Assembly (NCBI GenBank): GCA_024743315.1
Contig: JANSWU010000001.1
Coordinates: 682,001-746,000, forward strand
DNA from: Hyphomonadaceae bacterium
GTDB taxonomy: Bacteria; Pseudomonadota; Alphaproteobacteria; Caulobacterales; Hyphomonadaceae
DNA length: 64,000 nt
Reading direction: 5' to 3'
The position numbers were made by a program, and so were the translations under genes. Positions within the stretch are counted from its first letter, which is position 1, and every line of letters begins with the position of its first letter. Below, in pieces: positions 1-64,000 of this stretch. Under the pieces are notes generated by a model, which saw nothing but the letters and a program-made list of their open reading frames with translations, was not told where the DNA came from and searched no databases.

Positions 1-322
1 CGAACAGTTTCAGTTTCGGCTCGATGACACAGAAATAAAAGGTCGTGAGAAAGTAAAAGCCCCAGACCAGGAATCCCCAGAACCCGAACTCTATGGCCAA
101 GGGATTGGTGAAGCCATAAGGCGCTTCGGTTTCATAGATCGGAAACTCGGTCAGCGGAAACATGATCAGCCCGACATCGAGACCCGATGTGAACAAAATC
201 GCCATAAAGGCTGTCAGCGGCAGCGGGTCACTCCCTTTCAGTTTCAAATTCCGAAACAAAATGACGAGCACGAGCGATGTGCAGAGCGTGATCAGAATCG
301 CAATTGTAAGTATCGTGTTCAT
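1..322 (-). CDS. Integral membrane protein, 3' part cut by window edge (possibly BCCT-type transporter)
   Basis: An open frame reads leftward from an ATG at 322 and runs off position 1 without a stop, giving 107 codons. The peptide begins MNTILTIAILITLCTSLVLV and shows three hydrophobic segments (about residues 4-22, 36-55 and 78-98) separated by short acidic loops containing FPLTEFPIYETEAPYGF. It is clearly a polytopic inner-membrane protein. The loop sequence reminds me of the N-terminal part of some betaine/choline/carnitine (BCCT) transporters of marine bacteria, but this is recollection, not a computed match. It is divergent from the secreted gene at 490. Confidence 0.6.
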   Translation of the reverse strand, partial: MNTILTIAILITLCTSLVLVILFRNLKLKGSDPLPLTAFMAILFTSGLDVGLIMFPLTEFPIYETEAPYGFTNPLAIEFGFWGFLVWGFYFLTTFYFCVIEPKLKLF

Positions 323-489
323 CAGTATCGGGACCCGCGGCTAGCATGAACGCCTCTGGCGCCGAGATGCAAGCTTAGATGTCGCTTGCCGTCGCGCGGC
401 CAGCGCTGAGCGCGGTCAAAAAAACTCCGGCATAGATCGTGCAGTGCGAATCACATCCTTATCGGCAACGAGACTTGAAGGATGTGGGG

Positions 490-1002
490 ATGGGGTTCTT
501 GCGATTGGCTTTGGCTTTGCTGGTGATCACTTTGATCAGCCCTGCCGGGCATGCCGGAACCGTGCATGAAGTTCGTTTCGCTCAATCTGGCAAAGTTCTG
601 GTCTGGCAGGATGGTGAACGCGTCGGGCAAGGCGCCGATGTGATCGTCAATGCCCCGGAAGTAAACGCAGGCAACCGGCTGATCGGGGCTGGACAACTTG
701 AGCCCATCGGGGCGTCGCGCGACCAAGCCTCAAATTCACTCAGATTACAGGTCGCCAGTAATACGGGCTTCGAGATCATCTCAATCGATCCCGTCCGAAC
801 GCCAAAGGTTCGGGTCGTGGTGGCGGGAATTGGAGACAATGCCGCGCTGAAGGCCGGGGCGACCAGTTCAGAAGTCTTGTTCCAACAGGCAACGAAGTCA
901 GCGGTTCGGTCGGGATCCGCCCTTAGCCAGGCAATCGCCTTGGACATTTTTTGGGACGGCGATGTGCCGCCAGCGCTACTGGTGCGGGCCAAAAGTTCTT
1001 AA
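490..1002 (+). CDS. Secreted hypothetical protein, divergent member of a three-gene family
   Basis: A 170-residue protein with a classical signal peptide (MGFLRLALALLVITLISPAGHAG). The ATG at 490 is preferred over an upstream in-frame GTG at 439 because GAAGGA lies 7 nt before it and the signal peptide then starts cleanly. The mature part has the pattern SGKVLVWQDGERVGQGADVIVN, then VASNTGFEI, then SQAIALDIFW. These line up with [10 protein letters not shown]...[15 protein letters not shown] and [11 protein letters not shown] of the next gene, so I infer a shorter, diverged paralogue. It lies 74 nt upstream of that gene and is probably co-transcribed. Function unknown; periplasmic or surface location likely. 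Confidence 0.75.
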   Translation: MGFLRLALALLVITLISPAGHAGTVHEVRFAQSGKVLVWQDGERVGQGADVIVNAPEVNAGNRLIGAGQLEPIGASRDQASNSLRLQVASNTGFEIISIDPVRTPKVRVVVAGIGDNAALKAGATSSEVLFQQATKSAVRSGSALSQAIALDIFWDGDVPPALLVRAKSS

Positions 1003-1076
1003 TCAATTAACCCATCCAGACGGCGCGTCTGCAGTGTTTAAGGGCTTCTTAGCGCTCACGAATTAACCATATCTGC

Positions 1077-1931
1077 GTGAGGCGGAATTCATCATCCTGG
1101 GCATCCCTTGCGGGGGCATTGGCCCTTTGCGCGCTGACCGCGCCATCTGCGTCGGCAGATGTGATTGATCGTCCGCATTTTGAGCGCGAAGGCATTGTGA
1201 TTGTCTGGGCGGCGGACGCAGCGAGCGGAGCGCCGGTGGTGTCTGACTTTATTCTCGATACCGGCAATGGCGCGACAGCCGCCGGGTCGGGCGATATCGA
1301 TCTGATTTCTACCGATGTCCATACTGTGGTGACAGGAAGCCTGGTCCCGACCCAGGATGGCGTCGCCAGCGCGACGGGCGGAATGCCGTTCCTGCTGACC
1401 AATACGGACCGCGGAACGATCAATACAGATTCGAATGGCGATGGCGTGGTCAGCGGTGATGACGCGTTCACCTCATTTGGCCTGCAGAACATTACCGATG
1501 CACGGGTCGATGCAGTGCGCCAGTCCTCGAGCTTCTATGTGGCGTCGAATGTCCCGTTCGCGATAGACGCCCAGGCCTTTACACCGAGCACATTCACGGA
1601 ATTCATCCTGCTGCTGATCACGCGGGTGCAATTGTCGATGACGCAAACTGGAGATGATGGCCTCGCCTTTGGATCAAGCGCGCAATTGCCCCATTCCGGC
1701 GGCAGCAATGCTGGCTTTGCGCCGAGCCTGCGGCTCTGGGATCTCAGAACCCCGCAAAACGTGTTTACGGGTAACCAGCGGACCGCAGCCACGCCGGGAT
1801 CGATCGCCGACCAATCGGTCCGGTTCGATGCTGAATATGCAATCTCAGCCGCCAATCTGAATGGCTACGACCTCTCCCTCGGCACCTTCGATTTCCAGGT
1901 CGAGGTCGTTTACACCGTGTATGTGCCTTAG
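1077..1931 (+). CDS. Secreted hypothetical protein with EF-hand-like loop, paralogue of the gene at 61888
   Basis: A 284-residue protein starting at GTG with an N-terminal signal peptide of about 27 residues (cut near SASA-D). No obvious Shine-Dalgarno sequence is seen. The mature protein begins VIDRPHF, followed by [43 protein letters not shown] and [12 protein letters not shown], ending VVYTVYVP. All these blocks recur in the protein at 61888, so the two are unmistakable paralogues. This copy has an insertion at residues 118-129 ([12 protein letters not shown]) with the DxNxDG...D spacing of a calcium-binding EF-hand loop. The 3' end overlaps convergent fabA by 4 nt. Function unknown; all-beta secreted protein inferred. 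Confidence 0.8.
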
Positions 1932-2467
1932 CTTTTCAAGCCGAGCTTATCGACCAGGCCGACGCGCATATCCTTGGCCGTGTATATCTTCACATCATCG
2001 GCAAAAACGCGGCCGTCAGCGATGCCGAGAATAAGCTTGCCGCGGCGCACCCGCTTCATGTCGATTTCATAGCGCACCAGCTTGGTGTCCGGCGTAATCT
2101 CGCCGGTAAAGCGGACTTCGCCGACGCCCAAGGCCCGGCCTTTGCCATAGGACCCAGACCAGCCAAGCCAATAGCCGACCGCCTGCCACATGGCATCGAG
2201 CCCAAGACAGCCGGGCATTACAGGATCGCCCGGGAAATGGCATTCGAAAAACCAAAGGTCTGGATTGATATCAAACTCGCCGATCACATGACCCTTGCCA
2301 TACTCGCCACCGTCTTCCGAAATCTCGGTGATCCGGTCCATCATCAGCATGGGTGGGATAGGCAGCTGCGCATTGCCAGGCCCAAATAGTTCGCCCGCGC
2401 CGGATTTGAGCAAGTCTTCCTTGCTGTAGGACGATTGCGGGGTGTGAAACTCGTGCGGTCCCTTCAT
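1928..2467 (-). CDS. fabA: 3-hydroxydecanoyl-ACP dehydratase/isomerase FabA
   Basis: Dehydrates 3-hydroxyacyl-ACP and isomerises trans-2- to cis-3-decenoyl-ACP, the entry to unsaturated fatty acids in type II synthesis. The 179-residue product (E. coli FabA is 172) carries the active-site block [14 protein letters not shown] with catalytic His77, and LGLDAMWQ with the partner Asp91. The ATG at 2467 has GAGG 8 nt upstream, so the longer upstream frame is not needed. It is convergent with the secreted gene before it (4-nt overlap). The usual partner fabB does not follow on this strand; the next gene upstream encodes an SH3 protein. Confidence 0.95.
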
Positions 2468-2567
2468 AGAACTGGCCTCGCTTTTGGGTTGTGATCTTTT
2501 CTGGCGCCACTGACTTGGTCGCCCGGCCCCATAAACGCTTGTCACCTGCGCCGCAAGGTTTGGCAAA

Positions 2568-3107
2568 TCAGAGTTTTCCGGTGGCGACTTCTGTGCCCCA
2601 AAGGGCGGTCTCGGGGAGGTAGCCGGATTTGCGACCAATTTCGATTTCACACCAACCATTGTCGCAGGCGATTAACTCGGCGATCACGCCTTGTTTCAGA
2701 TGCGCTTTTGACCGCGCCTCAGGATCTGGGGCGCGTTTCAGTTCAACTTCTCCGGTGACGAGGGCCGTTCGCGTCTCGGACAGCATCCGCGCCTGCATCC
2801 AGACTTCGTCGCCATCCGGATCGCGCACACGACGCCAACCATGGGTCTCGCGCACCACCAGCATGGGTAAGCCCTCGCGTTCATATCGCCACAATATCTT
2901 ATGATCGAGATTTGGACCTTGGCGACCGTGGACGGCCGAATAGCGCAGCGATTCAAAGCGCGGCAGAGGCTTGCCAGAGAACCGGCTGATCTTGACCACA
3001 TCTGCAGTTTGTCGCGCTTCCGATCCAGCCGCGATCAGCCCACCAATCAGGGTCAGGCAAAACACAAGTCGGATAAACAGCGCTGTCATAACTGCTTTTT
3101 TGCTCAT
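2568..3107 (-). CDS. Secreted SH3-domain protein (SH3_4 type)
   Basis: A 179-residue protein with a signal peptide (about residues 8-31) and a tandem bacterial SH3 region. The blocks [23 protein letters not shown] and [21 protein letters not shown] (each visible in part) are typical of the alphaproteobacterial SH3_4 proteins that have often been mis-annotated as aspartyl-tRNA synthetase. They are exported and thought to bind cell-wall or protein ligands. The gene is divergent from the 2-hydroxyacid dehydrogenase, with 78 nt between the starts. The upstream Shine-Dalgarno sequence is weak, so the exact start (residue 1 or the Met at residue 7) is uncertain. Confidence 0.85.
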
Positions 3108-3185
3108 TGTGGTGAATCGTCCGTAAAACAGCGCATTGGCGATGTGCTTTTGCTCTGCTAAGCGCGGGTCAGAAAGCGAGGAAGC

Positions 3186-4172
3186 ATGTCAGATAGTCGC
3201 CTGAAGGTCATTGTTACCCGCCGTCTTCCGGACGCGGTCGAATTGCGCCTGATGGAGCTATTTGATGCCGAGCTCAATCCCTCGGATGATGCCTTCACAG
3301 CCGAGCGTCTGAGAGATGCGGTGCGCCGCGCGGATGTGCTTGTGTCGACGGTGACTGATCAAGTCGATGGTCAGGTCCTGAGCGAGGCGGGCGAGCAGTT
3401 CAAAATGATCGCGCAATTCGGGGCTGGCGTCGACAATATCGATGTTCAGACCGCCAGCGAACGTGGCATCACCGTGACCAATACGCCTGGTGTACTGACC
3501 GATGACACAGCGGATGTCACGATGGCATTGATCCTCGCCGTGCCCCGACGGTTACATGAGGGCATCGAACTGATGGAAGCTGGCAAGTTCGATGGCTGGG
3601 CGCCAACCTGGATGATGGGACGACGCCTCGCCGGCAAGCGTCTTGGCATCATTGGCATGGGTCGGATCGGTCAGGCCGTGGCCCGCCGCGCCAAGGCGTT
3701 TGGCCTGCAAATCCACTATCACAATCGAAAGAAAGTCTCGCACCTGATCGAAGAAGAGCTCGATGCGACCTATTGGGACAGCCTCGACCAGATGTTGGCG
3801 CGCATGGATATTGTCTCGGTCAACTGCCCGCACACGCCGGCCACCTATCACCTGCTGAACGCGCGGCGGCTCGAGCTGATGAAGTCCGACGCCTTTATCG
3901 TCAACACGGCGCGCGGTGAGGTGATTGATGAGGCGGCGCTTGCCGAGGCGTTGCGCCAAGGCAAACTGGCCGGGGCCGGCTTAGACGTGTTTGAGCGTGA
4001 GCCCGCTGTCAATCCAGATCTGGTCGGACTGCCAAATGTCATCCTGCTGCCGCATATGGGCTCGGCAACGGTCGAGGGCCGCAATGAGATGGGCGAAAAG
4101 GTGATCATCAATATCAAGACCTTCGCCGATGGGCATCGCCCACCTGATCGCGTTATCCCAGCAATTTTGTAA
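3186..4172 (+). CDS. D-2-hydroxyacid dehydrogenase (glyoxylate/hydroxypyruvate reductase type)
   Basis: A 328-residue NAD(P)-dependent oxidoreductase that reduces 2-keto acids to D-2-hydroxy acids. The nucleotide-binding loop GMGRIG is at residues 157-162 within LGIIGMGRIGQAVARRAK. The catalytic Arg243 (NTARGEVID), Glu272 (FEREP) and His290 (LLPHMGSAT) are all present. The overall length and the N-terminal FGAGVDNIDV block fit glyoxylate/hydroxypyruvate reductases. It starts at ATG with GAGGAA 4 nt upstream. The exact substrate cannot be told from sequence. A single-gene unit, divergent from the SH3 gene. Confidence 0.9.
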   Translation: MSDSRLKVIVTRRLPDAVELRLMELFDAELNPSDDAFTAERLRDAVRRADVLVSTVTDQVDGQVLSEAGEQFKMIAQFGAGVDNIDVQTASERGITVTNTPGVLTDDTADVTMALILAVPRRLHEGIELMEAGKFDGWAPTWMMGRRLAGKRLGIIGMGRIGQAVARRAKAFGLQIHYHNRKKVSHLIEEELDATYWDSLDQMLARMDIVSVNCPHTPATYHLLNARRLELMKSDAFIVNTARGEVIDEAALAEALRQGKLAGAGLDVFEREPAVNPDLVGLPNVILLPHMGSATVEGRNEMGEKVIINIKTFADGHRPPDRVIPAIL

Positions 4173-4190
4173 ATCGCGCAGCGCGCTTGA

Positions 4191-4433
4191 CTAATGCACG
4201 CTCACCGCTTGCAATTTATACGCTTCGGCGGCGGCCTCTGCAGCCGCGCGACCTTCAATAATGGCAAGCTTCTGGCCTTCGCCATTGGTCACCACCACGA
4301 GTTCTTCGATATCATCGACGCCGCGCAATGCATCGGCGGGCAGTTCCGCGAGCTCGCGCTCATTGATATTGCGGAAATAAACAAACCGGCTGAAGTCAGG
4401 CTCGCCGGCGGTCGGCTTTACTAGGTCGTTCAT
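4191..4433 (-). CDS. DUF1150 family protein
   Basis: A small acidic protein of 80 residues (MNDLVKPTAGEPDFSRFVYF start) of the DUF1150 family, restricted to alphaproteobacteria. It often sits next to an hsp20 small heat-shock gene, which is absent here. The start is firm: AAGGAG lies 6 nt before the ATG. A conserved block with IVTNGEG-like sequence (VVVTNGEGQKLAIIEGR) follows. No catalytic motif is visible. It is convergent with the dehydrogenase upstream; the 262 nt to the next gene on the right hold no supported gene. Confidence 0.85.
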   Translation of the reverse strand: MNDLVKPTAGEPDFSRFVYFRNINERELAELPADALRGVDDIEELVVVTNGEGQKLAIIEGRAAAEAAAEAYKLQAVSVH

Positions 4434-4695
4434 GGTCTACTCCTTCCGTTCTCAGACAGGACCAGAACACGCAAACCTCGCGAGGCCCCATCTTGGCAGC
4501 CCCGCCGCTGGAGGATCGGTGTTAGGCTGAATCTAGGTAGCCAGCATGTCACCATCAAGGCGCGGGTGTTCACATTGAGTTGTGAATCCCCTGTTTGGCG
4601 CATGATCAGGCACTTATTGCCGAAATGAACCACTCAGAGCCAGCGCTGGACCAAATCCGATCAGCTTTCTATGAGGCTGGCATGAGGTCCGTCAC

Positions 4696-5244
4696 ATGCC
4701 ATTAAAGTGGATTCCAAATGCGCTGACGCTTTTGCGGTGCGGCCTCGCCGTGCTGGTTGGCTGGCTGATTTTGCATGAACCGCGAACCTCGTGGGTGCCG
4801 CTTATCGCGTTTATCCTCGTTGCCCTAACCGATTTCGCGGATGGCTGGGCAGCGCGGCGGTTTGACGCGATCAGTCCACTAGGCGCCTTCCTCGACCCGA
4901 TCGCTGACAAATTGCTGGTTGGGATTAGCCTGGTGGCTTTAGCCCTGCTTGAGGCGGGCGCGTGGGCGATCCTGATTCCGGCCGTTGCGATTGTATCCCG
5001 GGATGTCGTGGCCACCGTGCTGCGCCTCTTTCCGAATGTAGACATGCCTGTTTCGCGCCTGGCGAAATGGAAAACCGCGCTCGAAATGGCCGGGATTGGT
5101 GCGCTCCTCGCGGCAGAGCCAGCGTCGCTTGCTGCGGTTTGGTCGCTTGGATTACTGGTCGTCTGGGCCGCTGCAGCGCTGTCGGTCTACACGCTCGGTC
5201 TCTATGTTGGTGCCTTGATGGCGAAGGAAAAACGACCGCGCTAA
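4696..5244 (+). CDS. CDP-alcohol phosphatidyltransferase family protein (PgsA-like)
   Basis: A 182-residue integral membrane enzyme that transfers a phosphatidyl group from CDP-diacylglycerol to an alcohol. The family signature D-x2-DG-x2-AR-x8-G-x3-D-x3-D is complete (DFADGWAARR then LGAFLDPIADK), so it should be active. About five to six membrane segments follow the amphipathic N-terminus. Length and the WIPNALTLLRCGLA start resemble phosphatidylglycerophosphate synthase, but the acceptor alcohol (glycerol-3-phosphate or another) cannot be assigned. Translation ends inside an inverted repeat that probably terminates transcription. Confidence 0.88.
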   Translation: MPLKWIPNALTLLRCGLAVLVGWLILHEPRTSWVPLIAFILVALTDFADGWAARRFDAISPLGAFLDPIADKLLVGISLVALALLEAGAWAILIPAVAIVSRDVVATVLRLFPNVDMPVSRLAKWKTALEMAGIGALLAAEPASLAAVWSLGLLVVWAAAALSVYTLGLYVGALMAKEKRPR

Positions 5245-5264
5245 AGGGGACAAGCGCGGCCGTT
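5231..5264 (+). terminator. Inverted repeat over the stop codon, probable terminator
   Basis: The arms AACGACCGCGCT and AGCGCGGCCGTT pair over 12 positions with one A-C mismatch around a 10-nt loop. The hairpin overlaps the stop of the phosphatidyltransferase gene and is followed by CGTTCC rather than a run of T, so intrinsic termination may be weak. Confidence 0.45.
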
Positions 5265-5372
5265 CGTTCCGGTCCAGTCACATCCTCGGGGGAGAGAAGT
5301 GATGCGCCAGGTTCCTGCTTCTGTACCGAGAAAGGGGACCCTCGGCACGCTTTTACCTGTGTCAGACCCGGT

Positions 5373-5387
5373 TTAATTCCGCGTTAA
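5373..5387 (+). promoter_or_regulatory. CtrA-type binding box (TTAA-N7-TTAA)
   Basis: TTAA TTCCGCG TTAA matches exactly the full binding-site consensus of the cell-cycle regulator CtrA of Caulobacter-like bacteria. It lies 70 nt before the ATG of the micro-ORF at 5457 and downstream of the preceding gene's terminator, a normal place for a promoter. Binding is inferred from the motif only. Confidence 0.5.
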
Positions 5388-5456
5388 TTTTCCCGCCTAA
5401 ATTGTGCCGCGAACTGATCCGTATTCATGCCGTGATTACTGAGTCTAAGCAAAGAC

Positions 5457-5555
5457 ATGAAACGGACTTGGAACAGATATGGACCGGCCTTTTTGCTGCT
5501 CATGGCGCTGGTTTTTATGGCGCTGCCGGCATTTGTCGCATTCGCGGAGGGATAG
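5457..5555 (+). CDS. Putative 32-residue single-span membrane micro-protein
   Basis: ATG at 5457 opens a 32-codon frame ending in TAG at 5555. The peptide starts MKRTWNRYGPAF and continues as one hydrophobic segment (FLLLMALVFMALPAFVAFA) before EG. The basic N-terminus followed by a single helix fits a small inner-membrane protein, or a signal peptide left without a mature part. Support is the composition, its place in an otherwise empty 314-nt stretch (5245-5558), and a perfect CtrA-type box upstream. No clear Shine-Dalgarno sequence is seen (AAAGAC only). It ends 3 nt from the convergent Nudix gene. Confidence 0.4.
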   Translation: MKRTWNRYGPAFLLLMALVFMALPAFVAFAEG

Positions 5556-5558
5556 CCG

Positions 5559-6017
5559 TCACCAATGGTCCGCAATCGGTGCGTCAGCATAGATCTCGCG
5601 CAAGCGTCGCTGCGTGCCTGGCGTCGCATCCGCATGTGGCGCTCGCGGGTCACACCAGACAAGTTCAGAGATTTCATACCCGATCGGGTCGCCAAATGGG
5701 ATCCAGTCTGAGGCCGCAACCCGATACAGAGCGACATGATCGTTGCGCATGATCTTATGGTTGGAGTAGATGCTGAAGAGTTGAGCCGGGGCGGTTAAGC
5801 GGACGCCGCCTTCCTCCTCCAATTCGCGGCTGAGTGCCGTCATCATGGTCTCCCCATGTTCGACACCGCCGCCTGGAAATAGCAGACCTTTGCTATATGT
5901 CTGGCGTACCAGAAGGATTTCGCCGCGATCGTTTTCGACCACAGCCCGCGCCCCGAGTGTGGTCCAGCGAGACAAACGAAACCAAATGCGAAAAACTTGC
6001 GTACGAAGATCTGTCAC
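5559..6017 (-). CDS. Nudix hydrolase
   Basis: A 152-residue hydrolase of nucleoside-diphosphate-linked substrates. The full Nudix box G-x5-E-x7-REUxEExGU is present between Gly50 and Val72 (GGVEHGE ... SRELEEEGGV). An N-terminal VVENDRGEILLVRQ strand precedes it, as is normal. The sequence resembles ADP-ribose/mutT-like general Nudix proteins, but substrate specificity cannot be inferred. It is convergent with the micro-ORF at 5457 and divergent from the micro-protein gene at 6106. Confidence 0.9.
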   Translation of the reverse strand: MTDLRTQVFRIWFRLSRWTTLGARAVVENDRGEILLVRQTYSKGLLFPGGGVEHGETMMTALSRELEEEGGVRLTAPAQLFSIYSNHKIMRNDHVALYRVAASDWIPFGDPIGYEISELVWCDPRAPHADATPGTQRRLREIYADAPIADHW

Positions 6018-6105
6018 ATTGCTTTCCTTGTATTGTGGCGTTTAGGGGTCGCCAAACCGCAAAAGACCGTTTAACACGTCGCCAGATTTTTAAAGGGCTG
6101 TCATC

Positions 6106-6192
6106 ATGATCCACGCTTCAGTATGGGCCATTCTTGCTACTGTTGCCGTATTCGGCATTTTGAACATTATCGATTTTCGGCGTTTCGACTGA
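6106..6192 (+). CDS. Putative 28-residue membrane micro-protein
   Basis: ATG at 6106 opens a 28-codon frame (MIHASVWAILATVAVFGILN, then IIDFRRFD) ending in TGA at 6192. An AAAGGG stretch 8-9 nt upstream can serve as ribosome binding site. One hydrophobic helix is followed by a basic/acidic tail, giving an N-out or N-in single-span protein. It fills the gap between the divergent Nudix gene and the SDR gene at 6268 and could be the first gene of that transcript. No homologue is known to me. Confidence 0.45.
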   Translation: MIHASVWAILATVAVFGILNIIDFRRFD

Positions 6193-6267
6193 TCAACCCT
6201 GATGAAATTGCCCCAGAATTGATCTGAGGGTTTGCCTTCAGTCCATGATCCGCGCGAGGAGGACTGT

Positions 6268-7038
6268 ATGACCGGACGTGTTTCCAAAGGACCAAAGCGC
6301 GCGCTCGTCACCGGGGCAGGTGCTCGATTGGGCAAAGCCATGGCTGAGGCGCTTGGCGAAGATGGCTGGTCCGTCGCGGTCCATTATCGCGGATCTCGAG
6401 CCGGTGCCGAAGCAACGGTTCAGGCGATCCGTGCGGCCGGCGGCAAAGCCGAACTGGTTCAGGCCGACCTCACCGATGAAGAACAGACCGCAACGCTCGA
6501 GCGCGCCGCCCATGAAGCCCTTGGTGGGCCGCTGACTCTCTTGGTCAATTCTGCGTCGACTTTTGAAGACGACACGGCTTTGGAGCATTCTCGCAAGAAT
6601 TGGGACTTCCATATGGGGCCAAATCTGCGGGCGCCGATTTTGTTGGCGCAGCATTTTGCTCGGGCGTTGCCATCAGATGAGGCCGGTCTGATCGTCAATA
6701 TGATTGATATGCGGGTGCTGAAACTCAATCCGCTTTTCTTCACATATACCTTATCGAAGTCGGCTCTTTGGGCGGCGACGCGGACGCTGGCGCAGTCCTT
6801 TGCGCCGAACATTCGAGTCAATGGCATCGGGCCAGGTCCAACCTTGGAAAATGTCCATCAAAAACCGGGCGAGTTTGCCGCCGAAGCGGCGGCGACGCTC
6901 ACGCAACAAGGCTCTAATCCTGGCGAAATCGTCAAGACCCTGCGCTATTTGATCGAGGCTGACAGCATTACCGGTCAGTTGATTGCCAGCGATGGCGGGC
7001 AGCATTTGATGTGGCAAACGCCGGACGTGATGCTGTAG
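6268..7038 (+). CDS. SDR oxidoreductase, pteridine reductase (PTR1/FolM)-like
   Basis: A 256-residue short-chain dehydrogenase. The cofactor loop TGAGARLG (15-22) with a following HYRGS block (39-43) suggests NADPH. The active site has Tyr160-x3-Lys164, and Asp147 (VNMIDMR) stands where most SDRs have Ser. An Asp 13 residues before the Tyr is the arrangement of pteridine reductase PTR1 and FolM-like dihydromonapterin reductases, so reduction of a pterin or dihydrofolate is likely. Start: ATG 6268 with GAGGAGG 6 nt upstream. The threonine aldolase gene begins 3 nt downstream, indicating co-transcription. Confidence 0.85.
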   Translation: MTGRVSKGPKRALVTGAGARLGKAMAEALGEDGWSVAVHYRGSRAGAEATVQAIRAAGGKAELVQADLTDEEQTATLERAAHEALGGPLTLLVNSASTFEDDTALEHSRKNWDFHMGPNLRAPILLAQHFARALPSDEAGLIVNMIDMRVLKLNPLFFTYTLSKSALWAATRTLAQSFAPNIRVNGIGPGPTLENVHQKPGEFAAEAAATLTQQGSNPGEIVKTLRYLIEADSITGQLIASDGGQHLMWQTPDVML

Positions 7039-7041
7039 CCG

Positions 7042-8070
7042 ATGAATTTTGCTTCTGACACAACCGCCCCGGCCCACCCCGCGGTCATCGAAGCCCTGGC
7101 GGCGGCGAATTCAGGCAATGCATCGAGCTATGGCGCGGATGACATCACAACGCGTCTGAAACAGCTTCTCTCAGAAACGTTTGAAACGGACGACTTTGAT
7201 TTTTGGCTCTGTGCCAGCGGGACGGCCTCGAATGCTCTGGCTTTATCCGTCATGTGTTCCCCGATCGGCGCAATTGCCTGTCACGAGGAAGCGCACATTG
7301 AGCGAGATGAACGCGGTGCGCCTGAGTTTTTTACCGGCGGCGCCAAGTTGCGGCTGCTGCCAGGGCACGGCGCACAGATTGATGAAGCGGCCTTGCGGGC
7401 GGCGCTGGCGCGAAATGATCCGAGTTTTGTGCATGAGACGCCCTTGGAAACCCTGTCCCTGACCAATCTCACCGAGTGCGGCACGTCTTATCCCGTCGAA
7501 ACCATCCAGCATTTCTCAGCGCTCGCACAGGAAAGCGGGCTGAATGTGCATTTAGACGGCGCGCGCCTGGCAAATGCGCTCGCCTCGACCAGCGCCACAC
7601 CCGCCGAGATGTCGTGGAAAGCCGGGATTGATGTCCTGACGCTCGGCCTGACCAAAACGGGTGCCATTGGGTGCGAGATCATCCTCCTATTTGGTGACAT
7701 GCGAGCAAACTTCGAAACGCTCAAGGCACGCGCCAAACGGTCAGGCCATATGCCTCCAAAGATGCGATACCTGGCCGCGCAAGCCGAAGCCATGCTGACG
7801 GATGGCTTGTGGCGCCAACTTGCCGAGAACGCCAATCGCAAAGCGCGCGATCTTGCAAATCTATTATGCGCCCGGCCTGGCGTCTCATTGGCCTACCCAA
7901 TTGATGGCAATGAAGTTTTCGCCATCCTCACGCCCGAAATCGAAGCGGCTGTGAAAGGCGCTGGGGTCAAATGCTACCCTTGGCCAGGTGGCTCTTATCG
8001 GTTTGTTTGCTCCTGGGCGACGCCGGAAGCCGATCTCGATGCCATGCGGGCCTTACTGGCTGAGGCCTGA
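7042..8070 (+). CDS. ltaE: Low-specificity L-threonine aldolase (PLP)
   Basis: A 342-residue fold-type I PLP enzyme of the beta-eliminating lyase family that cleaves L-threonine/allo-threonine to glycine and acetaldehyde. The Schiff-base lysine is in DVLTLGLTKTGAIGCE, the cofactor Asp/Arg are in NVHLDGARLANA, and the N-terminal FASDTTAPAHPAV block is family typical. It begins 3 nt after the SDR stop. Its last 18 nt overlap the convergent TetR gene. Reaction assignment is by family; specificity between threonine isomers is not resolved. Confidence 0.88.
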   Translation: MNFASDTTAPAHPAVIEALAAANSGNASSYGADDITTRLKQLLSETFETDDFDFWLCASGTASNALALSVMCSPIGAIACHEEAHIERDERGAPEFFTGGAKLRLLPGHGAQIDEAALRAALARNDPSFVHETPLETLSLTNLTECGTSYPVETIQHFSALAQESGLNVHLDGARLANALASTSATPAEMSWKAGIDVLTLGLTKTGAIGCEIILLFGDMRANFETLKARAKRSGHMPPKMRYLAAQAEAMLTDGLWRQLAENANRKARDLANLLCARPGVSLAYPIDGNEVFAILTPEIEAAVKGAGVKCYPWPGGSYRFVCSWATPEADLDAMRALLAEA

Positions 8071-8670
8071 GGCCAGCCAGCCCTGCATCAATTTGAGAAA
8101 GCCTTGGGTGTCGACCGGGGACGCGTCGCGACCGCCGAGCAATTGCTGGTGAAGCGTCATCACCAGGATGGGCGACAACATCATGAAGGCTGAAGCGCGG
8201 CGCTCATCCTCTAATTCCGGTTTGCCGGGCGTGGCCTCCATCTTATCGGCGACGGCTTTCAAGGCGGGGTCGAGCAGATACTCAAGATAGGCTTGACCGA
8301 CTTTCTCGTCCGCCATGCCCTCAATAATCCCAAAGGCGTGCGCTCGCGCGAACCCGCCATGCGTCAGGCCGGCTTCGGTGACGCGGAAATATTCTTCAAC
8401 GGCGGTCGCGGTATCGGGTGATCCGGTGGCGATCACATTCCAAAGCGGTATTGCCCGGGAATGAATATGTTTCAAAATGGCGATGACCAAGCCCTGACGG
8501 TCCTTGAAATAATGCCGCAAGGTCGGTTCTGAAGCTTTGGCCGCGATGGCAAATTGGCGCAGGGATGGCCGACGGAGATCATCGTTTAGCGCAAACTCAG
8601 ACAGCGCATCCAGCAGCGCCGTCTTTTTGACCTCGAAATCATGATTACGAACACCGGCGGGGCGCGGCAT
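8053..8670 (-). CDS. TetR-family transcriptional regulator
   Basis: A 205-residue repressor-type protein. The N-terminal helix-turn-helix (about residues 17-58) contains SLRQFAIAAKASEPTLRHYFKDRQGLVIAIL, the classic TetR recognition region. The rest is the all-helical ligand/dimer domain. The start is the ATG at 8670 with GGGAGGA immediately upstream; a TTG four codons further up is inside that ribosome binding site. An imperfect palindrome at 8699-8716 in its own leader may be the operator. Neighbours (threonine aldolase, COQ9) do not identify the ligand or the target genes. Confidence 0.9.
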   Translation of the reverse strand: MPRPAGVRNHDFEVKKTALLDALSEFALNDDLRRPSLRQFAIAAKASEPTLRHYFKDRQGLVIAILKHIHSRAIPLWNVIATGSPDTATAVEEYFRVTEAGLTHGGFARAHAFGIIEGMADEKVGQAYLEYLLDPALKAVADKMEATPGKPELEDERRASAFMMLSPILVMTLHQQLLGGRDASPVDTQGFLKLMQGWLASGLSQ

Positions 8671-8698
8671 ATTTCCTCCCAAAGCCCTGAAAATCCAA

Positions 8699-8716
8699 GG
8701 TCTTACTTTCTAGACC
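8699..8716. promoter_or_regulatory. Candidate TetR operator
   Basis: GGTCT-N8-AGACC is an 18-bp inverted repeat 29 nt upstream of the TetR start, in the 93-nt gap before the COQ9 stop. Position and size suit autoregulation; this is inference only. Confidence 0.3.
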
Positions 8717-8763
8717 GCACACGGATGAATTTGCAACGGGTCAGTGTGTATTTGTCAACGCCA

Positions 8764-9399
8764 TTAAAGGTCTGAGGTCTGCTGGCGTGTCCTCAAACGG
8801 CTTGCAAGATCCAGGACGGGTCCGATGACCTTGCCGCCTGCCTGGCCGAGGCGCATGGCATTCTGCAATCGGCGCGCGATAAACTGATCAAGCGCAGCAC
8901 TGTCATCATGGTCGAGCCAATAGAGGACAATTCGAGGAATGACGGCGCTCAACAGGGCGCGCTTGGTTTGGCGATTATAATCCGTCGCTGTGTCTCCGGC
9001 GGCTTCCCAGATCGCGTCCGCAATGGCCCATACGCGTTTGGCGGCGGCCCCAGCGCCCCAGGGCAATAGGCCATGGCCGGCAGCCTTGCGGACCGCTTCC
9101 TTGTTTAGCTCAAGCGCATCCAGCCAGGCGCGTAGGCCAGCGGCCACCCGTTCATGTGTCCGCAAACTGTCGAGATCTCGAGTCGACAGAGATTCCAGCA
9201 TTGCGTCAGTGGCACGCTCAAAGAAATGATCAATCAGATCGGTGACACCGCCGGGGGCCGCAAGCGCGCGCTCACCATCGTCGAGCCCGGCGTCCCGGGC
9301 CGCCCGACGCGCATTTATAGGGGTCCAGCCCTTTTCGGGGACCAGTGGCAGAAGCGCTTCGAGCCAGCGATCACGCAATTTTTCAGACGGTGTGGTCAT
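8764..9399 (-). CDS. COQ9 family ubiquinone-biosynthesis protein
   Basis: A 211-residue helical protein (MTTPSEKLRDRWLEALLPLV start) of the COQ9 family, lipid-binding accessory factors of ubiquinone synthesis found in mitochondria and alphaproteobacteria. The typical order is seen: a TetR-like N-terminal helix bundle (WTPINARRAARDAGLDDGERALAAP, in part) and a C-terminal block SAVIPRIVLYWLDHDDS. ATG 9399 is favoured by GGAG 8 nt upstream over longer frames that would run into the rpsU leader. It is divergent from rpsU, an arrangement also common elsewhere in the class. Confidence 0.88.
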   Translation of the reverse strand: MTTPSEKLRDRWLEALLPLVPEKGWTPINARRAARDAGLDDGERALAAPGGVTDLIDHFFERATDAMLESLSTRDLDSLRTHERVAAGLRAWLDALELNKEAVRKAAGHGLLPWGAGAAAKRVWAIADAIWEAAGDTATDYNRQTKRALLSAVIPRIVLYWLDHDDSAALDQFIARRLQNAMRLGQAGGKVIGPVLDLASRLRTRQQTSDL

Positions 9400-9516
9400 A
9401 TCTGACTCCAGGGATAGGCAAGGCGGTATCCACATGTTATAGGCGCGCTTTGATTTCGGCCCCATAGGCCACAACCGCACACATGCAGCCCGTTCTGCCC
9501 CGACTTTTATGGAGAG

Positions 9517-9732
9517 TTGACCATTATTCAGATTACCGTCCGCGACAATAATGTCGAACAAGCCCTACGCGCCCTGAAGAAGAAGATGCAGCGTGAAGGC
9601 CTGTTCCGTGAAATGAAGTCCCGCACTTATTTTGAAAAGCCGTCCGAAAAGAAGGCTCGTCAAAAAGCAGAAGCTGTGCGCCGCGCTCGCAAACTTGCTC
9701 GGAAGCGCGCCCAGCGTGAGGGCCTCGTCTAA
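9517..9732 (+). CDS. rpsU: 30S ribosomal protein S21
   Basis: A small basic S21 protein of the 30S subunit. The body [20 protein letters not shown] and the tail [20 protein letters not shown] are unmistakable. The start is unusual: there is no in-frame ATG or GTG. The in-frame TTG at 9517 lies only 2 nt after GGAG (9511-9514), whereas an ATT at 9523 lies 8 nt after it and would give [11 protein letters not shown], matching the usual S21 N-terminus. Either TTG (71 residues) or AUU (69 residues) initiates. A mini-ORF ATG GAG AGT TGA (9509-9520) overlaps the TTG. A strong terminator follows. Confidence 0.95.
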
Positions 9733-9761
9733 ACGACTTGAGTGCCAATCTGGCTCAAAGA

Positions 9762-9793
9762 CCCCCGTACTGCAACGTGCGGGGGTTTTGTTT
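9762..9793 (+). terminator. Rho-independent terminator of rpsU
   Basis: CCCCCGTAC and GTGCGGGGG form a 9-bp stem (one T-G pair) around a 6-nt loop, followed at once by TTTTGTTTT. A textbook intrinsic terminator 29 nt after the rpsU stop. Confidence 0.92.
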
Positions 9794-9921
9794 TGCCCGA
9801 AGCCTTTGATTTAAAATCGAGACGCTAGGAAAAATTTATCGACTTATCAGGACGATGACCCCTCATGGATTTGCCGCCACCCTAGAGCCTGACGGATCGC
9901 AGTACGCGATCGAAATCGGGA

Positions 9922-11619
9922 ATGGGGTCAGCAATGGCAATCAGGTTTGCACCGGGTTTGGGTGGACGCTCAGGCGTCGTTTTGGGACTGTTCTGGTCCG
10001 CTTTTTCGGGGCTGCCTTCAGCCCATGCGCAAATCCTTGAGCGTCCGGTTTTATCCGAGGTGTCTGCGGTTGAATCGCCGACCAATGCGGCCGAACCGGC
10101 CTATGAATTCAGCGCCACGCAATCGGGCATGATTGCTTATGGAGGGGCGTGCACGAGCGCCACGCAAAAGGCACTGAGCGGAACCAATCGCGTCCATTTT
10201 AGCGGCCTCGCAGATGGCACATATGCCAATTGTACCATCACCGTGACAAATGCCTCAGGCGTCAATTCTTTGCCGCTATCAGTCTCGCCGTTTACGGTCG
10301 ATCGACGAGGCCCAGCACTCACCATCACGGCAGATCAGAGCGCGATCGGGCTCGGTGACAGCGCATTGATCACCTTCACATTGAGCGAACCCAGTTCAGA
10401 TTTTACGCTGACCGATATTCAGGTGCAAAATGGCGGTCTTTCCGGTTTTTCAGGATCAGGAATGACCTATACTGTTCGCTTCACGCCGTTGCCACCAAGC
10501 ACAGCCGCAGGCGATATCGGGGCCATCATTGTCGCAGCGGGGGCACTCTCAGACCAGCTTGGCAATCCTAATCCGGACACAGTCCGATTTGAGCTCGATC
10601 TAACCCCAACGCGGGCCGATCGCGGCGGCGCATTGATCAATAATTATTTGTTGCGCCGTGCCGACCAGATCAGTCTTAGCGGGCCAGATCTAAGCGGGCG
10701 TCTGGATCGAAGCGGCGCGCAGTTTCGTCAGGCTCACCTATCGAATTCGGATGTGAGTTTTCGAGCCAGTTTGAAAGATCTCGCCAGATTGCCGGATGGC
10801 GACGAAACCAGCGCAGCGCTGGCGACAGCAGCCAAGACAGGCGCCTTTTCCAAGTTCGATCTTTGGGTCTCCGGTGCGTTTTCTCGTATCGAGATGAACG
10901 AAGCCCGCAGCACGATGGGTCTGTTTCATGGCGGCCTGGACTATGCGGTCTATCCTGAGCTGGTGCTTGGGCTGATGGGACAGATTGATTTGGGCGAAGA
11001 AACGATTGACCGCGACGCGTCCGTCATCTCAGGCTCTGGCTGGATGCTTGGCCCTTATTTCGTCGCTGACCTCTCCAATGACCTGATATGGGACGGCCGC
11101 TTTGCCTATGGCCGCTCGACCAATCGGTTGCGCCAAGAGGATGGGCCAAAGGACAAGTTCGAAACCCATCGCTGGCTGGTTTCAAGCCACGTCTCCGGCG
11201 GCATAGAATGGCAGGATCTTTCGCTACGCCCACAGCTTGGCCTGGTCTATTTTGAGGAACACCAAGACGCGTTTTCCAGTGCTGACGGTTTGGACTTTCG
11301 AGACCAGGACATCACGCTCGGGCGTCTGACCTTCAGTCCAAACGTGTCCCATACAATGCAGGGCCAGGGCGATTCGCTGATCACCACGCATTGGGCGCTT
11401 GAAGGGATTTGGGATTTTGAACGCAGCGATTTTATCGATCTTGAAACCGGCTTGATCGCCGATGCCGACATTGATCTACGCGCCCGAACCGCCTTCGGCA
11501 TTGCGGTCCTGTCCAAACAGGGCGTGACGATTTCTGCAGATGGGTTTCTCGACGGGATAGGGGCGCGCGATTTCAGTGCCTATGGCGGTGCCCTGCGCCT
11601 GACCATGCCCTTGCGCTAG
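9922..11619 (+). CDS. Surface protein with Ig-like domains and C-terminal beta-barrel (autotransporter-like)
   Basis: A 565-residue exported protein. A signal peptide ends near SAHAQ (about residue 37). Residues 40-126 and 130-226 form two Ig-like segments; the second (ALITFTLSEP, YTVRFTP, GALSDQLGNPNP) is typical of bacterial Ig-like repeats with a Thr-Phe-Ser-Glu pattern. After a linker, residues about 310-565 have alternating hydrophobic/aromatic strands (FDLWVSGAFSRIE, GGLDYAVYPELVLGLMGQID, WDGRFAYGRS) like an autotransporter barrel. The last residues are LRLTMPLR, lacking the usual terminal Phe/Trp. Start may be ATG 9922 or ATG 9934. Possibly an adhesin or surface display protein. Confidence 0.75.
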   Translation: MGSAMAIRFAPGLGGRSGVVLGLFWSAFSGLPSAHAQILERPVLSEVSAVESPTNAAEPAYEFSATQSGMIAYGGACTSATQKALSGTNRVHFSGLADGTYANCTITVTNASGVNSLPLSVSPFTVDRRGPALTITADQSAIGLGDSALITFTLSEPSSDFTLTDIQVQNGGLSGFSGSGMTYTVRFTPLPPSTAAGDIGAIIVAAGALSDQLGNPNPDTVRFELDLTPTRADRGGALINNYLLRRADQISLSGPDLSGRLDRSGAQFRQAHLSNSDVSFRASLKDLARLPDGDETSAALATAAKTGAFSKFDLWVSGAFSRIEMNEARSTMGLFHGGLDYAVYPELVLGLMGQIDLGEETIDRDASVISGSGWMLGPYFVADLSNDLIWDGRFAYGRSTNRLRQEDGPKDKFETHRWLVSSHVSGGIEWQDLSLRPQLGLVYFEEHQDAFSSADGLDFRDQDITLGRLTFSPNVSHTMQGQGDSLITTHWALEGIWDFERSDFIDLETGLIADADIDLRARTAFGIAVLSKQGVTISADGFLDGIGARDFSAYGGALRLTMPLR

Positions 11620-11624
11620 GTCGG

Positions 11625-11715
11625 TGGCGGTGAGACAGGGATTCGAACCCTGGAGACGGGGATACCGCCTACACGCGTTCCAGGCGTGCGCCTTCGACCA
11701 CTCGGCCACCTCACC
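11625..11715 (-). tRNA. tRNA-Ser (anticodon GGA)
   Basis: A 91-nt class II tRNA on the minus strand. The acceptor arm GGTGAGG pairs with TCTCACC, followed by discriminator G and an encoded CCA. The anticodon arm CACGCCTGGAACGCGTG gives GGA, and a long variable arm and the T-loop GGTTCGAATCC are present. It reads UCC/UCU serine codons. It lies between the surface-protein gene and msrA; no integration is seen at its end. Confidence 0.97.
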
Positions 11716-11824
11716 GTGAGCCGCGCTGTATACTTCACGAGCGGGATATCGCAAGCCATGTCATTGCAGTTGGCTGCAGAAGGCCCATATTGCGTAGCGA
11801 ACTCGAACAAAGGACACGTCGACC

Positions 11825-12481
11825 ATGCTGTTCTCTCGAAAACCCGCGGCCTTGCCGACCCGTGAAACCGCCCTGCCCGGCCGGGCCATGGCGATCCCGA
11901 CCGCCGAGACGCATTTTGTAAACGGTCGCGATTTGAATGGCGATGTGCCCGCAGGGATGAAGGAAATCGTCTTTGCCTTGGGCTGCTTCTGGGGTGCCGA
12001 GCGGGTCTTCTGGCAAACCGAAGGCGTCTATCTCACCCAGGTGGGATACGCAGGAGGGTACACCCCGAACCCGACTTATGAAGAGACCTGTAGCGGCCAG
12101 ACAGGTCACACCGAAGTGGTGCGTGTGGTATATGATCCGAAAATTATTTCGCTCGACGCGCTATTGAAACTGTTTTGGGAGAGCCATGACCCGACTCAAG
12201 GCATGCGCCAGGGTAATGATATCGGCACCCAGTACCGGTCTGCGATTTACCCGGTGGATACGGGGGACATGGCAGCGATCGAGGCCAGTCGAAACGCTTA
12301 TCAAGCGGCCCTGAAGGGCGCCGGTCGCGGCGACATCACAACTGAGATCAAACCGCTCGATGCGTTCTACGCCGCCGAGGATTACCATCAGCAATACCTG
12401 GCCAAGAATCCGGCTGGCTATTGTGGGATTGGCGGAACCGGCGTGACTTGCCCAATGCCTGGGGCGCACGCGCTCGACTAG
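11825..12481 (+). CDS. msrA: Peptide-methionine (S)-S-oxide reductase MsrA
   Basis: Reduces methionine-S-sulfoxide in proteins with thioredoxin as electron donor. The 218-residue protein has the catalytic GCFWGAER motif (Cys54), then VGYAGG, GHTEVV and [13 protein letters not shown], all family hallmarks. The C-terminal [14 protein letters not shown] holds two more cysteines suited to regenerate the active site. The N-terminal 45 residues extend beyond the core and carry no signal peptide, so the enzyme is cytoplasmic. The last 4 nt overlap the convergent next gene. Confidence 0.97.
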
Positions 12482-13524
12482 ATCGTCGAACCGCCGGTTA
12501 CTGAAAAGCGTTTGCGATTGGACAACATGGCCTGGCCTTGTTGGACCGCGATATTGGTGGCTTGAGCCAGACGCAAGGTCGGATCGGCTTTCAATCGGTC
12601 GACAGCGATTTTGAGGTGGTCCATCGCTTCACGCACACGCACGGGATCAAAATTTGTTTTCGATTGCATCAAGAGCGCGCGACCGAGATCAATCCTGGCC
12701 TGAATCTCAAAGGTCGGGTGCATGCTCTCATCTGCGGCCAAGCGGCGCCGACGCATTTCGATCACGCGCTGCAAATGCGCGTCGGTTTCGAGCGCCAGGG
12801 CCATTGAGCAATAATCGGTTTCCAAAGTCAGCAGCGTTCGGTCTGGCAATTGGTCGCGGCCTTGCAGACACTCCATGAGCAGGTCCGCGACGGGTGCCAG
12901 CTTGTCCGGCCGGAACGCGGTGCCGTCTGAGAGGCCGGGTTGAATTGCCCGCGCCACCAGATAAGCCACCACACGCGACGTGGTTTCCTTGTTGGTTTTG
13001 CTGATATAGGGCAACAGGCCCTCGGAATGCATCGCATCGCTCGGGGTCAAGGACCCCCCCAGCGATAAGACTTCAACGCGCGCCGCTTCTGCCTTGCCAC
13101 GCGGGCGATACCCCCAGAGGACGAGGTCTGTCGATGATTTTTCAAGCCACTCCGTAGCAGCGGCACGCAAGCCTTTTGAGCCCTTGGCGCGCATGCGGGG
13201 CGCGCGGACGAGTTCAAACGGCGAGCCGAACGTGAATAAGGAGAGATGTTCCTCAAGTGCTGCAAAAATAGCTTTGGTTTGAGCGTTGCCCTGGGGCCCC
13301 ATGAGCGGTGAGATTGCAATGCCAAAGCCTTGGGTCGAACGGCGTTTACGGCTTGCCATGGACGTGCTGATCATGCGCACCAGCGCTGCAAACGCTTTGA
13401 CCACGCGCCAGAAGAGGTAGAGGCCAACCAAGGCCGCCGCCACCAATCCAATCGCGCTCCAGATCGGAGATCCGGCAATGGTGGTCTCAAACCACTCGGT
13501 CAGGAAGGATAATTGCGCGGGCAT
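12478..13524 (-). CDS. Membrane-anchored hypothetical protein
   Basis: A 348-residue protein with one membrane helix (about residues 19-43, [21 protein letters not shown]) and a large cytoplasmic part. Residues 66-170 look like a beta/alpha domain ([21 protein letters not shown]). The C-terminal 150 residues are helical with TPR-like spacing ([33 protein letters not shown]). I do not recognise the family. The IAISPLMG...LVLWG pattern suggests a sensing or scaffold domain rather than an enzyme. Overlaps msrA by 4 nt tail to tail and is divergent from gluQ. Confidence 0.7.
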
Positions 13525-13642
13525 GACAGTGGAGCCTAGAAATATACTGTGTGTTCCCGATACCGCAGACAGGGGCTTTTTCGCAACGCAAAATGACTGT
13601 TAGGTCACGATTCAGGGTGCGTTTGGGTAAAGGAGGTCACAG

Positions 13643-14464
13643 TTGAGCGTCTTTCGCACACGGTTCGCCCCTTCCCCGACCTATTATCTTCACCTCGGGC
13701 ACGCCGCTTCCGCCTTGCATGTCTGGCGCTGCGCCGAAGAGATGGGCGGCGACGTCCTGCTGCGTATCGAAGATATCGACACCACGCGCTGTAAACCCGA
13801 ATACACCGCCGCGATCTTTGAGGATTTGGCTTGGTTGGGCCTGAGCTGGTCCGAGCCTGTCCGCATTCAATCGGACCATTTTTCCGATTATCGGGCCTGT
13901 ATTGACGCATTGCGGGCGCGTGGGCTCGCCTATCGGTGCTTCCGCACCCGGTCTCAGCTTGAAAACCTGACAGACCCCCTCAGTCCCGGCCCGCACGCTA
14001 GATCGGATGAGCAAGCCTTTCTCGACGCCGGCCAGGCTTTTGCCTGGCGTTTGTCCCTGAATGCCGCGCGAGAGGTGCTCGGCAGCACTTGGGATGAACT
14101 TGCCTATCGCGAGCAAGTGCACGGCGAGATGGTCTCACACAAGGCCCGACCCGAGCGTCATGGGGATATCATTATTGCCCGAAAGGACAGCCCAAGCGCC
14201 TATCATCTGGCCGCGACCCATGATGATGCTCTGCAGAGCATGACCCATATCATTCGGGGTGAAGACCTGATTGAGGCCCCCCACATTCAAACTCTCTTAC
14301 AAGTCCTCATGGGTTGGCCACAGCCGATCTATCAGCATCATCAGCTGGTCTTGGACGCGGATGGAAAAAAGCTGTCCAAACGCCAGAAAAGTCTCACGCT
14401 TGCCGACTTGAGAAAGAACGGTATGACGGCGCTTGAGATCAAGCAACGATTGGGGTTTGCCTGA
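13643..14464 (+). CDS. gluQ: Glutamyl-Q tRNA(Asp) synthetase
   Basis: A shortened glutamyl-tRNA synthetase (273 residues) that activates glutamate and attaches it to queuosine in the anticodon of tRNA-Asp. The HIGH-like motif is HLGH in FAPSPTYYLHLGHAAS, RIEDIDTTRC follows, and the KMSKS equivalent is KKLSKRQ near residue 249. The anticodon-binding half of normal GluRS is missing, as expected. The cysteines that bind zinc in the E. coli enzyme are not seen around YRCFRTRSQ. Start: TTG 13643 with a perfect AAGGAGG 6 nt upstream. The next gene follows after 1 nt. Confidence 0.93.
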   Translation: MSVFRTRFAPSPTYYLHLGHAASALHVWRCAEEMGGDVLLRIEDIDTTRCKPEYTAAIFEDLAWLGLSWSEPVRIQSDHFSDYRACIDALRARGLAYRCFRTRSQLENLTDPLSPGPHARSDEQAFLDAGQAFAWRLSLNAAREVLGSTWDELAYREQVHGEMVSHKARPERHGDIIIARKDSPSAYHLAATHDDALQSMTHIIRGEDLIEAPHIQTLLQVLMGWPQPIYQHHQLVLDADGKKLSKRQKSLTLADLRKNGMTALEIKQRLGFA

Positions 14465-14465
14465 T

Positions 14466-15395
14466 ATGTCGACACACGCCGAAAGTCGTCCCATGCCTGT
14501 GTGGCTGGGACCGATCATGGTGCTGCTCGGCGGGATATGTATCGGCTTTGCGCCAATTGGTTTGCGTCTGGGGCTAGATGATCTCGGCCCGCAAGCCATT
14601 GCGTTCTGGCGATATGCGTTCGCGTTTCCACTGCTTTTCCTACTCGTTCTGGTCGTGGAGCGAAGGCTCCCTGCAAAGCCAAATCGCTTTGTACTGATCG
14701 CCGGGACGTGCTTTGCGCTGGACATGGGGCTGTATCATTGGTCGCTGACCTTCACGACCGTCGCCAATGCCACCTTCATCGTGAACCTCGGCAATGTTTG
14801 TGTCGGACTGACCGCATGGATCTTCCTGCGCGAGCGCCTGACCTGGATCTGGGCGCTGGCGGTCTGCGTGGCGATTAGCGGCGCTGCGGCCCTGTCTCTT
14901 GGCGGCGTACAGGGCAAGGCGGATCTGCGCGGCGATCTCTTGGCGCTCGGCGCCGCGGTCCTGGTCTCTGGTTACATCGTCGCGTCGAAAGTGGCGCGTA
15001 GCAGCCTCGGCGGCGCGGACACGATTTTCTGGCTCACCGGGGTTGAGATTGTCGTCGCCGCGGGCTTGGTCATCGGCTTTGGAGAAGCGTTCCTGCCGGA
15101 CTCCATGTCGGGATTCATCGTGCCGCTCTTTCTGGCTTTGGTTGTCCAGACGGGGGGGCAAGGCTTGATTATTTTCGGGCTCGGCCATACGCCGACGGCG
15201 CTCGCCGGGATCCTGGTGCTGGTCCAACCCGTCGTTGCAGCCGCGATTTCGTGGCATCTGTTCGATGAACCCCTCGCCCCGCTTCAGGCTGGCGGCGGAA
15301 TGCTGATCCTAATTGGGATCTTGATCGCACAGCGTGGCCAGCGGCAAAATGCTTTCGAACCGTCACAAAAACCGATTAAGGCATTCGTCGACTGA
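14466..15395 (+). CDS. EamA/DMT-family transporter
   Basis: A 309-residue membrane protein with ten hydrophobic segments in two homologous halves of five, the EamA (drug/metabolite transporter) fold. Typical pieces are FAPIGLRLGLDDLGPQAIAFWRYAF in the first half and LVLVQPVVAAAISWHLFDEPL near the end. Substrate is unknown; the family exports amino acids and metabolites. The ATG at 14466 lies 1 nt after the gluQ stop, so the two genes are probably co-transcribed. Confidence 0.9.
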   Translation: MSTHAESRPMPVWLGPIMVLLGGICIGFAPIGLRLGLDDLGPQAIAFWRYAFAFPLLFLLVLVVERRLPAKPNRFVLIAGTCFALDMGLYHWSLTFTTVANATFIVNLGNVCVGLTAWIFLRERLTWIWALAVCVAISGAAALSLGGVQGKADLRGDLLALGAAVLVSGYIVASKVARSSLGGADTIFWLTGVEIVVAAGLVIGFGEAFLPDSMSGFIVPLFLALVVQTGGQGLIIFGLGHTPTALAGILVLVQPVVAAAISWHLFDEPLAPLQAGGGMLILIGILIAQRGQRQNAFEPSQKPIKAFVD

Positions 15396-15421
15396 ATTGA
15401 CCTGTACAAATGGAGAGCCTC

Positions 15422-16990
15422 ATGCGCTTAGCTTTTTCCCTTTCCGCCGCAGCTCTGGTTGTGGCCTGTGCGGCGGTTTCAACCACAGCTCTGCAAGCGG
15501 ACGCCCCGATCGTGACCTTGGCGGAGCGCGCCAGCCTCCCATCCCAAGCTGATGATCCTTATTATCAAAAGGCGGAAGGTGCGGTGAACGCGCGCCTTTC
15601 AGACAGTTTTGCGCCTAAAGCCAAGAATGTGATCCTGTTTGTCGGCGACGGGATGGGCATTTCGACGATTACGGCGGGTCGGATCTATGCTGGGCAGAAA
15701 CGCGGGCTAGATGGTGAAAGCTATAAGCTCGCCATGGAAACGCTGCCGCACATGGCCCTGTCACGGACCTATAGCCATGATTTCCAGGTCTCTGACAGCG
15801 CCTCGACCGCAACGGCCATGGTGGCTGGCGTGAAGACAAGGTCCGGTGTGCTCGGGGTGACGTATGAAGTGCCGCGCGGCAATTGCGCGAGCCAGGCGGG
15901 CAATGGCACCGACACCCTGTTTGAGCTGGCCGAACGCCAGGGTCTCGCCACAGGCGTTTTGTCGACTGCCCGTCTCACGCATGCCACACCCGCCTCAACC
16001 TATGCCGAATCCGCCAATCGTAACTGGGAAGACGATACCAGTTTTGGCAGCGCGGATTCCGAGGGCTGCGAGGATATTGCAGCGCAATTGGTCGATTGGT
16101 CTGCAGGCGATGGCTTCGAGATCGCCATGGGCGGCGGGCGCCGTCATTTCATGACGGATGAAACCTTCGATCCGGAATATCCTGAAACCTCCGGAATGCG
16201 TGCCGATGAGCGCGATCTCGTCGTCGCTTGGACGGCCAAGTCCGACCTGCACGAGGTAGTTTATACCGGCGAGGAATTTGCCGCGCTTGATTTTGATAGC
16301 GATGCGCGGGTGCTTGGCTTATTCGAACCGTCCCACTTGCAATACGAATTCGACCGCGCGGAAGACCCCGGGTCCGAACCCTCCCTCGCCGAGCTCACGC
16401 GGGCGGCGATCACTCGTTTATCCCGGGATGAGGACGGCTTTGTCTTGATGGTTGAAGGTGGGCGGATCGATCATGCCCATCATGGTGTCAATGCCGCTCG
16501 CGCCCTTGAGGATACGGATGCCTTTGACCAAGCGGTTGCGACCGCGCTGGAGATGACCAGCGCCGAGGATACGCTGATCATTGTCACCGCCGATCATAGC
16601 CATACGATGACCATGGCCGGGTATCCGCGCCGCAACAATAATATTCTCGGCAAGGTCGAATACCCGACCGGCGCTATCGCCCGCGGCAATGATGGCAAGC
16701 CTTATACCACGCTCGGTTACGCCAACGGCCAATCAGCGTGCCAGCGTTTGGAGGATGGCAGCGTCGACTGCACCCGATCCGACTTGAGCGAAGTGGACAC
16801 CACGACCAAGGATTTTCAGCAACAAGCGCTGGTCTTCATGGGCTCGGAAACCCATGCCGGGGAAGATGTGGCCATCTTTGCCAGCGGCCCGGGATCAGAG
16901 CTCGCGCGCGGTGTGATGGATCAGCAGGAAATTTTCCACGTCATGGGTTTTGCCAGCGGCTTGGTGGCGAAGAGCCCAGCTACAGAATAA
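15422..16990 (+). CDS. Alkaline phosphatase (PhoA-type), probable lipoprotein
   Basis: A 522-residue phosphomonoesterase. The first metal ligand is Asp76 in [11 protein letters not shown], and the nucleophile Ser126 sits in [11 protein letters not shown]. Further metal sites are [13 protein letters not shown] and TADHSHT. The N-terminus [16 protein letters not shown] has a plausible lipobox with Cys16, so the enzyme may be tethered to the outer membrane; Sec export is certain either way. ATG 15422 is chosen because GGAG lies 7 nt upstream; ATG 15410 is inside that leader. The 3' end overlaps convergent hslU by 11 nt. Presumably Pho-regulated, but no Pho box was identified. Confidence 0.93.
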
Positions 16991-18284
16991 ATTTCGAGAG
17001 ATCCGCATTGCCGACCAGATCGGACAATTGCGCGGTGACATAGTCTTCGGAAATGGTCACCGTCTCGCCTTTGCGATCCGAAGCGGTGAAGCTGATTTCG
17101 TCGAGCAGGCGTTCCATCACTGTGTGCAGGCGACGCGCGCCAATATTCTCGACACTGTCATTCACTTTCACGGCGAGGTCCGCGAGCGCATCAATCGCGG
17201 CTTCTTCGAATTCGAGTTTGACCTCTTCAGCGTCCATCAAGGCTTGGTGCTGGCGGATCAGTGACGCTTCCGGCTCGACCAGAATGCGGCGCATGTCATC
17301 GCGCGTGAGCGCGGTCAGTTCGACCCGGATTGGCAGTCGTCCCTGTAATTCCGGCAACAGGTCGGATGGCTTCGAAACATGGAAGGCACCGGAAGCGATG
17401 AACAGGATATGGTCTGTCTTGACCGGCCCGCGTTTGGTCGAAACGGTCGTGCCCTCAATCAGGGGCAGCAAATCCCGCTGTACCCCTTCACGGCTGACAT
17501 CAGCGCCAGACCGGCCTGAGGCGCCAGCGACCTTGTCAATCTCATCGAGGAAGACAATGCCGTCTTCTTCGACAGCCCGCACGGCTTCGCGGGCGATCGA
17601 ATCTTCATCGATCAGCTTGTCCGCTTCTTCGTCGATGAGCGGCTTATAGGCTTCGCGAACCGTTGTGCGTACACGTTTGGTCCGACCTCCCATGGCTTTG
17701 CCGAGCATGTCGCTGAGATTGATCATTCCCATCGAGCTACCGCTGCCGGGAATGTCCATCATCTGCATCGGATTGCTCGATTCCGCGAGATCAATATCGA
17801 CCGCTTTATCGTCAAGCTCGCCCTCGCGGAGTTTGCGCCGGAACACTTCGCGGGTCGAGGATTGTGCATCTTCGCCGACCAAGGCATCCAGCAAACGCTC
17901 TTCAGCCGTGTCGCGGGCCTGGGTCTCAACTGTCTTGCGTTTCTGGTCGCGCAGCATACCGATGGCCGCTTCGACCAGGTCGCGGACGATTTGTTCGACG
18001 TCGCGGCCAACATAGCCGACTTCGGTGAACTTGGTCGCCTCGACTTTCAGGAAGGGCGCATTGGCAAGTTTTGCCAGACGCCGTGAGACCTCGGTCTTGC
18101 CGACACCGGTCGGCCCGATCATCAGAATATTCTTCGGCGTGATTTCTTCGCGTAGGCCTTCCGGGGCCTGTTTGCGGCGCCAGCGGTTTCGCAAGGCCAA
18201 GGCGACCGCACGCTTGGCATCCTTCTGTCCGACAATGTGGCGATCAAGCTCCGAGACGATCTCGGCTGGCGTCAATTCAGTCAT
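16980..18284 (-). CDS. hslU: ATP-dependent protease ATPase subunit HslU
   Basis: Unfoldase partner of the HslV peptidase. The 434-residue AAA+ protein has Walker A GPTGVGKT (57-64), [16 protein letters not shown] (pore/I-domain entry), Walker B VFLDEIDK and the C-terminal tail LSKFIL that inserts into HslV. Length matches the family. It is downstream of hslV but separated from it by a membrane-protein gene, with only 9 nt to that gene, so all three are likely one transcript. Confidence 0.97.
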
Positions 18285-18293
18285 AGCTAAGGT

Positions 18294-19415
18294 CTAAGCC
18301 AATTCAGGAGGGAACACTCGGCTCCATGTGCCGCCTTTTGGGAAAAATACAAGGACAGCCCTGCGTGCGGTTTTCCATCCGGCCCCAAGCAAAACCACGC
18401 CTGTGCCGATAATCATAGTCACCGTAATAAAGATATTGAAGCCGTCGAGACCGATCCGATTCAAGACGAAAACCAGGGTAACGATGAAGGTCAGTAGGCT
18501 GGCCGCGATCAGCGCGCGACGGTTCAAAGCCAGGGAGACAATGCCGATGGTGAGCAAGACGAGCAGCAGCGTAATGCCCTGAGAAGCATCATCCGCGCCA
18601 GACGTCGAACCGCCAAGCACATTCGATCCAGTGACCAGGGCGCTGATACCCCATATTAGCTGCGGTGCGGCCGCGAGGTGCAACCAGAACGCATTGTCGG
18701 ACGCTTTGCGGATCCGTTCAGGATCTTGCATATCGAACAAGATGGCGACGGCCAGCGTTGCCGCGCCCATCAGCACGAGCAGCGGGCCGCCGACGACTTG
18801 ATAAATGTCGCCGAAAAAGCTGGCGCCGACATAGACCGCCCCGGCGGCCGAGAGGGCGCTTAGGGCGAGAGAAAAGGGTAAGCGAAAGCGGAAGAAGATG
18901 GCCAGCGAGGCCGCCAAGGCCGACAGAAACACGAACACGCCCAGCATGCCTGTCGTGCCGTACATTTCGCTGAAATCGAGGCGTTCAATATCGGCGCCGA
19001 GTATGCTCGCGGCAAAGGACATGGCGGCGGATGTGCAGAACACGACAAAGATTACGGACAGCGCCATGCTTGGCAGGAGCAGCCGTCGGCGGGCACAGAA
19101 ATATTCCATAAGCAGCCAGGCAAAGCCTGCCACCGGCAGAGAGAACAGGACGCCGGCCAGCAGATTTCCAGACGCCATAGCTGGCGCGGACATCGTTCCG
19201 ACCAAAGCGATGACACCGACAAAGAGAATGCCGAGACCGAGCGTGATGAAGATGTCATTGAAATTGGCGAGGAAGCGGAGATTTTCCTGACCGACATGCT
19301 CATTGCCGACCCCATCATCCTTACGCGAGAGCAGGAAGGCTTCCAGGCGGGCGGCCTGGTCTGCGCTCAGAATATTCGCGCCGACCGCGGCCCGTAAATC
19401 TGTCCGATCAAACAT
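18294..19415 (-). CDS. Polytopic membrane protein (DUF2157-like) between hslV and hslU
   Basis: A 373-residue protein with a cytoplasmic N-terminus of about 65 residues ([21 protein letters not shown]) followed by some ten membrane helices. The soluble-head-plus-many-helices organisation resembles DUF2157 proteins, a tentative family call. The ATG at 19415 overlaps the hslV stop by 8 nt (translational coupling), and hslU begins 9 nt after its stop. In many alphaproteobacteria the gene in this position is a GNAT acetyltransferase, so this is a replacement or insertion. Function unknown; a link to membrane-protein quality control is speculation. Confidence 0.8.
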
Positions 19416-19968
19416 CGAGAACCTCCACAGTGAAGTGCGCATTGGTGTAAACACAGATGTCAGCGGCGATCTCCATCGCCTTACGCGCCAACGTTTCCGC
19501 GTCTTTTTCATAATCAATCAGAGCTCGCGCTGCAGATAGAGCATAATTGCCGCCGGAGCCGACCGCCACGACTGGGTATTCCGGCTCGAGCACATCGCCG
19601 GCGCCCGTAATCACTAAGGTCGTATCCTTGTCGGCGACGATTAGCATGGCTTCCAGTTTTTGCAGGTGGCGCTCCGTTCGCCATTCCTTGGCAAGCTCAA
19701 CTGCGGCCCGCTGCAATTGTCCTGGAAAGCGTTCGAGTTTTTGTTCCAGGCGCTCAAACAAAGTGAACGCGTCAGCGGTCGCCCCGGCAAATCCGCCGAG
19801 AATATTGCCACCGCCTATGCGCCGAACCTTGCGGGCATTCCCCTTCATCACGGTTTGCCCCATCGAAACCTGTCCGTCGCTCAGCATCGCGACGTGTTTG
19901 TCCGTTCTGACCGCGAGAATGGTGGTGCCGTGCCAATTTGGCCCGGGCGAAGATTTATCGTTTATCAT
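19408..19968 (-). CDS. hslV: ATP-dependent protease peptidase subunit HslV
   Basis: Proteasome-like Thr peptidase that forms a double hexamer and works with HslU. In the 186-residue product the mature N-terminus is Thr15 of HGTTILAVR, preceded by a 14-residue propeptide-like leader rich in Ser/Pro. Lys/Asp residues of the Ntn fold ([12 protein letters not shown]) and [14 protein letters not shown] are conserved. Transcribed leftward as the first hsl gene. Confidence 0.97.
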
Positions 19969-20027
19969 AAAACTCTAAATGGCGAAGAATTGCCAAAAAG
20001 ACAAGCCCTGAACTTGATCTGATCAGC

Positions 20028-22013
20028 CTAGGCAGACTTGCGACGGATCATAAAGGGTTGAGTTTTCAGCATTTCTATAAAGGCCACGGCGGAAACAGGG
20101 GGGCTGTATAGGTAGCCCTGCCCGATATCGCACTGCCGGTTTGACAAGAAGGCAGCTTGCTCTTCGGTTTCGATGCCTTCTCCGACAATTGTCATTTCCA
20201 GCGAGGTCGCCATGGACAGGATCATGTCAACGATCGCATTGGCTTGTGGGTCGTGAGGTGTGCCCATAACGAACTGACGGTCAATCTTGAACACGTCGAA
20301 ATCGATTTGTGTCAGCACCGCGAGATTTGAATGGCCGGTGCCGAAATCGTCAACCGCGAGCTTGATGCCGAGGCGACGCAGCGGCTCGAGCACATCGCGC
20401 ACCCGTTCAGGCTGCTGAATGGCGAGGCTTTCGGTGATCTCGATCTCGAGCTGGCGCGGCGAAAGACCAGACTTGGCGAGCGCGTCGAGAATGGTTTCGG
20501 CGAGATTTTCGTCTTCAAACTGCTTGGGCGAGACGTTGACCGCGAGATTGATGATGTGACCCTCATGCGACCACTGCGCCGCTTCCGCGCAGGCCTTGTG
20601 CATGATCTGATCGCCAATCTTGCCAATCAGGCCGGTTTCTTCGGCGAGCTCGATAAATACCGAAGGAGAGACCAGGCGGCCATTTTCAAGCTGCCACCGG
20701 GCGAGGGCTTCTGCGCCGGAAATACGGCCAGTGCGCAAGTCGATCTTGGGCTGGAACAGCGGTACGAAGCGATCTTCAGCCACGGCCTGGCGCAGTTCTG
20801 CTTCGAGTTTCAGCTTGGCGTCACGCTGGCGTTCAAGCTTGGGAGAATAGAAAGCGAAGCCAGGACGAGATTTGCTTTTCAGATCCTCGAGCGTTGCATG
20901 CGCCCGGTCCATGACTTTGCTAAGACTGTCACCATCTTGCGGCATTAGGACGATGCTGCCGGACAAGGAGACCGGTACCTGATGTCCATTAACAAGCAGC
21001 GGGACGCGGAATTCGCCAAGCAGCTCACGAATGATCGCAGCCACGTCATCCCGGCTGGCACCGCCTTTGATCAACAGCGCGAAGCGTTCCGAGAACAGGC
21101 TGCCGAGGATCCAATCCTCGGGATTGTGGCCATGCTTCTGGGCGGCTTGATGGATAAAGACCTGCAGACGATCCGCAGCCTCGGCATAGGCTTCACTGCT
21201 CAAGGTTAAGCTGGTCAGATCAGAATACTGGTTTTGCGCTTTGAACTCGATGGTCACGAGAACGGTCTGCGCGCCCGGTAGTAGGGTCTGGATTGAGTCT
21301 TTGATTTCCTGATGCACAGCCGGTTCGTTTAACAGGCCTGTTCGCTCATCCAAGCGGGCACTGGCGCGGAGGTTTTCAAGTTCTTTGGCGACCCGACGCG
21401 TGGCGCGAGTTGTGGCTAAAGACAGCTGACGGAATTCGGCAAACGCGAACTTTGAGACTTTGCGTCCTCCGGGGCCATCAAGGCTGTAATCGCCCACGAC
21501 GCGCGTGACTTGGCCAACATAATTGACAACGGTCTGGGCGAACATCCGCATGATCAAGGCTGAAACCGCGGATACGATGAGACAGATCAAGGCGGCGGCC
21601 CAGTACGGAATGGGCGGACGGAACGCAAAGCCCGGCGCATAAATCATAGTGCCAAGTGATTCCTCACCGCGCATCAGTGGATACGTGTCCGTGCGGGTTT
21701 CAAACGCGGGTGAAATAGAGCCGACGAGCAGCGTGCCTTCGGCGTCGTAGATCGCGGCGCGATCGGTGAGGGATTGCTTGGTTGCCGCTTCGATCGCCCC
21801 CAATTCCCCGCGCGCCAATTCTTCGCTGACCAGTTGGGCCACTTGCACACCATTTTCCTGTGCACTGCGCTGATAGGTGGTCCATGCTTGGTTAAAATAG
21901 AAAATGGTAAAGACAGACGAGAGCAAGAGCCCGAGCAGCATGGCAGCCAGGGTCAAGACATTGGCAAAGCTCGCTCTGGCCAGCGATCTCGAAAATGCCC
22001 GAATAGGTCTCAA
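20028..22013 (-). CDS. Membrane-bound c-di-GMP phosphodiesterase (degenerate GGDEF + EAL)
   Basis: A 661-residue signalling protein. Two membrane helices (about 18-40 and 137-158) bracket a periplasmic sensor segment. The GGDEF domain (about 220-390) starts with LDERTGLLNE but has SLFSERF at 305-311 in place of the GGDEF loop, so cyclase activity is not expected. The EAL domain (about 405-645) keeps EAL at 435-437, ITES, DDFGTG (555-560), Lys576 and GEGIET, so hydrolysis of c-di-GMP is likely. The start is TTG at 22013, with AAGG upstream; no earlier ATG fits. It lies upstream of hslV on the same strand. Confidence 0.9.
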   Translation of the reverse strand: MRPIRAFSRSLARASFANVLTLAAMLLGLLLSSVFTIFYFNQAWTTYQRSAQENGVQVAQLVSEELARGELGAIEAATKQSLTDRAAIYDAEGTLLVGSISPAFETRTDTYPLMRGEESLGTMIYAPGFAFRPPIPYWAAALICLIVSAVSALIMRMFAQTVVNYVGQVTRVVGDYSLDGPGGRKVSKFAFAEFRQLSLATTRATRRVAKELENLRASARLDERTGLLNEPAVHQEIKDSIQTLLPGAQTVLVTIEFKAQNQYSDLTSLTLSSEAYAEAADRLQVFIHQAAQKHGHNPEDWILGSLFSERFALLIKGGASRDDVAAIIRELLGEFRVPLLVNGHQVPVSLSGSIVLMPQDGDSLSKVMDRAHATLEDLKSKSRPGFAFYSPKLERQRDAKLKLEAELRQAVAEDRFVPLFQPKIDLRTGRISGAEALARWQLENGRLVSPSVFIELAEETGLIGKIGDQIMHKACAEAAQWSHEGHIINLAVNVSPKQFEDENLAETILDALAKSGLSPRQLEIEITESLAIQQPERVRDVLEPLRRLGIKLAVDDFGTGHSNLAVLTQIDFDVFKIDRQFVMGTPHDPQANAIVDMILSMATSLEMTIVGEGIETEEQAAFLSNRQCDIGQGYLYSPPVSAVAFIEMLKTQPFMIRRKSA

Positions 22014-22131
22014 CGCGCTTACCTTTTACACTCTACTCGTCCCTCTAATCCTGTTGTGACCGCAATTGTTTAGGGAGTCGTGAACAGAACTGTGCTAGTC
22101 GACACAGAAATTTCACACTATTTGGACCGCC

Positions 22132-22725
22132 ATGACTGACAGAACCGCGACCGTTTCACGAAAAACCAAGGAAACCGACATCAAGGTGACGGTTAACCTG
22201 GATGGCACCGGCAAGACTAATATCTCGACGGGCATTGGGTTTTTCGACCATATGCTGGATGCGCTTGGCCGCCATTCCTTCATCGATCTCGACGTCAAAG
22301 CCAAGGGCGATCTGCATATTGATGGTCATCATACAGTCGAAGACACGGGCATTGTTATTGGTCAGGCGATCAAGAAAGCGCTCGGTGATTTTGCCGGGAT
22401 CACGCGCTATGGCCATGCTTATCTACCCATGGACGAGACCTTGAGCCGGGCCGCTATCGACTTGTGCAAACGGCCTTATTTCATCTGGAAAGTGGATTTT
22501 CAGCGCGACAAGATCGGCGATATGGACACCGAATTGTTCAAGGAGTTCTTCCAGGCGCTGGCCGGCAACGGTGGCATGTGTCTGCACATTGAGAACCTGT
22601 ATGGTGAGAACAATCACCACATTGCCGAAAGCAGTTTCAAAGCCGTCGCCCGCGCCTTGCGCATGGCGGTGACCCCGGACGCGAAACTCGCCGGAGCCGC
22701 CGCCAGCACCAAAGGCAGTCTTTAG
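22132..22725 (+). CDS. hisB: Imidazoleglycerol-phosphate dehydratase
   Basis: Catalyses the sixth step of histidine synthesis, dehydration of imidazole glycerol phosphate. The 197-residue monofunctional enzyme shows the two Mn-binding repeats: [13 protein letters not shown] with [13 protein letters not shown], and [16 protein letters not shown]. No phosphatase domain is attached, as usual in this class. The upstream 118 nt separates it from the divergent EAL gene. It is followed by an opposite-strand gene overlapping 4 nt, so hisB is not transcribed directly into hisH unless the antisense gene is read through. Confidence 0.97.
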
Positions 22726-23861
22726 ACCGGCTTTTGCGGGCAGATCAGGTATTTCTGTCCCGTCGTCTTGGCATTGTATTTTGCCACCACATCGGCTTGC
22801 AGCGCTTCTGAGAGTGAAATCTCGTCTGTGTAATGGCTGGCAAAGGTCGTTGTCAGTTCATCGGCCACGCGCGTGCGCAGCCGCACCGCGACCTCCTGGC
22901 CGGCCTTGGCGAGGAAGTTCGGCAACAGCCAGCCGCCAACGCCCCAGGCCATGCCATAGCCGCGGCTGAGCACGGTCGGCGAGGTGTCGAGCCCGCCATA
23001 GAGATAGACCTGCTTGTGTGCGACAGAGCCATAAATGCTGTAGGCCCCTGGCGTTCGCGCGGCGGCGCCTTCCATCGCCGTGAGAATGTCGGAAGCGAGC
23101 TTGCCACCGCCCGTCGCATCAAAACCCAGTGTCGCCCCGGTCTCATGCACGGCGTCAATCAAGTCCGGCATGAAGCTGTCCTTGCTGGAATTGACGACAT
23201 ATTTCGCGCCCATGCCGCGCAGCAGGTCTTCTTGTTCCTGCTTGCGCACAATATTCACCAGATCGACGCCATCTGCCTGGCAGATCCGGTTGAGCATCTG
23301 ACCGAGATTTGACGCCGCTGCGGTATGAACGATGGCGCTGTGTCCCTCCAGGCGCATCGTTTCCAGAAAGCAGAGTGCAGTTAATGGATTTACAAAACTG
23401 GACGCGCCTTCCTTTGCCGTATTGCCCTCATGCAGTGGCAGGGCCATGACCGCATCCACGGCGCGATACTGACCATACATGCCGCCGCCCATAACGGCTA
23501 CGGTTCGGCCCAGCAGGCTCTGCGGATAATCCCCTTCACCCGCAGCCACGACAGTCCCCGCGCCTTCATTGCCAACGGGAAGCGCTTGTCCGATACGGGC
23601 TTTCATCACGCGCAGGCCTTGTTCCGGCACCGGCGCGGTCAGAACAGTATCTTTTCCAGACCCAGAGCTGGTGGCGGCGGCCATATTCGACCAGCCGAAC
23701 ATGACGCCATGGTCGGACGGGTTGATCGGCGTCGCCTCGACACGGACGATGATTTGACCGGGTTTTGGGTCTGGCATTTTCTTTTCGACCAATTCCATCC
23801 GAAGAACGCCTTCTTCGGTGACGGTCGAGACCATTTGCAGATAGGTTTCAGGTAGGGACAT
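22722..23861 (-). CDS. MDR-family oxidoreductase (enoyl reductase / quinone-oxidoreductase-like)
   Basis: A 379-residue medium-chain dehydrogenase. The N-terminal GroES-like half has [19 protein letters not shown] and [12 protein letters not shown]. The Rossmann half has [17 protein letters not shown] for NAD(P)H. The Cys/His zinc ligands of alcohol dehydrogenases are absent, pointing to zinc-free quinone or 2-enoyl thioester reductases. ATG 23861 has AGGA about 8 nt upstream; a longer frame towards hisH is not needed. It sits antisense between hisB and hisH. Confidence 0.85.
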
Positions 23862-23997
23862 TTTGGGGATCCTTTTAAGTGGGTTGCGTGAAGGATGGCC
23901 CTTACCTGCCTTGCGCGTGCAGCCTTGGCCAGACTGTCGTCGCGAAACGCAGAATCGGTACTTTTCCTCGTCGCGTGTCTCCGCTAAGGGCCGGGGC

Positions 23998-24642
23998 ATG
24001 AAAACGATAGCCCTGATCGATTATGGCTCCGGCAACCTGCACAGCGCCGCACGTGCTCTGCGGGTGGCCACCAACAATGCCAAAAAAACAAGGGAAATCC
24101 GCATCACGGCCGATCCAAGCGCGATTGCCTATGCCGACCGCATTGTCTTGCCCGGCGTCGGACATTTCGCCGATTGCGCGCAAAACCTGCGCAAACATGA
24201 CGGTCTGGTTGAGGCGTTGAAAGAGGCCGTGATGGACCGCGGCGTGCCCTTCTTCGGAATTTGTGTCGGGCAGCAATTGCTCGCCACACGCGGGCTCGAG
24301 GATGGCGAAACACCCGGGCTCGACTGGATCCCGGGCGATGTTGATCGGATCTCGCCGGGTGGGACCTTAGCTGTGCCGCATATGGGCTGGAACGCGCTCA
24401 CTTTTCGTCAGGATCACGCGATTCTGAAAAGACTGGGCGAAGACCCGCACGTCTATTTCACCCATTCCTATGCGTATCGAAACCCGGCCGACAGCGATGT
24501 TGCGGCGACCACAGATTATGGCGAAACCATCATTGCCGCCGTCGCTCGCGACAATATTTTCGCGACCCAGTTCCACCCGGAAAAGAGCCAGCGCGTGGGC
24601 CTTCAAATTCTCTCCAATTTCGTGCTCTGGGAGCCCGCATGA
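23998..24642 (+). CDS. hisH: Imidazole glycerol phosphate synthase, glutamine amidotransferase subunit
   Basis: Releases ammonia from glutamine for HisF. The 214-residue class I amidotransferase has [15 protein letters not shown] at the N-terminus, LPGVGHF for the oxyanion strand, the nucleophile Cys in [11 protein letters not shown], and the His/Glu dyad in [12 protein letters not shown] 23998 is preceded by AAGGG. The stop overlaps the hisA start by 4 nt (ATGA). Its obligate partner hisF is not in this window, so it must be encoded elsewhere. Confidence 0.96.
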
Positions 24643-25370
24643 CCTTCAAGCTCTACCCGGCGATTGATCTGAAAGACGGCCAATGCGTGAGACTGCTCCG
24701 CGGAGAGATGGATCAGGCGACGCAATATAATCCGGATCCGGGCGATCAAGCCGCACAATTTAAAGCCGCCGGGTTTGAACATTTGCACGTGGTCGATCTG
24801 AATGGTGCCTTTGAGGGTGCCAGTGCAAATACCGAAGCGGTCAAAGCCATCCTCGCGGCGACCGATGTCCCGGTACAGCTTGGAGGTGGTATTCGCACGC
24901 GGGCGCACATCGACACCTGGCTAGAGGCCGGGATCTCGCGGGTTATCCTAGGCACAGTTGCATTACGAGACCCAGATCTGGTCAAAGCGGCGGCCAAGGC
25001 ACTGCCAGATCAAGTCGTGGTTGGCATCGATGCCAAGGATGGCATGGTCGCGGTTGAAGGCTGGGCCGAGACCTCTGACATGAAAGCGGTCGAGCTTGCC
25101 AAGGCGTTTGAAGGCTGCGGGGTCGCGGCGCTGATCGTCACCGATATTTCGCGCGACGGCATGAAAACCGGCGTCAATGTCGCGTTTACCGGCGAGATCG
25201 CGGATGCGGTCTCAATCCCCGTGATTGCCAGTGGCGGGGTGGCCAGCGTTCAGGACATTCATGATTTGCGCGCGCATCAGGGTCAGCGGCCGATCTCGGG
25301 TTCCATCCTTGGGCGGGCGCTCTATGATGGCGATCTGAAACCGAATGAGGCGCTCGTCGCAGCGCGTTAA
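24639..25370 (+). CDS. hisA: ProFAR isomerase HisA
   Basis: Isomerises the ProFAR aminoaldose to the aminoketose PRFAR. The 243-residue beta/alpha-barrel has the two catalytic aspartates in [14 protein letters not shown] (first strand) and [12 protein letters not shown] (later strand), plus phosphate-binding GGGIRT and ASGGVAS. Translationally coupled to hisH. The normal next genes hisF and hisE are missing; the convergent cupin gene overlaps the last 4 nt. Confidence 0.96.
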
Positions 25371-26113
25371 TTGCCACCGGTCTCCGGCCACATTCTGACG
25401 GACGCAAAGAAGCGGGCCGCTGCCGCTTCCTCCGCGGCCGACCAGCCACGTTCCTGCAATTGCGGGCTACCATCCTCAGCGACGACAAAGCCTCTGAACA
25501 ATGCGGACGGATGCGCCGGCGCGCCCTCCTCGGTGAACGTATAAAGCTCGCGTCCATCGCCGATGTGACACATGATAGCTGGCATCGCCATGGCGTGGCA
25601 ATGGGCATCTTCGCGGCCCATAACTTTCGTTTTCAACTCGCCCAGCCCGCTCGCACCCGTGCGCAGGGTGAGGTCGCTAAAGTCCGGGACCGGGCCGAAT
25701 TCACTCATATTGATGCGCTCGGGCAGACCTTGCTTGTGCACTCGGAAGACAATCGCGCGGGCGCCATCCGGGCCGCCGCGTGGGGCGTGTTCGGCTTCGG
25801 GTGGGATGACATATGCATCGCCGGCGCTGAGAATCTGGTCCGGCTTGCCGTCTTCGACATGCACGGCTGAGCCTTCGATGACATAGACGAACTCTTCGCC
25901 TGGATGATAGTGGCGCGGCACGGTCGCGCCGGCCGGGATCACGACATCTGAGATGATCACTTCAAGGCCATCTGAAATCGTAATCGGGCCGCGCAGCATC
26001 AGATTGGACCCTGGGGGCGGTTTCGAGGCCGCCGCCTCATCATGGTGATGATGGGGCAGGCTTTCGCACGCGGCGATCAGCGCCAAGGCTGCGAGGGCTC
26101 CAAACTGTTTCAT
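25367..26113 (-). CDS. Cupin-domain lipoprotein
   Basis: A 248-residue lipoprotein: [16 protein letters not shown] has a lipobox with Cys16, followed by a His-rich stretch (PHHHHDEAA) that could bind metal. A cupin domain spans about 50-140, with [18 protein letters not shown] as first motif and [16 protein letters not shown] as second, which supply the usual His/Glu metal ligands. The C-terminal 100 residues are not recognised. ATG 26113 has GGAG 6 nt upstream and overlaps the previous gene's stop (ATGA), so it is the last gene of a leftward three-gene transcript. Confidence 0.85.
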
Positions 26114-27720
26114 TCTCGCTCCACTTTCCAAAATCCGCTGGCTTCGATGGCCAGTTCACGCGCAATATCCTCAGCGCCGAGGGCGATCAGTGTCTCCAGC
26201 ATGGACGCATAATCCGAGGCGGCCAAGCGACCGACCTCGCCATTTGTGGTCACCAGAACGGTGAGACCTGTTTCAGCGATCGCATTGGCGAGGATGGCGG
26301 CTTTCATGCCGATCACCTGGCCTTGTGCGATGCGATCGCCGCGATCGGAGACCTGGACAATGAAATCGCGACCGAGCGGCGACAAGGGCAGGCCGAGCCC
26401 CGTCCAGGCCGCAAGAACCAGCGTGGTTTCATCCTCACGCGCGCCGGAATCAACCGCGCCAATTAAGCGTTCCTGTATGGCTTCGAGCGAGGCTGGAGAA
26501 TCATCTCCGCCGGCAATCACGTCGACCGCTTCGAGCATCGCAACTTCATATGGATCGGGCTGTTCAACGCCTTCAAAATTCAGCGTGCTGAGCCAGGCCA
26601 AGGCAGTTTCCCGGTCACCTGCAATCATCGCAGCTTTGGCATAATCTAAAGCATAAATCGCGGTCGCGGGGCTTTGCACAAGATCCTGAATGTCGGGCAG
26701 GAACAGGCGGGCTGTGTTACGGTATCGAGTGAGGCTGGTTTGGGCCGCTGATTGCAGGATCCCAGCCAGGCGTTCGGCCCGTTGCTCATCGCTCGCCAAC
26801 GGATCGGTCAGATCCCACAAGACTTCCTCAATCTCAGTTGATGGCGTGTAATCCATCGCTTCAATGTGCGCGAGCAGGATGTCGCGGCGATCTTCTGCCG
26901 TGATCAGGTCCAGCTCACTGGCAATTTCCGCCAGTTGAACGCGGATTTTGTCCGGCACGCCGGGGCGTTTGGCGGCGGCGGCCGCGAGATCCGGGCGGTC
27001 GGCCGAAAGGATGACGCGCGTCGTGTCTAGCTCCGCCTTGGACGACAAGGCAATGTTCAAGCCGGTATCGAACCGCGCTGGGGGCGGGTTTGGTGTATCC
27101 CCGGAGGCGGCAAAGATCGCTTCGATCAGCCATTCATCCTCGAGCCCCTGCGCTTCTGCGACTTCAATTGCCAGCTGCGCACCGGCAAAATTTTCGCGCA
27201 AGACCGCGCAGACGGCTCTCAATTTAAGCCAATACTCGCCGTCGCGGACCGGGCCTTCGAGCCGTGCGCAGGCCGAAGCTTCCTGGCCGCTTGCAAGGTC
27301 GAGGTCGACGGCCAGTGTTTCCGCATCGAGACCGCGCGGGTCTTCTTTCAGTTGTGGGGCTAAAGCCGCCGCGGCGCGGGCCTCTCCCAGTTCGAGCATC
27401 AATCGCGCGCGTTCGGCGAGCAGGGCTTCGGCGAGCTCGCCGCGCGGGCGCGTGGCTGGCGACAGCACGATACGCCGCAACAGGCGCCGTTCTGCTGGCC
27501 CGAGCTGCGATGTACGCACAGACTGCAGCAGCGCAAGCAATACTTCATCGTCAGAAGACCGCCAAAGACTGGTTGGAAATTCAGGTTCCTCTGAGGATAA
27601 GTAGCGCTGCCCCCAGGCACTGAGATCCCCCATGCTGTCAGATTCAATCTGCGCGAGAACGTTTGGCGAGAGCGCCAGGCTCGCCATCAGGGACGCGACG
27701 AGCGCCGCTTTAGAGAACAT
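26110..27720 (-). CDS. Secreted helical-repeat hypothetical protein
   Basis: A 536-residue protein with a signal peptide (MFSKAALVASLMASLALSPN, cleavage near VLAQ). The mature part is almost all helical, rich in Ala/Leu/Glu, with TPR/Sel1-like spacing (RARLMLELGEARAAAALAP, ALDYAKAAMIAGDRETALAWL). No catalytic motif is visible. It is probably a periplasmic scaffold or assembly factor. ATG 27720 with GGAG 7 nt upstream is chosen. Its first 11 nt overlap the micro-protein gene upstream, and its stop overlaps the cupin lipoprotein, giving a compact operon of three exported or membrane proteins. Confidence 0.8.
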   Translation of the reverse strand: MFSKAALVASLMASLALSPNVLAQIESDSMGDLSAWGQRYLSSEEPEFPTSLWRSSDDEVLLALLQSVRTSQLGPAERRLLRRIVLSPATRPRGELAEALLAERARLMLELGEARAAAALAPQLKEDPRGLDAETLAVDLDLASGQEASACARLEGPVRDGEYWLKLRAVCAVLRENFAGAQLAIEVAEAQGLEDEWLIEAIFAASGDTPNPPPARFDTGLNIALSSKAELDTTRVILSADRPDLAAAAAKRPGVPDKIRVQLAEIASELDLITAEDRRDILLAHIEAMDYTPSTEIEEVLWDLTDPLASDEQRAERLAGILQSAAQTSLTRYRNTARLFLPDIQDLVQSPATAIYALDYAKAAMIAGDRETALAWLSTLNFEGVEQPDPYEVAMLEAVDVIAGGDDSPASLEAIQERLIGAVDSGAREDETTLVLAAWTGLGLPLSPLGRDFIVQVSDRGDRIAQGQVIGMKAAILANAIAETGLTVLVTTNGEVGRLAASDYASMLETLIALGAEDIARELAIEASGFWKVERE

Positions 27721-27844
27721 GTTCGATCTCCGTCCGCACTTCGCCCGGTTCAGGCTTGTGCGCATTGACGGAGTTTCCAAGCCACCAGAGCGTGGCGAGG
27801 ACAGCCACGATCAGCAGGGCCAAAAGAATAAGCCATTTTCGCAT
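27710..27844 (-). CDS. 44-residue single-span membrane protein
   Basis: ATG at 27844 opens a 44-codon frame ending at 27710. It has a basic start (MRKW), one strong membrane helix (LILLALLIVAVLATLWWLG) and a hydrophilic tail with NAHKPEPGEVRTEIEHVL. The 11-nt overlap with the next gene's start and same-strand position support coupling and therefore real translation. Divergent from aroK, with 93 nt between starts. Role unknown; perhaps an anchor partner of the secreted helical protein. Confidence 0.65.
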   Translation of the reverse strand: MRKWLILLALLIVAVLATLWWLGNSVNAHKPEPGEVRTEIEHVL

Positions 27845-27937
27845 CAGGGTTTTGCCTTTCGCATGCGTTCGCCAAGGTCAAAGATTGCCGTATCCGCTTC
27901 GTCTGTATAGGACAGGTTGGGCGGACCCGAAAAGACC

Positions 27938-28513
27938 ATGGCTGAAGACCGATCTAGTACCTTGAAAACCGACAGAAATGAGGCGCCTTGGGCAGATCGC
28001 ACAGTTGCTTTGGTGGGACTGATGGGCGCCGGTAAATCCACAGTGGGGCGTCGCCTGGCTGAAAAGCTTAAACGCCCCTTTGTCGACAGTGATGACGAAA
28101 TTGAGAAAGCTGCAGGCCTCTCGGTGGCAGACATTTTTGCTTTGCATGGCGAAGAGGAGTTTCGCCGGGTCGAACACAAAGTCTTGACCCGGCTCCTGAG
28201 CGGTCCGCCACAAGTCCTGGCCACGGGGGGCGGGGCCTACTTGAATGAAAACACGCGTGACCTGATGCGCGAGAAGGCCGTGACCATCTGGTTGAATGCG
28301 GACCTCGAAACCCTGTGGAAGCGGGTGTCGCGGCGCAATCATCGCCCGCTTTTGCGCCGTCCGGATGCCAAGGAAGTGCTTTCCAACTTGTTTGATCAGC
28401 GCCGTCCTATATATGAGCTCGCTGATCTTACGGTCCACAGTGTGGACGGGCCGCATTCGAAGACGGTCACCTCAATTCTTAAGGCTCTGGAGACATGGAC
28501 GCCGACACCCTGA
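27938..28513 (+). CDS. aroK: Shikimate kinase
   Basis: Phosphorylates shikimate at the 3-hydroxyl in the common aromatic pathway. The 191-residue P-loop kinase has Walker A GLMGAGKSTVG, the shikimate-binding DSDDEIE and RVEHKVL arginine, the substrate loop ATGGGAY, and lid RRNHRPLL. A 25-residue N-terminal extension precedes the core. ATG 27938 is preferred over TTG 27917. It overlaps aroB by 19 nt, starting a long rightward operon. Confidence 0.96.
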   Translation: MAEDRSSTLKTDRNEAPWADRTVALVGLMGAGKSTVGRRLAEKLKRPFVDSDDEIEKAAGLSVADIFALHGEEEFRRVEHKVLTRLLSGPPQVLATGGGAYLNENTRDLMREKAVTIWLNADLETLWKRVSRRNHRPLLRRPDAKEVLSNLFDQRRPIYELADLTVHSVDGPHSKTVTSILKALETWTPTP

Positions 28514-29628
28514 CCGAGCCAACTCAAGTCCGCGTAGAGCTGGGCGATCGTTCTTATGACATACTGATCGGTGCTGACCTGTTGGCACAAGCAAGCGCGC
28601 ATATATCGCCTTTCTTGAAACAGGACCGTGTTTTCATAGTCAGCGACGAGACGGTCTGGCGGCTGCATGGTGACGCGCTCAACGCCACGTTTTCAAAGGC
28701 GGGGCTCTCAGTCATTGAGAAGATTCTTCCGGCCGGCGAGAGCACAAAGAGTTGGACGCTATTGGGTGAAACGCTGGATTGGCTGCTCGAACATGGTGCC
28801 AGCCGAGACGATGTGCTGATCGCGTTTGGCGGCGGGGTCATCGGAGACCTTACCGGATTTGCCGCCTCCATGCTGAAGCGCGGCATGCAGTTCATCCAGA
28901 TCCCGACGACGCTGCTCGCTCAGGTCGACAGTTCCGTCGGCGGTAAGACGGCGGTGAATGCGCGCCATGGTAAGAATCTGATTGGCGCCTTTTACCAGCC
29001 ACGCCTGGTGCTTGCCGATACGAGCGTGCTTGCCACCCTGCCCGACCGCGAACGCCGGGCCGGATATGCGGAAATCATCAAATACGGTCTGATCAATGAT
29101 CGTGCCTTTATCGACTGGCTGTCGCAACATGGCCGGGATGTGCTCGACCTGGTGCCGAACGCAATCGCCGAGGCGGTCGCGGTGTCTTGCCGATCCAAAG
29201 CCCAAATTGTTGCTCAGGATGAGCAAGAAGGCGGGGTACGTGCGGTGCTGAATCTGGGTCACACGTTCGGGCACGCGTTGGAAGCAGAGAACGGCTATGG
29301 GCCTGATTTGTTGCATGGCGAAGCGGTCGGCACGGGCATGGTTTTGGCGCTGCGCTACTCGGCCCGGCTCGGGCTGATGCCGGAAAGCGAGGCGGAACGG
29401 GGCGCGAACCTGATCGCGCAGTCGGGACTGACGGCCAATCTCGGAGCTCTGCCGGGCGGACCGTATGACAGCGCCGCCCTGGTCGAAGCCATGCGTCAGG
29501 ACAAGAAGGCGCGCGGCGGAAAAGTGCCTCTGATTCTTGCAAAAGGCTTGGGAGAGGCCTTTATCTACCCGAACGCAGACCTGTCAGACGTACAGGACTT
29601 TCTACAAGAGGAGCTGCAAAAAAGCTGA
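28495..29628 (+). CDS. aroB: 3-dehydroquinate synthase
   Basis: Converts DAHP to 3-dehydroquinate with NAD and a divalent metal. The 377-residue protein shows GGGVIGDLTGFAAS, IPTTLLAQVDSSVGGKTAVN, the metal-site Glu in YAEIIKYGLI and two His in LGHTFGHALE and LLHGEAVGTGM. The 19-nt overlap with aroK and the TGATG junction with the next gene indicate translational coupling. Confidence 0.97.
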   Translation: MDADTLTEPTQVRVELGDRSYDILIGADLLAQASAHISPFLKQDRVFIVSDETVWRLHGDALNATFSKAGLSVIEKILPAGESTKSWTLLGETLDWLLEHGASRDDVLIAFGGGVIGDLTGFAASMLKRGMQFIQIPTTLLAQVDSSVGGKTAVNARHGKNLIGAFYQPRLVLADTSVLATLPDRERRAGYAEIIKYGLINDRAFIDWLSQHGRDVLDLVPNAIAEAVAVSCRSKAQIVAQDEQEGGVRAVLNLGHTFGHALEAENGYGPDLLHGEAVGTGMVLALRYSARLGLMPESEAERGANLIAQSGLTANLGALPGGPYDSAALVEAMRQDKKARGGKVPLILAKGLGEAFIYPNADLSDVQDFLQEELQKS

Positions 29629-30905
29629 TGATTATCGGCACGTTAGTCACCATCCTGGTGCTCATAAGCATGTCCGGGTTCTTCTCCGGATCGGAAACCG
29701 CTCTCACCGCAGCCAGCCGCGCGCGTATGCACCAGCTGGAAAAAGACGGCGATAAGCGCGCCAGCCTGGTCAACAAATTGATTTCGGACCGTGAACGCCT
29801 AATCGGGGCGATTCTGCTCGGCAACAATCTCGTCAACATTCTTGCTTCGGCGCTGGCGACCAGCCTGTTTGTCAGCCTGATGCCGGGACCAACCGGCGTG
29901 GCCACGGCAACAGCGGTGATGACGGTCCTGGTCCTGGTCTTCGCTGAGGTTCTGCCCAAGACCTATGCGATTACCCGGCCGGACGCGATGGCGATGTCCG
30001 TGGCCCGCCCGATTTCCTGGTTCGTGGCAATTGCCAGCTGGATTGTCACCGGCATTCAGGCGATTGTGAACACCACATTGCGGCTGATCGGCGTGAAACC
30101 ACCGGATGATGCGGTTACTGCAGAAGACGATATTCGCGGCACGATTGACCTGCACCATTCTGAAGAAGGTCTCGATGCCAAGAATCGTCACCGTCTTGTC
30201 GGCGCCCTCGATTTAAAGGACATGACTGTCGAAGAGGTGATGATCCATCGTAAGAACATCACCATGATCGATGCCGATCAGACCGCTGATGCGATCGTCC
30301 GGCAGGCCTTGGCCAGTCCGCACACCCGCTTGCCTTTGTTCCGCGGCGATCAGGAAGAGATCGTCGGCATCCTGCACGTGAAAGACCTGTTGCGCGCAAT
30401 TGTCGGTAATAATGGCAAGACGTCCGGTCTGGACATTCTCGAGATCTGCCGGGATCCCTGGTTCATCCCAGAGACCACTGCGGCGGAAGATCAGCTCGAC
30501 CTATTCCTGAAAAAGCGCAGCCATTTTGCCCTCGTCGTCGACGAGTATGGTGCGTTGCAAGGACTGGTCACGTTGGAAGATATTCTTGAGGAAATTGTAG
30601 GCGATATTCGCGATGAACACGATGTGGTCGTCCGTGGGGTACGTCCGCAATCGGATGGCTCGGTCTATGTCGAAGGTGGGGTTACGATTCGAGACCTGAA
30701 CCGCGCCATGGGTTGGGAGCTTCCAGACGAAGAAGCGGTGACCATTGCTGGCCTTGTCATTCATGAGGCGCAGACGATTCCTGAACCCGGCCAACGCTTT
30801 GCCTTTTACGGCTATCGCTTCGACATTGCCCGCAAGAACCGCAATCAGATCACAGGCCTCAAAGTCATGCCGATGCGCGAGGAGCGCGACGGCGCCGATG
30901 CGTAA
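29628..30905 (+). CDS. HlyC/CorC-family membrane protein (CNNM domain, CBS pair, CorC_HlyC domain)
   Basis: A 425-residue inner-membrane protein proposed to take part in Mg/Co handling. The CNNM (DUF21) domain with four helices covers about 1-150 (ISMSGFFSGSETALTAASRARM is the family signature region). A CBS pair spans about 205-340 (RLPLFRGDQEEIVGILHVKDLL; FALVVDEYGALQGLVTLEDI). The C-terminal CorC_HlyC domain extends from about 350 to the end. The start overlaps the aroB stop (TGATG). Its neighbour aroB is a common association in this class. Confidence 0.92.
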   Translation: MIIGTLVTILVLISMSGFFSGSETALTAASRARMHQLEKDGDKRASLVNKLISDRERLIGAILLGNNLVNILASALATSLFVSLMPGPTGVATATAVMTVLVLVFAEVLPKTYAITRPDAMAMSVARPISWFVAIASWIVTGIQAIVNTTLRLIGVKPPDDAVTAEDDIRGTIDLHHSEEGLDAKNRHRLVGALDLKDMTVEEVMIHRKNITMIDADQTADAIVRQALASPHTRLPLFRGDQEEIVGILHVKDLLRAIVGNNGKTSGLDILEICRDPWFIPETTAAEDQLDLFLKKRSHFALVVDEYGALQGLVTLEDILEEIVGDIRDEHDVVVRGVRPQSDGSVYVEGGVTIRDLNRAMGWELPDEEAVTIAGLVIHEAQTIPEPGQRFAFYGYRFDIARKNRNQITGLKVMPMREERDGADA

Positions 30906-31575
30906 GTTCGAAGACATTCTGAACCTCGCCGCAAAGCATCACGGCGCGCCGGACCAAGTCCTGGCGATGGCTGAGAATGAGTTTGGTGTCGCAGATGCAA
31001 AGGCGGTCAGCGATGACCGCTACCTGGCGGAGATGGCGAAAGCCGTCTTCAGCGCTGGGTTCAGCTGGAAAGTCATCCGCAATAAGTGGCCCGGTTTTGA
31101 GACGGCATTTGAGGGCTTTCAGCCGCATCGTGTCGCCTTCTATGCGGACGAAGACCTTGATCGACTGCTGTCTGATGCTGCGATTGTTCGCAATGGTCAG
31201 AAGATCACGGCGACGATTGAGAATGCGCGCTTTATCGTCACTACCGCCAAAGACCATGGCAGCTTTGGCGGATTCTTGGCGCAATGGCCGGAAGATGATC
31301 AGGCCGGTCTGCTGGCCTATCTTGGCAAGAATGGCTCACGCTTAGGGGGCGCGACGGCGCAATATTTCCTGCGCTTTTCCGGCTATGATGCTTGGATCGC
31401 ATCAAAGGATGTGTGCGCGGCCCTGATGCGCGAAGGGGTGCTGGACAAGCCAAGCGCGACCAGTAAGACGGCGCTCAAGCAGGTCGATGCCGCGTTCACC
31501 GAACTGCACCGGCAATCAGGTCTGCCGCGCGCCACCCTGTCGCGAATTTTGGCGCTCTCGATTGGACCGTCCTGA
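30898..31575 (+). CDS. 3-methyladenine-DNA-glycosylase-I-like protein
   Basis: A 225-residue helical protein matching the core of the Tag family: MAKAVFSAGFSWKVIRNKWP, FQPHRVAFYADEDLDRLL and IVRNGQKITATIENARF follow the Tag pattern closely. The N-terminal Cys-x-Trp and YHDxEWG block that carries the catalytic Glu and zinc Cys of true Tag is missing, so base excision by the known mechanism is doubtful. It may be a diverged DNA-binding or repair protein. It overlaps corC by 8 nt and trmD by 1 nt (TGATG). Confidence 0.8.
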   Translation: MRKFEDILNLAAKHHGAPDQVLAMAENEFGVADAKAVSDDRYLAEMAKAVFSAGFSWKVIRNKWPGFETAFEGFQPHRVAFYADEDLDRLLSDAAIVRNGQKITATIENARFIVTTAKDHGSFGGFLAQWPEDDQAGLLAYLGKNGSRLGGATAQYFLRFSGYDAWIASKDVCAALMREGVLDKPSATSKTALKQVDAAFTELHRQSGLPRATLSRILALSIGPS

Positions 31576-32300
31576 TGTTTCAGGCAAGTTTCATCACGCT
31601 CTATCCGGACGCCTTTCCCGGTCCGCTCGGTGTCTCGATCCTCGACCGTGCTCAGCGCGACGGCCTATGGGCGCTGGAGACGGTCGACTTGCGAACCTTC
31701 GGTCTCGGCAAACACAGGCAAGTTGATGAAAAGCCAGCGGGCGGCGGCGCCGGACTGGTCTTGAGGCCAGATGTTGCCGCGGCTGCGATCGATTCGGTGA
31801 ATGCTGGAGATCGGCCGGTGATTTATCCAAGTCCACGCGGCATGCCTTTCACTCAATCCCTGGCGAGAGACTGGGCCGTTGGCCCGGGCCTGGTGTTTTT
31901 CTGCGGCCGCTTTGAAGGCCTCGACCAACGGGTGATCGAAAAACGCAATATGATCGAGGTGTCGCTGGGCGACTTTGTCCTTGCGGGCGGCGAAGTGGCA
32001 GCGATGGCAATGCTCGAGGCGACCTTGCGTTTGATCCCCGGTGTGGCCGGCAACCAGGCCTCGGTCGAGGACGAAAGTTTCAGTGACGGACGGCTCGAAT
32101 ATCCGCACTACACATTGCCAAGACGATGGGAAAACGAACCCACACCAGAGGTTTTGCTGTCGGGGGATCACAAAGCTGTCAAAGCCTGGAGGAATCAGCA
32201 GAGTGAGGCATTGACAAAAGCCCGCCGACCCGATTTATGGGCGGCTTCCCGAAATGGACCCAATTTGCGAGCGTCGGAGACGGACGATGAACATGATTGA
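31575..32300 (+). CDS. trmD: tRNA (guanine-N1)-methyltransferase
   Basis: Methylates G37 of tRNAs next to the anticodon to prevent frameshifting. The 241-residue SPOUT enzyme has [19 protein letters not shown] at the start, the AdoMet knot region [27 protein letters not shown], and [12 protein letters not shown]. In most bacteria it follows rpsP and rimM; here it follows a glycosylase-like gene in the aroK operon. The 3' end overlaps rplS by 14 nt. Confidence 0.97.
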
Positions 32301-32856
32301 ACAGCTCGAAGCTGAAGAAGTTGCCCGCGTCACCGCTGGCAAAACCATCCCAGAATTTTCGCCAGGCGACACGCTTTCTGTAAACGTGCGCATCAAGGAA
32401 GGCGACCGTGAGCGTGTGCAGCGCTATGAAGGCGTGTGCATTGCCCGCGCTGGCCAAGGCCTCAATGAGAACTTTACGGTGCGCAAGATCTCCTTCGGTG
32501 AGGGCGTCGAGCGGGTGTTCCCGGTCGTTTCGCCGATGATTGAAAGCATTGAAGTGAAGCGGAAGGGCCGCGTGCGCCGCGCCAAGCTATACTATCTGCG
32601 CGATCGCCGCGGTAAATCTGCCCGTATTGCTGAGCGGACGACCGGCCACGGCATGGAAACCACAGAAATCACAACCACCAAGACCGAGCTGCGCCGTCAG
32701 CGCGACGCCGCGAAAATCGCACGTCGCGAAGAGGCGGCGAAGGAGCGCGATGCAGCAGCCAAGGCGAAAGCTGCAGAAGAAGCTGCAGCCGCAGCCGCAG
32801 CAGAGGCTGAAGCGGCCGCAGCAGACGCAGCCCCGGAAGGTGACGCCGAAGCATAG
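32287..32856 (+). CDS. rplS: 50S ribosomal protein L19 with long Ala/Glu/Lys tail
   Basis: L19 lies at the subunit interface. The conserved protein is residues 1-120 ([55 protein letters not shown]). Residues 125-189 are a low-complexity tail rich in Ala, Glu, Lys and Asp ([20 protein letters not shown]), longer than in E. coli L19 (115 residues) though extended tails occur in alphaproteobacteria. ATG 32287 overlaps the trmD end. A strong terminator follows. Confidence 0.97.
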
Positions 32857-32880
32857 TTCAGCTTCTGAACCCAGATTGAA

Positions 32881-32911
32881 GAAACCCCGCACTTCGGTGT
32901 GGGGTTTTTTG
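32881..32911 (+). terminator. Rho-independent terminator of the aroK-rplS operon
   Basis: CCCCGCAC-TTCG-GTGTGGGG, an 8-bp stem (one G-T pair) with a stable TTCG loop, flanked by AAAA before and TTTTTTG after. It ends the long aroK...rplS run. Confidence 0.95.
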
Positions 32912-33159
32912 TGTTTTCAACTCCGATGCGATCATTTTCTGGAACCTTCTTAGGGATTTGGAAGCCAATTAAATCCCGCAAAACACTATGGATTTTTCTC
33001 GTATGGGGCGAATCCGTTTGGTTTGAACTGTTTCATTTCATATACGAAATGGTCGGCGCAATTTTTGCGTCGCGACTGCGGTTGTCCCGAAATGGGTCGG
33101 GCCATGGAGATCTGAGAACTCTTGTGGCGATGAGGGCCGCATTAAAGGGGAAGAGGAAT
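32912..33159. other. Non-coding leader of the repeat-protein gene
   Basis: After the L19 terminator there is an AT-richer stretch with no supported gene on either strand. It contains an 18-bp palindrome (33034-33051) and, just before the next gene, the ribosome binding site AAGAGGAA. It is the promoter and leader region of the repeat protein; no convincing -35/-10 pair could be fixed by eye. Confidence 0.5.
33034..33051. promoter_or_regulatory. Perfect palindrome, candidate operator
   Basis: CATTTC-ATATAC-GAAATG is a perfect 6+6 inverted repeat 109 nt upstream of the repeat-protein ATG in the only non-coding gap before it. Its size suits a dimeric regulator; no factor can be named. Confidence 0.3.
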
Positions 33160-34566
33160 ATGAAACTTTCAAAGTCGATTTTGATCGGCGCCGCCGCGAT
33201 CAGTCTGCTGCCAGTATCGGCCTTTGCCGATGGGGACAGCAAGAGCTGGGACGGCCAGGCGGCCGGTGAACGCTACACCGCATCCGGATCATCCACCGCA
33301 GACCGCGTCCTGACCGATGATGAGATTCGCGACATCATCACCCGCGCCGGCGCGAATGATGAAAATGCAGATGTCCGTTATCTTGGTGGCCCGGAAGCTG
33401 CGATCGAAACCACGATGTGCTGCGAGAATGTCGAAGAGCAGGTTGAGACGCGCACCGAGATTGAAGAGACCACCGAATATATCGACGCTGTCACCCGGCG
33501 TGACATCATTCAGCCGGTCCAGCGCACGCTGATCCAGCCGATCACCCGGGAAGTGCTGCAAGGCTCTGTCGAAGACATTACCGAAGATCGGGTTTATGAG
33601 ACCAATCGCCTCGACACCAGGATTGAACGCGACGATGTACCTGCCGTGGTCGAGAATTATATCCCGCAGGTCACGACCGAAAACGTCGAAGAAGTCACCG
33701 AGACTTACTATGACGTGCTGACCAGCCGCGAGATCATCCAGCCGGTAGAGCGCACGACCGTGGTGCCGGTTCAGCGCCGGATTATCCGCCCGGTCACCGA
33801 AACCGTGACGAACGAGATTCGGTATGAAACCCGCACGGCACCAGTTCAGCGTGAAACCATCGAGATCCCGGCAACGATCGAGAATGTGACGGAAGAGGTC
33901 ACGACGATCACCGAAGAGCAGCTGACCGAAAAAGTCATTCCTTACACTGCTGAGCGCAATATCTATCAACCGCGAACGATCACCACGATCCAACCGGTTG
34001 AGCGCCAGATCCTGCGTGGCACAACGGAAAGCATTACCGAGCCAACGCGGTACGAGGAAGAGCGTCTCCCGCTCCGGGTCGAAACAGAGGAAGCGCCAAA
34101 TATCGTCGAGACGATCACGCCAAAAGTGACGGAGCGGACGATTCTGGAAGTTGAAGATGTCTATATCGACAATGTCACGCGCAACGTAATCCAACCGGTC
34201 GTGGTCACCACGATCCAGCCGGTGGTCAAGGAAGTGCTGAAGGGCCGGACCGAGACCATCACCAATGCGACCCGCTACGAGACAGAAACCCTCGCGACGA
34301 TCACCGAATCCGTGATGGTGCCAGATACGGTCGTGAATTACATTCCGCAGGTCACCGAAGAGTATCAGGAAGAGTATTCTGAAACGCATTTCGAAGCGGT
34401 GACACAGCGCGATATTTATCAGCCGGTGGTACGTAAAATCATCCAGCCGATCGAAATTCGTAAGATGAACCCGAAACACGAAACCGTAACCAATCCAACA
34501 CGTTACGAAACGGTTCGGGCCAGTCTGGTGGTGCTGAATATCGGCTCACCTTGTTATTGCGACTGA
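33160..34566 (+). CDS. Secreted protein made of five 76-residue Val/Ile/Pro/Glu-rich repeats
   Basis: A 468-residue exported protein (signal peptide MKLSKSILIGAAAISLLPVS, cut near AFAD). From about residue 110 it consists of five repeats. The anchor I-[IYV]-Q-P has its Gln at 118, 194, 270, 345 and 421, and the Tyr of an [RV]YE anchor is at 146, 222, 298, 373 and 449, so the period is 75-76 residues. Each unit has a second (I/V)xP motif 8 residues after the first, then Glu/Thr-rich strands. Cysteines occur only before the array (CC at 87-88) and at the end (PCYCD). ATG 33160 has GAGG upstream. I know no bacterial family for it; function unknown, probably a periplasmic or surface structural protein. 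Confidence 0.88.
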   Translation: MKLSKSILIGAAAISLLPVSAFADGDSKSWDGQAAGERYTASGSSTADRVLTDDEIRDIITRAGANDENADVRYLGGPEAAIETTMCCENVEEQVETRTEIEETTEYIDAVTRRDIIQPVQRTLIQPITREVLQGSVEDITEDRVYETNRLDTRIERDDVPAVVENYIPQVTTENVEEVTETYYDVLTSREIIQPVERTTVVPVQRRIIRPVTETVTNEIRYETRTAPVQRETIEIPATIENVTEEVTTITEEQLTEKVIPYTAERNIYQPRTITTIQPVERQILRGTTESITEPTRYEEERLPLRVETEEAPNIVETITPKVTERTILEVEDVYIDNVTRNVIQPVVVTTIQPVVKEVLKGRTETITNATRYETETLATITESVMVPDTVVNYIPQVTEEYQEEYSETHFEAVTQRDIYQPVVRKIIQPIEIRKMNPKHETVTNPTRYETVRASLVVLNIGSPCYCD

Positions 34567-34598
34567 TTTAGTCAGGGCGTTCGCGCGCCCTGATTAAA
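34567..34598 (+). terminator. 13-bp hairpin directly after the repeat-protein stop
   Basis: TTTAGTCAGGGCG and CGCCCTGATTAAA pair over 13 bp (one G-T) with a 6-nt loop, starting 1 nt after the stop codon. The A-rich and T-rich feet make it a plausible bidirectional intrinsic terminator, although no long T-run follows. Confidence 0.65.
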
Positions 34599-34638
34599 CC
34601 CTGAGCTGGTCGCAGAACGCGGCCCGCTCATCTCTCTA

Positions 34639-34699
34639 GGCTCGCGTATTGAGCCAAATTGCTACGAGAAGGCGTTGGGGTTTTCCCCAGCGCCTTTTT
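34639..34699 (+). promoter_or_regulatory. Second hairpin pair with terminator in the leuC leader (attenuator candidate)
   Basis: GGCTC-N7-GAGCC (34639-34655) is followed by AAGGCGTTGGGG-TTTT-CCCCAGCGCCTT and TTT (34669-34699), a 12-bp GC-rich intrinsic terminator. It lies after the repeat-protein terminator and 68 nt before leuC. A terminator in this place can be a back-up terminator, the end of a small RNA, or a leucine-operon attenuator. No leader peptide with a run of Leu codons was found, so the attenuator reading is unproven. Confidence 0.5.
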
Positions 34700-34767
34700 G
34701 CTTGCTTTGACGGCTTGCCGAACGGGCATTTGCATGCTGATACACCCGGCTGGAAAGGTCGAAGAAT

Positions 34768-36168
34768 ATGCCCGGTCAAACGCTGTATGATAAAATCTGG
34801 AATCAACACGTGGTTCGCGAGGATGCCGCCACTGGTGAGGCGCTGCTCTTTATTGACCTCCATCTCATTCACGAAGTCACCACACCGCAAGCCTTTGCCG
34901 GGTTGAAAGCGGCGGGCCGCCCGGTCCGTCGGCCAGATCTGACGCTGGCGGTCGCCGATCATAATACACCGACCGAGGGCCAGGCGCGCGGTCTGGACGG
35001 GGTTCTTGATGAGGCCGCGCGCAACCAGCTTGCAGCCTTGACCCGGAACGTCGCCGAACATGGCATCGAATTCTTCCCAATGGGTCATATCAATAATGGC
35101 ATTGTCCATGTTGTTGGCCCGGAACAAGGGCGTACCCAGCCGGGCATGACAATTGTTTGCGGCGACAGCCATACCAGCACGCATGGCGCCTTTGGGGCGC
35201 TGGCGCATGGCATCGGCACGTCTGAAGTGGAGCATGTGCTGGCGACCCAGACCTTGCGGGCGCGCAAGATGAAAAACATGGCGGTGAATGTTTCCGGGCT
35301 GCTCCCCGACGGGGTCACCGCCAAGGATCTAGCGCTGCATCTGATCGCCAAGATCGGCACGGCGGGTGGCACGGGCTGTGTGATGGAATATCGCGGCGAG
35401 GCGATCCGGTCGCTGTCCATGGAAGGGCGGATGACGCTCTGCAACCTGTCCATTGAGGGCGGAGCGCGGGCAGGCCTGATCGCGCCGGATCAAACCACGT
35501 TTGACTATATGAAAGGTCGCCCGGCGAGTCCGAAAGGCGGCGCCTGGGAGATTGCTGAGCGGCATTGGCAAACTTTGTTCTCGGATGATGATGCGGTTTG
35601 GGATCATGTCATAGAGATTGAAGCGGCAGAGATTGAACCGACCGTGACCTGGGGCACCAGCCCTGAACAAGCCATCCCACTATCAGGCTCGATTCCGAAC
35701 CCAGCCACGATGAGCGACCCCGTCAAGAAAGCAGCTGCCGAACGGGCGCTTGACTATATGGGGCTTGAGGCTGGAGCAAAGCTGGCCGGGACACCGGTCC
35801 AGCGTGTGTTTATTGGATCCTGCACCAATTCCCGGATTGAGGACTTACGCACCGTTGCGGAGGTCGCGAGGACGGGCCATGTCGCTGAGGGTGTGCGGGC
35901 GATGATCGTGCCGGGCTCGGGCCTGGTGCGGGCGCAGGCTGAATCTGAGGGGCTGGATGAAGTGTTCCAGGCGGCCGGGTTTGAATGGCGCGAGCCCGGC
36001 TGTTCCATGTGCCTCGGCATGAACCCAGACATTCTGGCCCCAGGAGAGCGATGTGCTTCGACGTCCAATAGAAACTTTGAAGGCCGGCAAGGCCGCGGCG
36101 GACGAACCCATTTGATGAGCCCGCATCTCGCCGCCCGCGCTGCCATTACCGGAGTGATTGGCGGGTGA
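34768..36168 (+). CDS. leuC: 3-isopropylmalate dehydratase large subunit
   Basis: With LeuD isomerises 2- to 3-isopropylmalate in leucine synthesis. The 466-residue aconitase-type protein has [17 protein letters not shown], and the three 4Fe-4S ligands: Cys in FIGSCTNSR and two in GCSMCLGMN. The start [16 protein letters not shown] is family typical. The acetyltransferase gene starts within its stop codon (GTGA), so extra genes are coupled to it before leuD appears. Confidence 0.97.
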
Positions 36169-36833
36169 ACCTGAAGAGCTGGACCCGCCGGGAGCGGCCC
36201 GGGCAATGGCCCCTGCCCGGCTCGCGCGTTGTCCTCGAGCCGCTGGATTGGTCCGCGCATCTCGACGGGCTTTACCAAGCCGTTGCTGCCCCGGAAGCTG
36301 CTGACACTTGGGACTATATGCCAATCGGCCCATTCAGGGACCCCGCCCATTTCCATGACGTCTTCGATCAAGTTGGCGCAGATCTTGGCTGGGAAACGCT
36401 GGTCATCCGTAAGGTCAATGGTGGTACGGTGCTGGGCATGGCAAGCTTCATGCGCATTCGCGAACCCCATGGCAGCGCCGAAGTCGGCTGCGTCGCGTTT
36501 GGCCATGCCTTGCGCCGCACGCCAGAGGCAACTGAGGCCATGTTCCTGATGGCGCAGCACCTGTTCGATGAGCTCGGCTATCGGCGCTATGAATGGAAAT
36601 GCCATAATGACAATGCCGCCTCGCGTCGGGCTGCCGAACGCTTCGGTTTCCAGTTTGAAGGGATTTTCCGCAATGACATGGTTATTGATGGAAAGAACCG
36701 CGACACGGCCTGGTTCGCGATGACAGTTGAGGATTGGCCCGCGGTCAAAGCCGCTTTCGAAGCCTGGCTGGCGCCGACAAATTTCGACGCGTCCGGACAG
36801 CAGAAACAAAGCTTGGAGGCGTTTCGCGCATGA
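36165..36833 (+). CDS. GNAT-family N-acetyltransferase (RimJ/RimL type)
   Basis: A 222-residue acyl-CoA-dependent transferase. Its order is [16 protein letters not shown] (N-terminal strand), [22 protein letters not shown] and [23 protein letters not shown], the last being the classic RimJ/RimL end motif in which a side-chain Asn follows the CoA site. Substrate unknown; such proteins acetylate amino groups of peptides or small molecules. Starts at GTG overlapping the leuC stop and ends overlapping the VOC gene (ATGA). Confidence 0.88.
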
Positions 36834-37669
36834 TTACGGCCCTCGATCATTTCGTCTTGCTCTGTCCGGAGATTGAGAGCGCGACGGCGGAATATGAAAC
36901 CTTGCTCGGCCAGCCGGCGGCGTGGCGCGCTGATCAAAACGGGGTGGCGACCTCGGTATTTGCGACCGGCAATACGGCGCTGGAGCTGATGGCGCCGTCT
37001 GGCCCAGGCGAGACTGCGGACAAATTGCGAGACATGACGGCCAAGGGCGCGAAGCTCACCACGCTGGTCTATCGCTCAGACGATCTTGGCGCGGATCATC
37101 ATCTGATCACTCGGCGCGGTCTGTCCCCAAGTGAAATTACTGATGGGAGGAGCTCGCATCTTGACACCGGGGCGCAGAGATCCTGGGCGAGTTTCCGAAT
37201 TCCGGATGAGAAAATGGCCGGGATCAAAACCTTCATATTGCAGCCGGAAACGCCCCTGCCCGCCCCTGAAACGGCTGCAGGCGCGGTCACCAATCTCGAT
37301 CATCTGGTCATCAATACGCCAAATCCGGAGCGCGCCGTGGCGACTTATGGCGCCCGGCTCGGCCTGCGCTTCGCACTCGATCGCACCGCCGAGCAATGGA
37401 AAACGCGGTTTCTTTTCTTCCGTCTCGGCGGCCTCACCCTGGAAGTGATCAATCGGCTCGGTGAAGACCATGACCCAGCTGAAAAGGATACGATCTGGGG
37501 CCTGACCTGGGAAACCAATGACCTTGAGGCGGCGCACCAACGGCTCTCGGCTGCAGGCCGCGATATCAGTGAGATTCGCACCGGCCGGAAACCAGGCTCT
37601 CGTGTCTTCACGCTGCGCGATGGCACGCAAGGGGTGCCAACTCTATTCATTGCACACGCGCCGCGCTAA
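36830..37669 (+). CDS. VOC/glyoxalase-fold protein
   Basis: A 279-residue protein with two vicinal-oxygen-chelate modules: residues 1-120 ([26 protein letters not shown]) and about 150-279 (NLDHLVINTPNPERAVATYGARLGLR). The halves repeat the DHxV...A...Y...LG pattern. Such proteins are metal-dependent lyases, isomerases or dioxygenases, or ligand-binding proteins; no specific reaction can be assigned. It is coupled to the acetyltransferase by an ATGA overlap and ends 9 nt before leuD. Confidence 0.85.
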   Translation: MITALDHFVLLCPEIESATAEYETLLGQPAAWRADQNGVATSVFATGNTALELMAPSGPGETADKLRDMTAKGAKLTTLVYRSDDLGADHHLITRRGLSPSEITDGRSSHLDTGAQRSWASFRIPDEKMAGIKTFILQPETPLPAPETAAGAVTNLDHLVINTPNPERAVATYGARLGLRFALDRTAEQWKTRFLFFRLGGLTLEVINRLGEDHDPAEKDTIWGLTWETNDLEAAHQRLSAAGRDISEIRTGRKPGSRVFTLRDGTQGVPTLFIAHAPR

Positions 37670-37678
37670 GGAGGGTTA

Positions 37679-38308
37679 ATGAAAGCGTTCACGAAGCTCC
37701 GTTCCACCGCCGCGCCCCTCATGGATAAGGGCAAGCTGATGGTAAATGTCGATACCGACATGATCATCCCGAAACAGTTCCTGAAAACCACGGAACGGGA
37801 TGGTTTATCGGAAGGATTGTTCCATGAGCTGAAGACGCTGGCTGACGGCTCGCCCAACCCGGACTTTGTCCTCAACAAGCCCCAGTATCTTGAGGCTGGT
37901 ATGCTGATCGCGGGCGAGAATTTCGGCTGCGGATCCTCCCGGGAGCACGCGCCATGGGCGCTCCTGGACCAAGGCATTACCTGCGTTATTGCCCCGAGTT
38001 TTGCCGATATTTTCTACAATAATTGCGGCAAGAATGGCATTCTCGCCATCGCCTTACCGATCGAGGTGTGTGAACAGCTGGCCGAGCAGGCGGGCGGCAG
38101 CAATAGCGTGTTCGAGGTCGATCTCGAGACCAAGACGCTAACCACGCCTGACGGTGAAACGCACAGTTTTGACTATGATGAAGGGCGCCGCGAGAAATTG
38201 CTCAAAGGGCTCGATGATATTGCCCTCACCCTGCAGGCCGAGGACTCGATCAGCGCCTATGAAGTGCAAAGGAAACTCGCCACCCCCTGGTTGGAGACCG
38301 CGTCATGA
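37679..38308 (+). CDS. leuD: 3-isopropylmalate dehydratase small subunit
   Basis: Swivelling subunit of isopropylmalate isomerase. The 209-residue product has VNVDTDMIIPKQFLK, LIAGENFGCGSSREHAPWAL and SFADIFYNNCGKNG, the family's substrate-binding blocks. The ribosome binding site AGGAGG is just before the ATG. Two passenger genes separate it from leuC and two more from leuB; the stop overlaps the next lipoprotein gene (ATGA). Confidence 0.97.
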   Translation: MKAFTKLRSTAAPLMDKGKLMVNVDTDMIIPKQFLKTTERDGLSEGLFHELKTLADGSPNPDFVLNKPQYLEAGMLIAGENFGCGSSREHAPWALLDQGITCVIAPSFADIFYNNCGKNGILAIALPIEVCEQLAEQAGGSNSVFEVDLETKTLTTPDGETHSFDYDEGRREKLLKGLDDIALTLQAEDSISAYEVQRKLATPWLETAS

Positions 38309-38730
38309 AACATATTTTTGCCCTCGCGCTTGGCGCAGGCCTTTTGGCGGCCTGTATCCCCGACATTATGAACACTGAGCCTGAAGTTCGCGGCCTCGAA
38401 GGCGCTGCGCCCGTGCAAACCTTTACCGATCCGGCCAATGGCACGGACATCACCCTACGCCCCGGCGGCAAGCTCAATCTCAAACTCGAGTCCAATCCCA
38501 CCACGGGTTATTTCTGGTATCTGAAAGACATAGACGCCTCTCAGATTGATCAATTGAGTGATGACTATTTCGCTGACCCAGCACCAGAAGGCTTGGTCGG
38601 AAGTGGCGGCCATCAGATGTTCGTCTTTGAGGCGCTGTCGACGGGCAAGTCCAAGCTGAAACTCTCCTATGAGCGCTCGCCTCAGGATGTCGCCGAAACG
38701 CTGACCCTCAATATCAAGGTGCGCGAATGA
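38305..38730 (+). CDS. Chagasin-family (I42) peptidase-inhibitor lipoprotein
   Basis: A 141-residue lipoprotein (lipobox LLAAC, Cys17) whose mature part matches the chagasin family of cysteine-peptidase inhibitors. Loop 1 is NPTTGYFW (64-71), loop 2 GSGGHQ (99-104) and loop 3 YERSPQD (122-128) in place of the usual RPW. The first two loops are the papain-binding signatures, so inhibition of cysteine peptidases at the cell envelope is likely; the altered third loop may change affinity. It is translationally coupled to leuD and to the ABM gene. Confidence 0.88.
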   Translation: MKHIFALALGAGLLAACIPDIMNTEPEVRGLEGAAPVQTFTDPANGTDITLRPGGKLNLKLESNPTTGYFWYLKDIDASQIDQLSDDYFADPAPEGLVGSGGHQMFVFEALSTGKSKLKLSYERSPQDVAETLTLNIKVRE

Positions 38731-39029
38731 TCATCGTCGAAGGCAGTGCGCGTATCCCCGAAGGGGCCTGGGACAAGGCTGAAGCGGCGATGAAAAAGAT
38801 GATCGTCGCCAGCCGGTTCGAGGAAGGCTGTATTGAATACGCCTATAGCCGCGATCTAATCGACACAAATCTACTCCGCATCATCGAACGTTGGAAAGAC
38901 AAGGCCGCTTTGGTCAGCCATTTTGCTGAACCGCACATGGCGGAGTTTCGCCAAGCGCTGGCCGAGATCGGTCCGCAAGATTTGAAAGTGCGAATGTACG
39001 AGGCCGAACCGGAACCTCTACCGCTATAA
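38727..39029 (+). CDS. ABM-domain (antibiotic biosynthesis monooxygenase-like) protein
   Basis: A 100-residue dimeric alpha-beta-barrel type protein: MIIVEGSARIPEGAWDKAEA, EEGCIEYAYSRDLIDTNLLR, IIERWKDKAALVSHFAEPHM. These are the ABM/YgiN features (quinol or heme-modifying small oxygenases, or aldehyde-handling proteins). No cofactor motif exists in the family, so the substrate is unknown. ATGA overlap with the inhibitor gene; last gene before the palindromic element and leuB. Confidence 0.88.
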   Translation: MIIVEGSARIPEGAWDKAEAAMKKMIVASRFEEGCIEYAYSRDLIDTNLLRIIERWKDKAALVSHFAEPHMAEFRQALAEIGPQDLKVRMYEAEPEPLPL

Positions 39030-39084
39030 AACCGCGACTCGTGCGAATGGGGCCTGGCCGCGAGAGATCCCACTCGGGACAACT

Positions 39085-39193
39085 GATTTGTCATCCCGGA
39101 AAGCTCGTTAGAGCTTATCCGGGACCTAGGACAGCAGTCATGATAATAACTGGGTCCCGGATCATCGCTACGCGCTGTCCGGGATGACAAATC
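39085..39193. repeat. 109-bp nested palindromic element
   Basis: The outer arms GATTTGTCATCCCGGA (39085-39100) and its exact reverse complement (39178-39193) are 16 bp each. Inside are AAGCTC-GTTA-GAGCTT (39101-39116) and ATCCGGGACC (39117-39126) paired with GGTCCCGGAT (39153-39162). The whole folds as a branched hairpin. It carries no ORF. It looks like one copy of a dispersed palindromic (MITE/REP-like) repeat family of alphaproteobacteria. It sits between the ABM gene and leuB. Confidence 0.85.
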
Positions 39194-39309
39194 TGGCTAC
39201 GACCCCACCAAATCGTATTCTTACCACCCTGCCCGCTTAAGTCGCAGTAGACTCCCACACCACAAGCTGATCTATGGCGCGGAACCAGATTTCGACGAAT
39301 GAGGATGCT

Positions 39310-40365
39310 ATGAGCCAGACCCTGCTTTTGCTGCCCGGAGACGGGATTGGACCTGAAGTGATTGAGCAAGCGCGCCGGGTCGCTGAAGTGCTTGTGCCAG
39401 ATCTGGCCTTTGAGGAAGACTTGGTCGGCGGCGCCTCGATCGATGTGCATGGAGAGCCTCTGACCGTCGATGCGCTGGTTAAGGCCAAGTCTAGCGATGC
39501 CGTATTGCTGGGGGCGGTTGGGGGTCCGAAATGGGTCGGTGTTGAGCGCCATTTGCGCCCGGAAATGGGTCTGTTGCAGCTCCGCAAAGGCATGGACACA
39601 TTCGCCAATTTGCGTCCGGCCTTCTGTTTCCCGGCGCTGGTCGATGCCTCTAGTCTGAAGCGCGAAGTGGTCGAAGGGCTCGATATCATGATCGTGCGTG
39701 AGCTGACATCTGGCGTCTATTTCGGCGAACCGCGCGGGTTTGAACGCGGGATTGGCGACAAGAGCTTTGGTTATGAGACCTCCCGCTACACCAAAGGCGA
39801 GATTGACCGCGTCGCGCGGGTCGCCTTTGATATCGCCCGCGGTCGCCGCGGTGAAGTGGTCTCGACCGAGAAATCGAATGTCATGGAAAGTGGCCAGTTC
39901 TGGCGCGAGACCGTGACCGAGCTGCACATTGCAGAAGGTCAAGGCGTTTCATTGCGCCACGTCCTCGCTGATGCCTGCGCAATGGAGCTGGTGCGTCACC
40001 CGAAACAGTTTGACGTCATCCTTGCGGGCAATCTGTTTGGCGACATCTTGTCAGATGAAGCAGCGATGCTCACCGGGTCCATTGGCATGTTGCCGAGCGC
40101 CTCGCTGAGCTATGAGGGCAAGCCTGGCCTGTATGAACCCGTGCACGGCTCGGCGCCAGATATTGCCGGGCAGGGGAAGGCTAATCCGTGCGCGGCGATC
40201 CTGTCTTTAGAGATGGCGCTGCGCTGGTCGCTCGGGCGGGCTGAGGCGGCTGACAAGCTGTTTGCCGCGGTCGGCAGGGCGCTCGAAGACGGTGCTCGCA
40301 CCGGCGACATTGGCGGCTCTCTGTCGACCCAGGAAATGGGCGACGCGATTATCGCAGCGCTCTAG
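39310..40365 (+). CDS. leuB: 3-isopropylmalate dehydrogenase
   Basis: NAD-dependent oxidative decarboxylation of 3-isopropylmalate, the third leucine-specific step. The 351-residue protein has [16 protein letters not shown], the substrate loop [15 protein letters not shown], the family Tyr in [18 protein letters not shown], metal Asp in [14 protein letters not shown], and NAD site [18 protein letters not shown] 39310 has GAGG 5 nt upstream. A 280-nt gap with the palindrome separates it from the ABM gene, so it may have its own promoter. Confidence 0.97.
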
Positions 40366-40520
40366 TTATATTCGCTCTTCCCAGACTTGATCCGAGATCT
40401 CATGCCGCAGGTCGGGAAGATGAGATACGGTCCTCAGTCTGATCAATCCGTTTTGCCAATGCAAGTTGGCATCCATGGCGGCTGGGCGAAACATCAATGA
40501 TTCTTCTCAACCGCCAGAGG

Positions 40521-40538
40521 TCCTGACTTTCGTCAGGA
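40521..40538. terminator. Hairpin between convergent leuB and M20 peptidase genes
   Basis: TCCTGAC-TTTC-GTCAGGA is a perfect 7-bp stem. Another imperfect hairpin (CTTCCC/GGGAAG plus GAC/GTC) spans 40377-40419. The 201-nt gap lies between convergent genes and has no gene; these stems probably stop transcription from both sides, though T-runs are lacking. Confidence 0.35.
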
Positions 40539-40566
40539 ATACGGCAAGTTCATTTGCAGTGTGCCC

Positions 40567-42063
40567 TCACTCCGTATTCGCATCCATGGCGAGGATGATC
40601 TGGGCATAGCCTTTGGACAGGCGGCCCATATTCTCGACCGTGATCCGCTCATTGGTGCCATGGAATCCGGTGAGGTCTTCCGGCGACATCACCGCCGGCA
40701 TGAAGCGATAGACACTGTCCGTGATCGCGGTGGCATAGCGCCCATCTGTCGCCCCGAGCACCAGACCGGGGGCGACCGGCGCGCCGCTCGAGTCAGCCGC
40801 GACCGCATACAGAACGCCAAAAGCAAGATTGTCCATCGGGCTGACAGGTGAGGCTCCTGCCCCGCGTATGCCGGTCCGCCCATAAGTCACTTCAAGCCCT
40901 TCAATATCCTTGGTCACCTCTTTGATATGGGCGAGGATACTCTCTTCAGTATCTTTCGGATGGATGCGGAAATTGATGACCGCAGTGGCGCGTTGGGCGA
41001 GGACATTCTCCTTGGCTGAGCCGGTCAGCATGGTTGGGGCCGTTGTGGTCCGGATCATCGCATTGGCCGCTGGGGTCTCGCCAAGCACGCCTTTCAGATA
41101 GCCGCCAAACAGCCATTGATTGGCGAAGGCCATACGTTGAACAAAAGGCATGTCCCGGCCGGTGGCCTTGAACAGACCTGAGACCAGAGGATAGTCCAAG
41201 TCCGCTTTCATCTGGTTCTCGTCGAGGGACACCAAAGCGCGCGCCAGTCGCACTGTGGCGCTGTTGCGTGGCGGGGTCGAAGAATGCCCGCCTTCAGCTG
41301 TGACCGTGAGATTGAACGTGACATAGCCTTTCTCGGCGACCCCGATGAACGCGACCGTACCGCCAGTCAGCGGATTGTTCTCAACTGCCATGAAGCCTTC
41401 ATCAAGCGCCATAATCGGCGCAATGCCGCGTGACTTTAAGAGCTCAACGCCTGCGGCCGCGCCCGAGCCAGAGACCTCCTCATCATGTCCGAGCATCAAA
41501 TGGATGGTGCGTTTCGGTTCAAATCCGTTTTCGGCAAGCGCATCCAGGGCCTCAAACAAGCCGACCATGGAACCTTTGTCATCGATCGCGCCGCGGCCAT
41601 AGACATAGCCGTCTTGGATCGCGCCCGAAAAAGGTGGGGCATCCCAATCGCCTTCGGTGCCAATATTGACCGGGACGACATCCTGGTGCGCCATGAGCAG
41701 GAGCGGGTCGAGGCTCTGGTCGCTGCCCTGCCACGTATAGAGCAGGCTATAGCCGCCAGGGATGGTTTCCTTGGCGGCCACGGCGTGGAAAGCGGAATAG
41801 GTCTCTTCCATCCAGGCTTGCATTTCGAGCCACGGACCTTCCTGGCCGACCCGCGGATCGCCTGGGGCGACCGTGATCGTGCGGAATTGGATCGCTTCGC
41901 TGAGATGTTGCGCTGCGGTTTCGGCGCTGAACTCCGGCACCTGCGGCAAGACAATCTCGCGCACTTCTTGCGGCGCGCCGCCATAGGTGAAGGTTCGCAC
42001 CAATATCACACCAATGAACAGGATCAGGACTCCGCCGAGCCCGAACAGAACACGTTTGACCAT
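40567..42063 (-). CDS. M20-family carboxypeptidase, membrane-anchored
   Basis: A 498-residue di-zinc peptidase of the carboxypeptidase S/PM20D1 branch. One N-terminal helix (residues 5-25) anchors it. Zinc and catalytic residues are in LLLMAHQDVVPV, GRGAIDDKGSM, HDEEVSGSGAA and ALDEG; the C-terminal His is in FHGTNERI. The dimerisation lid lies between, with EGGHSSTPP. Substrates may be peptides or N-acyl amino acids. The start ATG has GGAGG 8 nt upstream. It faces leuB tail to tail. Confidence 0.9.
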   Translation of the reverse strand: MVKRVLFGLGGVLILFIGVILVRTFTYGGAPQEVREIVLPQVPEFSAETAAQHLSEAIQFRTITVAPGDPRVGQEGPWLEMQAWMEETYSAFHAVAAKETIPGGYSLLYTWQGSDQSLDPLLLMAHQDVVPVNIGTEGDWDAPPFSGAIQDGYVYGRGAIDDKGSMVGLFEALDALAENGFEPKRTIHLMLGHDEEVSGSGAAAGVELLKSRGIAPIMALDEGFMAVENNPLTGGTVAFIGVAEKGYVTFNLTVTAEGGHSSTPPRNSATVRLARALVSLDENQMKADLDYPLVSGLFKATGRDMPFVQRMAFANQWLFGGYLKGVLGETPAANAMIRTTTAPTMLTGSAKENVLAQRATAVINFRIHPKDTEESILAHIKEVTKDIEGLEVTYGRTGIRGAGASPVSPMDNLAFGVLYAVAADSSGAPVAPGLVLGATDGRYATAITDSVYRFMPAVMSPEDLTGFHGTNERITVENMGRLSKGYAQIILAMDANTE

Positions 42064-42130
42064 ACTGGCCGCCTCCCAAGTCTTTTGCCGCGAGTGTGGC
42101 GGGCCCCATTCGGCTTGGCAAGCCGTGCCG

Positions 42131-43264
42131 CTACGCCATCAACAAGGCTTGATAGGCGGCCATGACCAGAGACAGACCGCGGACATCGCCAGTCGTCCCT
42201 TGTTCCATCCGGTTCATGACATAGGAGATGCACAAACGGGCATCTTGATCGATCAAGACGAGCGAGCCGCCATAGCCGCCCCAATAGGCGATATTCTTGT
42301 TGGGTCCGATTGGCATGGCCGGATTGTTGATGCCGTACCCCATGCCATAGGTGACCGGGATACCGAGCACCAGGTCGACCCCGCTAGATTGTTGTTCAAA
42401 TACGCGTCGCGACCCGGCTTCGGACAGGATGCGCTTTCCGAACGCTTCGCCGCCATTGGCCATGGCGGTTTGTACGCGCACGATAGAGCGCGCATTGCCA
42501 TGACCATTGGCCGCCGGGATTTCTGCCCGCCTCCAGTTGGGGTCCATGGCTTGGCGCGCTTCCACCGGAGGGTTGGCAAACGTGCGCGAGGCAACCGATC
42601 CGTTATCGGCAGGGCGAATGGTCTCCGGCGGCGGCTCGAGCGGAGAAATGCGAGATATGAGAGCATCATCAGTGCCGATATGGAAATCCGCACCAAGCGG
42701 TTCGGCAATTTCCTGGGCAAAGAATGTCCCGAGTGATTGGCCGGTGACGCGGCGCACGATTTCGCCGATCAAATGGCCCTGGGTCAGGGCATGGTATCCG
42801 GATGCAGTCCCGGGCTCCCACCACGGCGCCTGTGCTGCCAGCTGACTGACCATCCATTGCCAATCATACAGCGCATCCCCTTCGACCGTGGCGTCCATGC
42901 CGGACAGCCCGGCCATATGAGACAGGAAATGGCGCACCTCGACCCGGTCTTTTCCAGCGGCCGCGAATTCCGGCCAGTATTTCGCTGCTGGTGCATGCAG
43001 ATCCACTTCTCCGCGATCAGCGAGCAAGAGCAAACACATGGCTGCCATGGTCTTAGTGCTCGACCAGACATTGGTGATCGTATCTTCAGCCCAGGGCGCA
43101 GACTTATCCCGGGTTTGATGGCCGGCCCAGAGGTCAACGACAAACGCCCCTTCATGCGTGACGGCAACGCAGGCTCCGATTTCGTCATGATTGGCGAAAT
43201 TTGCTTCAAATGCGGCCTTTACGGGTGCAAACTTTTCGGCGCAATGGCCCTGGATTTCAGTCAT
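42131..43264 (-). CDS. Serine hydrolase (beta-lactamase class C/esterase family)
   Basis: A 377-residue SxxK hydrolase. The nucleophile motif is SSTK (68-71) and the second motif is SGYHALTQGHLIGE, where Tyr-His-Ala replaces the Tyr-x-Asn of true beta-lactamases, as in the EstB-like esterase/LACTB branch. No signal peptide is seen, so a cytoplasmic esterase or peptidase is more likely than a penicillin-binding enzyme. ATG 43264 with GGGAGGA upstream is chosen over a longer frame. Transcribed leftward in the gloB-cupin-hydrolase direction. Confidence 0.88.
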   Translation of the reverse strand: MTEIQGHCAEKFAPVKAAFEANFANHDEIGACVAVTHEGAFVVDLWAGHQTRDKSAPWAEDTITNVWSSTKTMAAMCLLLLADRGEVDLHAPAAKYWPEFAAAGKDRVEVRHFLSHMAGLSGMDATVEGDALYDWQWMVSQLAAQAPWWEPGTASGYHALTQGHLIGEIVRRVTGQSLGTFFAQEIAEPLGADFHIGTDDALISRISPLEPPPETIRPADNGSVASRTFANPPVEARQAMDPNWRRAEIPAANGHGNARSIVRVQTAMANGGEAFGKRILSEAGSRRVFEQQSSGVDLVLGIPVTYGMGYGINNPAMPIGPNKNIAYWGGYGGSLVLIDQDARLCISYVMNRMEQGTTGDVRGLSLVMAAYQALLMA

Positions 43265-43286
43265 GTTTCCTCCCTCGACCGCGGTA

Positions 43287-43727
43287 TCAGATTTCCGGGC
43301 GCCAGTTTTCGTCGGCAAGCTCAAACCCGTCAAACTCAAACCCTGGCGCGACCACACAAGACACCAAGGTCCAAGCCCCGAGGCTCTCTGCGGTTTGCCA
43401 ATGATCAGCTGGAATGGTGACTTGCGGACGCTGACCGGCGCGCAAATCCGGACCGAGCGTATAGGACTCAGCGCCTTTGCCATCTGGCGGTGACAAGGTC
43501 AGCGCCAAAGGCCCGCCGGCGTGCCAGAGCCAATGTTCATCAGCATCAACGCGGTGCCAGGCTGAAATTTCATCGGCCTGAAGCAAAAAATAGATTGCCG
43601 TCGAATGAGCGCGTCCGTCACCTTCGCTGCGATGCGTCTCGACGTAATGTCCGCCTTCTGGATGCGGTGTCATCGCTAGCAGACGAATGATCTCATTGGC
43701 GCCAAGATCGCCGGACAAAGCGGCCAC
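43287..43727 (-). CDS. Cupin_5 (DUF985) family protein
   Basis: A 146-residue cupin. MTPHPEGGHYVETHRS, YFLLQADEISAWHRVDADEHW and SCVVAPGFEFDGFELAD are the DUF985/YML079w-like blocks. The His/Glu residues could bind metal, but the members studied bind small ligands of unknown identity. Starts at GTG whose first base is the last base of the gloB stop, so it is translated with gloB. Confidence 0.9.
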   Translation of the reverse strand: MAALSGDLGANEIIRLLAMTPHPEGGHYVETHRSEGDGRAHSTAIYFLLQADEISAWHRVDADEHWLWHAGGPLALTLSPPDGKGAESYTLGPDLRAGQRPQVTIPADHWQTAESLGAWTLVSCVVAPGFEFDGFELADENWRPEI

Positions 43728-44488
43728 TAGAACCGGTCCTTGCGTCCACGAATTTCGCCGAAGGTGGCGGCAGCGTCACCCGGGTGCCCCATTGCGGCTT
43801 GCAGTTCAGGCACATCCGCACGCAGGAATGGATTGGTTTCAAGCTCACGCGCCAATCCCATGGGCACCGTCCGTTCACCGCGGCTGCGCTTGTCATCAAT
43901 CTCGGCAATATAGGCTTTCAGCGCTTGATTGTCGGTTTCGATCGTCTCAGCGAAGCGGGCGTTTGATTGGGTATATTCATGCGCGCAGAAAAGCGTCGTT
44001 TCAGGCGGCAAGGCTTTCACCGCTTTCATAGAGTTCCACATCATCGGCATATCGCCCTCAAACACCCGGCCACATCCGAGCGCAAACACCGCATCGCCAA
44101 CGAAAGCTGTATTGGCTTCAGGCATGTGAAACAGGATGTGTCCCAGCGTGTGACCCGGCACATCGATGACGTGTGCGGTTATGCCGCCCAGCGAGACCGT
44201 GTCACCACCGCCGACGGCGCGATCAATTCCGGGGATTTTTTCCGCCTCGCCCTGCGGCCCGATAATCGTGCATCCGGTCGCCTCTTTGATCTTGAGATTG
44301 CCGCCCGCATGATCAGGATGCCAATGCGTGTTCCAGATTGCGGTGATGGTCCATCCTTTTGCCGCCGCCTCCTCGAGATACTTGTCGGCGTCGGGCGTAT
44401 CGATCGCCGCGGTCTCGCCAGAAACCGTATCATGAGCGAGATAGCCATAATTATCACTCAGGCAGGGGAATTGATGTATGGTCAGCAT
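43727..44488 (-). CDS. gloB: Hydroxyacylglutathione hydrolase (glyoxalase II)
   Basis: Hydrolyses S-lactoylglutathione to lactate and glutathione, the second step of methylglyoxal detoxification. The 253-residue metallo-beta-lactamase fold has THWHPDHAGGN, the bridging His/Asp in VPGHTLGHI and FVGDAVFALGCGR, and FCAHEYTQSNARF. The C-terminal substrate-binding helices are full length. Start ATG 44488. It is divergent from the methyltransferase gene, 45 nt apart, a very common pair in alphaproteobacteria. Confidence 0.95.
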   Translation of the reverse strand: MLTIHQFPCLSDNYGYLAHDTVSGETAAIDTPDADKYLEEAAAKGWTITAIWNTHWHPDHAGGNLKIKEATGCTIIGPQGEAEKIPGIDRAVGGGDTVSLGGITAHVIDVPGHTLGHILFHMPEANTAFVGDAVFALGCGRVFEGDMPMMWNSMKAVKALPPETTLFCAHEYTQSNARFAETIETDNQALKAYIAEIDDKRSRGERTVPMGLARELETNPFLRADVPELQAAMGHPGDAAATFGEIRGRKDRF

Positions 44489-44533
44489 GAACCCATCTCC
44501 AGGGTAGAATAAGTTTGGAAAGACTAGAGCCAT

Positions 44534-45373
44534 ATGCGCCAGCCTGCGGCAACCCTTGAGGCCTTTTATACGTCGCGTCTCGGACAGTGCGCCGCGCGGC
44601 ATATGTCAGAACGGATGCTGGATTTGTGGGGTCCGTGCGCCGGGCTGCGGGTTCTTGGCATTGGTTATCCGAGCCCGCTGCTGCCGGTTTGGCAGGCCGA
44701 TGCGGCGACCTGTATCGGCGCGGTCCCGGAAGAGATCGGCGAAGTTCGTCTGAGATCGGAGCGCGGTCAGGCTCTGTGTTTGACGCCCGAACAGCGGCTT
44801 CCCTTCACCGAAGGCCTGTTTGATCGGGTGTTCTTGCTGCACGCTTTGGAAGAAGCTGACAGTCCAAGGCAACTGCTGCGTGAAGCCTGGCGGGTGCTTG
44901 CGCCGGAAGGTCGGATTGTCGTGGCGGTCACCAATCGCCGCAGCATGTGGTCGCTGGTCGACAGCAAACCGTTTGGGCACGGCCGCCCCTGGACCAAGCG
45001 CCAGCTGGTGCGCTTTCTCAATGATAGTCTGTTTCAGGTTACCGCCTCGACCACGGCCGTGCATATGCCACCCTTGGACTGGCGCCTGATCACGGCCGCA
45101 TCCAAGTCCTGGGAGCGTGCCGGCGAAATGGTCTTGCCCGGATTGGGCGGTGTGGTTTTGGTGGAGGCGGTCAAGCGGCTTTATTCCAAACCCGGCGGCA
45201 GCGCGGCTGCTCCAGTGACCAAAGCTGTAAAGGCGAGCAGACCCAAACCGGTGATGCCCAGAAAAGTAGCACCGCAGCCGCCATCGCAGGCAGCGAAAAA
45301 CCCGAGAATTGACCTTACATCTCAACACAATAGGAGTATGGTCAGAACTGAACTCGGAGGCGGGCCAACATGA
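44534..45373 (+). CDS. Class I SAM-dependent methyltransferase with Pro/Lys-rich tail
   Basis: A 279-residue protein. Residues 25-160 form the methyltransferase core (VLGIGYPSPLLPVW as AdoMet loop, LPFTEGLFDRVFLLHALEEAD, LREAWRVLAPEGRIVVAVTNR). The core keeps a GxG-like motif only in relaxed form. Residues 205-279 are low complexity (Ala, Pro, Lys, Gln), likely disordered. Target unknown; proteins of this type always accompany gloB in this class. ATGA overlap couples it to the PII gene, which is not the usual partner. Confidence 0.85.
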   Translation: MRQPAATLEAFYTSRLGQCAARHMSERMLDLWGPCAGLRVLGIGYPSPLLPVWQADAATCIGAVPEEIGEVRLRSERGQALCLTPEQRLPFTEGLFDRVFLLHALEEADSPRQLLREAWRVLAPEGRIVVAVTNRRSMWSLVDSKPFGHGRPWTKRQLVRFLNDSLFQVTASTTAVHMPPLDWRLITAASKSWERAGEMVLPGLGGVVLVEAVKRLYSKPGGSAAAPVTKAVKASRPKPVMPRKVAPQPPSQAAKNPRIDLTSQHNRSMVRTELGGGPT

Positions 45374-45714
45374 AATTAGTCACTGCAATCTTTAAACCCA
45401 GTCGTCTCGACGCCGTGATTGATGCCCTCGGTGAAGCGGACGTGTCCGGACTGACCGTATCGGAAGTCCGGGGCTATGGTCGCCAGCAAGGCAAGACGGA
45501 AGTCTATCGCGGCGCAGAGTATGAAGTCCGCCTGCTGCCGAAAGTGAAGGTTGAAGTGGCGTGTGCAGCCGCCGAGGCTGACCGGGTGGTTGAGGCAATT
45601 ACCAATGCCGCCAATACTGGCACGATTGGAGACGGCAAGGTTTTCGTGGCCGATTTGGAAACGATTGTCCGCATTCGCACGGGCGAACGCAACGAGCAGG
45701 CGATCGGCAGCTAG
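45370..45714 (+). CDS. PII nitrogen-regulatory protein
   Basis: A 114-residue GlnB/GlnK-type signal protein that senses ATP/ADP and 2-oxoglutarate. The T-loop has GRQQGKTEVYRGAEYEVRLLPK with Tyr51, the uridylylation site. VADLETIVRIRTGE is the C-terminal signature. No amtB follows, so GlnK cannot be claimed from context, and glnA is also absent. Translationally coupled to a methyltransferase gene. A bulged hairpin follows. Confidence 0.93.
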   Translation: MKLVTAIFKPSRLDAVIDALGEADVSGLTVSEVRGYGRQQGKTEVYRGAEYEVRLLPKVKVEVACAAAEADRVVEAITNAANTGTIGDGKVFVADLETIVRIRTGERNEQAIGS

Positions 45715-45736
45715 GCTGCGATTTCTCTGGGCGCGT

Positions 45737-45763
45737 CAGCGCGTTGACATAAGTCACGCGCTG
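45737..45763 (+). terminator. Hairpin downstream of the PII gene
   Basis: CAGCGCG, bulged T, TGAC, loop ATAA, GTCA, CGCGCTG: an 11-bp stem with one bulge, 22 nt after the PII stop and 19 nt before the FAD gene. No T-run follows; terminator or RNA-processing site. Confidence 0.4.
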
Positions 45764-45782
45764 AGCGGAGCAGAGAACCTAG

Positions 45783-46748
45783 ATGAATATCGCAATTATC
45801 GGCGCGGGACTTGCGGGATCCATCCTCGCAAACCGGCTTTGTGACTTTCACAATGTAACGATTTTTGAAAAAGCGCGGGGCCCTGGCGGACGCATGTCGA
45901 CTCGGCGCGCTGATCCGTTTGCATTCGATCATGGCGCGCAATATTTCACCGCCGAGAATCCTGACTTTCAGGACTTCCTCGCTGAAATGGAAATGGACGG
46001 TTTGGTCGGCGCCTGGCCGGACCAAATCGCGCTGCATGGCGACGTCCGAGTGTCGGAAAAGCTCAAATATGTCGCGATCCCAGGCATGAACGCGATTTGC
46101 AAATATCTCGCGATTGATATGGATTTACGCACGCAGATCCACATTGAATCGCTTGAACGGACAGCAGAAGGGTGGCGTCTTGTCGACAAAAAGGGCGCAG
46201 CGCATGGTCCATTCGATTGGGTCATCTCAACCGCCCCTTCAGTGCAGACAGCGGCGCTGTTCCCATCGGACTTCTCTGGTCATACCGCGCTTAGATTCGT
46301 ACAGATGCAGGGCTGCTTCGCACTGATGCTGGGATTTGATCAGCCCTTGACGCTGGACTGGTCGGCTTTGAAATCCGGAGAACCGCCAATCGGCTGGATG
46401 GCGATCAATTCGACCAAGCCGGGGCGCCCAGAGCCATATGCGCTCTTGATCCAATCCGATAATGCCTGGGCCGAGGCGCATTTGGAAGACGAACCTGAGG
46501 CCGTGATGGATGCGTTGCTGGAAGCCGGATCCAAGCTGGCCGATCTGGATCTGTCTGTCGCGGCGCATCAAAAGCTGCATCGTTGGCGCTATGCGGCGAC
46601 CCCGAAACCGGCAGGGCAGCCCTTTCTGTTCGATGCAGAGATGCAGCTCGCCGCCTGTGGCGATTGGTGCCTTGGCAGCAAAGTTGAAGCCGCGTTTTCG
46701 AGTGCCAGTGCGCTTGCCGATCATATTCTTACCGCGCCCAAGGCTTGA
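45783..46748 (+). CDS. FAD-dependent amine-oxidase-like oxidoreductase (renalase-like)
   Basis: A 321-residue flavoprotein. The dinucleotide fold is at the N-terminus (IAIIGAGLAGSILANRL, then EKARGPGGRMSTRR). FDHGAQYFTAENPDF and the C-terminal CGDWCLGSKVEAAFSSASALA (FAD-binding end) follow the renalase/NAD(P)-FAD protein family common in proteobacteria. Members oxidise isomeric dihydro-NAD(P) species; the substrate here is not proven. Its 3' end precedes hisC by 50 nt. Confidence 0.87.
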   Translation: MNIAIIGAGLAGSILANRLCDFHNVTIFEKARGPGGRMSTRRADPFAFDHGAQYFTAENPDFQDFLAEMEMDGLVGAWPDQIALHGDVRVSEKLKYVAIPGMNAICKYLAIDMDLRTQIHIESLERTAEGWRLVDKKGAAHGPFDWVISTAPSVQTAALFPSDFSGHTALRFVQMQGCFALMLGFDQPLTLDWSALKSGEPPIGWMAINSTKPGRPEPYALLIQSDNAWAEAHLEDEPEAVMDALLEAGSKLADLDLSVAAHQKLHRWRYAATPKPAGQPFLFDAEMQLAACGDWCLGSKVEAAFSSASALADHILTAPKA

Positions 46749-46798
46749 TTTTCCACGCTGTTCCCGGCAGGTCACCTAGCGCAATCATGGAGACAGAG

Positions 46799-47878
46799 AT
46801 GACCGGCCCTCAAGCGCTGCCAAATATCCTCGAAATCACGCCCTATAAAGGCGGGCAAAAGCTGGTTGGCGCGCACAAATTGTCTTCCAATGAAAACCCG
46901 CTCGGCTGCAGCGCGGCGGCGCAGGCCGCTGTTGTCGAGGCCGCCAAGCATCTAGAGCTTTACCCGGATGGATCGGCCAGTGCCCTACGCGATGCCATAG
47001 GCGCGAAATACGGTATCGAACCAGATCGCATTGTCTGCGGCGCCGGGTCCGATGAGATCTTTCAATTGCTGGGCCGCGCCTATTTGCGCCCGGGTGACAA
47101 TATTGTGCAGAGCCAGCACGGTTTCCTCGTCTATCGGCTGATTGCCCAACAAGCGGGTGCCGAGACGCGCAGCGCACCCGAAAAAGAGCTGACCACGGAT
47201 GTGGATGCAATGCTGGCCCAGGTCGATGACAACACCAAAATTGTCTTCCTCGCCAATCCGAACAATCCCACTGGCAGCTATATCCCGTTTTCTGAGGTGA
47301 AACGGCTGCATGCAGGCTTGCCCGAAAACGTCTTGTTGGTCCTGGACGGGGCCTACGCAGAATATGTGCGCAAGAATGATTATAGCGCCGGGATGGAACT
47401 CGCCGGGGAAATGCCAAACGTTCTGGTCACGCGTACCTTTTCCAAGATTCATGGCCTCGCCGCCCTGCGCCTGGGTTGGGCCTACGGACCTGAAGCGGTG
47501 ATCGACGCGCTGCACCGCACGCGCGGTCCGTTTAATGTCAGCGCCGTTTCACAGGCTGCGGGGATTGCCGCGATCAATGATGATGCTTTCCAGGCCAAAT
47601 CTGCCGAGCACAATGATGCGGAATTGTTGCGGGTCAGCGAAGCGGTCGAAAAAGCCGGGTTCAAGACGTATCCAAGCGTTGGCAATTTCGTCTTGATCGA
47701 GTTTCCGGACGAGCCCGGACGAACCAGTTCGGAGGCAGATACATTTCTGCGCAATCAAGGCATCGTCATCCGCGATGTGAATGTCTATGGCCTGCCAACC
47801 TGCTTGCGGGCCTCGATCGGCACAGTGCCGCAAAATGACGATCTCATTGCGGCGATTGAGGCGTTCGCGAAGTCCTGA
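46799..47878 (+). CDS. hisC: Histidinol-phosphate aminotransferase
   Basis: PLP-dependent enzyme (359 residues) transferring an amino group to imidazole-acetol phosphate; members next to tyrC also act on phenylpyruvate or 4-hydroxyphenylpyruvate. LSSNENPLGCS, NPNNPTGSY, LDGAYAEYV and the Schiff-base Lys in TRTFSKIHGLAALRLGW are present. ATG 46799 has GGAG 7 nt upstream. The tyrC start shares the last base of its stop, so the pair probably serves tyrosine/phenylalanine as well as histidine synthesis. Confidence 0.94.
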   Translation: MTGPQALPNILEITPYKGGQKLVGAHKLSSNENPLGCSAAAQAAVVEAAKHLELYPDGSASALRDAIGAKYGIEPDRIVCGAGSDEIFQLLGRAYLRPGDNIVQSQHGFLVYRLIAQQAGAETRSAPEKELTTDVDAMLAQVDDNTKIVFLANPNNPTGSYIPFSEVKRLHAGLPENVLLVLDGAYAEYVRKNDYSAGMELAGEMPNVLVTRTFSKIHGLAALRLGWAYGPEAVIDALHRTRGPFNVSAVSQAAGIAAINDDAFQAKSAEHNDAELLRVSEAVEKAGFKTYPSVGNFVLIEFPDEPGRTSSEADTFLRNQGIVIRDVNVYGLPTCLRASIGTVPQNDDLIAAIEAFAKS

Positions 47879-48816
47879 TGAGCTCGCCCGTGTTCGATAA
47901 GGTTGCGATTATCGGGGTTGGATTGCTCGGGTCCTCCATCGCGCACGCCGTCAAAGCCTATGGCGGTGCGGCAGAGGTCACGCTGTGGGACGTGTCCGAA
48001 GATGTTCGCGAGCGCGCCGGAAAAGTGGTCCCCGGCAAGGTATGCGAGACCGCATTGGACGCCGTTTCGGGCGCAGACTGTGTCATCCTGTGTACGCCGG
48101 TTGGCGTGCTGACCGAAGTCACTGCATTGATTGCGGAGGGTTTGTTGCCCGGGGCGATTTTGACAGATGTCGGGTCGGTTAAAGCGCGCGCCGCCGAAGA
48201 TATGGCAGCCGCCTGTCCTGAGACCGTCTATCTCATTCCAGGCCACCCGATTGCGGGCACCGAGAAATCCGGCCCCGAAGCCGGATTTGCCAGCCTGTTC
48301 CAGGAGGCCTGGCACATCTTGACGCCCACCAAAGCGGACGCTGCCTATCTCGAGGCGGTTGGGCGGTTGACCGCATTCTGGCGCGGCCTCGGCGCCAAGG
48401 TCGAGACCATGGATCCGCTCCGCCATGACCGTGTCCTCGCGATCACCTCGCATCTACCGCACTTGATCGCCTATAATATTGTCTCGACCGCCTATGACAT
48501 GGAGAGCGTCGAGGAAGGCGAAGTGGTCAAATACTCGGCTGGCGGATTTCGCGATTTCACCAGGATCGCCGCTTCCGATCCGACCATGTGGCGCGATGTG
48601 TTCCTGACCAATAAGGACGCGGTGCTCGAGACCCTGGGCCGGTTCAGCGAAGACCTCGCCGCCTTGCAGCGGGCGATCCGCTGGGGCGATGGCGACACGC
48701 TGATGAAAGAGTTTTCGCGCGCGCGCGGCATTCGTGAAGCGATTATTGATGCTGGCCTGGATACTGCCGAAGCCGATTTTGGGCGCCGTCACATTGATCC
48801 AAAATCTGAAGGTTGA
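47878..48816 (+). CDS. tyrC: Prephenate/arogenate (cyclohexadienyl) dehydrogenase
   Basis: NAD(P)-dependent oxidation of prephenate or arogenate toward tyrosine. The 312-residue protein has VAIIGVGLLGSSIAHAVK, DVGSVKARAAEDMA, GHPIAGTEKSGPEAG and the catalytic His/Arg region SHLPHLIAYNIV. No chorismate mutase or ACT domain is fused. Coupled to hisC (TGATG). About 290 nt follow without a gene; a weak bulged stem (GGACGGCG with CGCCCGTCC) lies just after the stop. Confidence 0.93.
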   Translation: MSSPVFDKVAIIGVGLLGSSIAHAVKAYGGAAEVTLWDVSEDVRERAGKVVPGKVCETALDAVSGADCVILCTPVGVLTEVTALIAEGLLPGAILTDVGSVKARAAEDMAAACPETVYLIPGHPIAGTEKSGPEAGFASLFQEAWHILTPTKADAAYLEAVGRLTAFWRGLGAKVETMDPLRHDRVLAITSHLPHLIAYNIVSTAYDMESVEEGEVVKYSAGGFRDFTRIAASDPTMWRDVFLTNKDAVLETLGRFSEDLAALQRAIRWGDGDTLMKEFSRARGIREAIIDAGLDTAEADFGRRHIDPKSEG

Positions 48817-49106
48817 ACGGACGGCGCTCCCCTTTAAACGCCGCCCGTCCTCGTGCCGCTCTCGCGCCACCTTCGCGGTGAGCTCGGTGCGCCTACGGAC
48901 GAACGCTGAGAGCTCTCGCGGTCGGACGCCTGCAAGGTTGAGCGGCATAAAGCCAGCATATCCTGCCCCCCGTCCTGTAATGATTGTTACAGAGCGCAAG
49001 CTGAATGAACGCGGTTTAATGTGTTGGCCACCATTCATCCTGGGTTGTGTTCTGTTCATCTCCCTCTTCCTATGGTCTGATATGGATTGAGGCAGGGGAG
49101 AGAAAT

Positions 49107-49562
49107 ATGAAGCCACAAAGCGTGTCTTTGTTCATCGGACTGGGCGCCATCGGTTTGACCGCCTGTACGACGGCAGAGCTGGAAGCGATATCAGCTGGCT
49201 TGGCGCAGGGCCTGGCCGAAGCCTCATATGAGGCGAGCACCTATAATGCCTATACGGGTGCTTATTATGCCCCGAACGGGTTTGCCTCCTATTCGGGCTG
49301 GCCATCCTCGTATGCCTATGGCGACTATGTTGGCGCCTATCAATGCAGTCATATTGGCAGTTTCTATACGTGCGACAGTGATGGCGATGGCTATGCCGAC
49401 ATGTATGGCAATACATCGGACGGTTCCTACGCCTCGTCGCATTTGCGGGTGAATGGCATGGGCGAGGCTTTTACCTGGGACAGTGAATGCAGCTGCTGGG
49501 TGCGCAACCGTGCTTATGACGGAGAGCGCAAAGAACGGCACTATCACTATAAGGAGTATTGA
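49107..49562 (+). CDS. Tyr-rich lipoprotein with calcium-type Asp loop
   Basis: A 151-residue lipoprotein (lipobox GLTAC, Cys20). Residues 41-80 are very rich in Tyr, Ala, Gly and Ser (YEASTYNAYTGAYYAPNG), and a D-x-D-x-DG-x-x-D loop is at 90-98 (DSDGDGYAD), like thrombospondin-type-3 or EF-hand calcium loops. Four Cys follow or flank it (80, 89, 128, 130). ATG 49107 with GGGGAGAG upstream. The next lipoprotein gene starts 1 nt after its stop. I do not recognise the family; outer-membrane location likely. Confidence 0.75.
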   Translation: MKPQSVSLFIGLGAIGLTACTTAELEAISAGLAQGLAEASYEASTYNAYTGAYYAPNGFASYSGWPSSYAYGDYVGAYQCSHIGSFYTCDSDGDGYADMYGNTSDGSYASSHLRVNGMGEAFTWDSECSCWVRNRAYDGERKERHYHYKEY

Positions 49563-49563
49563 G

Positions 49564-50043
49564 ATGACCAAATGGATAGCAATCGCGGCCTTGGCCTTGG
49601 TCGGCGCCTGCGCCTCGAGTGTTCCATACGGTCCCGCCACCAGCGACGGGGCCAAGGGCTATACGGTTCTGCCAATTGAGAACAACCGGTTCCGCATCAC
49701 CTATAAGGACAATTCTGAGGAATTGGCGCGGACACGGGCGCTCCGACGTGCAGCGGAAGTGACCCTGGAGCGCGGTGATGATTGGTTCCAGATCGTCACG
49801 GCCTATACCGATACCGGCGAACTTGCCGGCGGCGGTGGGTCATCCGTGTCGATTGGAGGCTCATCCGGCTCCAGCGGACGGTCCAGCGTTGGTGTCGGCG
49901 TCGGGATCGCTCTGCCACTCGGAGGCGGCTCATCCGGCCCGGTCGAGCATGTGATCGAAATCGTCACCGCTCCCGGCGCCAAACCGGACAATCCAGACGC
50001 TTATGCGGCAGAGGATGTGTTGATGAATCTTGGCGGGTTCTAG
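49564..50043 (+). CDS. CC0125/CC1285-family-like lipoprotein
   Basis: A 159-residue lipoprotein (lipobox LVGAC, Cys16). The block VPYGPATSDGAKGYTVLPIE then NRFRITYKDNS and LRRAAEVTLERGDDWFQIV follows the pattern of small alphaproteobacterial lipoproteins known from Caulobacter as CC0125/CC1285. A Gly/Ser-rich stretch (about 95-128) separates it from the end EHVIEIVTAPGAKP. Function of the family is unknown. Begins 1 nt after the preceding lipoprotein and overlaps the convergent SDR by 4 nt. Confidence 0.8.
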   Translation: MTKWIAIAALALVGACASSVPYGPATSDGAKGYTVLPIENNRFRITYKDNSEELARTRALRRAAEVTLERGDDWFQIVTAYTDTGELAGGGGSSVSIGGSSGSSGRSSVGVGVGIALPLGGGSSGPVEHVIEIVTAPGAKPDNPDAYAAEDVLMNLGGF

Positions 50044-50756
50044 GCCGGGATTTCCTTGCCGGCCCAGTCGAACGCCTTGCCGCTATCAGCAGCGGTTAAA
50101 CCGTCTATGACATCGATCAGATATGACGCGGCTTGCTGCGCGCTGAACAATTGCTTGTCCGGGACGGCCGATTGAAACGGCTTTGACAAGGCTGTGTCGA
50201 CGGTGCCCGGGTGCAGACTGACGGAGATGAATTGATCGTTCCGGCGCGCCTGCTCGATCGCATAATTCCGGATCAGCATGTTCAGCGCCGCCTTGGAGGC
50301 GCGATAGGCGTGCCAGCCGCCAATACGATTGTCGGAAATCGATCCGACCCGAGCTGAGAGGGCGGCGAAAACGGCGCGTCCAGACCGCGGCATGATAGGC
50401 AGGAAATGCTTGGCGACGAGTGCCGGACCGAACGTGTTGACGGCGAAGACCTGTTCGAACGCGTCTACAGACTGATGGCGATAGGATTTTTCCGGGCTGA
50501 CGCCAGACGTGTTGGACAAGAGACCAGACGCAACGATCACCAAGTCTGGCGCGCCCGCTTTGGCTACATCCGCAGCGGCCTGCTCGATCGATGCTTCATT
50601 GACGAGGTCGAGTCTGCCGAGTGTGAGTTTGGCGCCAACAGGGCCTTCGCCAGATCTCGAAAACCCGTGAATGTTCTCAAACTCATCCTTGGCAGCCAGG
50701 CGCTCTATTAACGCCGCGCCTATGCCGCCACTTGCTCCGATCACCACTGCACGCAT
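50040..50756 (-). CDS. SDR-family oxidoreductase (C-factor-like)
   Basis: A 238-residue short-chain dehydrogenase. VVIGASGGIGAALIERLA is the cofactor loop, LSARVGSISDN holds the catalytic Ser, and HAYRASKAALNMLI supplies Tyr-x3-Lys. The end GKAFDWAGKEIPA (dimer/substrate region) and overall pattern match CsgA/C-factor-like SDRs, which have no firm substrate. Convergent with the lipoprotein; ATG at 50756. Confidence 0.9.
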   Translation of the reverse strand: MRAVVIGASGGIGAALIERLAAKDEFENIHGFSRSGEGPVGAKLTLGRLDLVNEASIEQAAADVAKAGAPDLVIVASGLLSNTSGVSPEKSYRHQSVDAFEQVFAVNTFGPALVAKHFLPIMPRSGRAVFAALSARVGSISDNRIGGWHAYRASKAALNMLIRNYAIEQARRNDQFISVSLHPGTVDTALSKPFQSAVPDKQLFSAQQAASYLIDVIDGLTAADSGKAFDWAGKEIPA

Positions 50757-50806
50757 ATCGCTTCTCCTGAAGCGGAGGAGCTAGCGCGAATGCCGCGATA
50801 GAAAAC

Positions 50807-51343
50807 CTAAACGCGCAGACCCGTTTTGTCGCGGTAGATGGTGAGCAGGTCGAGCTGGCTTTCGGTTGGATTGCCTTCGGCCTCAGAAACGGTCACCAAC
50901 ATGCCATCGAGATCGACCAGTTCCTTGCTGGTCATGCCCGGCGAATTGCGGATGAAATCGGTCATCTTTGACATCACGACATGGCTGGCACCGCCATTAC
51001 GCGACAGCCATCCAGCCTGACCGATCAGCTCATTGGCATCGCCTTCACCAAATTCAAAATGATGCATGATCTCACCGCGCACCGCCGCTTCCTGGCGCTC
51101 AGTCAGCGTGCCGCGGGCCTGGGCGATTTCGAGCATCAGGATTGTTGCCGCCTCACGTGGATCGTCGACGACATCGAGCCCGCCTTTGCCTGTCTTGTTC
51201 TTGAACCGCATCTTGCGCGGCAGATTGCCAACAGTTTCAGCGATTTTACGGCCGTCTTTAGCGACTTCCTGCAAGGCTTTGATGCGCCAATACCAGATTG
51301 CAATGAAGCCCAGGAAGCCAAGCAGAGCGACAATGAATTGCAT
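50807..51343 (-). CDS. Membrane-anchored TerB-like hypothetical protein
   Basis: A 178-residue protein with an N-terminal helix (residues 3-20) as anchor and a soluble helical region. Residues 60-170 (REAATILMLEIAQARGTLTERQEAAVRGEIMHHF, in part) follow the spacing of TerB/DnaJ-associated helical domains, a tentative call. The function is unknown. It is upstream of the SDR gene on the same strand (50 nt apart). A GTTAC-G-GTAAC palindrome lies just upstream (near 51367). Confidence 0.75.
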   Translation of the reverse strand: MQFIVALLGFLGFIAIWYWRIKALQEVAKDGRKIAETVGNLPRKMRFKNKTGKGGLDVVDDPREAATILMLEIAQARGTLTERQEAAVRGEIMHHFEFGEGDANELIGQAGWLSRNGGASHVVMSKMTDFIRNSPGMTSKELVDLDGMLVTVSEAEGNPTESQLDLLTIYRDKTGLRV

Positions 51344-51428
51344 AGGACACGCCTCTTCGAAGTTAAGTTACGGTAACCTCAATTCACGGATCATTGAAGT
51401 GAACCATCGGGTCTGTCATGGTCTTTTT

Positions 51429-51794
51429 ATGACTTTGGACGAGTACAATGACTTTTGTAAGGCATTGCCGGCGACAAGCCGCGTGGTGCAATGGGGCGGC
51501 AGTCATGTCTGGAAGGTCGGCGGCAAAGTCTTCGCCGTTGCCGGCTGGGGCGATGAGGACTTCTTCGCCGTGACCTTCAAAGTCACGCCCTTATCGTTCG
51601 ACATATTGAGCGAGCAACCCGGCTTGCGGCCCGCCCCTTATCTGGCTTCGCGCGGGATGAAATGGATCCAGCATTATGCGGCGCCCGGCCTCAAGGATGG
51701 CGATCTCAAGGCCTATATTGAAACAAGCCACCGACTGGTCGCCGATGGCTTGTCCAAGAAAAAGCAAAAAGAGCTGGGTCTTTTTGTCGGCTGA
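51429..51794 (+). CDS. MmcQ/YjbR (DUF419) family protein
   Basis: A 121-residue protein of the MmcQ/YjbR DNA-binding-like fold: MTLDEYNDFCKALPATSRVV, HVWKVGGKVFAVAGW and ASRGMKWIQHYAAPGLKDGDLKAYIE are family blocks. Biochemical function unknown. ATG 51429 is taken although no good Shine-Dalgarno sequence precedes it; an in-frame GTG at 51399 could extend the protein by ten residues. Its stop touches the stop of the convergent dehydrogenase. Confidence 0.85.
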   Translation: MTLDEYNDFCKALPATSRVVQWGGSHVWKVGGKVFAVAGWGDEDFFAVTFKVTPLSFDILSEQPGLRPAPYLASRGMKWIQHYAAPGLKDGDLKAYIETSHRLVADGLSKKKQKELGLFVG

Positions 51795-53993
51795 TTATGG
51801 CGCGCCGCCTTCGCTGGCGATCGCATCTTCAATGCCCTCGCTATTGTGAGCTTGCTGAACCACGTAAGCCCGGATGGCTTCGACCTCATCTTCAGTCAGG
51901 ACATCGGCAAAAGACACCATGCCGATTGATTGCAAATTGCCATCGATCAGAACACCTTTCCAGGCGTCTGTGCTGCTTGTGTAGGCGGACCAGCGTAGGT
52001 CTGGCAGGACGCCCGCGCTGACCGCAAACGGACCGTGACACACCGTACAATTGCGGGCGTAGTGAATGAGGCCTTCCGCAAGCTGCGCCTCTGTGCCGAA
52101 CTCGTCGGCTTTTGGCGTCGGTTCAACCAAAGGCACATCAATGTCAGGCACTTCACCTGTGCCGCCGATTTTGAAGGTTACAACTTTGCCCACCGCGGGC
52201 GGGACGGGCTGCGGTGCCGCGACCCCGCCAGCCGACAGCAAATAAGCCGACCCCCAGCCGGTTGTGATGGTGACATATTGCTCGCCCTCAATCTCGAACG
52301 TCCCGGGACCAGAGGCGGCGCCGGATTTGACGTCTGCGCTCCAAAGCTCTTCGCCGGTGGCCGCGTCATAAGCCGCGAATTCGCCGTTTAGCTTACCTTG
52401 AAAGACGATGCCGCTCGCGGTCGACAGCACACCACCATTCCACGGGCCTTCATGCTCCACGGTCCAGCGCGCTTCCTGGGCCACCGGATCCCAGGCGATC
52501 AGACGACCTTTCAAGCCCGAGCGTAGGAACTTGAACACTTCGCTCGGGATCAGCTGTGGTACGCCAGCTGCAAAATCGGCCCCAGTATTCCAATTGGTTG
52601 AATTGTCCTGGAACCGCGGGTCCGTCGCATAGGCTTGCGGGATTTCCTGAGCCGGAATGTAAGCGAGGCCAACGTCCGGGTTGTACGCCATGGGATGCCA
52701 GTTGTGTCCGCCAAGGGGGCCCGGCGTTTGCAGGAATGGAATCTCTGCGTAACGCGCTTCCGGCACTTCGATCGGGCGGCCATTTTCATCCAGGCCCGTG
52801 GCCCAGTTCACGGGGACATAATTGTTGCCGGAAATGAATTCGCCAGTCGCGGCGTCAATGACATAGAAATAGCCATTCTTCGGCGCTTGCATGACGACGC
52901 GGCGGTCGGCGCCATTCTCGCCGAGCGGCAAGGTCGCGATGATCAGGGTTTGGGTCGCGGTATAATCCCAATTGTCGCCGGGTGTGGTCTGGAAATGCCA
53001 CTTATATTCACCGCTATCGGCGTCCACGGCGACGATTGACGACAGGAAGAGATTGTCGAGGCCGGACGGGTCGCGCAGCGACTGGTTCCAGGGCGATCCA
53101 TTGCCGACACCAAAAATCACGGTGTCATTCTCTTCATCATAAATGATCGAGTCCCAGACGGTGCCGCCGCCGCCATCGGTTTTCCATGCGCCGGTTTCGC
53201 CCCAGGTAACATTGCCGACGGTCTCAAACGCACTGTCCGAGGCCGCGCCATCGGGTTGCATGTCCGGGTTCGGCACCGTGTAAAAGCGCCAGACCAGTTC
53301 GCCTGTCTGGGCGTCGAGGGCGTTGAGGTAACCGCGCACACCGAGCTCGGCGCCGCCATTGCCGATCAGGACTTTGCCATCGACCACGCGCGGAGCACCG
53401 GTAATTGTATAAGGCTTGGACTGATCCACGGTCACTTGCGACCAAACAAGGTCACCTGTCTCGGCATCAAGGGCTTCGACGCGGCCATCGATCACGCCGA
53501 CATAGACCTTGCCATCATACAATGCGACGCCGCGATTCACGACATCGCAGCAGGCATTGACGCCAACCGCGCGATCGACGCCAGGGTCGTAAACCCAGAG
53601 TTCTTCGCCGGTCTTGGCATCGAGCGCATAGACGATTGACCAGGCCGAGGTCACATACATCACGCCATCAATCACGATCGGGGTCGATTCCACTCCGCGT
53701 GAGGTCGCCAGGTCATAGGTCCAGGCGACACCGAGGTCCGAGATATTGTTTTTACTGATCCCGGTCAGCGGCGAATGCCGCGTCTCTTCGCGGTCAAACC
53801 CGTAGCCAAGCCATTCTGCAGGGGTCGCGGCGGCATTGTTCAGCCGGTCATCGGTAACAGCTGCGAACGCGGTTGTTTCGGTTGGGGTCTCTGACGTTTC
53901 AGATGGTGATGTGTCTGAATCCTGGCTGCCTGAACAGGCGGACAGAACCAAGCATGATGCAGCCATTATGGCCGCCAAATTCAGCGGTTTCAT
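51795..53993 (-). CDS. PQQ-dependent quinohemoprotein dehydrogenase, lipoprotein
   Basis: A 732-residue periplasmic-side alcohol dehydrogenase of the type II quinohemoprotein class. A lipobox (LVLSAC, Cys20) suggests membrane tethering. The propeller shows Trp-docking repeats (YALDAKTGEELWVYDPG, ALDAQTGELVWRF) and the vicinal disulfide Cys148-Cys149 (NACCD) that sits over PQQ. The C-terminal cytochrome c domain has CTVCH (649-653) with Met692 as likely axial ligand. No PQQ biosynthesis genes are nearby, so cofactor must come from elsewhere in the genome or from outside. The 188-nt gap to the next gene shows nothing else. Confidence 0.92.
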   Translation of the reverse strand: MKPLNLAAIMAASCLVLSACSGSQDSDTSPSETSETPTETTAFAAVTDDRLNNAAATPAEWLGYGFDREETRHSPLTGISKNNISDLGVAWTYDLATSRGVESTPIVIDGVMYVTSAWSIVYALDAKTGEELWVYDPGVDRAVGVNACCDVVNRGVALYDGKVYVGVIDGRVEALDAETGDLVWSQVTVDQSKPYTITGAPRVVDGKVLIGNGGAELGVRGYLNALDAQTGELVWRFYTVPNPDMQPDGAASDSAFETVGNVTWGETGAWKTDGGGGTVWDSIIYDEENDTVIFGVGNGSPWNQSLRDPSGLDNLFLSSIVAVDADSGEYKWHFQTTPGDNWDYTATQTLIIATLPLGENGADRRVVMQAPKNGYFYVIDAATGEFISGNNYVPVNWATGLDENGRPIEVPEARYAEIPFLQTPGPLGGHNWHPMAYNPDVGLAYIPAQEIPQAYATDPRFQDNSTNWNTGADFAAGVPQLIPSEVFKFLRSGLKGRLIAWDPVAQEARWTVEHEGPWNGGVLSTASGIVFQGKLNGEFAAYDAATGEELWSADVKSGAASGPGTFEIEGEQYVTITTGWGSAYLLSAGGVAAPQPVPPAVGKVVTFKIGGTGEVPDIDVPLVEPTPKADEFGTEAQLAEGLIHYARNCTVCHGPFAVSAGVLPDLRWSAYTSSTDAWKGVLIDGNLQSIGMVSFADVLTEDEVEAIRAYVVQQAHNSEGIEDAIASEGGAP

Positions 53994-54181
53994 GTACGCT
54001 TTCCTCGTTTCCTCACTCGTCGTGGCGTCTCACGCGCCATTGATCGTTCTGGACACTAGGCAAAAACCCGCCTCTGTCGAGGGCGGACCTTGCGGTAATC
54101 CGCGAACGGATAAAAAGCTGGTGGTCGCGAAAACGCGACTTATATCGCACATGCGAAGACGGGCTGAGAACGGGGTTTTCC

Positions 54182-56263
54182 ATGTCTGATGAGAAAAAAC
54201 TCAAGAAGAATCTGACCCTGTTTGACGTCTATGCCGTCTCTACCGGGGCCATGTTCAGTTCAGGATTTTTCCTGCTGCCTGGCATTGCCGCAAGCTATAC
54301 TGGCGATTCTGTCTATCTCGCCTACCTCATGGCGGGCTTCCTGATCATTCCGGCCATGCTGTGTATGGCGGAATTGTCCACGGCGATGCCGAAGGCCGGC
54401 GGCACCTATTATTTCCTCGACCGCGCGCTCGGGCCCCTGTTTGGGACAATTGGCGGTCTCGGGTCTTGGATCGCGGTCGTGTTCAAGAGCGCTTTTGCCC
54501 TGGTTGGTATGGGCGCTTATCTCAGCCTTTATCTCGATGTCCCGATCCTCGTCCTGGCGGTGATCCTGACACTCGTATTTGGGCTCATCAATGCCGTCGG
54601 GGCGAAAGAAACCACGCTGCTGCAGCGCATTCTTGTCGGCACATTGGTGGTGATCCTGGCCGCATTCGTGATCCTCGGCCTCGCCCATACAGGCGTCGCG
54701 GATGGTCTGCGGCCAAATGCGGGCGAGCAGCCTTTCTTTACCGCCGGAACCGTCGGCTTTGTGGCCACAATCGGCTTGGTGTTTGTGTCTTATGCCGGCC
54801 TCACAAAAGTTGCGAGCGTGGCCGAAGAAGTGCAGAGCCCCGACCGCAACATTCCGCTCGGCATGGTCCTGTCCCTGATGACCGCGACAGCGATCTACAC
54901 ACTTGGCCTGGTCGTGATCATCGCCATCCTCCCGATTGAAGAATTATATGGCAGCCTGACACCCGTGGCAGATGCGGGACGCTATTTTGTCGGCGACTGG
55001 CCGTTCGATTTGGGCGTCATTCTGATCGTTGTCTCGGCGATCGCAGCCTTTGCCTCGACGGGCAATGCCGGGATTATGTCGGCCAGCCGATACCCATATG
55101 CGATGGCAAAAGACAAATTGCTGCCGGATCGTTTTGCTGCAATCGGCCGCTTCGGCACGCCAGTGTTCTCGATTGCAGTGACGACCCTGAGCATGGTCGC
55201 GGTCTTGCTGCTCTTCAATGTCGAGGCCGTGGCCAAGCTGGCCAGTGCCTTCCAGCTCTTCCTGTTCGGTCTGGTCAGCGTTGCCGTGATTGTCATGCGC
55301 GAAAGCCGGATTGCAACCTACAAACCTGGCTTCCGATTGCCCTTCTATCCCTGGCTGCCCATTCTTGGGATCCTGATTTCTTTCTGGCTGATTGTCGAAA
55401 TGGGCATTCTGGCCATCGGCTTTACCGGCATGTTGACGATTGCCTGCGCGCTCTGGTTCCAGTTCTACGCCTCCGGACAGCTGGCACGTCGCGGCGCGAT
55501 TTATCACGTCCACGAGCGGCTTGGCCAAATGCGCTATGAAGGTCTTGAGCGCGAGCTGATGACCATCATTCATGACCGCACACAAAAGCAGAATCTGACT
55601 TATGAGGCCCTGATCGCGCGAAGTGTGGTGCACACTTACAGCCATGGCACTTACTCGCGCGAGATGATCATCGATGAGATCAAGAATATCGGGCACAGCA
55701 CCTATGAGATCGATGAATCGATTATGGACGCGGTCTTCGAAACCGGCTCGGCCACCTTGCATCCGCTGAGCGATCATGTCCTGCTCGCCTATCGTAGCCA
55801 TCCAGATCTGACGAGCCCGGAACTGGTTGTCTTCCGCTTCACAAAGCAGGCGCGCATGGACATGGAAGAGGCCAAGGATGTGCATACAATCATGATGCTG
55901 ATCTGCCCGCGCAAGCCCGCCGGCCTCGATCTCAGATTGGCGGGTCACCTCGCCGAAGTTGTCCAGTCTTTTGATTTCGAACGCCGCTGGTTGTCGGCGA
56001 CCTCGGACAAGGAAATGAATGAAATCCTGATGCGGGATGACCATTTCCTGCACGCGCCGATCTCGGATCTCGGCTCATTACAGGATTATGTCGGGCGACC
56101 GCTTTCAGAAATTGACCTGCCGGGCAGTTGCTTGATCGCAATCATTGAGCGCGATGGCGACATCATCATCGCAGCCCCGAAGGAAACGTTACAGCCCGGT
56201 GATCATGTCGCTGTGATTGGTGAACCGGAAGATCTCACGCTATTGGTGAAAGGGCAGGCTTAA
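54182..56263 (+). CDS. APC-family permease fused to PTS EIIA-like and TrkA-C domains
   Basis: A 693-residue inner-membrane protein. Residues 10-430 are an amino acid/polyamine/organocation permease with about 12 helices (GAMFSSGFFLLPGIAAS, AELSTAMPKAGGTYYFLDRA, ASRYPYAMAKD). Residues about 475-618 look like a type 2 EIIA domain, with GSATLHPLSDHVLLAYRS in which His527 matches the phospho-histidine site. Residues about 630-692 are a TrkA-C (RCK_C) domain (LPGSCLIAIIERDGD, ETLQPGDHVAVIGEPEDL). The cytoplasmic domains probably gate transport by phosphorylation or ligand binding. Overlaps convergent pyrF by 4 nt. Confidence 0.9.
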   Translation: MSDEKKLKKNLTLFDVYAVSTGAMFSSGFFLLPGIAASYTGDSVYLAYLMAGFLIIPAMLCMAELSTAMPKAGGTYYFLDRALGPLFGTIGGLGSWIAVVFKSAFALVGMGAYLSLYLDVPILVLAVILTLVFGLINAVGAKETTLLQRILVGTLVVILAAFVILGLAHTGVADGLRPNAGEQPFFTAGTVGFVATIGLVFVSYAGLTKVASVAEEVQSPDRNIPLGMVLSLMTATAIYTLGLVVIIAILPIEELYGSLTPVADAGRYFVGDWPFDLGVILIVVSAIAAFASTGNAGIMSASRYPYAMAKDKLLPDRFAAIGRFGTPVFSIAVTTLSMVAVLLLFNVEAVAKLASAFQLFLFGLVSVAVIVMRESRIATYKPGFRLPFYPWLPILGILISFWLIVEMGILAIGFTGMLTIACALWFQFYASGQLARRGAIYHVHERLGQMRYEGLERELMTIIHDRTQKQNLTYEALIARSVVHTYSHGTYSREMIIDEIKNIGHSTYEIDESIMDAVFETGSATLHPLSDHVLLAYRSHPDLTSPELVVFRFTKQARMDMEEAKDVHTIMMLICPRKPAGLDLRLAGHLAEVVQSFDFERRWLSATSDKEMNEILMRDDHFLHAPISDLGSLQDYVGRPLSEIDLPGSCLIAIIERDGDIIIAAPKETLQPGDHVAVIGEPEDLTLLVKGQA

Positions 56264-57120
56264 AGCGCTTGTTTGAGATCAGCCTGGGCGGTGTCAATCG
56301 CGGCGCCAACCAGTTGCTTCCAGGCGTCTATTGAAGACGCCTCATCAGCCCCTTGCGGGAAGGTTAAAGATCGCGATGCGTTGACGCAGCCGCCCTCCCC
56401 ATCGACAAAACCGGCCACAGCATCTGAAGCCCCCGCGCCTTGCGCGCCATAGCCGGGGACGAGAAACAGAGCGCTCGGTGCCAGCGTCCGTAAATGCCGC
56501 GCTTCATCAGGGCCCGTCGCGCCGGTCACCAGCATCAGGCCGGACCACCCACAATCACCTTGAAGCTGCGAGATCATCGGCGCCAGGCTCTCAACCACGC
56601 GTGCAAATAAAGGCGCGCCTTCGAGACTGCGGGCCTGATAATCGGCGCTGCCCGGATTGCTGGTTCGGGCGAGAACGATCACGCCTTTGCCGCTGGCTTT
56701 GGCGGTTCGCACGTGTGGCTCCAGCGTATCGAGGCCCATATAAGGGTTTACGGTGAGCGCGTCACACGCAAATGGCGCATCCTCAGCCAGATAGGCTGCG
56801 GCATAACCTTCCGCAGTCGAGCCAATATCCCCGCGCTTGGCATCTGCGAGGACGATCAGACCGGCCTCTTTGGCCGCTGCACAGACACGCGACAGGGCGC
56901 GCATGCCTTGCCAGCCATGGCGTTCAAACAGGCCGACTTGTGGCTTGACAATACCGGCGCGGGACGTGGTCGCTTCGATCACAGCTTTGCCCCAGGCTTC
57001 CAACCCATCCGGCGTGTCGCCCCCGAACAGGGCCGGAATACGTCCCGCATGCGGATCAATACCGACACAGAGCGGGCCGTGCGCGCGGGTTTTGGCAATG
57101 AAGCGATCGGCGAAGGTCAA
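56260..57120 (-). CDS. pyrF: Orotidine-5'-phosphate decarboxylase (type 2)
   Basis: Last step of UMP synthesis. The 286-residue enzyme is of the longer type 2 form. The catalytic block is VLADAKRGDIGSTAEGYA, the phosphate-binding end is VPGYGAQGAGASD, and PLCVGIDPHAG starts the barrel. It is the last gene of a leftward DUF350-protease-pyrF run, 3 nt after the protease gene, so pyrimidine synthesis here is driven by an envelope-gene promoter. Confidence 0.95.
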   Translation of the reverse strand: MTFADRFIAKTRAHGPLCVGIDPHAGRIPALFGGDTPDGLEAWGKAVIEATTSRAGIVKPQVGLFERHGWQGMRALSRVCAAAKEAGLIVLADAKRGDIGSTAEGYAAAYLAEDAPFACDALTVNPYMGLDTLEPHVRTAKASGKGVIVLARTSNPGSADYQARSLEGAPLFARVVESLAPMISQLQGDCGWSGLMLVTGATGPDEARHLRTLAPSALFLVPGYGAQGAGASDAVAGFVDGEGGCVNASRSLTFPQGADEASSIDAWKQLVGAAIDTAQADLKQAL

Positions 57121-57123
57121 AGT

Positions 57124-57954
57124 CTAATCATCCACGCTGCAGGCGACTTTGACGACCTGCAGATTACGCCGAGCATAGTCGGCTTCGCGGCCATAGGTGC
57201 TCGAGGAAAACGAGCGCGGGGCCTCGCCAATCGTTTCGGCCCCGGTCGCCTTGATGAATTCAGCCACGGCTTCGGGCGCAGCTGTGTAAATTCGACCGCG
57301 TCGAGCGCTTTCAGCGACAATCACGCCCCGGACCGCGCCGGTTTCATCATAGACTGGGCCACCGCTGAGACCACCAAGCGAGCCCATCAGGCCGCGCGTG
57401 CGACCGGTCTCGGCCCAAGCGAGAACGGATTCACTGTTCGAGCGTCGCCCGCGCGAAATCAGGTTTGATCGCGACAGTAGGCGCGAGGCCGCTTCACCCG
57501 GGCGCCCCTGCGGGTAGCCGACATGAAACCCATAAGTGCCGACGCGCAAATCATTCTCTGTATTGATCGTGGCTGGGTTCGGACTGGTATCGGTCTCGAT
57601 CAATGCCAGATCGTATTTTTCGGAAATCACCACGCTGTTGGCTGGATCATATTGTCCAGGCGCAACCAAAAGGGCGACATCATTACAGCCTTCCACGACA
57701 TGGCGGGCGGTCAGCCATTGCCCGCGATTATTGATCGCAAAGGCCGTCCCGATGCCGCTTTTTGGCGATGTCACCTGAACCAGGACGCGCTCATCGAAGG
57801 CGGATGGCGGCGGCAACATGGCGCCTTCTTCCTGGATCGCTTCTGGCGGAGGTGGCGGTGCATCATCCGTGCCGCCGGAAAAGATCGCCCAGAGGACCAC
57901 GGCCAGCACCAGCGCGTAAATGATCCAATCGGGGATCCACCTCAACACGTTCAT
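57124..57954 (-). CDS. Membrane-anchored trypsin-like serine protease
   Basis: A 276-residue protein with one N-terminal helix (about 10-27), a proline-rich linker (APPPPPEAIQ) and a chymotrypsin-fold protease. The triad is His85 (LTARHVVEG), Asp115 (YDLALIE) and Ser197 (GGLSGGPV). No PDZ domain is present, unlike DegP/HtrA. It faces the periplasm and may act in envelope stress or protein maturation. Nine nt separate it from the DUF350 gene upstream and three from pyrF downstream. Confidence 0.9.
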   Translation of the reverse strand: MNVLRWIPDWIIYALVLAVVLWAIFSGGTDDAPPPPPEAIQEEGAMLPPPSAFDERVLVQVTSPKSGIGTAFAINNRGQWLTARHVVEGCNDVALLVAPGQYDPANSVVISEKYDLALIETDTSPNPATINTENDLRVGTYGFHVGYPQGRPGEAASRLLSRSNLISRGRRSNSESVLAWAETGRTRGLMGSLGGLSGGPVYDETGAVRGVIVAESARRGRIYTAAPEAVAEFIKATGAETIGEAPRSFSSSTYGREADYARRNLQVVKVACSVDD

Positions 57955-57963
57955 TCGCTCCTT

Positions 57964-58395
57964 TTATACCCGACCCAGATTTGGATCCCACAGCCCGGCC
58001 GCCAAAAGCATTGCCACGGCAAGCTTCGAGGCGATCAAGACAATGGCGGCACCCGCTTCGTCATTTTGAATACGACTAGGTATGTCCCGCAAGATCATGT
58101 CGATAATACGATAGGTCAGGAGTTGCAGAAGCAAAGCCACGCTGCCCCATAAGAGCAGGTCGACCAGGGTCAGGCTCGAGGCGAGGCAGGAAGCAATCGG
58201 AATCGCCAGGCCGGTAATTGCGCCGGCTAGGGCCAAGCCAGCAGCGCCATTTCCACCGCGCACCAGAGCAAGTTCTTTCCAGGGCGTGAGAAGAATATAG
58301 ATGGTGCTCGCAACGAGGAGCAAAACACCTGCGGTGCCGGTCATCAGGAGAAAATCAGGGAAGCCCTGACGAAAAGATTCAAGCGTTGCCGTCAT
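57964..58395 (-). CDS. DUF350 family membrane protein
   Basis: A 143-residue protein with four membrane helices (about 15-35, 52-72, 78-98, 112-136) arranged as in DUF350 proteins such as YjfL. VRGGNGAAGLALAGAITGLAIPI is the family signature. Function unknown. First gene of the operon with the protease and pyrF; divergent from the hydroxybutyrate dehydrogenase (80 nt between starts). Confidence 0.85.
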   Translation of the reverse strand: MTATLESFRQGFPDFLLMTGTAGVLLLVASTIYILLTPWKELALVRGGNGAAGLALAGAITGLAIPIASCLASSLTLVDLLLWGSVALLLQLLTYRIIDMILRDIPSRIQNDEAGAAIVLIASKLAVAMLLAAGLWDPNLGRV

Positions 58396-58475
58396 CGATA
58401 AAAATCTCGTCTGTTAAGCCACCCGCATTTGCTCTAACGAAGCCTCGGGATGCACTCAAGATGAAAGGACGCAAA

Positions 58476-59258
58476 ATGCTCAAAGGAAAAACTGCTTTGG
58501 TCACAGGATCGACCAGCGGCATCGGTTTGGGAATTGCGAAAGCGCTTGCGGAACAAGGCGCTGATATTGTTTTGAGTGGGCTTGCCACGGATGAAGAAGC
58601 CGCGGCCCTGAAGCAAGAATTATCGGAATCTTATGGCGTAAAAGCTGGTTTCTCTGGCGCCAATCTGACCGATCCGGACGCGATTGAAGGGATGATGGGT
58701 TATGTCGCGCGTGATTTTGGCGGGGCCGATATTCTGGTCAACAATGCTGGCGTGCAGCACGTTTCTCCGATTGAAGACTTCCCGGTCGCGCGCTGGGACT
58801 TGATCATCTCGCTCAATCTATCGGCCGCCTTCCACACCACGCGCATGGCGATCACCGGGATGAAGGAGAAGGGCTGGGGTCGGATCATCAATACCGCCTC
58901 CGCGCACGCCCTGGTCGCGTCCCCCTATAAGTCGGCCTATGTCGCCGCCAAACATGGCATTGCCGGTTTGACCAAAGTTGTGGCCCTGGAAGGCGCCGAG
59001 CATGGCGTGCGCTGCAATGCGATCTGTCCAGGCTATGTCTACACGCCGCTGGTGGAAGGTCAGGTGGCCGATACGGCCAAGGCGCGGGGCATCACTGAAG
59101 AGGAAGTGAAACGCGATGTCCTTCTGGCGGCGCAGCCAACCAAGGAATTCGTGACTACAGAACAGATTGGCGCCTTTGCCGCATTCCTTTGTGGGCCTGG
59201 CGGGGACGGCATCAATGGCGCCATTCTCAGCATGGATGGCGGATGGGTCGCCCAATAG
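58476..59258 (+). CDS. 3-hydroxybutyrate dehydrogenase
   Basis: NAD-dependent oxidation of (R)-3-hydroxybutyrate to acetoacetate, used in polyhydroxybutyrate and ketone-body turnover. The 260-residue SDR has GSTSGIGLGIAKAL, NNAGVQHVSPIEDFP, the Ser/Tyr/Lys site NTASAHALVASPYKSAYVAAKHG, and the family's PTKEFVTTEQIG end block. ATG 58476 has AAGGA just upstream. No phaA/B/C genes are near. Confidence 0.92.
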   Translation: MLKGKTALVTGSTSGIGLGIAKALAEQGADIVLSGLATDEEAAALKQELSESYGVKAGFSGANLTDPDAIEGMMGYVARDFGGADILVNNAGVQHVSPIEDFPVARWDLIISLNLSAAFHTTRMAITGMKEKGWGRIINTASAHALVASPYKSAYVAAKHGIAGLTKVVALEGAEHGVRCNAICPGYVYTPLVEGQVADTAKARGITEEEVKRDVLLAAQPTKEFVTTEQIGAFAAFLCGPGGDGINGAILSMDGGWVAQ

Positions 59259-59385
59259 GTTTTGCCTATCATTTAGATAGCTGCTTTTAGGCAGGCAAAT
59301 CTAATCAAGGGTCATTGATATCGGATCGTTAATCCGGTAGCTGGCTAATCAATTCGGCATCAGCCGGGCGAGATCAGGAGCCGCT

Positions 59386-60429
59386 ATGTCCCTTGCTGGT
59401 TATGAGATTTTTGCCCTGATTGGTTTCTTCTTTGCCGCCTATGCGGTGATTGCCAACGACTCGATCCAAACGCTCGGCACCTTCCTCGCCTCGAATTCAC
59501 ACCGCCCTTGGTGGCTGCTTTGGATGTTTGCCGCCGGCATCATGGTTGCGGCGCTGATTTTCCAGCTCTTTTTTGGCGGCGGTGATATTGCCGACGGAAA
59601 ACTGAACAAGATTCCATATCCAGAAGGTGGCATTCAATGGTGGCACGCGCTGCCGCCCATCGTGCTGCTTTTCTTGACCCGATTTGGCATCCCGGTCTCG
59701 ACCACATTCCTGGTCTTGACGGTGTTTGCCCTGTCGGGTGGGTCGGCGACCGAAGGCGTGATGGGTAGCATGCTGCTCAAGTCGCTGCTCGGTTATGTCG
59801 TCGCCTTCGCGGCTGGCGCGGCCGTGTGGCTGCTGATCTCGCGCATGTGGGAAGTCTGGGTCGGCCGGACCCGCGACGATGATGAGCGCCTCCACCCGAT
59901 GTGGACGGTCTTCCAATGGGGGACAACAGGGTTCCTTTGGTGGACCTGGTTGCTGCAGGATTTTGCCAATATCTTTGTCTTCATGCCGCGTGAGCCGGTT
60001 TTCGCTGATGATGGAACCATCACGATGATGGTGTTCAAGCCAGAAGTGATTGTCGGCGGCGCGCTGCTGATGGCAGCGATGATGGCGTATATTTTCAAGA
60101 CGCGTGGCGGCGAGATCCAGAAGATCGTCCTCTCGAAAACGCATACGACGGATATTCGCGCAGCCACCATTGTCGACCTGATTTATGCGATCGTATTGTT
60201 CTATTTCAAAGAAATGAATGATGTGCCGATGAGCACAACCTGGGTCTTCCTGGGCCTGTTGGCGGGCCGCGAAATGGCGATTTCCTTTGTCACCGCCTTG
60301 CGCGAACGTGGGGCAGCGATGATGGATGTCGGCTCAGATGCGGGCCGCGCCCTGATCGGGCTTGTGATCAGCGTCATTCTGGCGGTCGGTATGCCATGGG
60401 CGGCCACCGGGCAAATGCCAACTTTCTAA
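59386..60429 (+). CDS. PiT-like transporter (divergent inorganic phosphate transporter family)
   Basis: A 347-residue membrane protein with about nine helices. It has two PiT-like repeats: NDSIQTLGTFLAS and FGIPVSTTFLVLTVFAL in the first half, NDVPMSTTWVFLGLLAGRE in the second. These fit the Asn-Asp and Pro-Val-Ser-Thr-Thr hallmarks of the PiT family, but other residues diverge. Phosphate or another anion is possible. ATG 59386 is preceded by GATCAGGAGC. It is followed 6 nt later by convergent purA. Confidence 0.75.
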   Translation: MSLAGYEIFALIGFFFAAYAVIANDSIQTLGTFLASNSHRPWWLLWMFAAGIMVAALIFQLFFGGGDIADGKLNKIPYPEGGIQWWHALPPIVLLFLTRFGIPVSTTFLVLTVFALSGGSATEGVMGSMLLKSLLGYVVAFAAGAAVWLLISRMWEVWVGRTRDDDERLHPMWTVFQWGTTGFLWWTWLLQDFANIFVFMPREPVFADDGTITMMVFKPEVIVGGALLMAAMMAYIFKTRGGEIQKIVLSKTHTTDIRAATIVDLIYAIVLFYFKEMNDVPMSTTWVFLGLLAGREMAISFVTALRERGAAMMDVGSDAGRALIGLVISVILAVGMPWAATGQMPTF

Positions 60430-60435
60430 AAACCC

Positions 60436-61734
60436 TTAGCGCTGTTCGAACGGATCGCGCATCAGGATCACGTCTTCGCGCTCTGGCGAGGTCGAGACCA
60501 GGGCGCATGGCTTGCCGACCAGTTCTTCCAGGCGGCGGACATATTTGACCGCTTCGGCCGGCAGATCGTTCCAGGACCGGGCGCCACGGGTTGAGCCACT
60601 CCAACCGGGCATGGTCTCATAGATGGGCTCGACCGCTTCCTGAGCAGCCGCTGTCGCTGGCAGGTAATCCAGGACCTCATCGCCGAGCCGGTAGCCGGTA
60701 CAGACTTTGATTTCATCCATGCCGTCGAGCACATCGAGCTTGGTCAGCGCCAGGCCGTCCACACCCGAGACCGCACAAGCCTGGCGCACCATCACTGCAT
60801 CAAACCAACCACAGCGCCGGGCGCGGCCTGTGACCGTACCGAATTCATGCCCGCGCTCGCCAAGACCTTGTCCGATTTCATCGAACAATTCAGTTGGGAA
60901 CGGGCCCGTGCCGACGCGGGTCGTATAGGCCTTGGCCAAGCCCAGCACATAGCTGACCGCGCGGGGGCCGAGCCCGGTGCCGGCGGCGGCCTGACCCGAG
61001 ACGACATTGGAGGAGGTGACAAACGGATAGGTGCCGTGATCGACATCCAGCATCACGCCTTGTGCGCCTTCAAAGAGGATGCGGCGGCCGAGTTTCTGGC
61101 TTTCGCCGAGTACTTTCCAGGCGGGCCCGGCAAAGGCGAGAATCTTCGGTGCGATTTCGAGCAGCTCGGCTTTCAGTGCGGCGGCATCCGGGGCGTCCAG
61201 CCCGAGACCCGTGCGCAGCGGGGCATGGTGCGCGATCAGGCGTTCCAGCTTCTGGTCCAAGGCCGCTTCGTCAGCAAGATCCGCGACTCGAATGGCGCGG
61301 CGCCCGACCTTGTCTTCATAGGCGGGGCCAATGCCGCGCTTGGTCGTGCCAATCTTGGCCTTGTCGCTCGCCGCGCCTTCGCGGGCGGCATCAAGATCGC
61401 GGTGCCAGGGCAGAATCAGGCAAGCGGTCTCGGCCAAAAGCAAATCGTCCGGCGTCAGCTGGATGCCGGCTTTTTCCATATTTTCGAGCTCGGAAAGGAG
61501 TTGCCAGGGATCGACCACAACGCCATTGCCGATCACCGAAAGCTTGCCGCCGCGCACGACGCCGGAAGGTAGTAGATTGAGCTTGTAGGTCGTGCCGTCG
61601 ATGACCAGCGTGTGACCGGCATTATGGCCGCCCTGGAAGCGCGCCACGACGTCGGCGCGATGCGACAACCAATCGACAATCTTGCCCTTACCTTCATCAC
61701 CCCATTGGGCGCCGACTACGACAACACCAGCCAT
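60436..61734 (-). CDS. purA: Adenylosuccinate synthetase
   Basis: GTP-dependent ligation of aspartate to IMP in AMP synthesis. The 432-residue enzyme has [17 protein letters not shown] (IMP/GTP site), [22 protein letters not shown], the GTP loop [10 protein letters not shown] and the switch [15 protein letters not shown] 61734 follows the usual [18 protein letters not shown] (in part) start; the longer frame is rejected. The 153-nt leader shared with the divergent gene contains a 9-bp direct repeat AATTCGATC (twice). Confidence 0.97.
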
Positions 61735-61887
61735 GCCGAAAACTCCGTCTCGATTGAACCCGCGCCAATGACCGCGATTGAGGTGAAAAAGCAAGGCCCT
61801 CGCTGGTCAAATCGGGATGGTTAATTCGATCAAATTCGATCGATTGATTTATCCGTATCCGAACAGTGTTTTGCTAGACGGTACAGA

Positions 61888-62727
61888 ATGAGGGCAGAAT
61901 TGATTTTGAAATGGCCAGCCTTGCTGCGCATGGGCACGGCTTTTATCGGCGCTGGCTTATGTGTGGCGCAACCATCCACGAGCAGTGTGATTGATCGCCC
62001 GCATTTCAAGGTCGACGGCGTGGCGATTGTCTGGGCCGCAGATGCGAGCCAAAACACGCCGATCGTATCCGACTTTATTGTCGATGGCGCAGCGGCTGAT
62101 ATCGACCTGATCGGCGGCGATGTGCACACGGTCGTCACCGGGACGCTCGATGCGCTGGATGACAGTTTTGCTGACGGGACCGGCGCGACGCTACGCATTC
62201 AGAATATCCAGGGCGGGCCCAATCAGACGACGCGGCAAGGAGACCGGTTCACGTCCTCTTCGGATGTGCTGAACCCCTTTCAATTGCGCGGTAATACCGA
62301 TGTCCGGACCATACGCAGCGATATTCTCAGCAGTTTCTATGTCGCCACCAACAAAGCCTTCAACATTGATGTGATCGCTGCGCCGGTCGGAGATCCAGCA
62401 GATCTCAACCTGATCCGCTTGCGCATGCGCATGACCCAATCGGGCAATGATGCTGGCCTGTCATTCGGCAGCTCGGCGCAGATTCCGCATTCCGGAAACG
62501 GCGCGGCGTCCGGCGTGCAATGGGGCGGCTATCGACGCTTGTCGACTCTGACCGGTGGGCGCGATATTTTCCGTGGCAATCGGCGCACCGCCGCGGCTCC
62601 CGGCTCTATCGCAGACCAATCGGTGCGCTTTGATCTCGATTATCGCTGGAACACAGGAAACATTGATCTCAGCGACGGCACGTTCGATGTCGAAGCCGAG
62701 GTCATCTACACGGTCTATATTCCATAA
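61888..62727 (+). CDS. Secreted hypothetical protein, paralogue of the gene at 1077
   Basis: A 279-residue exported protein. VIDRPHF starts the mature part, followed by [59 protein letters not shown] and [18 protein letters not shown], ending VIYTVYIP. Each block recurs in the protein at 1077, usually with more than half of residues identical, but the EF-hand-like loop there is absent. The signal peptide is long; Met1 or Met15 (MGTAFIGAGL) may be the start, and no good Shine-Dalgarno sequence is seen. Function unknown. Confidence 0.82.
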   Translation: MRAELILKWPALLRMGTAFIGAGLCVAQPSTSSVIDRPHFKVDGVAIVWAADASQNTPIVSDFIVDGAAADIDLIGGDVHTVVTGTLDALDDSFADGTGATLRIQNIQGGPNQTTRQGDRFTSSSDVLNPFQLRGNTDVRTIRSDILSSFYVATNKAFNIDVIAAPVGDPADLNLIRLRMRMTQSGNDAGLSFGSSAQIPHSGNGAASGVQWGGYRRLSTLTGGRDIFRGNRRTAAAPGSIADQSVRFDLDYRWNTGNIDLSDGTFDVEAEVIYTVYIP

Positions 62728-63606
62728 TCAGTGGAAAATGGCCGGTTTGGATTCTTGAAAACGTTTATGTGCGCGCGCCAGCGAGGCCTGCTGCCTTGAT
62801 GGCGCCATGCCATAAGTCTGCTCGCGCAGGAAATTCATCAATTCCTGGCGCTTACCCGCATTGGCGAGCACATCCGGGGTCAGCGTTTCGCCAATATGGA
62901 CAGGGATGGCGGTCCCAACCCGGCGTTTCACTTCCCGGAAAATCAGCGCCAGGCGCAACTCAATCGACATATGACTGGCCCACTGGAACAAGCGCGAATT
63001 TTGGCCTTCAAAAAAGATCGGCGTCACATGGGCTTCACTATGGCTGATCAGTTTCGCGGTGAACGGTTTCCAAGTGTCGTCAACGGCGCGCCGACTGAAC
63101 GGGGTCGGCGAGGTCGAGACGCCGCCTGCCGGGAAGACAATAATACACTCACCATTCTTTAGCCGATCCAGGCTCTCGGCGCGTGTTTTGATATTCGTCG
63201 CGCGGGCCTCCTTGGTGTTGGCGAAGTCGATGGGCAGCAACCATTCACGGGCTTCCGGCGCGCCATCCAACACCGCATTGGTGAGCACTTTAAAGTCTGC
63301 GCGCCGCAAAGAGATCAGCCATGAGATTAGAAGTCCGTCGAGGACTCCGAAAGGATGGTTCGCGACAACAACCAGGGGGCCCTCGGAGGGGATCTGGGCC
63401 AGCCGACTGGTCGAGAACTCCACATCCAGGTTCAAGAGCTTGATGGCCGCCGCAAAGAACGGCTCATGAGTAAGGTCGGCCCGATAGGTTTCGTACAGCT
63501 TTTGCAGATAGGGCTGGCCCGAAAGCCGCTCGATCGTGCGCACCATGCGCCGCTTCAGCGGGTGCTCAAAATAGGCCGCATACGAAAGCTTCGGGGTTTC
63601 CTCCAT
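62728..63606 (-). CDS. Lysophospholipid acyltransferase family protein
   Basis: A 292-residue membrane-associated acyltransferase of the PlsC/hemolysin-like kind. The acceptor site is NHPFGVLDG (the H-x4-D variant with Asn before His), and the second motif is IVFPAGGVSTS. It likely acylates lysophospholipid or lyso-ornithine-lipid-like substrates. The ATG at 63606 is chosen; a TTG at 63645 would add 13 residues, and neither has a good ribosome binding site. The J-domain gene lies just upstream on the same strand. Confidence 0.85.
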   Translation of the reverse strand: MEETPKLSYAAYFEHPLKRRMVRTIERLSGQPYLQKLYETYRADLTHEPFFAAAIKLLNLDVEFSTSRLAQIPSEGPLVVVANHPFGVLDGLLISWLISLRRADFKVLTNAVLDGAPEAREWLLPIDFANTKEARATNIKTRAESLDRLKNGECIIVFPAGGVSTSPTPFSRRAVDDTWKPFTAKLISHSEAHVTPIFFEGQNSRLFQWASHMSIELRLALIFREVKRRVGTAIPVHIGETLTPDVLANAGKRQELMNFLREQTYGMAPSRQQASLARAHKRFQESKPAIFH

Positions 63607-63650
63607 GCCCTCAAATTGCTCTGATTTTGGGGTTTCAGCAAGCAAACGGC

Positions 63651-64000
63651 TCAGTCCTTCATCAGGCCGGCCGCTTTCAGCGTTTTTCCGGCCCGAATGA
63701 CCCGCGCCAGTTTTTCTTCGGATGAGCGGTCGCCGCTATTCGAATCCGGGTGGAAGCGGCGGACATATTCTGCGTAGCGTGCCCGGATCTCGGGTGCCTT
63801 GGCGTCGGGATCGAGATCCAGTTCAGCCAGGGCTCTTTTGGCGATTCCGGTGGCAGACCGATTGGCGCGTCGCTCTTCGCGTGCGGCGGCGCGGTCCTGG
63901 AAGAAACTCGAGCCCTGCCAGGTATTCGGATCATGCGCTTTATTGGCCTTGTCGCCGCCCATCGGACCGGCGCCGAACTTCCAGGTCTGCTTGAACCCGA
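63651..64000 (-). CDS. J-domain (DnaJ-like) protein, 5' end outside window
   Basis: An open frame runs from the window edge to the stop at 63651. It begins GFKQTWKFGAGPMGGDKAN in the visible part, has no stop before the edge, and ends with a J domain: RALAELDLDPDAKAPEIRAR, then YVRRFHPDSN with the HPD motif, and SEEKLARVIRAGKTL. The J domain is at the C-terminus, as in the alphaproteobacterial J-domain proteins with an N-terminal Trp-rich region. It would stimulate a DnaK. An internal ATG at 63962 is not needed as start. Confidence 0.85.
   Translation of the reverse strand, partial: GFKQTWKFGAGPMGGDKANKAHDPNTWQGSSFFQDRAAAREERRANRSATGIAKRALAELDLDPDAKAPEIRARYAEYVRRFHPDSNSGDRSSEEKLARVIRAGKTLKAAGLMKD

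Follow-up and report, generated by a model that had tools for sequence, protein, structure and literature searches.

The locus and its product

In a marine bacterium of the family Hyphomonadaceae, an open reading frame encoding 468 amino acids occupies positions 33160–34566 of the + strand of the window, the term used here for the whole 64,000-nucleotide stretch of DNA that was analysed. The frame and its start, read from the sequence, agree with the preliminary description of this DNA. The gene, found as a single copy in a search of the genome, lies downstream of rplS and upstream of leuC (trmD, rplS and leuC being named by NCBIfam). The following features have been mapped in and around it:

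32879–32910, + strand: terminator-like stem 3′ of rplS, bounding the gene on its 5′ side (such sites are no more numerous than in shuffled sequence)
33036–33049, + strand: element TTTCnTATACGAAA, 124 bases 5′ of the start codon, a probable promoter/operator (leader alignment and genome searches)
33160–33228, + strand: Sec-type signal peptide, residues 1–23, cleavage AFA|DG (by eye; orthologue starts are similar)
33229–33417, + strand: head, residues 24–86, with one predicted helix at 53–63 (model; confidence low up to residue 49)
33418–33423, + strand: CC, Cys87-Cys88, ahead of the repeats (invariant in 29/29 rows, 28 genomes)
33469–33696, + strand: repeat unit 1, residues 104–179 (this and the four rows below: self-comparison and unit alignment)
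33697–33924, + strand: repeat unit 2, residues 180–255
33925–34149, + strand: repeat unit 3, residues 256–330
34150–34377, + strand: repeat unit 4, residues 331–406
34378–34551, + strand: truncated repeat unit 5 and tail, residues 407–464
34552–34560, + strand: CxC, Cys465 and Cys467, close to the C-terminus (invariant in 29/29 rows, 28 genomes)
34665–34700, + strand: terminator-like stem of 16 pairs with a T tail, in the gap between the repeat gene and leuC (number of such sites not above shuffled sequence)

The N-terminus, MKLSKSILIGAAAISLLPVSAFA, has by eye the character of a signal peptide, and the protein is probably exported. Within rplS itself, positions 32769–32825 hold an imperfect 24-bp tandem repeat that encodes part of the Ala-rich C-terminal extension of RplS.

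A diverged tandem repeat

The protein repeats with a period of 76 residues. Its mean BLOSUM62 self-score is +1.12 at lag 76, far above shuffled sequence, where the best lag between 60 and 89 never exceeded -0.05 in 500 shuffles. This bears out the period of 75–76 residues proposed initially, and the motifs behind that proposal lie exactly where they had been placed, with QP at residues 118, 194, 270, 345 and 421, and Tyr at 146, 222, 298, 373 and 449. Four units of the array are full-length and the fifth is cut short, at 58 residues including the tail; the five repeats first counted are thus present, but the last is incomplete. The term “near-perfect”, applied to them in the preliminary description, has to be abandoned, as pairwise identity between units of the window protein is 35–53%, and Tandem Repeats Finder gave no report within the gene.

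A finer period of eight residues runs through the array (lag 8, z = 5.5; lag 16, z = 4.0; lag 4, z = 3.3), and is also seen in the mean of 18 orthologues (lag 8, z = 6.4; lag 4, z = 2.8). The lag 8 and lag 16 scores bear out the paired QP motifs, which are spaced eight residues apart. The repeats are rich in T, E, V, I and R, with V+I at 23.7% and A+G at only 3.5%, contain 6.5% Pro and much charge, and span about 360 residues that include no cysteine.

Corresponding units are 63–71% identical across species, whereas different units are 45% identical. Recent duplication or homogenisation of the units was accordingly rejected, a given unit being closer to its counterpart in another species than to its neighbours within the protein (46%). 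A [1-2-3][4-5] duplication history, hinted at by lag 227 in the window protein, is not general, as no such pair stands out in 17 orthologues. The periodicity itself is retained in homologues, with one natural variant of four reshuffled units.

Relationship to described families

Neither Pfam nor NCBIfam gave a match reaching cut-off for the window protein, and searches of PDB sequences returned nothing below E 0.1. The 18 orthologues gave only scattered weak rows against Pfam, of which the best, Ribosomal_L9_C, had an E value of 0.0015; this row, together with WH_DRP, AceK, BlaZ and beta-lactamases, was judged to be chance because the scores, where shown, are far below cut-off and the families are mutually unrelated. 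Within these Pfam, NCBIfam and PDB sequence searches, the initial view is supported: a secreted repeat protein that stands alone and belongs to no described family. A narrow literature search, with subscription papers mostly outside it, found no earlier paper describing a protein of this kind in the group.

A resemblance to the alveolins had also been suggested, and of this the likeness in composition has survived. Epiplastins are defined by a medial domain rich in V/I and poor in A/G, forming beta-strand or random coil, and by numerous acid-base dyads (PMC6212826). The V+I and A+G contents given above agree with the first of these, as do the strands of an AlphaFold model of limited reliability; acid-base dyads number 15 in 372 residues, against 15.4 (sd 3.4) in shuffles. 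The articulin subclass is distinguished by a core with over three VPV modules (PMC6212826), and the repeat protein has one VPV. Alveolins and articulins are reported to have a 12-residue tandem periodicity (PMC4303705), and this is absent here, with z at lag 12 of only 0.4 for the window protein and 0.5 for the mean of 18.

The IMCp profile (PF12314) gave 0 matches in the window’s genome and none in the genomes sampled from its genus, with a positive Caulobacter control, and matched none of the 18 orthologues at E <= 1. Across a sample of the order it matched in 2/299 genomes, both of another family (f2). Both matching proteins, L037 and L038, begin like a signal peptide, continue with repeats rich in charge and V, and carry cysteines in the tail. 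Their start, together with YVDRPVEKK-type repeats and Gly/Cys-rich tails (L037:991-2184 and L038:1048-2199), gives them the look of exported rather than cytoskeletal proteins. When the repeat-protein profile was compared with L037 and L038, hhalign gave a probability of 3.7%, with the signal peptide region alone aligned. Membership of the alveolins was rejected on the negative IMCp profile, the absent 12-residue period and the lack of a profile match to these two proteins.

Distribution and evolution

Using a profile of 18 orthologues, the gene was found in 28/105 genomes of the bacterial family, spanning 4/10 genera: 19/29 genomes of its own genus, seven in genus g3, and one each in g5 and g8. 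In the sample of the order, 19/299 genomes carry it, all in the same family, and a single-unit profile likewise gave 19/299; in the sample of the class the single carrier among 385 genomes is the window’s own. The single-unit profile matched 4/398 genomes of a phylum sample, three of the genus together with G743. The last was rejected as a distant member, as the match is confined to a QPV run of low complexity, the protein being different in all other respects and resembling HemX. A search for plasmid carriage gave no match at E 1e-5.

The order trmD, rplS, repeat gene, leuC is found in the window and in 10/10 carrier loci examined in the genus. RplS is present in each of ten non-carriers of the genus, and leuC follows without the repeat gene in seven; in the other three (G028, G024 and G015) the stretch or contig ends ahead of leuC. 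The rplS–leuC gap (32857–34767 in the window; L080-L088 and L091) is variable in the genus, holding the repeat gene, another gene or just a short gap: a methyltransferase-like ORF occupies it in G007, and an AraC-type regulator comes next after rplS in G024. A tree of TrmD and RplS, covering 11 of the 19 carriers and ten non-carriers of the genus with five other genomes of the family, places the losses in five near relatives of the window that form a clade, in three small genomes that group together, and in two singles. On this tree, in which some nodes are weak, the gene has apparently been lost several times within the genus.

In two g3 genomes the gene has a different location, 3′ of ahpC-ahpF and in the same orientation, with an extra ORF between them in one. 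A LysR gene resembling OxyR was named beyond the ahpCF locus in one of the two, scoring 215 bits against the OxyR model, below the cut-off of 329. This neighbourhood gives a weak hint of a redox link, and is not kept in the window’s genus. In a Hyphomonas MAG, none of trmD, rplS and leuC lies within the stretch examined around the gene.

Values of dN/dS were 0.07–0.27 in 7/8 window–orthologue pairs, one pair being saturated, and 0.04 for L002 versus L003; the values are rough, with synonymous sites near saturation in the window pairs. On these ratios the gene is under purifying selection. The repeat protein is real, selected and restricted to one lineage.

Invariant cysteines and a four-unit variant

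All 29 rows from the 28 carrier genomes have CC immediately ahead of the repeats and CxC immediately behind them, with no cysteine between. In 26 rows no mature cysteine exists beyond those four; L007 and its duplicate L111 have a fifth in the tail, and that of L114 is probably within the signal peptide. CC, repeats and CxC in succession make a simple signature that can be used to annotate this lineage-restricted family.

Every carrier examined has five units except one. The G018 protein has four, scoring as a 1/3 hybrid, 4, 2 and 5, with the head and both cysteine ends unchanged. Its middle units are thus reshuffled and one is missing while the ends are kept, which is what a spacer whose function lies in its ends would show.

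The upstream element and leader

The 14-bp element TTTCnTATACGAAA occurs 70–126 bases 5′ of the start codon, with at most two substitutions, in 16/18 leaders. In 8/18 it is a perfect palindrome, TTTCGTATACGAAA (n = G); the window copy is imperfect. Ten whole genomes were searched for the exact pattern, which was found in five, at one place in each and always before the repeat-protein gene. Seven of the ten are carriers, of which five have the exact site, G025 has a variant and G030 (genus g3) has none; the element is absent from the three non-carriers. In the window, TATACG inside the element sits by eye 17 bases past TTGGTT, and may be a -10 element inside an operator.

The gene had been credited with its own promoter region and terminator. 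A scan for consensus sigma-70 promoters around the gene found 0, against a shuffle mean of 1.2, and the two terminator-like stems flanking it match the number in shuffles (mean 2.3); the conserved palindrome at 33036–33049 is better evidence that the gene has a promoter region to itself.

Directly 3′ of the element, the window has a small hairpin at 33055–33071. Minimum-energy folds were made for 17 of the 18 leaders, leaving out the one without the palindrome, and by our own count 11/17 have a hairpin just past the palindrome, its sequence differing between leaders. Leader stability reached z <= -2 in only 4/17, one of which, L027, does so at another place, and the window’s leader as a whole does not exceed shuffles in stability (z -0.73). 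Rfam gave nothing at gathering score across 32200–35200.

Predicted structure

AlphaFold2, run with 18 sequences, gave a full model with a mean pLDDT of 74 and a pTM of 0.30, in which five strands of 53–59 residues are each followed by two short strands. For a three-unit fragment the mean pLDDT was 57, most of unit 2 fell under 50, and the pattern of strands changed. The long-strand topology was dropped as evidence of fold, since the fragment did not reproduce it. Of the beta-rich rod first envisaged, the beta-rich character is supported as predicted secondary structure and the rod itself is conjectural; the repeats are probably beta-rich.

When this weak model was compared with the PDB by Foldseek, nothing reached E <= 0.001. 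FapC fills the first two ranks and a CsgA the fourth (E 0.036, 0.14 and 0.52; TM-scores <= 0.07, probability <= 0.03), and even the best row, at E 0.036, has TM-scores of 0.03/0.07.

Possible functions

Tentatively, the likeliest reading is that of a beta-rich spacer that is exported and linked through disulfides at its two ends, with a fibre or spacer role. Sec export would be followed by oxidation of the cysteines, the end disulfides would link chains in series or to a partner, and the repeats would serve as the extended spacer of a periplasmic or surface fibre or mesh. Disulfide-joined ends are proposed because the ends are constant, and the middle is diverged, reshuffled and cysteine-free. 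The invariant CC and CxC, the conservation of corresponding units across species, purifying selection, the reshuffled middle of the G018 protein, the composition and the predicted strands all favour this spacer, and the ahpCF neighbourhood in g3 adds its weak hint. The sequences also show an upstream element belonging to the gene and a tolerance of loss. The low pTM, the long strands that the fragment did not reproduce and the lack of a Foldseek match weigh against it. If the strands formed an antiparallel meander, the four-unit variant would put both cysteine ends on one side, and so would be unsuited to a head-to-tail polymer.

A rather less probable alternative is a non-covalent surface or matrix repeat protein, similar to an adhesin, in which the cysteines merely staple the ends of the array. 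The signal peptide, the diverged tandem repeats, the acidic Thr/Val-rich composition, and the patchy presence and repeated loss in the genus would all suit such a protein; however, profiles find no anchor or adhesin domain, and many adhesins vary more in unit number than this protein, which deviates from five units in a single examined carrier.

The cysteines themselves are fitted just as well by intramolecular disulfides or metal binding. It is unlikely that the protein is an exported monomer in which CC and CxC form a metal site or intramolecular disulfides, for example a periplasmic metal/redox scavenger or sensor. The four invariant cysteines, and the nearby ahpCF and OxyR-like LysR gene in g3, are in its favour, but more than 360 residues of conserved repeats separate the cysteine pairs, unit number varies in one genome, and in the window’s genus the neighbours are instead trmD, rplS and leuC in each of the carrier loci examined.

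The bolder form of the spacer reading is similarly improbable. It would make the protein the founder of an undescribed bacterial class, of exported beta-repeat rods with a cysteine pair at either end, linked covalently by disulfides into a fibre or mesh beyond the inner membrane, convergent with the cysteine-capped filaments of alveolins. A true disulfide-joined exported filament would be a bacterial fibre perhaps needing one gene alone, and would provide a test case for the independent origin of cysteine-capped beta-repeat filaments in bacteria and protists. If the fibre reading is false, a clean lineage-restricted protein family still stands.

A functional amyloid-like fibre subunit is very unlikely. 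FapC and CsgA are among the top Foldseek ranks, and the imperfect repeats are of regular length, but the E values and TM-scores, from a weak model, amount to no match, the Pro and charge of the repeats speak against it, and the named neighbouring genes are not amyloid secretion genes. Least credible is that this bacterial protein truly belongs to the alveolin/articulin (IMCp) family. Its composition and its two cysteine-bearing ends would fit, but the IMCp profile is negative, the 12-residue period is missing, VPV occurs once, and L037 and L038 gave no profile match.

Comparison with known systems

OspA and the G5-E repeats of SasG form single-layer beta-sheet or fibrous surface repeats, with beta-rich spacers. 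These can be set beside the repeat protein as beta-rich repeats that act as spacers, and are absent from the PDB sequence and Foldseek rows.

Nearer in taxonomy are articulin-like proteins reported from Caulobacter (PMC4303705, PMC6212826). These articulin- or epiplastin-like proteins are bacterial and of the same order, and L037 and L038 share the signal-peptide-like start, the V-rich, charged repeats and the tail cysteines of the protein described here, but differ from it in their short YVDRPVEKK-type motifs and Gly/Cys-rich tail.

The alveolins themselves (PF12314) share with it a repeat core rich in V/I/E/P and poor in A/G. They differ in having a 12-residue period rather than periods of 76 and 8, and in the Sec signal peptide seen here by eye, which argues for export as opposed to a cortical cytoskeletal location. 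In Plasmodium IMC1a, conserved cysteine motifs near both termini are reported to affect its stability (PMC5223771). The alveolin motifs described there combine a single and a double cysteine, in contrast to the CC and CxC of the repeat protein, and the likeness between cysteine motifs at both ends is one of analogy, not homology.
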